The notes below the pieces were generated by a model. The model had not been told where the DNA came from, made no database searches, and was given only the letters and a program-made list of their open reading frames with translations. 24,877 bases of DNA from a virus: IMG/VR virus record IMGVR_UViG_3300032046_000209, positions 1 to 24,877 of that record. One strand, written 5' to 3'. How positions within the stretch are numbered: position 1 is the first letter of the stretch; every line of letters starts with the position of its first letter. A program made the translations under genes and the position numbers. Below are positions 1-24,877 of this stretch, piece by piece.

Positions 1-1
1 T

Positions 2-148
2 GGACTCCGGGGACAGGCGAATGCAACAATGGTTATATTCTGTCTGAAAAACAATTATAAGTGGGTTGATAAACAGGAATTTGAGGGTAAGATTCAGCAT
101 GATCCTTTCCTTGATCTCCTGAAGAAGGCAAATATTATTGATGACTAA
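2..148 (+). CDS. Probable terminase small subunit, C-terminal end only (5' partial)
   Basis: An open frame enters from the left edge and ends with TAA at 146-148, leaving 48 residues. The visible part reads ANATMVIFCLKNNYKW, then VDKQEFEG, then DPFLDLLK. From memory of the family, the pattern 'N-x-T-M-x-I-F-x-L-K-N' followed by an aromatic residue and 'DKQE' is common near the C-terminus of small terminase subunits with an N-terminal helix-turn-helix. That protein recognises the phage DNA and hands it to the large subunit. The large terminase begins at 2072, which fits, although small and large subunits are usually adjacent and here seven or eight small genes lie between them. The N-terminal DNA-binding part is outside the window, so the call rests on about 30 residues and context. 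Confidence 0.55.
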   Translation, partial: GLRGQANATMVIFCLKNNYKWVDKQEFEGKIQHDPFLDLLKKANIIDD

Positions 149-160
149 TTAAAAACTAAA
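146..160 (+). promoter_or_regulatory. A-rich translation leader, copy 1 (TAATTAAAAACTAAA)
   Basis: This 15-base sequence starts with a stop codon TAA and lies 4 bases before the ATG of the MGAP gene at 165. An identical copy (14644-14658) stands before the decoration gene. It likely acts as an A-rich ribosome-loading site in a genome with few Shine-Dalgarno sites. Confidence 0.4.
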
Positions 161-164
161 TGAC

Positions 165-380
165 ATGGGCGCACCAAGAGGAAATAAAAATGCGGCGGGC
201 AAGCGAGGAACGTCAAGGGGGGCAAAAAGGTTTTTGAATAATGCTTCAAAAATCTCACAACATTACGCATCAAATTCAGTATCAACCGGGGCGAAAATAC
301 ATCTCGGGACATTGGCCGGGAGGAAACAGTCAGGGTTGAAGGCTAAAAATGCCCGGTGGCTGAAAAGATTCAAAAAGTAA
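165..380 (+). CDS. MGAP-box small basic protein 1 (71 aa)
   Basis: First of seven tandem genes sharing the start MGAPxGN[K/R]NAxG. The protein has 18 Lys/Arg and no Asp or Glu, so it should bind nucleic acid or another acidic partner. Residues 1-14 are the conserved box. Residues 16-29 (TSRGAKRFLNNASK) recur almost intact in the C-terminal half of the protein at 1669 and in reduced form in the one at 900. The C-terminus (ARWLKRFKK) is again basic with spaced hydrophobics. There is no signal peptide, membrane segment or Cys. The start is A-rich (leader TAATTAAAAACTAAA at 146-160) with no Shine-Dalgarno site. The preceding stop is 16 bases upstream. A similar 'GAPKGNKNA' sequence is known to me from the N-termini of phage small terminase subunits; function here is unknown. 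Confidence 0.75.
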   Translation: MGAPRGNKNAAGKRGTSRGAKRFLNNASKISQHYASNSVSTGAKIHLGTLAGRKQSGLKAKNARWLKRFKK

Positions 381-391
381 AAATCAATATC

Positions 392-508
392 ATGGCAAAG
401 AAAAAAGAAAAAACGTCAAAAGAGCCAAAGGCAAAGGGCGGAAAAAAAATTAAGGTCAAAGGTTTGATATTCAAAGGCAAGTGGCCAAAAAAGGATTCAA
501 AGGGATAA
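392..508 (+). CDS. Lys-rich micro-protein within the MGAP array (38 aa)
   Basis: A short frame reading MAKKKEKTSKEP... and ending ...GKWPKKDSKG. About 40% of its residues are Lys, with no Arg. It lacks the MGAP box, so it is not a paralogue of its neighbours, yet it shares their basic character. It starts 11 bases after the previous stop, and its start context (AAAATCAATATCATGG) resembles those of the MGAP genes at 900 and 1066 (AAAATCATGG). Its stop lies 10 bases before the next MGAP gene, whose Shine-Dalgarno site (AAGGAGG) overlaps the stop. It is probably a real coupled gene, because otherwise this stretch would be the only sizeable hole in a very compact array. The composition is too simple to assign a family. 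Confidence 0.55.
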   Translation: MAKKKEKTSKEPKAKGGKKIKVKGLIFKGKWPKKDSKG

Positions 509-518
509 GGAGGTAATT

Positions 519-707
519 ATGGGAGCACCAATAGGAAATAAAAATGCGTCAGGGAAGCGACATTCAAGTTTCAAAAATGTTGGGGCGAAACTGAAAAACA
601 GGGCAGAATTTCGTAAACGCATGGCGTTGTTACAGTTTCACACCCGGGCAATCAGAAAAACAATGTTCTCACCAAGTTATATTAATAAATTATCAGGGAG
701 AAAATAA
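519..707 (+). CDS. MGAP-box small basic protein 2 (62 aa)
   Basis: Opens with MGAPIGNKNASGKR, then an amphipathic basic tail with one acidic residue (a Glu) against 16 Lys/Arg. The stretch from about residue 23 to 48 (KLKNRAEFRKRMALLQFHTRAIRK) could form a long basic helix. It has a textbook Shine-Dalgarno site, AAGGAGG ending 6 bases before ATG, unlike the A-rich starts of its upstream neighbours. Its stop TAA at 705-707 shares its last A with the ATG of the next gene, so the two are translationally coupled. There is no recognisable domain beyond the box. Function is unknown; binding to nucleic acid is inferred from charge only. Confidence 0.7.
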   Translation: MGAPIGNKNASGKRHSSFKNVGAKLKNRAEFRKRMALLQFHTRAIRKTMFSPSYINKLSGRK

Positions 708-886
708 TGGGAGCGCCAAGAGGGAACAAAAACGCATTAGGCAAACACCGGAGGCGGTCAACGTATCTCGGCAAGGGCGGAAAACTCTTGCATTCAACGA
801 CATACAAAGGTCAGTTGAAAGTGATTGCGGCATATACCCGCAAGATGCAAAAGTTGTATGGCAGGGATCGGAATAGTAATTCATAA
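707..886 (+). CDS. MGAP-box small basic protein 3 (59 aa)
   Basis: Start MGAPRGNKNALGKHRRR, 15 Lys/Arg and one Asp in 59 residues. The ATG at 707-709 overlaps the previous stop by one base (TAATG), with GGAG a few bases upstream. The tail after the box has a small Gly/Lys turn (GKGGK) and a possible helix (QLKVIAAYTRKMQKLY), and ends in a polar NSNS. It differs completely in tail sequence from the genes on either side, while the first 13 residues agree with them. A reverse-strand frame over the same bases lacks any ribosome-site or family support, and the box conservation decides in favour of the + strand. Confidence 0.7.
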   Translation: MGAPRGNKNALGKHRRRSTYLGKGGKLLHSTTYKGQLKVIAAYTRKMQKLYGRDRNSNS

Positions 887-899
887 AAATTGAAAAATC

Positions 900-1061
900 A
901 TGGGAGCACCAAAAGGAAACAGGAACGCAGCCGGAAAGAGAAGCGGGGTATCAAAAGGAGCATTGAAATACTTGGGATTAAGGGCGTATAAGACGACAAA
1001 TCTCAGGATAGCATCTCAAAAAAGAGCAATGAAAAAAAAGTGGTCATATCTTAATAAATAA
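900..1061 (+). CDS. MGAP-box small basic protein 4 (53 aa)
   Basis: Start MGAPKGNRNAAGKRSG, 15 Lys/Arg and no acidic residue in 53 residues, the shortest of the family. Residues 17-25 (VSKGALKYL) match the second motif of the proteins at 165 (TSRGAKRFL) and 1669 (TSMGARKFL), making it the closest tail relative of the first gene. The end AMKKKWSYLNK is basic with an aromatic pair. The start context is the A-rich AAAAATCATGG without Shine-Dalgarno. It starts 13 bases after the previous stop and ends 4 bases before the next start. Function is unknown. Confidence 0.7.
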   Translation: MGAPKGNRNAAGKRSGVSKGALKYLGLRAYKTTNLRIASQKRAMKKKWSYLNK

Positions 1062-1065
1062 AATC

Positions 1066-1458
1066 ATGGGAGCACCAAAAGGAAACAGGAACGCCGCCGG
1101 GAGGCATAATATGTCGGGCGGATACAGGAGAACAAATTCAAGTGGAGGCACTAATTTCAATGCCGGGACGGCAAGATGGAGGAGAATAGAACAGCCATTG
1201 AATAAATGGCAAAAAAGGGGAAGGCTGAGACAACAACTTGATCCTTATGAAGCATCCGGGAAAGGTGTTTGGCTGAATGAGCAGGCGAAAAAGACAGCCG
1301 GGCAATTGCGTAATGATATTCAGAGGGGAATAAAGATACAAACAAGAGGTGGAAAGATGGTCAGTCGGGGATTCAAACAGCGCACAAGAATAAAAAGTGG
1401 CCTTATGAAAACTAAGCAACGTCAACAAATTAACAGCCGAAGGGCGTATGGAGGATAG
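1066..1458 (+). CDS. MGAP-box basic protein 5, longest member (130 aa)
   Basis: Start MGAPKGNRNAAGRHNMSGG. The box DNA is almost identical to that of the gene at 900 for about 30 bases, then diverges. Residues 12-18 (GRHNMSG) resemble GKHNLTG in the protein at 1669, so these two form a second tail subgroup. The remainder is Gln/Arg/Lys-rich with only five acidic residues; two probable helices lie around LNKWQKRGRLRQQL and NEQAKKTAGQLRNDIQRG. It has a good A-rich start (AAATCATGG) 4 bases after the previous stop. Reverse-strand frames of 62 and 115 residues overlap it but have no family or start support. Function is unknown. Confidence 0.75.
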   Translation: MGAPKGNRNAAGRHNMSGGYRRTNSSGGTNFNAGTARWRRIEQPLNKWQKRGRLRQQLDPYEASGKGVWLNEQAKKTAGQLRNDIQRGIKIQTRGGKMVSRGFKQRTRIKSGLMKTKQRQQINSRRAYGG

Positions 1459-1462
1459 TATT

Positions 1463-1666
1463 ATGGGAGCACCAATGGGGAACAAGAATGCGTCAGGATC
1501 GCATCAGAAGGGTTGGTATAAGAGTTCCAACACTCACCACAACCTGAGAAGGCTGAGATCGCCTGAAGCAACGTGGACATTTCATGAGAAGCGCATGGCT
1601 CACCGGGCGAACAGAGCGCCAAAAGGGCAAAGTAATATCATTAAAAAATTCTTTGGAGGAAATTAA
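1463..1666 (+). CDS. MGAP-box small basic protein 6 (67 aa)
   Basis: MGAPMGNKNASGSHQKG starts at 1463. An in-frame ATG at 1448 would add five residues but overlaps the previous gene, and GGAGG at 1450-1454 lies at the right distance from 1463, so 1463 is chosen. The protein is rich in His (five) as well as Lys/Arg, with only two acidic residues. The tail reads KSSNTHHNLRRLRSPE and ends NIIKKFFGGN. The box departs from the other six at position 13, where Ser replaces Lys/Arg. The next gene follows after 2 bases with its own Shine-Dalgarno site. Function is unknown. Confidence 0.7.
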   Translation: MGAPMGNKNASGSHQKGWYKSSNTHHNLRRLRSPEATWTFHEKRMAHRANRAPKGQSNIIKKFFGGN

Positions 1667-1668
1667 CT

Positions 1669-1965
1669 ATGGGAGCACCGCACGGAAACAGAAATGCAGC
1701 CGGGAAACACAACCTCACCGGGGCACACAAGGGAGCAGCGCAGAAGCGTTGGAACTCAGGAGTGAAGAATGCTCAACAATGGATCAGGGACAACTCAGTA
1801 TCTCAGCCGGGGAGATATGCTTGGAGCACACCAAAACCAAGGTCAACATCCATGGGGGCAAGGAAATTTCTCCAACAGACGAGCGCCAAAGTTAGGGTGA
1901 AGCGGATCAAAACTGTTATGGGCAAGCGCCCTGAATTATTCAGGAAACTCCTATCAAAAGAATAG
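1669..1965 (+). CDS. MGAP-box basic protein 7, contains the second shared motif (98 aa)
   Basis: Last gene of the array. MGAPHGNRNAAGKHNLTGAHKGAAQKRW opens it. Residues 60-74 (TSMGARKFLQQTSAK) then repeat motif 2 of the first protein (TSRGAKRFLNNASK at its residues 16-29). In the first protein that motif sits right after the box, whereas here it follows a 45-residue insertion with two Trp (AQQWIRD, RYAWSTPK). This looks like modular rearrangement. Three acidic residues are present against many Lys/Arg. The Shine-Dalgarno site GGAGGAAATTAACT precedes the ATG. A different frame (1584-1895) crosses this gene but lacks the box. Function is unknown; the next gene is the large terminase. Confidence 0.75.
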   Translation: MGAPHGNRNAAGKHNLTGAHKGAAQKRWNSGVKNAQQWIRDNSVSQPGRYAWSTPKPRSTSMGARKFLQQTSAKVRVKRIKTVMGKRPELFRKLLSKE

Positions 1966-2071
1966 CATTGAAATACACAGCCGCCATGATACGTTCTTTT
2001 CATTTAGAACCTTTTTTCCATTTCAGGTTTGAGCATTTCCGATATTACAGTCATGGCGGCTACAATTTTAT
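1966..2071. other. Non-coding gap between MGAP array and large terminase
   Basis: 106 bases without a convincing gene. It contains the 11-bp inverted repeat (separate entry), a weak 5-bp hairpin (GTTCT 1993-1997 with AGAAC 2006-2010) followed by CTTTTTTCC, and no Bacteroidota-type promoter pair. Phage packaging sites often lie near the terminase genes, so this is the best candidate in the window for a packaging or regulatory site. Confidence 0.35.
1979..2061. repeat. Perfect 11-bp inverted repeat flanking a 61-base spacer, upstream of the large terminase gene
   Basis: AGCCGCCATGA at 1979-1989 is the exact reverse complement of TCATGGCGGCT at 2051-2061. The 61-base spacer is pyrimidine-rich on this strand. 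The right arm ends 10 bases before the terminase ATG at 2072, and no convincing gene occupies 1966-2071. It could fold in the mRNA as a long-loop hairpin in front of the terminase start, or act as a DNA site such as a packaging or protein-binding site. The function is inferred; only the repeat is seen. Confidence 0.55.
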
Positions 2072-3592
2072 ATGTCAGAGAAAGGCCGCATAAAATTACT
2101 CGAGCGTTGGGAGCGGGATTGGAATCTCTTTGCAACCGAGGCGCTGAATGTTCGGCTTGATCCTGAGCAACAGGAGATATTGGCGGCTGTTCAGACACAA
2201 AAGATGGTTGCGGTGGCTTCCGGGACAGCAAGAGGAAAGGATTATGTTGCGGCAGTTGCCGCACTTTGTTTTATGTACCTCACACCAAAATGGGGCAGAA
2301 AATCGGGAGCACTGATTGAGAATACAAAAGTTGCAATGACAGCGCCAACAGGGAGGCAAGTTTCAAATATTATGTACCCGGAAATAGTCAGATTATTCCG
2401 TAATGCTTCAATCCCTCTCTCCGGGCGTCTCGTCTCAAATGACATCCGAACTGAATATGAAGAATGGTTCTTAACAGGGTTCAAGGCTGATGATTATAAT
2501 ATAGAGGCTTGGACAGGATTCCATGCCGTCAATACAATGTTCATAGTTACAGAGGCTTCCGGGATCAGCGAATTAGTTTGGGATGCCATTGAAGGAAACT
2601 TGCAATCGAATTCAAAAATATTGATCGTATTTAACCCGAATAACATGGTCGGCTATGCGGCCAAGGCAATGCGCTCCTCCCGTTGGAAGTCTTTCCGGTT
2701 GGATGATCTGACAGCGCCAAATGTTCTTCAGAAGAAAAAAATATTTCCCGGGCAGGTAGATTATGAATGGGTCAAGGATAAGGTTGAAACTTGGTGTGCT
2801 CCCATACAGGAGGATGACTTCAGGGATGACAAGGGAGATTTTGAGTGGGAAGGTGGTTTATTTCGTCCCAATGACCTTTTCAGGGTCAAGGTAAGGGGAA
2901 TGTTCCCGGAAGTATCTGAGGACGTCCTGATCCCTTATTTATGGATCGAGGCGGCAAATCAAAGATGGGCAGAGAGAAGGCTTGATAATCTCAAGGGTTA
3001 TCGCCGGATCGGGGTTGATGTGGCCGGGATGGGACGGGACAGTTCAGTTCTTTGCCATAGGTTCACAGATTTTGTCCTGAAATTTGAAGCGCATCAGTCG
3101 GGAGGAGAAGCGGATCACATGAAAATCGCCGGGATGGTTCATAATTATCTCCATAAGTCAAAGGAGGCCGTTGCAATGATTGACACAATCGGGGAAGGGG
3201 CGGGAGTATTCTCGAGGCTTCAGGAACTCAATATGAGCAATGCCTTCAGTTGTAAGTATAGCGAGTCGGCTCAATACTTAAATGACTATACCGGGGAATA
3301 TGAGTTTGTAAATATGAAGGCATATCTTTATTGGGCAGTCAGGGATTGGCTCAACCCGGCATTTGGGTCAGAGGCTTGTCTCCCCCCTCTCCCGGAACTT
3401 ATTGCCGAAGCCATTGAGATCAAATATGCCTTTCAGAGCAGCGGCAAGATAATAATTGAGCCAAAAGAGAAAACAAAGGAACGTCTTGGGCGCTCCCCGG
3501 ACTTCTTTGATGCTCTTGCAAATACGTTTTATCCCGTTGAGGCATTGAAGAAAGGGATGAAAATAACAGAACTGAGTGGAATGTTACCGTAA
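2072..3592 (+). CDS. terL: Terminase large subunit (506 aa)
   Basis: The packaging motor's ATPase and nuclease. It drives DNA into the prohead through the portal and cuts the concatemer. Length is normal for the family. The ATPase half has a degenerate Walker A, A49-S-G-T-A-R-G-K-D57, where GKD replaces the usual GK[S/T]. The hydrophobic Walker B strand reads FIVTE (157-161), with Thr where Asp is usual before the catalytic Glu161, followed by ASGIS and the coupling segment IVFNPNN. The nuclease half starts with the RNase-H-fold strand GVDVAGMGRD (D316). D371 (AMIDTIGEG) and D477/D480 (SPDFFDAL) are the other probable metal ligands. The start at 2072 has no Shine-Dalgarno site, in keeping with Bacteroidota starts. 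The portal follows after 18 bases. Confidence 0.92.
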   Translation: MSEKGRIKLLERWERDWNLFATEALNVRLDPEQQEILAAVQTQKMVAVASGTARGKDYVAAVAALCFMYLTPKWGRKSGALIENTKVAMTAPTGRQVSNIMYPEIVRLFRNASIPLSGRLVSNDIRTEYEEWFLTGFKADDYNIEAWTGFHAVNTMFIVTEASGISELVWDAIEGNLQSNSKILIVFNPNNMVGYAAKAMRSSRWKSFRLDDLTAPNVLQKKKIFPGQVDYEWVKDKVETWCAPIQEDDFRDDKGDFEWEGGLFRPNDLFRVKVRGMFPEVSEDVLIPYLWIEAANQRWAERRLDNLKGYRRIGVDVAGMGRDSSVLCHRFTDFVLKFEAHQSGGEADHMKIAGMVHNYLHKSKEAVAMIDTIGEGAGVFSRLQELNMSNAFSCKYSESAQYLNDYTGEYEFVNMKAYLYWAVRDWLNPAFGSEACLPPLPELIAEAIEIKYAFQSSGKIIIEPKEKTKERLGRSPDFFDALANTFYPVEALKKGMKITELSGMLP

Positions 3593-3610
3593 TTTAATAA
3601 ATTTGCAGTC

Positions 3611-5155
3611 ATGGACATAATCAAATTGACAGAACTCATTGCGGGCAATGACTTCGCCAAGATACAGGTTGCCTTCACAAGCGCCAAGCCAAAATTCAAG
3701 GTCGAACAGCCGGAGGCGATCAAGCAATATAAGACATCCGAGCATGATATTTTTGACACGACAAAAAGGGCGGATAAGACAATCAAGAAAGACACAGGGA
3801 CAACAAACGAGGCGGGAGAGCCTGTTCTTGCAACAGCATCAGTTCCGGTTGCCCGGGTTGGAATGCCATTTCAAAAACTGATTGTTGACCGCCGGGTTGG
3901 ATTCATGCTCTCTGATCCTATTCAGACAAAAGTTGAGGACGGGGATGATAGCACACAGGAGAAGGAACTTGTGAAGCTGATCAATCGCATTCAGAATGAG
4001 AACAAAATGGATTACAAGAATAAAGAGATCGCCCGGAGAATGATGAGCGAAATGGAGTCTTGTGAGATATGGTATTTTGTTCCAAATGAGAACCCGTCAA
4101 TTGAAGCCAAGTTCATCCTGAAAGTAAAAGTGGCCTCTCCTGATCTCGGGGACAGTTTGTATCCGATGTTTGATGCAACAGGAGATATGATTGCCTTTGC
4201 CCGGAGTTATAAAGTAAGTGAAGAAGGGAAGGACATTGAGCACTTTGATATTTACCTCGCCGAATCGGAATATTATTGGATAATGGATGCTTCGGGGAAG
4301 TGGGTTCTCGATCCTCTGATAACGCCAAACCCGAAACCAAATCAGGTCAAGAAAATCATGGTTATCTATTATTCACAGCTTTATCCCGAATGGGCGGATG
4401 TTCAAACAATGATCTCAAGGCTCGAAACAATTGTTTCAAATCATGCCGATGTGAATGATTATTTTGGCTCTCCAATACTGACAGTTATCGGGGAATTGGC
4501 CGGGTATGCTCAGAAGGGTGAAACAGGCAAGATATTACAACTCACTCAGGGATCACAGGCCAATTATCTCGCACTTGCAACAGAGCCTATGTCAATACGT
4601 ATGGAGCAGGAGAACCTTGAGGGGTATATTTATGCAATGAGTCAGACGCCGAATATCACATTTGATCAGATGAAGGGACTCGGAGCACTCTCCGGGGTCG
4701 CACTGAAATTACTGTTCATGGATGCTCACATGGCGGTGAAGAACAAGGAGGAGACGTTTGGCTTGGGACTGCAAAGGAGGCTGAACTTATTGAAGGCTTC
4801 CGCCGGGATGGTTGTCAACACTTCACTTGCAAAGATCGCCGAGGTAACACAACTCAAACCATTATTAACGCCATTTCTTCCGCAAAATATCACCGAGTCA
4901 ATTGATAATATCGCCGCTTCAATCAATGCCGGAATCATGTCAAAAGAGACAGCGCTTGAAAATCACCCGATGATAGTTGATGTTGAGAGCGAACTTGAAA
5001 GATTGGCAAAGGATCAGGAGGAGGCAATGACGGCAATGCAAACACAGGCCGGATTAGAGCAGGGAGCAGGATTTCAGGGCGGGGAGACAGGAGCAACGAA
5101 TGAGCAGGGAGGCTCGCAAACCCCGGCGGAAGCAGGAGCACAAACAGGAGAATAA
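3611..5155 (+). CDS. Portal protein, SPP1 gp6-like (514 aa)
   Basis: It forms the dodecameric ring at one capsid vertex through which the terminase pumps DNA and to which the neck attaches. Length and order (directly after the large terminase) fit. Residues 79-100 (PVARVGMPFQKLIVDRRVGFML) match the characteristic early helix of SPP1-gp6-type portals as I know them. The long helical, Gln/Glu-rich region around residues 335-450 and a low-complexity Gly/Glu/Ala/Thr tail (from about residue 465) are also typical. Part of the central domain is acidic. The start is the first ATG, 18 bases after the terminase stop. A TAAATTTG sequence just upstream looks promoter-like but has no partner -33 box. Confidence 0.9.
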   Translation: MDIIKLTELIAGNDFAKIQVAFTSAKPKFKVEQPEAIKQYKTSEHDIFDTTKRADKTIKKDTGTTNEAGEPVLATASVPVARVGMPFQKLIVDRRVGFMLSDPIQTKVEDGDDSTQEKELVKLINRIQNENKMDYKNKEIARRMMSEMESCEIWYFVPNENPSIEAKFILKVKVASPDLGDSLYPMFDATGDMIAFARSYKVSEEGKDIEHFDIYLAESEYYWIMDASGKWVLDPLITPNPKPNQVKKIMVIYYSQLYPEWADVQTMISRLETIVSNHADVNDYFGSPILTVIGELAGYAQKGETGKILQLTQGSQANYLALATEPMSIRMEQENLEGYIYAMSQTPNITFDQMKGLGALSGVALKLLFMDAHMAVKNKEETFGLGLQRRLNLLKASAGMVVNTSLAKIAEVTQLKPLLTPFLPQNITESIDNIAASINAGIMSKETALENHPMIVDVESELERLAKDQEEAMTAMQTQAGLEQGAGFQGGETGATNEQGGSQTPAEAGAQTGE

Positions 5156-5183
5156 AATAGTTACTCACTAAAAACAACAACGA

Positions 5184-6176
5184 ATGATCAGAATTTTATC
5201 TATTACACCAAGCGTCACTGATGCCTGTTCCTTTTACAGGAGCGGCGGCATCTTCCCTCATTTGGAAAAAATGATTGACAACCTTGTTGTTCATCATGTT
5301 CAATGGGACAGGACATTACTACATTGGCAAGAGTTGATCCGCTATGATCTTGTCTATATGCAAAGGCCATTTGAAAGTCAGGCTGTATCTCTTTCAAAAT
5401 ACCTGAAGAATTTACGGATTCCCCTTTGGGTTGATTTTGATGACAATCTTTTGGCTCTCACTCCTGATAACGAAAAATACAGGCTTTATGATGATAAGGT
5501 CAGGGAATATATTGTTCAGGTAATGCAAAACGCAGATGTTGTTACAGTTACAACGGCGGAACTTCAGAGACAGTTTCAGCAATACAACAAAGATGTCCGG
5601 GTGATACCGAATGCGTTCAATGATTTCATCTTCAAAGAGCGGATGATCCGCCCGGGAAGGGCGCAGATGATCATGTGGCGAGGAGGAAATTCCCATATCA
5701 AAGATGTCATGTTGTTCACCGAGGTATTTGAGAAGGCTATGGCTGAATACAAAGATTGGCATTTCTTGTTCATGGGTATGGAGACATGGTTCTTGAACGG
5801 ATCAATGAATCTTTATGAATGGCCTGCCAAAGATGTGATCCATTATTTCACGAATGTCAAGGAGATTCTTCCGGCTCTCCTGACTGTTCCTTTGAATGAT
5901 ACAATATTTAACCGTTGCAAGAGTAACATAGCATATATCGAGGCATCTTATTTTGGTGCAATGACTCTTGCGCCCGCATGGGAGGAATGGAAAGATTTGC
6001 CCGGGATTCTTACTTATACCGATCCGGCTTCCTTCCTTGAGGGGATCAGGACGGTTGCAGCCGTGCGTATCAATCCCGCTGAACAGGGATTGCTCGCATG
6101 GAATTATGTCAGGGAGAACCTTGGTCTGAAGAAGATCAACGTCAAGAGGATCGAACTCATAAACGAACTTTTATGA
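5184..6176 (+). CDS. GT-B-type glycosyltransferase (GT4-like, 330 aa)
   Basis: First gene of the carbohydrate island. It probably moves a sugar from a nucleotide donor to an acceptor in the cytoplasm. The N-terminus ILSITPSVTDACSFYR followed by GGIFPHLEK is typical of group-1 glycosyltransferases that start by locating a donor-acceptor cleft. WVDFDDN (82-88) is the acidic loop often seen in this group. The domain junction contains ADVVTVTT, then VIPNAFND, which is the classic link into the donor-binding Rossmann domain. At 330 residues it is somewhat short for a GT-B protein (usually 350-400), so the C-terminal domain may be compact. The stop overlaps the next ATG (ATGA). Donor and acceptor cannot be read from the sequence. 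Confidence 0.8.
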   Translation: MIRILSITPSVTDACSFYRSGGIFPHLEKMIDNLVVHHVQWDRTLLHWQELIRYDLVYMQRPFESQAVSLSKYLKNLRIPLWVDFDDNLLALTPDNEKYRLYDDKVREYIVQVMQNADVVTVTTAELQRQFQQYNKDVRVIPNAFNDFIFKERMIRPGRAQMIMWRGGNSHIKDVMLFTEVFEKAMAEYKDWHFLFMGMETWFLNGSMNLYEWPAKDVIHYFTNVKEILPALLTVPLNDTIFNRCKSNIAYIEASYFGAMTLAPAWEEWKDLPGILTYTDPASFLEGIRTVAAVRINPAEQGLLAWNYVRENLGLKKINVKRIELINELL

Positions 6177-6451
6177 ACCTGATAGCCAATATTGGAAGCG
6201 GCAAGACCGCCCGGAAAGAGATGCGTCAGGCTCTCGCTCAGGCAAAAGAACCTGTTAAACCTCCCGAACCTGTCAGGGTCAGACCGTCATTTGCGGCAAT
6301 AATGACTCAATTCATGTTTGGTATGTCTCAAGGTGGGGCAAAGAATCCTTCCTCTGAACATAGCCGCATCCCGGGACACAAATCAAAGAAGTTCAAGGGG
6401 TATGACCGTGAGAACCGAAGATTCAACTCATTCAAAAAGAGAATAAGATGA
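6173..6451 (+). CDS. Small basic protein of unknown function within the sugar island (92 aa)
   Basis: The start at 6173 is chosen because it forms an ATGA overlap with the preceding stop; the same frame continues upstream to 6098 but only inside the glycosyltransferase. The protein begins MNLIANIGSGKTARKEMRQAL, has a Pro-rich middle (KPPEPVRVRP), a short hydrophobic patch (FAAIMTQFMFGM) and a Lys/Arg-rich end (KSKKFKGYDRENRRFNSFKKRIR). I do not recognise it. The IANIGSGKT stretch fits the loose Walker A pattern, but the protein is far too small to be a P-loop ATPase. Its stop overlaps the next gene's ATG, so it is coupled to the two glycosyltransferases around it. A linker, adaptor or acceptor role is possible. 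Confidence 0.65.
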   Translation: MNLIANIGSGKTARKEMRQALAQAKEPVKPPEPVRVRPSFAAIMTQFMFGMSQGGAKNPSSEHSRIPGHKSKKFKGYDRENRRFNSFKKRIR

Positions 6452-7710
6452 ACGAGCGGATCAAGGTATTTATAACCGTTTTCAATCGCTTCACTTGGTT
6501 AATCCCGTTGCTTGAAGATTTCAAAAAAGCGGGGTGTGATCCGATTCTGATTGACAACAATTCAACGTATCCGCCGCTCTTGGATTGGTACAAAACTTGT
6601 TCATTACCTGTTCATTTCTTGGGGAAAAACCATCTCGCATGGGCGTTCTTCACAACTGAACTTTATAAATTATATGATGATCGCTATTTTATTATCTCTG
6701 ACAGTGATATGGATATTTCAAAAGTGCCGGATGATTTTGTTGACGTCCTGTTCCGGGGATTAGAGAATTCCGGGGGACGTATTTGGAAATGCGCCCTCGG
6801 TTATGAGTTGGATGATCTTCCTGTTAATGCGGTCACTCAGGCGGCTTATTCTGCAAACATAGCACAGGAATCAAACAGGAATGAGCAGGGATATTCCCGT
6901 TGCGCCACTGATCTCGGGATTGCCCTGTATGACCGTTCACGCCGGGGATCAAACCCGACAAGAGAGTCGGATTGGTATGACAGTCTCAGAGCGCCACGGC
7001 CATATTATTGCCGACACTTGGATTGGTACATGACGCCTGAAACGCTCAGGGATGAGGATCGGTACTATTTGAAGGAGGCAAGGTATTTCTCATATTTAGC
7101 CTTGATGAATGAGAAGATGAACCCCTTTCCTATACGGAATCAATGGGGATACTCTCAAAAGACGCTCATGGAACTCTTTCAGGAGGGCGGTGAGGCAAGA
7201 TACCACACAGATAAGCAGACTCAGCATTCGTATCTCCCAATCTATGATAAGTTGTTTATGCCATGGAAGGAGAAGGACTGCAAAGTGTTCGAATGCGGGT
7301 TCGCCTCCGGGGGATTCCTCAAACTCATGGAAGATTACTTTGACAAGGCTGAAATACTCGGGATTGATAAGATCGGCGATTTGATGAAAGAGGTTATGGG
7401 GGTCAATACCTCAAAGAGAGTCAGAACGGTTAAATTGGAACTCAAGGAATTGAACAAAGGGTTTTTTGAGTCCCTTGAATTTATCCCGGACATAGCCATT
7501 GATGACAGTTCTCATGTTATTGAAGATCAATTGACATTTGTAAATGTAATGTGGGATATTGTGAAACCCGGGGGGTTGATAATTATCGAAGATGTGTTGA
7601 AAACAAATGTAAATGAATTTCTCAGGCTTGGACTTCAGTATGAGGTTGTTGACCTGAGTGATGACCGCCCCGGACAATTAGATAATATTTTAATAATATT
7701 CAAAAGATGA
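6448..7710 (+). CDS. Fusion: GT-A glycosyltransferase domain + SAM-dependent methyltransferase (420 aa)
   Basis: Two domains in one chain. Residues 1 to about 230 look like a GT-A glycosyltransferase: an initial beta strand (KVFITVFNRF), then PILIDNNST, and the metal-binding DSDMD at 85-89. Residues from about 255 look like a class I methyltransferase of the sugar O-methyltransferase (CmcI-like) type: HSYLPIYDKLF, the SAM loop FECGFASGG (281-289), GIDK, the acidic pair DDSSH (352-356), and PGGLIIIEDV (374-383), whose ED is a likely metal ligand. The expected activity is adding a sugar and methylating it or a neighbouring sugar. ATGA overlaps on both sides couple it to neighbours. There is no sign of a frameshift; the linker (about 230-255) is in frame. 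Substrates are unknown. Confidence 0.8.
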   Translation: MNERIKVFITVFNRFTWLIPLLEDFKKAGCDPILIDNNSTYPPLLDWYKTCSLPVHFLGKNHLAWAFFTTELYKLYDDRYFIISDSDMDISKVPDDFVDVLFRGLENSGGRIWKCALGYELDDLPVNAVTQAAYSANIAQESNRNEQGYSRCATDLGIALYDRSRRGSNPTRESDWYDSLRAPRPYYCRHLDWYMTPETLRDEDRYYLKEARYFSYLALMNEKMNPFPIRNQWGYSQKTLMELFQEGGEARYHTDKQTQHSYLPIYDKLFMPWKEKDCKVFECGFASGGFLKLMEDYFDKAEILGIDKIGDLMKEVMGVNTSKRVRTVKLELKELNKGFFESLEFIPDIAIDDSSHVIEDQLTFVNVMWDIVKPGGLIIIEDVLKTNVNEFLRLGLQYEVVDLSDDRPGQLDNILIIFKR

Positions 7711-8780
7711 CAAAAACAACGCCACTGATAAGACCTGAATGGAATTACAAAGAACTCCATCAGGAGACATGGAAGAATAAGGAAGTTACAATTGTAATGT
7801 GTGAAAGAGACACGGCTGACGTGACAAAACTTGGTATTGAATCAATACTGAGATTTTATCCTGACATCCCGATTGTTATTGTGGACGGCGGATCGGTTGA
7901 TGACTCAATCAATTATGTGAGATATTTAGATGTCGCCCATGAGAACGTGACTCTTTGGGAAAGGTATGGGCGCAATGGGCACGGGACAATGTTGGATGAT
8001 GCCATATTGAAATTTGTCAAGACAAAATATGTTCTTGTAATGGATAATGACATCATTGTCCGCCGGGGCGGTTGGATTGAGCAGATGTTGATCACAATGA
8101 ACGTATCAGGGGCACTTGATCAGGAGATATATGCTCTCGGGTCGCTCATGCTTGTGACATACAAGGGAGATGGTTGCGGCGATCCGGTTGATGATAGTGA
8201 TGTTCTCAGATACACGCATCCTTCTTGTGCAATGGTACGACTCGAGACCTACTTGCAGCTTCCCGCCTTCGTTGAGCATGGCGCACCGCTTGTTCATAAC
8301 ATGAAAGCCGCTCAGGATAAAGGATACAGGATTGAATACTTTCCGATTGAGGAATACGTCACGCATTTGTCAGGAGCATCTTGGACGAATCCTTACAGGA
8401 CAATGTGGAAAGATGATCAGGATGTTTTCATCAGGCCGTTCTTCACTTTTATTGCCCGGGATGTCAATGACCTGATCTTGCTTCAAAGACAGAACGACAA
8501 AGATTTTGAGATATTACTCGCCGGGACAAGAGGGTATGCTCAGATTCATGTATTCAATATTGGACAAAAAGATGTCAGCAATGATTTGTATCCGCTGAGA
8601 TTTCATGTTCATGGCGAATACATTTGTGAGTTGGCTCATATCTCCTATGCCTTTGATGATAATCACCTGTTAAATGTGAAATATCAACTCATACAGAACA
8701 AACTCCCTGAGGAGATGGACATTAATGGAATGAAATTTATAAAAAGAAAGTTATGGCAGAGCAGAGAAGCAATATCGTAG
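7707..8780 (+). CDS. GT2-like glycosyltransferase (357 aa)
   Basis: A GT-A-fold glycosyltransferase, probably family 2. The early strand VTIVMCERD, then IPIVIVDGGSVDDS, and the metal-binding DND at residues 113-115 (YVLVMDND) are in the expected order and spacing. GGWIEQML follows as in family 2 enzymes. The first 230 or so residues form the catalytic domain. The C-terminal 120 residues (from about 240) have no motif I recognise and may bind the acceptor. The ATG overlaps the upstream stop by four bases and its own end overlaps the next gene by 28 bases. There is no membrane segment, so it acts in the cytoplasm. Confidence 0.82.
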   Translation: MTKTTPLIRPEWNYKELHQETWKNKEVTIVMCERDTADVTKLGIESILRFYPDIPIVIVDGGSVDDSINYVRYLDVAHENVTLWERYGRNGHGTMLDDAILKFVKTKYVLVMDNDIIVRRGGWIEQMLITMNVSGALDQEIYALGSLMLVTYKGDGCGDPVDDSDVLRYTHPSCAMVRLETYLQLPAFVEHGAPLVHNMKAAQDKGYRIEYFPIEEYVTHLSGASWTNPYRTMWKDDQDVFIRPFFTFIARDVNDLILLQRQNDKDFEILLAGTRGYAQIHVFNIGQKDVSNDLYPLRFHVHGEYICELAHISYAFDDNHLLNVKYQLIQNKLPEEMDINGMKFIKRKLWQSREAIS

Positions 8781-9430
8781 GCTTTATTCATGTTTGCATG
8801 ATCAATGATTGGAAGTCAATCATATCCGAACAGATAAATATCATGCAAGAGAGCGGACTTTATGATTACATGAGGGTCGCCAATGTTTGTTGCCTTGGAA
8901 GTGAATATGACAAGGAGGAACTTGAGAAATTAATTGAGCCTTTCGGGAAGCTGAGGCTCGCAGCATATTCGCCCGATTTGAACGCATTCGAGTTCTTTAC
9001 TCTCGCATTCATGAAAGATGTTTGCAACAGGAGTCAGGGTTTTTATGGGTTTTATATCCATACCAAGGGAGTTAGTTGGCCGGGTCATGAGGGAGGCAAG
9101 TATTGGAGGGATTATATGAATCATTATATCCTCAGGAAATGGATGCTTGACGTCCGCTTCCTCAATATCGGATATGACCTTTGCGGAGTGAAGCTGATCA
9201 ATAAGGGTTGGCCACTTCATTACTCCGGGAACTTCTTTTGGTTCAATGCGGAGTATGTTAGCAGGGTGATCCCGGTGAATATGATGAACAGGAAGGATCG
9301 CTTTAATGCCGAGATGTGGGTATGCTCAGGGACTCCAATAGCCGCAACATTATGTCAGGATTTTGTTGATTATGACACAAAAGGAATATTCAATCCCAAT
9401 GAAAAAGCAGTTCCAAATGGTTTGCTCTAA
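8753..9430 (+). CDS. Glycan-modifying protein with IHTKG...HYSGNFFW signature (225 aa)
   Basis: This belongs to the family of bacterial and phage proteins, often annotated as glycosyltransferase-like or rhamnan-synthesis-related, with the signature YIHTKG (101-106), then W-R-x-x-M (118-122), CGVKL and HYSGNFFW (156-163). All are present in order. The family is found beside glycosyltransferases in capsule and O-antigen loci and in phage islands; its chemistry is not well established to my knowledge. The ATG at 8753 overlaps the upstream gene by 28 bases, and no later Met before residue 16 would preserve the first strand (NIVGFIHVCMINDW). Its 3' end overlaps the zinc-ribbon gene by 32 bases. 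Confidence 0.72.
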   Translation: MAEQRSNIVGFIHVCMINDWKSIISEQINIMQESGLYDYMRVANVCCLGSEYDKEELEKLIEPFGKLRLAAYSPDLNAFEFFTLAFMKDVCNRSQGFYGFYIHTKGVSWPGHEGGKYWRDYMNHYILRKWMLDVRFLNIGYDLCGVKLINKGWPLHYSGNFFWFNAEYVSRVIPVNMMNRKDRFNAEMWVCSGTPIAATLCQDFVDYDTKGIFNPNEKAVPNGLL

Positions 9431-9512
9431 GTGCGGGACTGCATTTCAGGGGAAGGTTCTGATTGTGCATAATGTACTTTGTAAAAAATGTCGGAAACAA
9501 ATTAGAAAATGA
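9399..9512 (+). CDS. Cys4 zinc-ribbon micro-protein (37 aa)
   Basis: A 37-residue frame, MKKQFQMVCSKCGTAFQGK..., with two CxxC knuckles at C9/C12 and C28/C31. That spacing fits a minimal zinc ribbon. Net charge is strongly positive (Lys/Arg-rich). It overlaps the upstream gene by 32 bases, and its stop overlaps the next ATG (ATGA at 9509-9512), the coupling style of the whole island. It also covers the only gap between the two larger genes, which supports it as a real gene. It may bind DNA or RNA or act as a small cofactor; no function is shown. Confidence 0.65.
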   Translation: MKKQFQMVCSKCGTAFQGKVLIVHNVLCKKCRKQIRK

Positions 9513-10030
9513 AAACAATAAACAGAAATTGGATTCAGGTTATTTTGATAATATTGGTTTTTGTAATTACTATAATAATCGGACGCACCTGCTCTGGTCA
9601 GGTATCATTCAACCAAAAACTCGGGTTCGCTCCAATAGGCGGCCTGAAGGGATTCGTTGGCGCTGAACTTCAAGGATCAAACGTATCCATAATCGCTGAG
9701 TGGAGACCTGTCAGTCTTGACAGGTATGTTTATGTAAATGGGTTTGTCTTGGGAGCGACATTCTATTTATGGCCATATCAAACATCCCCGTTCTTTTCAA
9801 TGAAGATAATCACACATGGGAATTATAACCCGGATGAGATAACAGGTTTGCCAATAAGAACAATGCCGATAATATTGGGGATGAGAATATACCCGAATCA
9901 GTACAACGACAATATAATTGACAGGCTCTCCTTTGACATTGCCGGAGGAATAGAACTGACCCGGGATGCGAGAGTTGAGCCTTATGCCGAAATAACAGGA
10001 AACTTTATTTTATTCAAATCAAAGAGATGA
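9509..10030 (+). CDS. Secreted beta-rich, outer-membrane-like protein (173 aa)
   Basis: The N-terminus is MKTINRNWIQ, then a hydrophobic run (residues 9-24: IQVILIILVFVITIII), then GRTCSGQ, consistent with a Sec signal peptide or single membrane anchor; a true lipobox is not evident. The remaining 140 or so residues alternate polar and hydrophobic positions with Gly and aromatics (GLKGFVGAEL, VSIIAEWRP, GFVLGATFYLWPY, LSFDIAGGIEL, VEPYAEITGNFILF), as in small outer-membrane beta-barrels of Bacteroidota. It is the only exported protein in this late operon. Host envelope modification or exclusion of other phages is a possible role (inference). It is coupled by ATGA to both neighbours. Confidence 0.6.
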   Translation: MKTINRNWIQVILIILVFVITIIIGRTCSGQVSFNQKLGFAPIGGLKGFVGAELQGSNVSIIAEWRPVSLDRYVYVNGFVLGATFYLWPYQTSPFFSMKIITHGNYNPDEITGLPIRTMPIILGMRIYPNQYNDNIIDRLSFDIAGGIELTRDARVEPYAEITGNFILFKSKR

Positions 10031-10827
10031 GAAATTTATGCTTCACGCTTGCTTATAATTTACCTTCCGAAACCGAGAAGGTGACAAAATTGCTATATGA
10101 GCAGAATCAACCCGGGACATTCGAGCATACAATATTTGATCTCGGATTCCCACTTGTTATGGGAGATGAAGTCCCAAAAAGTCTCGAGGGTGCAAAGAAA
10201 ATCAACTCGAGCAAACTTATTGAGTTGGCTGCCCGGTATGGATCAAATTATGCCCTCATGGAAAACATTGGTGTCTCACAAAATTGGACGCAGGCATATC
10301 AATACCTGAAGCCTGAGAACACTGATGTCCTGATCGGTTGTGATCCCGATGAGCATCCGTTGAATATCGGATGGGTTGAGAAGATGGGAAACGCCATCAG
10401 GCAAGGGGACTTTGGGTTAGCCTCATTAATGATGACTGACCATGTTGATATTGTAAGGGACTTCCCAAAATCAGAAATGTGGTTCGGGGGCGCAAGGGTT
10501 TATATTTTCCCGGGACAGGCACTCAATTGGGCACTTATTGGCCTGAGCGGGAGACTCCTGAATATAATCAAAGAGATACCATACCCGCCTAAGGCTCAGA
10601 GATATGGTTGGATCGAGGGAAGCCTTGCCCCAAAGATTACCGAGGCCGGGATGAGATGTTGTATTTTGCCGGATTATAAGGTGAGACATACCGATTTTGA
10701 ACTCGGTGATCCCGGGACTTCTTCACTCCTGAGGGAATGGAAAAATCAAATCATCTTTAATATTCATCAGTATGGTCAGATGTCGTTTGACTCGTTCCTA
10801 ATGATGAGAAAGGAGGGAAGGATATGA
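10027..10827 (+). CDS. GT-A-type glycosyltransferase (266 aa)
   Basis: A small GT-A-like protein. LCFTLAYNLPSETEKVTKLLYEQ is the first strand and helix. IGCDPDEHP holds the likely metal motif DPDE (106-109) after a hydrophobic strand (DVLIGCD). Later GWIEGSLAPKITEAGMRCCILPDYKVRHTD (from about residue 198) resembles the acceptor-side and final metal-contacting region, with His near the end. At 266 residues it is close to the minimum for this fold. It overlaps both neighbours by ATGA. The sugar and acceptor are unknown. Confidence is moderate because only the DxD-like motif and order support the fold. Confidence 0.68.
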   Translation: MRNLCFTLAYNLPSETEKVTKLLYEQNQPGTFEHTIFDLGFPLVMGDEVPKSLEGAKKINSSKLIELAARYGSNYALMENIGVSQNWTQAYQYLKPENTDVLIGCDPDEHPLNIGWVEKMGNAIRQGDFGLASLMMTDHVDIVRDFPKSEMWFGGARVYIFPGQALNWALIGLSGRLLNIIKEIPYPPKAQRYGWIEGSLAPKITEAGMRCCILPDYKVRHTDFELGDPGTSSLLREWKNQIIFNIHQYGQMSFDSFLMMRKEGRI

Positions 10828-11762
10828 AGAAGATACTCATTACGGGAGCGGCAGGATTTATCGGGAGCAATATCGCCCGGGCGCTAAACTTTGAATACGG
10901 ATACGGGGTTGTCGGGGTTGACGACCTCTCCTTTGGTGATATGGCAAATGTTCCAAAAGGAATCGAGTTCTATGAGCAGGGGTTCGAGACGTTGGGGGAC
11001 TGCAATGAGTATGATGTTATCATTCATTGTGCAACATCAAACATCATATATGCCATGGATCATCCCGTGGAAACATTCAGGAATAATGCGCACAATACGG
11101 TTGAGTTCTTCAGGAAAAACCAAATGCCGAAGATCATCTATACTTCAACCTCATCCGTTTATGGGAATGCCGAACAGATACCAACACCCGAGGATGCTGA
11201 ATTAAAAAGTTCAAATTCGTATGACATCTCCAAGCGGATCGCTGAGGTATTTCTTCAACAAAGAGGGAATTATACAACCTTCAGATTGTCAAATGTATAT
11301 GGAAACAAACAGCTTGCTTCAAATCCATATTGTGGGGTTATCGGGAAACTTGTATTTGCAAACTTGAACAAATCAATCTTTAACATATATGGAAATGGGG
11401 AATGTACCAGAGATTATACATTTATCTCGGATGTGGTTGAAGCTGTCAAGAAGGCAGTGGCGCTTCCGGGGTTACAGACTGAGGTCAATATTGGGACGGG
11501 GGTTGAGACTTCTATCATTGCTTTATATCGCTTGGTTCAAAATATAACGGGTAGTATGCAATTGCTTTCTGACAACCCTCCCCGGAAGATTGACAAGATC
11601 ACCCGGAGAAAACTTGACATTCGTAAGGCAGCACAACTACTTGATTGGAAGCCGACAATCACAATTGAAGAAGGACTAAAACGAACAATTGATTGGTATG
11701 CCGAACACCTCGATAACATTCAGAAACAAGTTTCTGTACCGTCAGGCAGCATTCCTCAATAA
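10824..11762 (+). CDS. NAD-dependent nucleotide-sugar epimerase/dehydratase (extended SDR, 312 aa)
   Basis: It makes or interconverts an activated sugar, supplying the glycosyltransferases upstream. The N-terminus KKILITGAAGFIGSN carries the GxxGxxG NAD loop (8-14). YTSTSSVYG (106-114) is the strand holding the active-site Ser/Thr, and Y133-D-I-S-K137 is the YxxxK catalytic pair. RLSNVYG and DYTFISDVVEA match the UDP-glucose 4-epimerase / dTDP-glucose 4,6-dehydratase group. The position that is Ser in E. coli GalE appears as Thr109, which is acceptable. Length is normal (310-340). The exact reaction cannot be told from motifs alone. The 3' end overlaps the next gene by 65 bases, unusually long here. 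Confidence 0.85.
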   Translation: MKKILITGAAGFIGSNIARALNFEYGYGVVGVDDLSFGDMANVPKGIEFYEQGFETLGDCNEYDVIIHCATSNIIYAMDHPVETFRNNAHNTVEFFRKNQMPKIIYTSTSSVYGNAEQIPTPEDAELKSSNSYDISKRIAEVFLQQRGNYTTFRLSNVYGNKQLASNPYCGVIGKLVFANLNKSIFNIYGNGECTRDYTFISDVVEAVKKAVALPGLQTEVNIGTGVETSIIALYRLVQNITGSMQLLSDNPPRKIDKITRRKLDIRKAAQLLDWKPTITIEEGLKRTIDWYAEHLDNIQKQVSVPSGSIPQ

Positions 11763-13674
11763 GTACGAAAAACTTTTTGGGAAGGTTGCTGATGACGTTG
11801 CGGCGCTGAAAGATAATCCCTCGGCACGGTTTGTCAAGTCTTTTGACTTCACGAAGGCCAAACCTATCAATGTCGGCATGGGAAACCTGATGGTTGATTT
11901 CAAGGCAAAAAGTTTCAACCTGATCCGGGATGCTCAAATGGCTTCTGCCGGGGTCAGTTTCCTCAAGAATAATGAGATCACCGGGAAATATATTGAGACA
12001 ATTGGCAAACTCGGGAAGGACTTTCAGAAGGAAGGCTATATCCCAAACATCAATTCAATCATGGCATTTGTCGCCCGGGAGCGCCCGTCAGATAACTTGT
12101 CGAGTGCCGTTTGGCAAATAGGGGATCAACTCAGGGCGGAGATGGAGATACAGCTTGGACTCGGCATAATGAACGGGGACTCACCCGCAACAATAAGCAG
12201 AAGGATCAGGAAATACCTCAACAATCCAACGGCACTATTCCGCAAGATCAAGGATAAGGATGGGAGACTCGTCCCGGGGATCAAGGAGAGAATGTATCAT
12301 CCCGGGCGAGGGGTTTATAAATCGGCATACAAGAACGCCATGCGACTCACCCGGACTGAGACAACTCAGGCTTATCTCTTGGCGGATCACTTTCGTTGGC
12401 TGAATGAGCCATTTGTGATCGGGGTCAGGATCAGCCTCTCGGGTGCTCATCCTGCTTATCCTTTCCCTGAGATATGTGAAGTCTTGGCAGGGGATTATCC
12501 GAAGTGGTTCATTTGGGTTGGTTGGCATCCTCATTGTCTCTGTAATGCAGTCCCCATCATGATCCCCCGGGATGACTTTCGTGCCATGCTCCGGGGAGAG
12601 AAGCCTATGAGTGCTCAGATGATTGACGTCATGCCTGAGAAGTTTACCAAATGGGTTGAGTACAACAGGGGAAGGATTGAGAAGGCAAAGTCTCCTCCAT
12701 ATTTCATTTTGGATAACTACAAGAACGGTCAGGTTGCAAGCGGATTGATACGTCCGGGGATTCCTGCTCCGGTTATTCCTCCTCCCGCTCCCAAAGTTGC
12801 TCAGACATTTGGAGACATACACCTTCAGGCAATGATGGACGCCACGACAGTACAGGAGACAAATCAGAGAGCAGCCATCTTGCTCGGGACTGACGTATTC
12901 TCTCATAAGATCACGCATCTCGAGACGCTAAAATTGGCATACAACAGGCTTTTTGAACTTCAGAAGGAGTTCAAGGTCTTGCGGATTCCGACAATTGGGG
13001 ATGAGAAGCGGAAGAATGTTTGGGCGTCAGCAAATTGGGGGTCATTCAATATGGCAGCAAAATATTTCAATGATCCCAAGACATTTGCCGAGAGCCTTGT
13101 GAGATCAGTCAAAACGAAGTTTCACCCGGTTGGTTGCGACACAATCAAATCGGTTATTGATCATGAGTTCGGCCATATCCTTACAACGTACCCGCTGTTT
13201 TATTCAAAATTCACCCCGGGAACATTGGCAGCGCAAAAACCTGAAATGATGGAATTTGTCAACGCCATCCGGCCGCTCGAGCGCAAGTACAAACTTGAGA
13301 TGACGGGGTATGTCAGGAAGATCAATAAGATCATCATGAAGGAAGCGCCGAAAATTGATGACGGTTGGGACGGGGCGTCTGCTTACAGCGCTCTCAAGCC
13401 GTCAACAAAACTGAAATGGTATGAAAAACAATGGCTCAAGCACGGTCAGGACTTGCTTGCCAAAGAGGTGAACGGGTCACTCCTGTCACCAACGGCCAAG
13501 AGTCAGATACTCGAGATTATCCGGCAGTTTGAGGCCACAAAAATCAGTGTTTACTCAACGGATAAAATTGATGAGTTCATTGCTGAGGGGTTCACCTCGG
13601 CAATCAATAACCCGGGAGGGAATTTGTATGCGACAGAGATAATGAGACTAATCAGAAAAATGCAAGGGGTATGA
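11698..13674 (+). CDS. MuF-type minor head protein fused to an HExxH (metallopeptidase-like) C-terminal domain (658 aa)
   Basis: The N-terminal part is an SPP1 gp7 / Mu gpF-like head morphogenesis protein, which binds the portal and enters the capsid in small numbers. RLTRTETTQAY (R219-T220-E221) and WHPHCLC (276-282) are the diagnostic blocks. A Pro-rich linker (about 350-366) leads to a second domain with HEFGH (H489, E490, H493) and a later EFIAEGF (E626-F632) that could give a third zinc ligand. From the literature, MuF proteins in temperate phages often carry C-terminal toxin or enzyme domains; a zincin-like one is the reading here. ATG 11698 is chosen over a TTG at 11689, and FRNKFLYRQAAFLNKYEK directly after it looks like the authentic start. 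It overlaps the epimerase by 65 bases. Confidence 0.82.
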   Translation: MPNTSITFRNKFLYRQAAFLNKYEKLFGKVADDVAALKDNPSARFVKSFDFTKAKPINVGMGNLMVDFKAKSFNLIRDAQMASAGVSFLKNNEITGKYIETIGKLGKDFQKEGYIPNINSIMAFVARERPSDNLSSAVWQIGDQLRAEMEIQLGLGIMNGDSPATISRRIRKYLNNPTALFRKIKDKDGRLVPGIKERMYHPGRGVYKSAYKNAMRLTRTETTQAYLLADHFRWLNEPFVIGVRISLSGAHPAYPFPEICEVLAGDYPKWFIWVGWHPHCLCNAVPIMIPRDDFRAMLRGEKPMSAQMIDVMPEKFTKWVEYNRGRIEKAKSPPYFILDNYKNGQVASGLIRPGIPAPVIPPPAPKVAQTFGDIHLQAMMDATTVQETNQRAAILLGTDVFSHKITHLETLKLAYNRLFELQKEFKVLRIPTIGDEKRKNVWASANWGSFNMAAKYFNDPKTFAESLVRSVKTKFHPVGCDTIKSVIDHEFGHILTTYPLFYSKFTPGTLAAQKPEMMEFVNAIRPLERKYKLEMTGYVRKINKIIMKEAPKIDDGWDGASAYSALKPSTKLKWYEKQWLKHGQDLLAKEVNGSLLSPTAKSQILEIIRQFEATKISVYSTDKIDEFIAEGFTSAINNPGGNLYATEIMRLIRKMQGV

Positions 13675-13862
13675 CATCAATCGGAGAACCTATCTGTATG
13701 CGGTGCGAACACTACAACGCCGAGGATATGACAAAAATGGCTTGCAAGGCCTTCCCCCGGGGAATCCCAAAGGTGATCCTCGAGGAGAATGAGCATAGCG
13801 AGCCGCTCAAAAGGCAAGGTAATGACTTGGTATTCAAGGAGGAAGTCGATCCTTATAAATGA
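13671..13862 (+). CDS. Small Cys-motif protein associated with MuF (63 aa)
   Basis: A 63-residue protein with C9-x2-C12 and C25 (ICMRCEHY, MACKAFPRGIPKVIL). The order C...C-x-AFP-x-GIP followed by H-x-x-P is a pattern I know from small phage proteins lying next to, or fused to the end of, head morphogenesis proteins. It probably binds zinc; the role in the virion is unknown. The ATG forms an ATGA overlap with the MuF stop. The 61 bases after it are the only clear promoter region in the window. Confidence 0.7.
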   Translation: MTSIGEPICMRCEHYNAEDMTKMACKAFPRGIPKVILEENEHSEPLKRQGNDLVFKEEVDPYK

Positions 13863-13874
13863 ATTACAAAAATA

Positions 13875-13908
13875 TTTGGTTATTATAAATAAAAATGCAG
13901 TAACTTTG
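13875..13908 (+). promoter_or_regulatory. Bacteroidota-type promoter for the capsid gene block
   Basis: TTTG at 13875-13878 and TAACTTTG at 13901-13908 match the -33 (TTTG) and -7 (TAnnTTTG) consensus of the primary sigma factor in Bacteroidota, spaced 22 bases apart. This lies in a 61-base AT-rich gap before the ATG at 13924, so transcription would start about 10 to 15 bases upstream of that gene. It would boost the highly needed scaffold, decoration and capsid genes independently of the long upstream transcript. Confidence 0.6.
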
Positions 13909-13923
13909 AAAATCATTTTAGCT

Positions 13924-14646
13924 ATGAAAGAAAAAATTCTTCAGTATTTGAAAACCAAGATCGGCGCACACGCCGGGGGGATTCAAGACGCTTTCCTGAT
14001 CGGGATTGCAGAAAAATTCAGCAAAACCATCACCGAGGAAGATAAGATACCGACAGAAATCAACGACAGTGTATTGGAGACCGTGAAGGCAACGTATGAT
14101 TTTATGCAATCAGAGGTTGGCCGCCGGACAACAGACGCACAGCAAACAGCATTAAAAAATTGGAGAGAGAAGCACGGACTCGATGAGAATGGCAAACCGA
14201 TTGAAAAACCGGGAAAAACCAAACCAACCGAGAACGTGGGAGGTGAGGATGTCCCGCCATGGTTCAAGGAATACCAAAAACAAACATCAACAGAGACGGC
14301 AGAATTGAAAGGCAAAATTGCTTCAATGGAATCAGAGAAAACCCGTGAACAACTTCTTGGCAAAGTTCACTCCGCACTCAAGGAGAAGGGGATTCCTTTG
14401 ACGTTCCTTGGCAAGGTTGCATCCCGGAATCTGTCAGTTGAATCAGAGGACAAGATTGACCCACTTATTGCGGAGATTGAAGGTGATTGGAATACATTCA
14501 CTCAGGATGCCGCAAACAACGGGGTCAATGTCGTCATCCCAAAATCAGGGTCAGGTACTCCGCCTGACGGGGAAGCAAAGGGCAAGGAGATTGCCGCAAA
14601 GAGAAATGCCTCCGCCACTGAAGGTGTGAAGGCCAAAAAACTTTAA
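13924..14646 (+). CDS. Probable scaffolding protein (240 aa)
   Basis: Start at 13924 (MKEKILQYLKTKIG), directly after the promoter; the frame stays open upstream to 13789 but only within the previous gene. The sequence is highly charged and helical with a coiled-coil stretch (TSTETAELKGKIASMESEKTREQLLGKV, around residues 122-148), a flexible Gly/Pro/Lys-rich tail (SGSGTPPDGEAKGKE), and no Cys. Position right before the decoration and major capsid genes, size and composition all fit an internal scaffold that shapes the prohead and is then removed. I see no protease motif. Assignment is by context and composition, not by a domain hit. Confidence 0.7.
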   Translation: MKEKILQYLKTKIGAHAGGIQDAFLIGIAEKFSKTITEEDKIPTEINDSVLETVKATYDFMQSEVGRRTTDAQQTALKNWREKHGLDENGKPIEKPGKTKPTENVGGEDVPPWFKEYQKQTSTETAELKGKIASMESEKTREQLLGKVHSALKEKGIPLTFLGKVASRNLSVESEDKIDPLIAEIEGDWNTFTQDAANNGVNVVIPKSGSGTPPDGEAKGKEIAAKRNASATEGVKAKKL

Positions 14647-14658
14647 TTAAAAACTAAA
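14644..14658 (+). promoter_or_regulatory. A-rich translation leader, copy 2 (TAATTAAAAACTAAA)
   Basis: Identical to the 15 bases at 146-160, also beginning with the stop codon of the upstream gene and ending 3 bases before ATG 14662. No Shine-Dalgarno site is present. See copy 1 for the likely role. Confidence 0.4.
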
Positions 14659-14661
14659 AAA

Positions 14662-15264
14662 ATGCAAATAGTAAATAGCGATCCATTTGGGGGAGGAGCA
14701 GTCGTTTGGGACGAAATCCTCGAGGAAATCCCCGGAGGTGCAGGCTTGAATGTTACACGATTGGATTACACCAATACGCTGAAGAAATACATTCCCGCCG
14801 GAACTCCGGTTTATTTCGACCCCGCCACTCGCATTGCAGAGGTTGTGAAAACAGCACTTTGTATTGATGGAGGAGGCTCAACCACACCAAGAGTTCAGAA
14901 AACTCATCATTTCAAGGTGGGTAATATCTTGAATGATGGCACAACAGGCGCAACAGTAACGGCTGTCAACACCACGGCAAGTGATGATTATGATATTCTT
15001 ACTGTCAATACCGCCGTAATCTATGCCGCAGGGACAAAGTATTATGAAGGAGCTGCAACAGGCGTGGATGTAACAAAATACTTCACACCAAACGGTCTTG
15101 TAAAATCGCCGACATACATTGCCGAAGGTAATGCTGATGTCCCGGTTGTAGTTATAGGAACTGTCCGTGAGGGTGCTCTCGTTTATCCGCTTGCTGATGC
15201 GCTGAAAATATCGCTCAGAGGAGGAACTGCCGGAACAGGTAAATCATTAATAACAGTAAGATAA
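14662..15264 (+). CDS. Probable capsid decoration / head fibre protein (200 aa)
   Basis: A beta-rich, Gly/Thr/Val-rich protein between scaffold and major capsid, where lambda-like phages place their capsid-stabilising (gpD-type) protein. Blocks such as KKYIPAGTPVYFDPATR and REGALVYPLADALK resemble decoration proteins that begin with an 'AGTPV' turn. Its centre (residues 70-135, HHFKVGNILNDGTTG to AAGTKYYEGA) looks like an inserted small beta domain. There are no membrane segments. The start is ATG 14662 with the same A-rich leader found before the gene at 165 (TAATTAAAAACTAAA). It may instead be a head fibre. Confidence 0.6.
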   Translation: MQIVNSDPFGGGAVVWDEILEEIPGGAGLNVTRLDYTNTLKKYIPAGTPVYFDPATRIAEVVKTALCIDGGGSTTPRVQKTHHFKVGNILNDGTTGATVTAVNTTASDDYDILTVNTAVIYAAGTKYYEGAATGVDVTKYFTPNGLVKSPTYIAEGNADVPVVVIGTVREGALVYPLADALKISLRGGTAGTGKSLITVR

Positions 15265-15270
15265 CCAACC

Positions 15271-16350
15271 ATGCAAACACCAATAGTTCAAGGGTTTACA
15301 GAAGCCGGATTGGTTTCTTACCTCAGAGACAGGCAGTACAATGAATTGTATTGGCCATTATTCTTCCCACTTGTCAATGTGAACACACTTGACGGAAAGA
15401 CCCTGATCGGGGAACAGGGATCACGCATTGCCGCTCACATCATTTCTTATGATGCAAAAGCACCGGAAGCAAGCAGAAAACAAGTAACAACCCAACATTT
15501 TGATATTCCCAAGATAGCCGTTTCCCGGAGAAAAACCGAGAAAGAGATTCTTGAGCATACCATCACCCGGGCATACAGGGGAAATGATGCCGTTTTGGAG
15601 GATTACTTTGCCGATGCTGATTATGTTTTCGATGCCGTAAACGCAAGAATGGAATGGATGTCACTTGTTGCACTGTCAACAGGCAAGATGCAATTGACCG
15701 TTTCCAATAACCCTATGGGTATTGTGAATGAGACGGTGATTGATTTCGGTCTGCCGACTGCAAACAAGAAAACAGCATCAGTCATTTGGAGTGAAGTTAA
15801 TGCCGCACTTATGAAGCCAATAACAGACTTCAAAAAAGTGATGAAAGCCGCAAGGGACAAAGGTATTAGGCTTGGCAGGGCACTCATGCACCCGGACGCT
15901 CTTGATCTTATCATTGGCAGCACTGAATTTCAGGATGCCGCAAAATCAATGATAATTGGTCAGCAAAATGTCCTCGGATATGTTGGTCTTGACACAGTAA
16001 ATCTTATATTCCGTGCGCTCGGACTTCCTGAAATATCCATAATTGAGACATCAATTGGGATCGCCGGGAAAGACGGTGTTGCAACCGAAACAAATCCATG
16101 GAGTTCAACCCATGTTCTTTTTGTCCCTCAACCCGCCGTTGGAGGCTTCTTTAATGCTCCGATAGCTGAGGAAATTGAGAGACCGCCGGATGTAGTTCAG
16201 GCAAAAAGGAGCAACGTGCTTATTTCTGTAAAAAGGGATTTTGACCCCGTTAGCGTACTAACCAAGGGAGAAGCTAACTGCTTCCCATCATGGCCAACCG
16301 TTGACAGGTGTTATAATCTTTATATTGCACACGCAAGCACTTGGGCATAA
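15271..16350 (+). CDS. Major capsid protein, lambda gpE-like (359 aa)
   Basis: Main shell protein. The size (359 aa) and layout match the capsid-E family. FDIPKIAVSRRKTEKEIL near residue 75-90 is the usual spine region, and the C-terminus has DFDPVSVLTKGEANCFPSWPTVD (around 319-342), which closely follows the 'DPVS..TKG.A..FP' ending typical of that family. ATEMOTIF-like loops are absent. The early extended stretch (EAGLVSYLRDRQYNELYWPLFFP) fits the N-arm. The gene sits 6 bases after the decoration gene and 12 bases before the connector gene. No delta-domain or protease is fused to it. Confidence 0.88.
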   Translation: MQTPIVQGFTEAGLVSYLRDRQYNELYWPLFFPLVNVNTLDGKTLIGEQGSRIAAHIISYDAKAPEASRKQVTTQHFDIPKIAVSRRKTEKEILEHTITRAYRGNDAVLEDYFADADYVFDAVNARMEWMSLVALSTGKMQLTVSNNPMGIVNETVIDFGLPTANKKTASVIWSEVNAALMKPITDFKKVMKAARDKGIRLGRALMHPDALDLIIGSTEFQDAAKSMIIGQQNVLGYVGLDTVNLIFRALGLPEISIIETSIGIAGKDGVATETNPWSSTHVLFVPQPAVGGFFNAPIAEEIERPPDVVQAKRSNVLISVKRDFDPVSVLTKGEANCFPSWPTVDRCYNLYIAHASTWA

Positions 16351-16362
16351 AACTCCATTGTC

Positions 16363-16686
16363 ATGACAAACTCGGAGGCATTACTCGCAAAGGTCGGGTA
16401 TCCTCTCTCTGACAATGCGATTCATCTCGCTCTTGAGGGGAGGGAACTTGATCCCGTTGACATATTTGTTGCGCTTGAGAATGTTCAGGCGTTTGATCTT
16501 GCGTTTGCTGACGCATTGGTGATGATAATCTCCCAACCAAATTCAATTTCGGAAGGGGGATATTCCATTTCGGTCGGGGATCGTAAGACACTTGCGGAGA
16601 TGGCAAACAAAATATTCCTGAAATACGGGAAAGCCTCTCCGCTCGAAAATCCAAAACCGAAGGCAACATTTGTTCAGCGATGGTAG
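16363..16686 (+). CDS. Probable head-tail connector protein (107 aa)
   Basis: A short helical protein (MTNSEALLAKVGYPLSDNAIHLAL...) placed right after the capsid gene, where head-completion proteins that bind below the portal are found. It is mainly helical, with a probable N-terminal helix, a polar loop (PNSISEGGYSISVGD) and a final helix (RKTLAEMANKIFLKYG). It resembles small connector proteins of Bacteroidota phages as I remember them, but no motif proves it. Its stop overlaps the next ATG by seven bases. Confidence 0.55.
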   Translation: MTNSEALLAKVGYPLSDNAIHLALEGRELDPVDIFVALENVQAFDLAFADALVMIISQPNSISEGGYSISVGDRKTLAEMANKIFLKYGKASPLENPKPKATFVQRW

Positions 16687-16997
16687 AGCAATATCCACAT
16701 ACGATCATAATAACAACTGTCACCGAGCCTGTTCAGGACGAGGAAACCGGACTGTTCGAGGAAGGTACGCCAACAGTTTATTTGTTCAAATGCCGGGCGG
16801 AACGCAACGGCGGGGCAGGCAGGATCATTGGCGCTGACGGGACAGAGATCATTTATTCGCATTCCATTTACCTTCCCCGGATGACAACTGTCATCCCGGT
16901 TGATTCAGGATACGTTTTGACAATGGGGGAGGAAACCATGCGGGGCAAGGTGAAAGGAGCGAGTAACGGTCAAATGAATTCAAGGCTATGGGTATAG
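16680..16997 (+). CDS. Probable head closure / stopper protein (105 aa)
   Basis: A 105-residue, beta-rich protein. Successive strands (HTIIITTVTEPVQD, PTVYLFKCRAER, IIYSHSIYLPRM, GYVLTMG, EETMRGKVKG) follow the order of small head-tail joining proteins of the SPP1 gp16 type, which form the ring that stops DNA from leaking. Location between connector and tail-completion genes supports this. It begins inside the end of the previous gene (7 bases) and ends inside the next (10 bases). There is no Cys cluster or membrane segment. Confidence 0.55.
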   Translation: MVEQYPHTIIITTVTEPVQDEETGLFEEGTPTVYLFKCRAERNGGAGRIIGADGTEIIYSHSIYLPRMTTVIPVDSGYVLTMGEETMRGKVKGASNGQMNSRLWV

Positions 16998-17446
16998 AAC
17001 CGAAATACAACAAGGAGGAGATTGAAGCGGAATTCAATCGCAAACTGATCGCCACAGATTCTCAAATCATCTTGGCATTTCAGAGGGCGGGCGAGGACTT
17101 CTTCACGGACGCAACTTTGCAGCCGGGCGGCGCAGACGCACACTCTCTCGGGTTTTATCAGGATCAGACCACGGCATTGAGAAAATCAATTGGGTATTAT
17201 ATCTTCAGAGATGGCGAATTGGTGTTTTTCAAGGAGGACTCAATGCCTCCTGAAGCCAAGGCCGAGGTTCAGGCGCTTGTGATCAAGAAAGGTTATCAAC
17301 TTATCGGGGTCGCAGGCATGGGTTATGCCTCTTATGTGGAGGCAAAAGGATACAATGTCATTTCCAATCAGGCGGAAGCGGCAATTATCAACCTGAGAGA
17401 ATACATCTCTGATCTTGCGGTATTTGCACAAAAAGAAGGGGAATAA
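16988..17446 (+). CDS. Probable tail-completion / HK97 gp10-like neck protein (152 aa)
   Basis: A mixed alpha/beta protein with an N-terminal helix (KEEIEAEFNRKLIATDSQIILAFQRAGEDFF) and a beta core (SIGYYIFRDGELVFF, GYQLIGVAGMGYASYVEAKGYNVI). The 'A-x-YA-x-YVE-x-KGYNVI' section resembles the end of HK97-gp10-like neck proteins, where a similar 'YA-x-xVEfGt' motif is common. The ending NLREYISDLAVFAQKEGE is helical. Position (third of the neck genes) agrees. It starts within the previous gene. Confidence 0.55.
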   Translation: MGIEPKYNKEEIEAEFNRKLIATDSQIILAFQRAGEDFFTDATLQPGGADAHSLGFYQDQTTALRKSIGYYIFRDGELVFFKEDSMPPEAKAEVQALVIKKGYQLIGVAGMGYASYVEAKGYNVISNQAEAAIINLREYISDLAVFAQKEGE

Positions 17447-17447
17447 A

Positions 17448-17840
17448 ATGGCGAACTTTGTTACAACGGACTATATCATTGGGATTGTTTACGGTTTACT
17501 TTCATCAGTTAATATCAAGAAATACCGTGGAACAAAACCTCTTTTGAAGCCGGGTCAAATCCCGGAAACAGAGTACATTGTTATAAATTCATTGCCGATC
17601 CCGGCGGATGTCATGCAAAAATGCTTCTTCAACGTGAACTATCATGTTGCAAACCTATCAAACGGCACAAGGGATACTGAGAAACTCATGGCCGGGTCAG
17701 TAGTTGTCCTGAATATCTTGCAAAAGGTGACAGGGACAAATTATATGATTGATTTTGAACATCAGGAGACTCATGACGAGGCTGATCTTGGTGAAAGTTT
17801 CTCAAATCTCAGATTCAGTTTCAAATACATTAACAACTAA
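17448..17840 (+). CDS. Probable tail terminator protein (130 aa)
   Basis: The start at 17448 (MANFVTTDYIIGIVYGLL) is the natural one, one base after the previous stop; an ATG or near-start at 17415 would overlap the previous gene. The protein is a compact alpha/beta of 130 residues (ETEYIVINSLPIPAD, KCFFNVNYHVANLSN, TEKLMAGSVVVLNIL, LRFSFKYINN), ending in a beta strand, the usual shape of proteins that cap the tail tube. It sits directly before the tail-tube gene, as the terminator normally does. No signature motif is present, so this is by order and size. Confidence 0.55.
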   Translation: MANFVTTDYIIGIVYGLLSSVNIKKYRGTKPLLKPGQIPETEYIVINSLPIPADVMQKCFFNVNYHVANLSNGTRDTEKLMAGSVVVLNILQKVTGTNYMIDFEHQETHDEADLGESFSNLRFSFKYINN

Positions 17841-17844
17841 AACA

Positions 17845-18327
17845 ATGGCTGTATATATTTATTCAATAACAAAAATAGAGTATGGAACTCCAACGGGGAA
17901 CAATACTCTTGGCTCACTTACTCAGCTTCCGAACACCGTCAAGGGTTCGGTTACAATTGAGGAAACCGAAGGGTCGAGCGCAAAATTCAATGTTGATCAG
18001 TTAAAAGAACCCATCAGGGTTGTCAAGACTGAGGAGGGTGAGTTTTCACTGACAGCACAGTTCTATGATATGACAGGAACACACCTCGCCGCATTCAAGG
18101 GCGGATCGGGCGGATCAGGGGCAGGCTTTACTCCGGCAGTCGGTTACACGACAGTTGAGAAGGGGATTAAGGTCACTTTTGATTCAGGTCAGGTCATTGA
18201 GATGTATAATGCCGCTTGCTTGGCAAGATACACCGGGGGAGGTGGAAGGGATAAGATGCTTGCTTGGGAATTAAAAATGATTCCTCAGGTGACTCTTGAT
18301 CTTTCCGGTAGTTATAAGGTAATATAA
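17845..18327 (+). CDS. Probable major tail tube protein (160 aa)
   Basis: Starts at 17845 (MAVYIYSITKIEYGTP), 4 bases after the previous stop with the A-rich context CAACTAAAACAATGG; an upstream in-frame start at 17749 is inside the previous gene. Residues are beta-rich (VKGSVTIEETEGSSAKF, GEFSLTAQFYDM, KGIKVTFDSGQVIEMYN, LAWELKMIPQVTLDL), with a flexible Gly/Ser-rich loop (GGSGGSGAGF, about 92-101) and a Gly run (TGGGGRDK). Size, place before the chaperone and tape measure, and the terminator directly behind all fit a tail tube subunit made in high amounts. Confidence 0.7.
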   Translation: MAVYIYSITKIEYGTPTGNNTLGSLTQLPNTVKGSVTIEETEGSSAKFNVDQLKEPIRVVKTEEGEFSLTAQFYDMTGTHLAAFKGGSGGSGAGFTPAVGYTTVEKGIKVTFDSGQVIEMYNAACLARYTGGGGRDKMLAWELKMIPQVTLDLSGSYKVI

Positions 18328-18360
18328 AAGGAGGCTCGGGATGAGCCTCCCCTTTTACTT
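18328..18360 (+). terminator. Intrinsic terminator after the tail tube gene
   Basis: GGAGGCTC (18330-18337), loop GGGAT, and GAGCCTCC (18343-18350) form a perfect 8-bp stem, preceded by AAAA and followed by CCTTTT. It occupies the whole 33-base gap between the tail-tube stop and the next ATG. It would partly end or weaken transcription after the abundant capsid and tube proteins. Confidence 0.75.
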
Positions 18361-18825
18361 ATGAAAGAAGCGGAAGCTGCAAATGTGATCCTCGGCGAGG
18401 CCGGGGAAGGCGATAAGTTCATTCTGAGGTATGGGATATTCAAATTCCGGTTATCAGTCAGACCCGTGACAGCACGGGATATGATAAGGATAAGCCGGGA
18501 GGTATGCCATATAAACGCTCAGATTGACATGAACGAAGCCATGTTTCCCCAATTGGCAGAACAGGCCGGGGGACTGAAATATGTTTGCAACTCCATAGCG
18601 ATAGCAACCGGAACAAAGTATGTCAAGTTAGTTTCAAGAGCCATTTCAAGATTGTCACTTGGGGATATTTTCAAATTGTGGAATATTGTTGTGAAGCAAA
18701 GTGATCCGAGCAGCTTTTTTTTTATTATGATTTCGGCGAAGGGTTTGAACAAAATGAAGAAGATGACGACACCCGAACCGGAGAAACAAGAGGAGGCGAA
18801 ACAATCTTCGGGCGGATCGCCCTGA
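18361..18825 (+). CDS. Tail assembly chaperone, short form (G-like, 154 aa)
   Basis: Corresponds in place and size to lambda gpG: a small helical protein between tail tube and tape measure that escorts the tape measure during tail assembly. It is mainly helical (LSVRPVTARDMIRISREV, EQAGGLKYVCNSIAIATG) and ends with a charged, low-structure tail (MKKMTTPEPEKQEEAKQSS). At codons 119-121 the message has nine T residues (TTT TTT TTT) at 18715-18723, giving a place for ribosome slippage into the -1 frame. Its stop TGA overlaps the ATG of the second frame (18825). Confidence 0.75.
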   Translation: MKEAEAANVILGEAGEGDKFILRYGIFKFRLSVRPVTARDMIRISREVCHINAQIDMNEAMFPQLAEQAGGLKYVCNSIAIATGTKYVKLVSRAISRLSLGDIFKLWNIVVKQSDPSSFFFIMISAKGLNKMKKMTTPEPEKQEEAKQSSGGSP

Positions 18826-19010
18826 TGAGGACAAGGCTTCATTTGACAGACAAGGAACTTCTTGACAAATCATGGATCGCACTGAGCCTTGAGATGCAAG
18901 ACTTCCCGTGGTATGACTATAAGGCACGGAAGGTGATTACCGATACCCGGGAGACCGGGATGTTTCTTGAAAAACTGAAAATGAAAAGCAATGGCCTCAA
19001 TACAATTTGA
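18361..19010 (+). CDS. Tail assembly chaperone, frameshifted long form (GT-like, about 216 aa)
   Basis: The -1 frame has no stop from the T run (18715-18723) to 19010, and reads FFYYDFGEGFEQNEEDDDT then ...HLTDKELLDKSWIALSLEM, DFPWYDY. Slippage by one base at the run would join the first 121 residues to 95 more, as join(18361..18723,18723..19010). The long product would be about 216 residues, like lambda gpGT made by a -1 slip. The -1 part carries a well-structured helical domain, not random coding. An ATG at 18825 could also start the last 61 residues separately, so reinitiation is the alternative. The tape measure begins within its last 20 bases. Confidence 0.65.
18715..18723 (+). promoter_or_regulatory. 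Putative programmed -1 frameshift site (nine T)
   Basis: T9 spans three in-frame TTT codons of the chaperone. Any -1 slip within it keeps every tRNA paired (U UUU UUU). It is the only long homopolymer run inside this gene, and the -1 frame is open for about 290 bases behind it. A downstream stimulating structure has not been assessed. Confidence 0.6.
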
Positions 19011-22000
19011 CGCATCTCTCGACACCTCAAAACTCGATCAGAGTATTGAGGAGAACAAAAAATCCCTTGCCACATGGCTTGAGGATGTCCGTAAATTGGG
19101 AGCGGAGTTTGATCAGATATTCGCCAAGATCGGCGAGGCCAAAAACATTGACATTCAGGTCAATAAAGATAGTGCAATCCAACAGGTCAATGACCTGACA
19201 ACATCTATAAATGATATTGCCCCAACAGTCCCGGTGACAGTTGAGGTTGAAAATATTGATCAATCACAGAAAGTCATGGAGGACTATGTAAATAGCCTCG
19301 CCTCTGATTTTACTAAAATTGATCAGGCATATTGGCAAAATAATACTTCAGCGCAACAATCCATAGAGCAGCAGACTCAGCTTGTTTCGATGTTATCAAA
19401 ACAGGTTGAGGAACTTGAGGCGCAAATGGCCAATGTTGGTCAAACCGGAGGATTACAGGCCGGGAGCGAACAGGTCAAGGCCACGCAGACATCTCTCGCA
19501 GCAACAAAGGAACAACTCACAAAGGCAAGTGATCATCTGACAAACTCAATGGAAATTGAGATTGGCAAGTTCGGAAAGGCCGGAAAGGAGGGAGGGGGAT
19601 TCAATTCAGTCCTCAAAGGTCTTGGTTCTTCATTGCTGAAAATGGTAAGTTGGACAGCCGCCGCCGGGGTAGCTGTGAAGATATTTCAGGGAGCAATGGC
19701 CTCAGGCGGGAATGCCGCTGATGCAATGAAAGCGAATATGGAGGGATTACAGGGTGCGCTCGGACAATTCTTTACACAGGTTCGCCAAGGGAGTCTTGAT
19801 AATTATGTTGTTAATATGATTATGGCTGCAAAAGCCGCAAAACAATTTCAAGAGGCTCAGGAACAATACAATAAGTCAGTCGCCGCATCTAAGATACTAA
19901 ATACGGCAGATGCCGCCGAACTTGCTAAACTTGAGGCGATATACCGGAATTCAAATTCCGGTTTTGAGGCAAGGAATAAGGCACTTCAAGAATGGAAAAA
20001 GATCAAAATTGACACAGCAAAACAGGACGTCAAAAATGCTCAGGAATTGGTGACGGCTCTTGAGGAGAAGATTAGGAAGATGCCCGGATTGTCATGGGTG
20101 AAACCTGAGGACTTAAAACTCATGGAGACAATCTATTATGAGAGCGGAAACCTAATGAAAATGTATGATGAGATTAGGTCAAAAACAAAAGGGATGTCCC
20201 TTTCTGATTTTCTTGACGAGGATTCAAAAAAATGGAAAAGATATACAAATGATGTCCGGGAAGAAAGAGCCAACCTAACACGAATGACGACTGTCAAGGG
20301 ATTGAATGTCATGCAATTGGCGAAAGTTGATCAACTTGAGACCGAACTGAGCAAGAAAAGTATTCTCGGTCTTGGTCAGAATTATGAGTTGCTTGGGCAA
20401 TCAAAGGCCAAAATTCCTGAGGTTGATGCTCAAATTGCCCGTACTTCACAAATGGTTCAAAACAGCTATGTTGGGGAGGAAGGATCAATTGGTCGTTTAA
20501 TGCAAGACATCCAAGAACTCGAGAAACTAAAAAAAGAGGTTGCCGACAAAACAAACATTGCTATAATTCAGAGGGATATAGACATTAAAAAAGAAGAACT
20601 CAATCAAATTGATCCTGAGAAAAAAAAGGCTGCCCAAAAAGAGATTGATCAAATCAATCGGCAAACAGAAGAATTAAAAGCAAAACAAAGGGCGGTGGCT
20701 TCGAATGACCCGCAAAAAGAACTGAAACTTCAACTTGCTAACCTCAAGAGACAATATGATGCCGATATTGCCGAGGATGGTATTTCGAAGGCGAAGAAGG
20801 CTGCACTCACGAAAAAATATCTCGCAGAGGAAGCGGGACTTTATAAAGACTATTATAATGATGTCGGGGATAAGGCCAAGGATGCCTTGAAAAAAACGAC
20901 AGGAGGATTTGGCGTATTGGCAGGCGAGGGGAAGGATCATTTCTTCAACCCTGAAACGGATCAACAAAAGAATAAAGACGCACTCAAAGCCAATCTTGCC
21001 TATTTGGAGGATCAGCAAAACAAGGAACTTGCCAAAACAGGTTTATTCGAGAAAGATAAAGTTGACATTGCCAAAAAATATACCAAACTAAGGCTTGACG
21101 TCTATAAGAAATTTTGGCAGGATTCCGGGAGAGCCGAGGATGCGGGACAACTCAGGGGACTCAGCCAAACTGTCCTTGACGCCAATGAAAGGCTCAAGCA
21201 ACAAATGGCAGAGCAGGCAGAGAAGGCAGAAATGCTCGCCCCGGCTCTTTATGGCGCTTCTGACGCCGCACAATATTTATCGGGGTTATTCAATCAGGGG
21301 AATGAGGAGATTGCCGGGATGCTTCAGGGATTTGGGAAGTTGAGCGGTATGGCAGCGGATTGGTACAAGAAAGGCTATTTTAATCTCTTTGGCAACCTCA
21401 AGACCATGGGTAAGGGCGAGGCAATGTCAAATATTATAGGGGGAGCAACAGATATTGTCGGGATGTTTGTCAATCAAAGTCAGGAGAATAAGGCCAAGAT
21501 GAAACAGTATTATGATTATGTCATCCAACAGCAAGCCGATTATAATCTCCTCCTGAATGAGCAAATCCGATTAAATTCCGAGCAGAGCGGGAATGTCTTT
21601 CTCTCTGATTATGTTGGGAAGATCACTGATGGGACAAAGGCGTATAATGACGCCATGCAAAAATATTATGCCGGGATCAAGGAACTCAGCAAGGCACAAG
21701 CCGTGGCGGGGATGGGAAGCGCCTTATCGGGAGCGAATGTTCTCAAAGGAGCAGCGGGCGGAGCGAGCCTTGGCGCAGGGATTGGAACAATGATCATGCC
21801 GGCAATCGGCACGGCAATTGGAGCAGGAATCGGGGCGGTTGTTGGAGGAATAGCAGGATTATTCGCAAAGAAGAAGAAAGACATAATGCAGCCTCTCCTT
21901 GCCGTCTATCCCGATCTTATTAAGGCTAACGGGGAACTCAACCTCTCTCTTGCACAGACTATACTTGATAACAACCTGATTGCGGACGGTTCTCGTCAGG

Positions 22001-22674
22001 TGCTTCAGAACATAGTTGATTGGAAGAAGGCCGCCGAGGAGGCCGAGGCGCAAATAGAGGGAGTTATTTCTGATCTTGCCGGGGCACTCGGATCAGAACT
22101 AAGCAATGCGCTTGTTAAGGCATTCACAGATGGTACTGACTCAGCCGTGGCATTCGGCAATACGGTTGATAAGATTCTCAGTGATATAATGGCTCAACTT
22201 GTCTTTAATGCCGTATTCCAAGAGAATTTTGACGCCCTTCAAAAGCGGATGAAGGAAAGTTATAACCCGGAGAGTGTGAATTATGACATGAATTGGGTTG
22301 ATGACTTTGCTGATTGGGCGAAAGACATGAAAACAAAACTCCCGGTCTATACTCAAACAATGACCGATGTTCAGGCCGCCGCTGCCGCTCAGGGGATCAA
22401 TCTTTGGAGGCCGGAAGCCGGAGGCGGGGGGATGTCGAATGTGATCCAAAGGCAAATCACCGAGGAGACCGGGAATGAACTTGCCGGGTTGCTCAGGATG
22501 ATTGCTGATGACAATAGGGGCAATAGGGACTACAATAAACTTGCCGTTGATCATCTTGTCATGATCGAAGCAAATACATTTAACACGGTTGAGGAACTGA
22601 AACTTGCCGTTGCGGAACTGAAAGTAATTTCAATAAACACTCAAAAAGAATATGCGGGAGCGCTTGTGGGATAA
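18991..22674 (+). CDS. Tape measure protein (1227 aa)
   Basis: The longest gene here. The protein spans the tail lumen and sets its length; at about 0.15 nm per residue it predicts a tail near 180 nm. It is helical and coiled-coil-rich from about residue 20 to 200 (VSMLSKQVEELEAQMANV) and through 450-620 (Lys/Glu-rich). Hydrophobic segments lie at about 210-235 (LLKMVSWTAAAGVAVKIF) and a Gly/Ala-rich stretch at about 905-965 (ASLGAGIGTMIMPAIGTAIG, then GIGAVVGGIAGLF), probably membrane-inserting during ejection. No lytic or peptidase motif was noticed. The start at 18991 lies 20 bases inside the frameshifted chaperone frame; its end overlaps the next ATG by one base. Confidence 0.92.
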   Translation: MASIQFDASLDTSKLDQSIEENKKSLATWLEDVRKLGAEFDQIFAKIGEAKNIDIQVNKDSAIQQVNDLTTSINDIAPTVPVTVEVENIDQSQKVMEDYVNSLASDFTKIDQAYWQNNTSAQQSIEQQTQLVSMLSKQVEELEAQMANVGQTGGLQAGSEQVKATQTSLAATKEQLTKASDHLTNSMEIEIGKFGKAGKEGGGFNSVLKGLGSSLLKMVSWTAAAGVAVKIFQGAMASGGNAADAMKANMEGLQGALGQFFTQVRQGSLDNYVVNMIMAAKAAKQFQEAQEQYNKSVAASKILNTADAAELAKLEAIYRNSNSGFEARNKALQEWKKIKIDTAKQDVKNAQELVTALEEKIRKMPGLSWVKPEDLKLMETIYYESGNLMKMYDEIRSKTKGMSLSDFLDEDSKKWKRYTNDVREERANLTRMTTVKGLNVMQLAKVDQLETELSKKSILGLGQNYELLGQSKAKIPEVDAQIARTSQMVQNSYVGEEGSIGRLMQDIQELEKLKKEVADKTNIAIIQRDIDIKKEELNQIDPEKKKAAQKEIDQINRQTEELKAKQRAVASNDPQKELKLQLANLKRQYDADIAEDGISKAKKAALTKKYLAEEAGLYKDYYNDVGDKAKDALKKTTGGFGVLAGEGKDHFFNPETDQQKNKDALKANLAYLEDQQNKELAKTGLFEKDKVDIAKKYTKLRLDVYKKFWQDSGRAEDAGQLRGLSQTVLDANERLKQQMAEQAEKAEMLAPALYGASDAAQYLSGLFNQGNEEIAGMLQGFGKLSGMAADWYKKGYFNLFGNLKTMGKGEAMSNIIGGATDIVGMFVNQSQENKAKMKQYYDYVIQQQADYNLLLNEQIRLNSEQSGNVFLSDYVGKITDGTKAYNDAMQKYYAGIKELSKAQAVAGMGSALSGANVLKGAAGGASLGAGIGTMIMPAIGTAIGAGIGAVVGGIAGLFAKKKKDIMQPLLAVYPDLIKANGELNLSLAQTILDNNLIADGSRQVLQNIVDWKKAAEEAEAQIEGVISDLAGALGSELSNALVKAFTDGTDSAVAFGNTVDKILSDIMAQLVFNAVFQENFDALQKRMKESYNPESVNYDMNWVDDFADWAKDMKTKLPVYTQTMTDVQAAAAAQGINLWRPEAGGGGMSNVIQRQITEETGNELAGLLRMIADDNRGNRDYNKLAVDHLVMIEANTFNTVEELKLAVAELKVISINTQKEYAGALVG

Positions 22675-23522
22675 TGGCACATCTGTTTAACACGGTTAAT
22701 CTTACTACTTATGGGATCGAGGCAACAAACATACCCGGTAGTAATATAACTATCAAGGGAGGCTTCGATCTTCCCTCCCGGATAGGGAAAACAGCTTACG
22801 AATGGGGTGATGAGGATGGAGTTGAGCCTTATGTCTTGGCTGATGAACTGTTTTGGGGAGGGCGGGATATTGAGATGCAAGGATTTATGATGGGGACGAG
22901 GGCAACCATAAAAACAGGACTCCTCTCCTTCGGTGCAGCACTTTCCGCTGTTTCCGGGACAGGCGTCCTCGCAACGTCTTACGGAAATTTCAATGTTTAT
23001 GCCAAGAGTGTTCAGCCAACATATTTTTCGATGGGCGCTGAGGTCAAGGTTATATTCCGTGAACCCGCACCCGTACTCACAGGGGGATCAATCCCGGCAA
23101 CAGGAGCATCCGTGAATACAATAGACAGCATCCCATTTCTCTCATTTGGCCTCTATACATCTCCAATCAAAGAGATGATTGAACTCCCGGAGATGAAGGA
23201 GATGTATTTCACAAAGGTTCAGGCCGAGGGGTGGCGAAATGCCTTCAGGAAGAACAGGGAATACAATTTTGAGGCAACCCTGATGGGAACAACGCTCTTG
23301 GACTTTCAGACGAAAGTAAAAAATCTCTATGCCATATTTATGAAGGAAGGACTCAGAACAATCATCCTGAATAATGAGGTGACGGTTGTTGGCTATGCGG
23401 CAGAAGGATTCAGCATTACCGATGTTTACATGGGGAATGTGGGATGGGTATTGGGAGGCAAGGCCATGGATATGATGCTTGGAAGATTCAAATGTAAATT
23501 AACAGTGACGTCAATAACATGA
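22674..23522 (+). CDS. Probable distal tail protein (Dit-like, 282 aa)
   Basis: The gene right after the tape measure in long-tailed phages usually encodes the distal tail hub. This protein is beta-rich, with the N-terminal block LTTYGIEATNIPGSN, then AYEWGDEDGVEPYV, then FWGGRDIEMQGFM, which resembles the first domain of Dit proteins, where a loop near 'F-x-x-R-x-I' precedes a beta barrel. The second half (FLSFGLYTSPIKEM, VQAEGWRNAFRKNREYNFEATL) is a second domain. Length 282 is usual. The next gene, tail hub-like, overlaps by ATGA. Confidence 0.65.
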   Translation: MAHLFNTVNLTTYGIEATNIPGSNITIKGGFDLPSRIGKTAYEWGDEDGVEPYVLADELFWGGRDIEMQGFMMGTRATIKTGLLSFGAALSAVSGTGVLATSYGNFNVYAKSVQPTYFSMGAEVKVIFREPAPVLTGGSIPATGASVNTIDSIPFLSFGLYTSPIKEMIELPEMKEMYFTKVQAEGWRNAFRKNREYNFEATLMGTTLLDFQTKVKNLYAIFMKEGLRTIILNNEVTVVGYAAEGFSITDVYMGNVGWVLGGKAMDMMLGRFKCKLTVTSIT

Positions 23523-24877
23523 ATACTCTCATAATATACCGGGCGGCGGCTGTTTATGCAACAGTTGACATTGATGAAAAAACAGTGTTCAAACGCAAAC
23601 TCATGGGGGAACACAGGATTTCCACCTCTTTCATTTGGCCTTCAGTTCTCGGGATCACAATAGGAGATTATGTTATATATGACACGGAGAATTATTATGT
23701 GAACAGGATTCCCGGGATTAAAAAGATCACCAATACTGCCTATGAATATACAATTGATTTTGAGGCCGTTGGATATGACCTTTGCAAAAAGATGTTCATG
23801 AGCACCGACAAACTGACGGAATTCGGGCAAAGTGGAACGGCAACTGATTTCATTACTATGATTGTCACAAATATGAATGTCAATTATTCAGGATGGACAG
23901 TTGGGACGGTTGATACAACAGAGATTAAAACCATTGTATTCTCAAATCAGTATTGTGATGCCGTGCTGATGAAGGTGGCGGAGACGTTCAAATTGGAGTT
24001 CCGTATCAGCGGCAAGGCGATCACTATGGTCAAGGCAGTGGGGAGCAATACTGCATATTCGTTCACATACGGGAAAACACTTGGTCTGTATAATCTTACA
24101 CGCCAACAGGTAGGGGACATGAACATTGTTACAAAGGTATATGGCTTCGGCTCAATGCAAAACATCCCGTTCACTTACAGGGACAGGGCAAAGAGACTCG
24201 TTTTCTCCACCGACAGGGGATATACTTCTCCCCCGGTTGGTTATGGCGGAGGAGACCGATTCCTCACGAAGAATACAGAACTATACGGGATCATAGAGGG
24301 GCAATATACGAATGATGACATCTTTCCAAACAGGACGGGCACGGTGACTGACTTTCATGTTGAGATTGTCGGGGGAATCTATAATGCCGCCCTGAGTTAT
24401 ATTGAGGATTCGGCTCTTGATTTTGACATTAATAATTACAGGCTTGAGGGTGCAACTTGGATGGTAGTATTCAAGACAGGATATTTGGCAGGAAAGGAAT
24501 ATCCAATAGCGAGATTCGATTATTCAACAAAACGCATTTACCTGAATCCTTATTCCGAGGAAGATGGATATACAACTCCAAATTCCGGGGTGACAGGACA
24601 ACCCGCAATATCTGATACTTATACGATAGTAAATATCTCGCTCCCTCAGGAGTATATTGATTCAGCCGAGGAGAGCCTTCTTGCCGCAACTCAGGCTTGG
24701 CTTGACGAGAACTCTATCCCGAAGGTTGTTTACACAATTGAAATTGACCCAAAATATGCCAAATTGAACTCAATCCATTTGGCGGCGGGAGACCGGGTGA
24801 CAATTGTTGATTCAGCGCTCGGGGTGAACTCCCTGATCCGCATATCCGCCATTGAATATCCCATGACAGATTTGTAT
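23519..24877 (+). CDS. Baseplate hub / tail-associated protein, 3' partial (at least 453 aa)
   Basis: An open frame from ATG 23519 (ATGA overlap with the Dit stop) runs without a stop to the right edge, 453 codons. It begins MNTLIIYRAAAVYATVDID and continues with beta-rich repeats (KKITNTAYEYTIDFEAVGYDL, SGKAITMVKAVGS, FTYGKTLGLYNLTRQ) ending at ...IEYPMTDLY. This arrangement (hub domain with an early 'Y-x-Y-x-I-x-FE' strand, followed by a long tail) is similar to phage tail-associated lysozyme/hub proteins of the Tal type. The probable peptidase or receptor-binding part, if present, lies beyond the window. Confidence 0.7.
   Translation, partial: MNTLIIYRAAAVYATVDIDEKTVFKRKLMGEHRISTSFIWPSVLGITIGDYVIYDTENYYVNRIPGIKKITNTAYEYTIDFEAVGYDLCKKMFMSTDKLTEFGQSGTATDFITMIVTNMNVNYSGWTVGTVDTTEIKTIVFSNQYCDAVLMKVAETFKLEFRISGKAITMVKAVGSNTAYSFTYGKTLGLYNLTRQQVGDMNIVTKVYGFGSMQNIPFTYRDRAKRLVFSTDRGYTSPPVGYGGGDRFLTKNTELYGIIEGQYTNDDIFPNRTGTVTDFHVEIVGGIYNAALSYIEDSALDFDINNYRLEGATWMVVFKTGYLAGKEYPIARFDYSTKRIYLNPYSEEDGYTTPNSGVTGQPAISDTYTIVNISLPQEYIDSAEESLLAATQAWLDENSIPKVVYTIEIDPKYAKLNSIHLAAGDRVTIVDSALGVNSLIRISAIEYPMTDLY

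Follow-up and report, generated by a model that had tools for sequence, protein, structure and literature searches.

Seven genes with a common head between the terminase genes

The window, by which we mean the whole stretch of DNA analyzed, covers all 24,877 bases of a complete IMG/VR virus record, and all contigs with which we compared it are uncultured fragments. It opens with the C-terminal end of a small terminase subunit gene (TerS; 2–148, plus strand), truncated at the window edge; the fragment matches PHROG 309 and GP3_package weakly, and is assigned to TerS because the intact copy in a sister contig (L003) scores above the Pfam GP3_package cut-off (36.3 vs. 29.4 bits). The large subunit gene (TerL; PHROG 2, E 1.6e–32) follows at 2072–3592 on the same strand. 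Between the two, at 165–1965, ORF listing and sequence reveal an array of seven close-set ORFs (genes 1–7), all ATG-started and all on the plus strand, whose products open with the same head, MGAPxGN[K/R]NAxG. An earlier sequence-only reading of this DNA had reported seven genes with this head (at 165, 519, 707, 900, 1066, 1463 and 1669), lying between the terminase genes; all are present, and the flanking assignments agree.

Gene 1 (165–380, 71 aa) encodes, after the head box, two copies of a second box, SxGA (213–236 and 282–305), and shows dS-only change relative to L003. Gene 2 (519–707, 62 aa) has the tail HSSFKNVGAK, the start of which recurs in another phage (L085), and overlaps gene 3 (707–886, 59 aa; dN/dS 0.11–0.14), whose start lies on the gene 2 stop codon (TAATG, 705–709). 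Gene 4 (900–1061, 53 aa; SxGA box at 951–974) is a cassette missing in L002 and L003, while gene 5 (1066–1458, 130 aa) is mostly replaced in L003 and has a TAG at codon 17 in L002. Gene 6 (1463–1666, 67 aa, ATG at 1463) has dN/dS of 0.02–0.05 vs. L002 and L003, and gene 7 (1669–1965, 98 aa) has an SxGA box at 1849–1872, beyond which its tail is exchanged relative to L002 and L003. The other neighboring genes are 2–13 bases apart, with the exception of genes 1 and 2, separated by 138 bases that contain an additional small basic gene lacking the head (392–508, plus strand, 38 aa, beginning MAKKKEKTSKEP); a homologue occupies the same place in L004, and this eighth gene adds to the seven first reported.

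Between the array and terL lies an inverted repeat (1979–2061, plus strand) with 12-bp arms at 1979–1990 and 2050–2061. Its folding z-score is –5.8 in the window and –4.0 in L004, where alignment shows the outer stem retained and the loop diverged; it could be an RNA processing or stability element, or a packaging site. No Rfam RNA elements were found. Further downstream, genes for glycosyltransferase-like proteins and sugar epimerases are inserted over about 6.5 kb (5184–11762) between the portal gene and a MuF-type minor head protein gene, and may serve to glycosylate the virion.

Protein-level conservation and composition

The pattern ATGGGNGCNCCNNNNGGNAAYARRAAYGCN, a degenerate form of MGAPxGN[KR]NA, matched the window seven times, at the seven genes, and had no match in 100 shuffles. 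Over 18 sequences from several phages the invariant head residues are M1, G2, A3, P4, G6, N7, N9, A10 and G12, and the tails are divergent. The seven heads differ from one another at 0.08, 0.15 and 0.52 per site at codon positions 1, 2 and 3; of the 168 codon comparisons at invariant residues, 81 show a difference, every one silent. Comparing array genes with their orthologues in L002, L003 and L004, tails included, gave either dN/dS of 0–0.33 or saturated synonymous change with the protein conserved, the latter for genes 2 and 3 vs. L004. Because of these silent third-position differences in the heads and the low dN/dS among orthologues, we conclude that the array genes are translated and selected as proteins. 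Chance or untranslated frames are ruled out by the lack of shuffle matches together with the substitution pattern, and the 81 silent codon differences disfavor a DNA function (as a pac or recombination site) as the main cause of head conservation.

The array proteins have pI values of 11.4–12.0 and net charges of +0.16 to +0.28 per residue, compared with –0.05 to +0.04 for the other window proteins examined. Each has 0–5 acidic residues (none in those encoded at 165 and 900), and Asp and Glu are missing from the first 14 residues of every one; the charge computation thus agrees with the earlier description of extremely basic, nearly acid-free proteins. A charge-hydropathy plot places all seven on its disordered side, and structure models of two members were of low confidence (pLDDT 61–63). 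Such composition fits nucleic-acid binding.

Searches of the array proteins against PHROGs, Pfam and NCBIfam assigned no family above cut-off. Weak matches were seen for gene 5 (PHROG 222, 'Neck1', E 0.009) and gene 1 (PHROG 1889, E 0.056). Pfam matched none of the TerS domains (GP3_package, DUF5681, PF10668) in the array proteins, and the family searches matched no MuF-type domain; a sequence search of PDB gave nothing convincing, the array-type proteins tried against cultured phages had no relative there, and a literature search with the box sequence returned no paper.

Tail modules and cassette turnover

The tails had been described as unrelated, and this must be qualified. For many of them it does not hold: of 18 tails from array and related proteins, 9 contain the second box, SxGA[KRL]x[FYH]L (residue shuffling predicts 0.001), several array tails can be aligned beyond it, and modules are shared; otherwise the tails are indeed divergent. 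The second box directly follows the head in genes 1 and 4 and in L004 and L100, and lies further in for gene 7 (residues 61–68) and L082. Genes 2 and 3 can be aligned over 32 residues around a degenerate copy (z 4.8), and the last module of gene 7 (VMGKRPEL...) is also found in a non-orthologous gene of L004.

Near relatives of the window differ in their arrays. L003 (the same contig as L097, below) is 97–98% identical to the window over about 10 kb, with the breaks in homology located in the array: homology stops at 934, where the gene 4 head ends, and resumes at 1460, at the gene 6 head; it is lost a second time at 1872, where the SxGA box of gene 7 ends, and returns at 1971, past that gene's stop codon. 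L002 (~97% identical around the array) joins 697–934 directly to 1060–1872, with gene 4 missing via a head-to-head junction, and its last tail is the L003 version. The window, L002 and L003 thus present three cassette combinations in three contigs, with junctions at box edges, for which chimeric assembly of any one contig cannot account. Since both versions have the boxes, the exchange points can be placed only at or next to them. L004, whose TerL is 89% identical, has its orthologues of genes 2 and 3 in reversed order, and additional small basic genes. Among phages that are otherwise nearly identical, array genes have been lost, acquired or given new tails, which suggests a swappable protein set loaded with the viral DNA, much as the internal proteins of T4 are; the comparisons also strengthen the original description of a conserved head with variable basic tails. 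Invertible cassettes of the shufflon type were rejected, there being no inverted repeats of at least 18 nt in window positions 1–2100 and the head repeats being direct.

Two of the array heads are 98% identical in DNA over 41 nt, and repeated head DNA could by itself drive unequal recombination, with gene gain and loss that is functionless, i.e., a neutral or selfish expansion. The TAG codon in one L002 gene and the absence of another gene from L002 and L003 would suit such an account. It is at odds with the purifying selection seen on heads and tails alike (dN/dS 0.02–0.14 for genes 3 and 6 vs. near relatives) and with the conservation of the proteins of genes 2 and 3 against L004 at saturated synonymous change; because of this substitution pattern we already disfavor it, and give it very little chance.

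Distribution of the head box

The head pattern was found in 31 stretches among 2.9 million viral contigs (18 when the trailing Gly was required), and once in the genome collection, in a Paenibacillus TerS. It occurs on TerS-type proteins in several forms. In L090 and L116 the box precedes a GP3_package domain; many TerS-type head-box proteins of 85–110 aa weakly resemble DUF5681, the start of which the head box itself resembles; and in L117 (Paenibacillus TerS) three box copies follow an N-terminal PF10668 domain. These cases uphold the earlier suggestion that the box is related to TerS N-termini. Elsewhere it heads single small polybasic genes, situated among capsid and neck genes in L099, L100, L085 and L115 and after TerL in L113. 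The contig end of L085 (4041–4190) appears foreign and adapter-like when its translation is inspected by eye, leaving ~35 usable residues of its head-box gene. The box further occurs after the portal gene in L107, in an apparent head segment in L112 and beside an apparent HTH in L114.

The array itself is limited to one narrow clade (the window, L002, L003, L004 and L082), and no head-box array was found in 70 further relatives of the window TerL, where TerS normally abuts TerL. Given this distribution and the 70 array-free relatives, we take the array to be a feature of that clade and the head not to be terminase-specific. The sequence-only reading had named terminase among the possible docking partners of the head; single-copy genes beside capsid and neck genes (L099, L100, L115) carry the box outside a terminase context, the very finding it had named as telling against its idea, and a docking role confined to terminase is not supported.

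Within the clade, all five array contigs have the order TerS, array, TerL. L082 (1–1852) reads TerS C-terminus, head-box gene, 240-codon ORF (with weak PLD-like similarity), small basic gene and second head-box gene, after which a second TerS-like gene (PHROG 606, E 6.6e–5) precedes TerL. The TerS proteins of the window (GP3_package) and L004 (DUF5681), of different families, have nearly the same C-terminal peptide, EFEGKIQHDPFLDLLKKANI (window 68–148, L004 4390–4470), presumably a TerL-contacting tail.

The placement in five of five array contigs, the L113 gene after TerL, the box on three kinds of TerS and the second TerS-like gene of L082 would all be expected if the head were a TerS-type DNA arm and the array proteins were packaging cofactors, that is, accessory factors acting at the packaging start site or the motor, outside the virion. 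Yet near-identical TerL proteins are paired with different cassette sets, the 70 related TerLs function without an array, the L099, L100 and L115 genes lie beside capsid and neck genes and not beside terminase, and seven distinct cofactors for one motor are hard to motivate. A cofactor role therefore strikes us as unlikely, if deserving of serious weight.

In TerS the box is found together with DNA-binding domains, and in L114 next to an apparent HTH; with the extreme basicity and predicted disorder of the array proteins, and a cassette turnover typical for counter-defence genes, this would also accommodate intracellular nucleic-acid binders (late regulators, RNA or nucleoid binders, defence inhibitors) made from the late operon, not targeted to the particle, and using the head as a DNA or RNA arm. 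We think this distinctly unlikely: the placement within the packaging and head segment is constant across different phages, and co-expression with terminase would be late for counter-defence unless the proteins were carried in the virion.

A second head and effector-like genes

The sister contig (L097) has, at 1982–3922, three consecutive genes upstream of TerS with a common basic head of another kind, MANRK, extended in two of them as MANRKVVGVRxNVRIR. Two MANRK-headed genes occur in L004 (2364–3788), and a scan with the extended head matched in L097 and L004 only. The first L097 gene encodes an ADP-ribosyltransferase (Pfam ART, E 1.4e–11; ADPrib_exo_Tox, 6.9e–10), whose relatives in cultured Pseudomonas phages form the C-terminal portions of proteins annotated as minor head proteins; it would thus belong to a class of effectors that are loaded elsewhere as head-protein fusions. 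The other two L097 genes, with HExxH motifs and no Pfam match, encode putative metallopeptidases. The third of the L097 genes has a 44%-identical relative in the Bacteroides phage Versailles, consistent with a Bacteroidota host. Versailles has no array, and its gene order is a DUF4417-like gene, the HExxH gene, a small acidic gene, a probable TerS gene and then TerL. With tblastn, gene 7 matched the Versailles HExxH protein (43% over 37 aa, E 0.004), too weakly to be used. The MuF-type minor head protein of the window (11689–13674) has a long C-terminal extension that carries an HEFGH motif and may be a loaded peptidase effector.

Possible loading of the array proteins into the capsid

The reading we tentatively prefer, at somewhat less than an even chance, is that the array proteins would resemble the T4 internal proteins, bearing a tag, binding DNA and entering the capsid. 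The array would be a series of interchangeable late-gene cassettes for small, probably DNA-binding, polybasic proteins; the MGAPxGNxNAxG head would act as a common tag that brings them to the head-assembly machinery or to DNA undergoing packaging, and the tagged proteins would end up, along with the genome, inside the capsid. The tails, made of an SxGA box, a basic helix and a variable segment, would do specific work, either neutralizing or organizing DNA or acting against host defences once injected, and new tails would be gained by recombination between the repeated boxes. The logic would be that of the T-even internal proteins, with one short N-terminal tag and many small basic bodies. DNA binding, virion entry, injection and tail function are the steps that we infer; for the head, we would argue that DNA contact is at least part of its job, because of the extreme basicity and the association of the box with TerS DNA-binding proteins. 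What we count in favor of capsid loading is the common head, the protein-level selection, the turnover, the head and packaging placement and the extreme basicity. Also in its favor are the single-copy relatives situated among capsid and neck genes or after TerL, the tail module common to gene 7 and an L004 gene, the MANRK-headed enzymes of the sister contig together with the head-protein relatives of their transferase, and the T-even precedent for a single tag on many small basic bodies.

Several observations weigh against it. The head is also on TerS, which is unexpected in a mature virion; the T4 internal proteins are mildly basic and acid-rich, unlike the array; several array members are conserved under purifying selection and not fast-changing; and the models of two members are of low confidence. 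Moreover, the head has no acidic residue, and apart from a weak match to PHROG 595 within the MuF-type protein, no separate prohead protease turned up among the head genes scanned.

A broader proposal takes in the second head: the clade may use short basic N-terminal tags, MGAPxGN for a recombining set of protamine-like, DNA-bound proteins and MANRK for host-modifying enzymes (the ADP-ribosyltransferase and the HExxH peptidases), as capsid-loading signals, forming a non-T4 system of injected proteins that would have signals of its own and an array that swaps cassettes. This we hold to be speculative and somewhat improbable. Were the head a loading tag, it would supply a searchable signature of capsid-entering proteins in phages unrelated to T4, as well as natural cases of body swapping behind a fixed tag; it would account for tiny polybasic genes of head modules that usually go unannotated, and would offer a 12-residue handle for bringing proteins into such capsids.

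Comparison with known systems

The internal proteins of T-even phages, the nearest system described, are basic, have in common an N-terminal capsid targeting sequence of 10–19 residues, differ from one relative to another and, once injected, inhibit restriction enzymes; the ADP-ribosyltransferase Alt is also packaged (PMC9026906, PMC3012670, PMC12373910). IPI, IPII and IPIII, like the array proteins, have small basic bodies behind a short common N-terminal tag, several per phage, in sets that vary between close relatives (here the window, L002 and L003, at ~97% identity), and the packaged Alt has a possible counterpart in the ADP-ribosyltransferase of the sister contig. The differences are substantial. 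The T4 tag is MKTYQEFI or MKTFKEFT, not MGAPxGN; the T4 proteins carry +0.02 to +0.05 charge per residue and are rich in acidic residues, the array charge being about five-fold higher; T-even bodies are mildly basic and folded, whereas array bodies are on the disordered side, with model pLDDT of 61–63; and T4 processing uses an acidic residue, of which the array head has none. The array is also one contiguous block between TerS and TerL, unlike the T-even internal protein genes. Because the tests of tag and composition fail and the acidic cleavage residue is lacking, we say that the array may work like the T-even system, not that it is one.

The same GAPxGNxNAxG occurs on TerS proteins (GP3_package, PF16677; DUF5681, PF18932; Phage_terminase, PF10668) in L090, L116 and L117; the array proteins differ in having short polybasic tails in place of a TerS domain.

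Fusion to MuF proteins is another known way of loading effectors, and these fused effectors or polyvalent proteins resemble the array in placing variable parts behind a common loading module within the head cluster (PMC5512222, PMC5576092). As in MuF-effector systems, the window MuF-type protein has a C-terminal HExxH and the sister contig a related type of ADP-ribosyltransferase. Unlike MuF effectors, the array proteins have short stand-alone heads with no MuF domain, and their polybasic tails are non-enzymatic.

The array proteins also bear a resemblance, in extreme basicity and small size, to another class of viral protein. Viral protamine-like core proteins, e.g., baculovirus P6.9 and the adenovirus core proteins, are very small, strongly basic and probably disordered. 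The array differs from these in presenting several distinct proteins under one head, and in a tailed phage.
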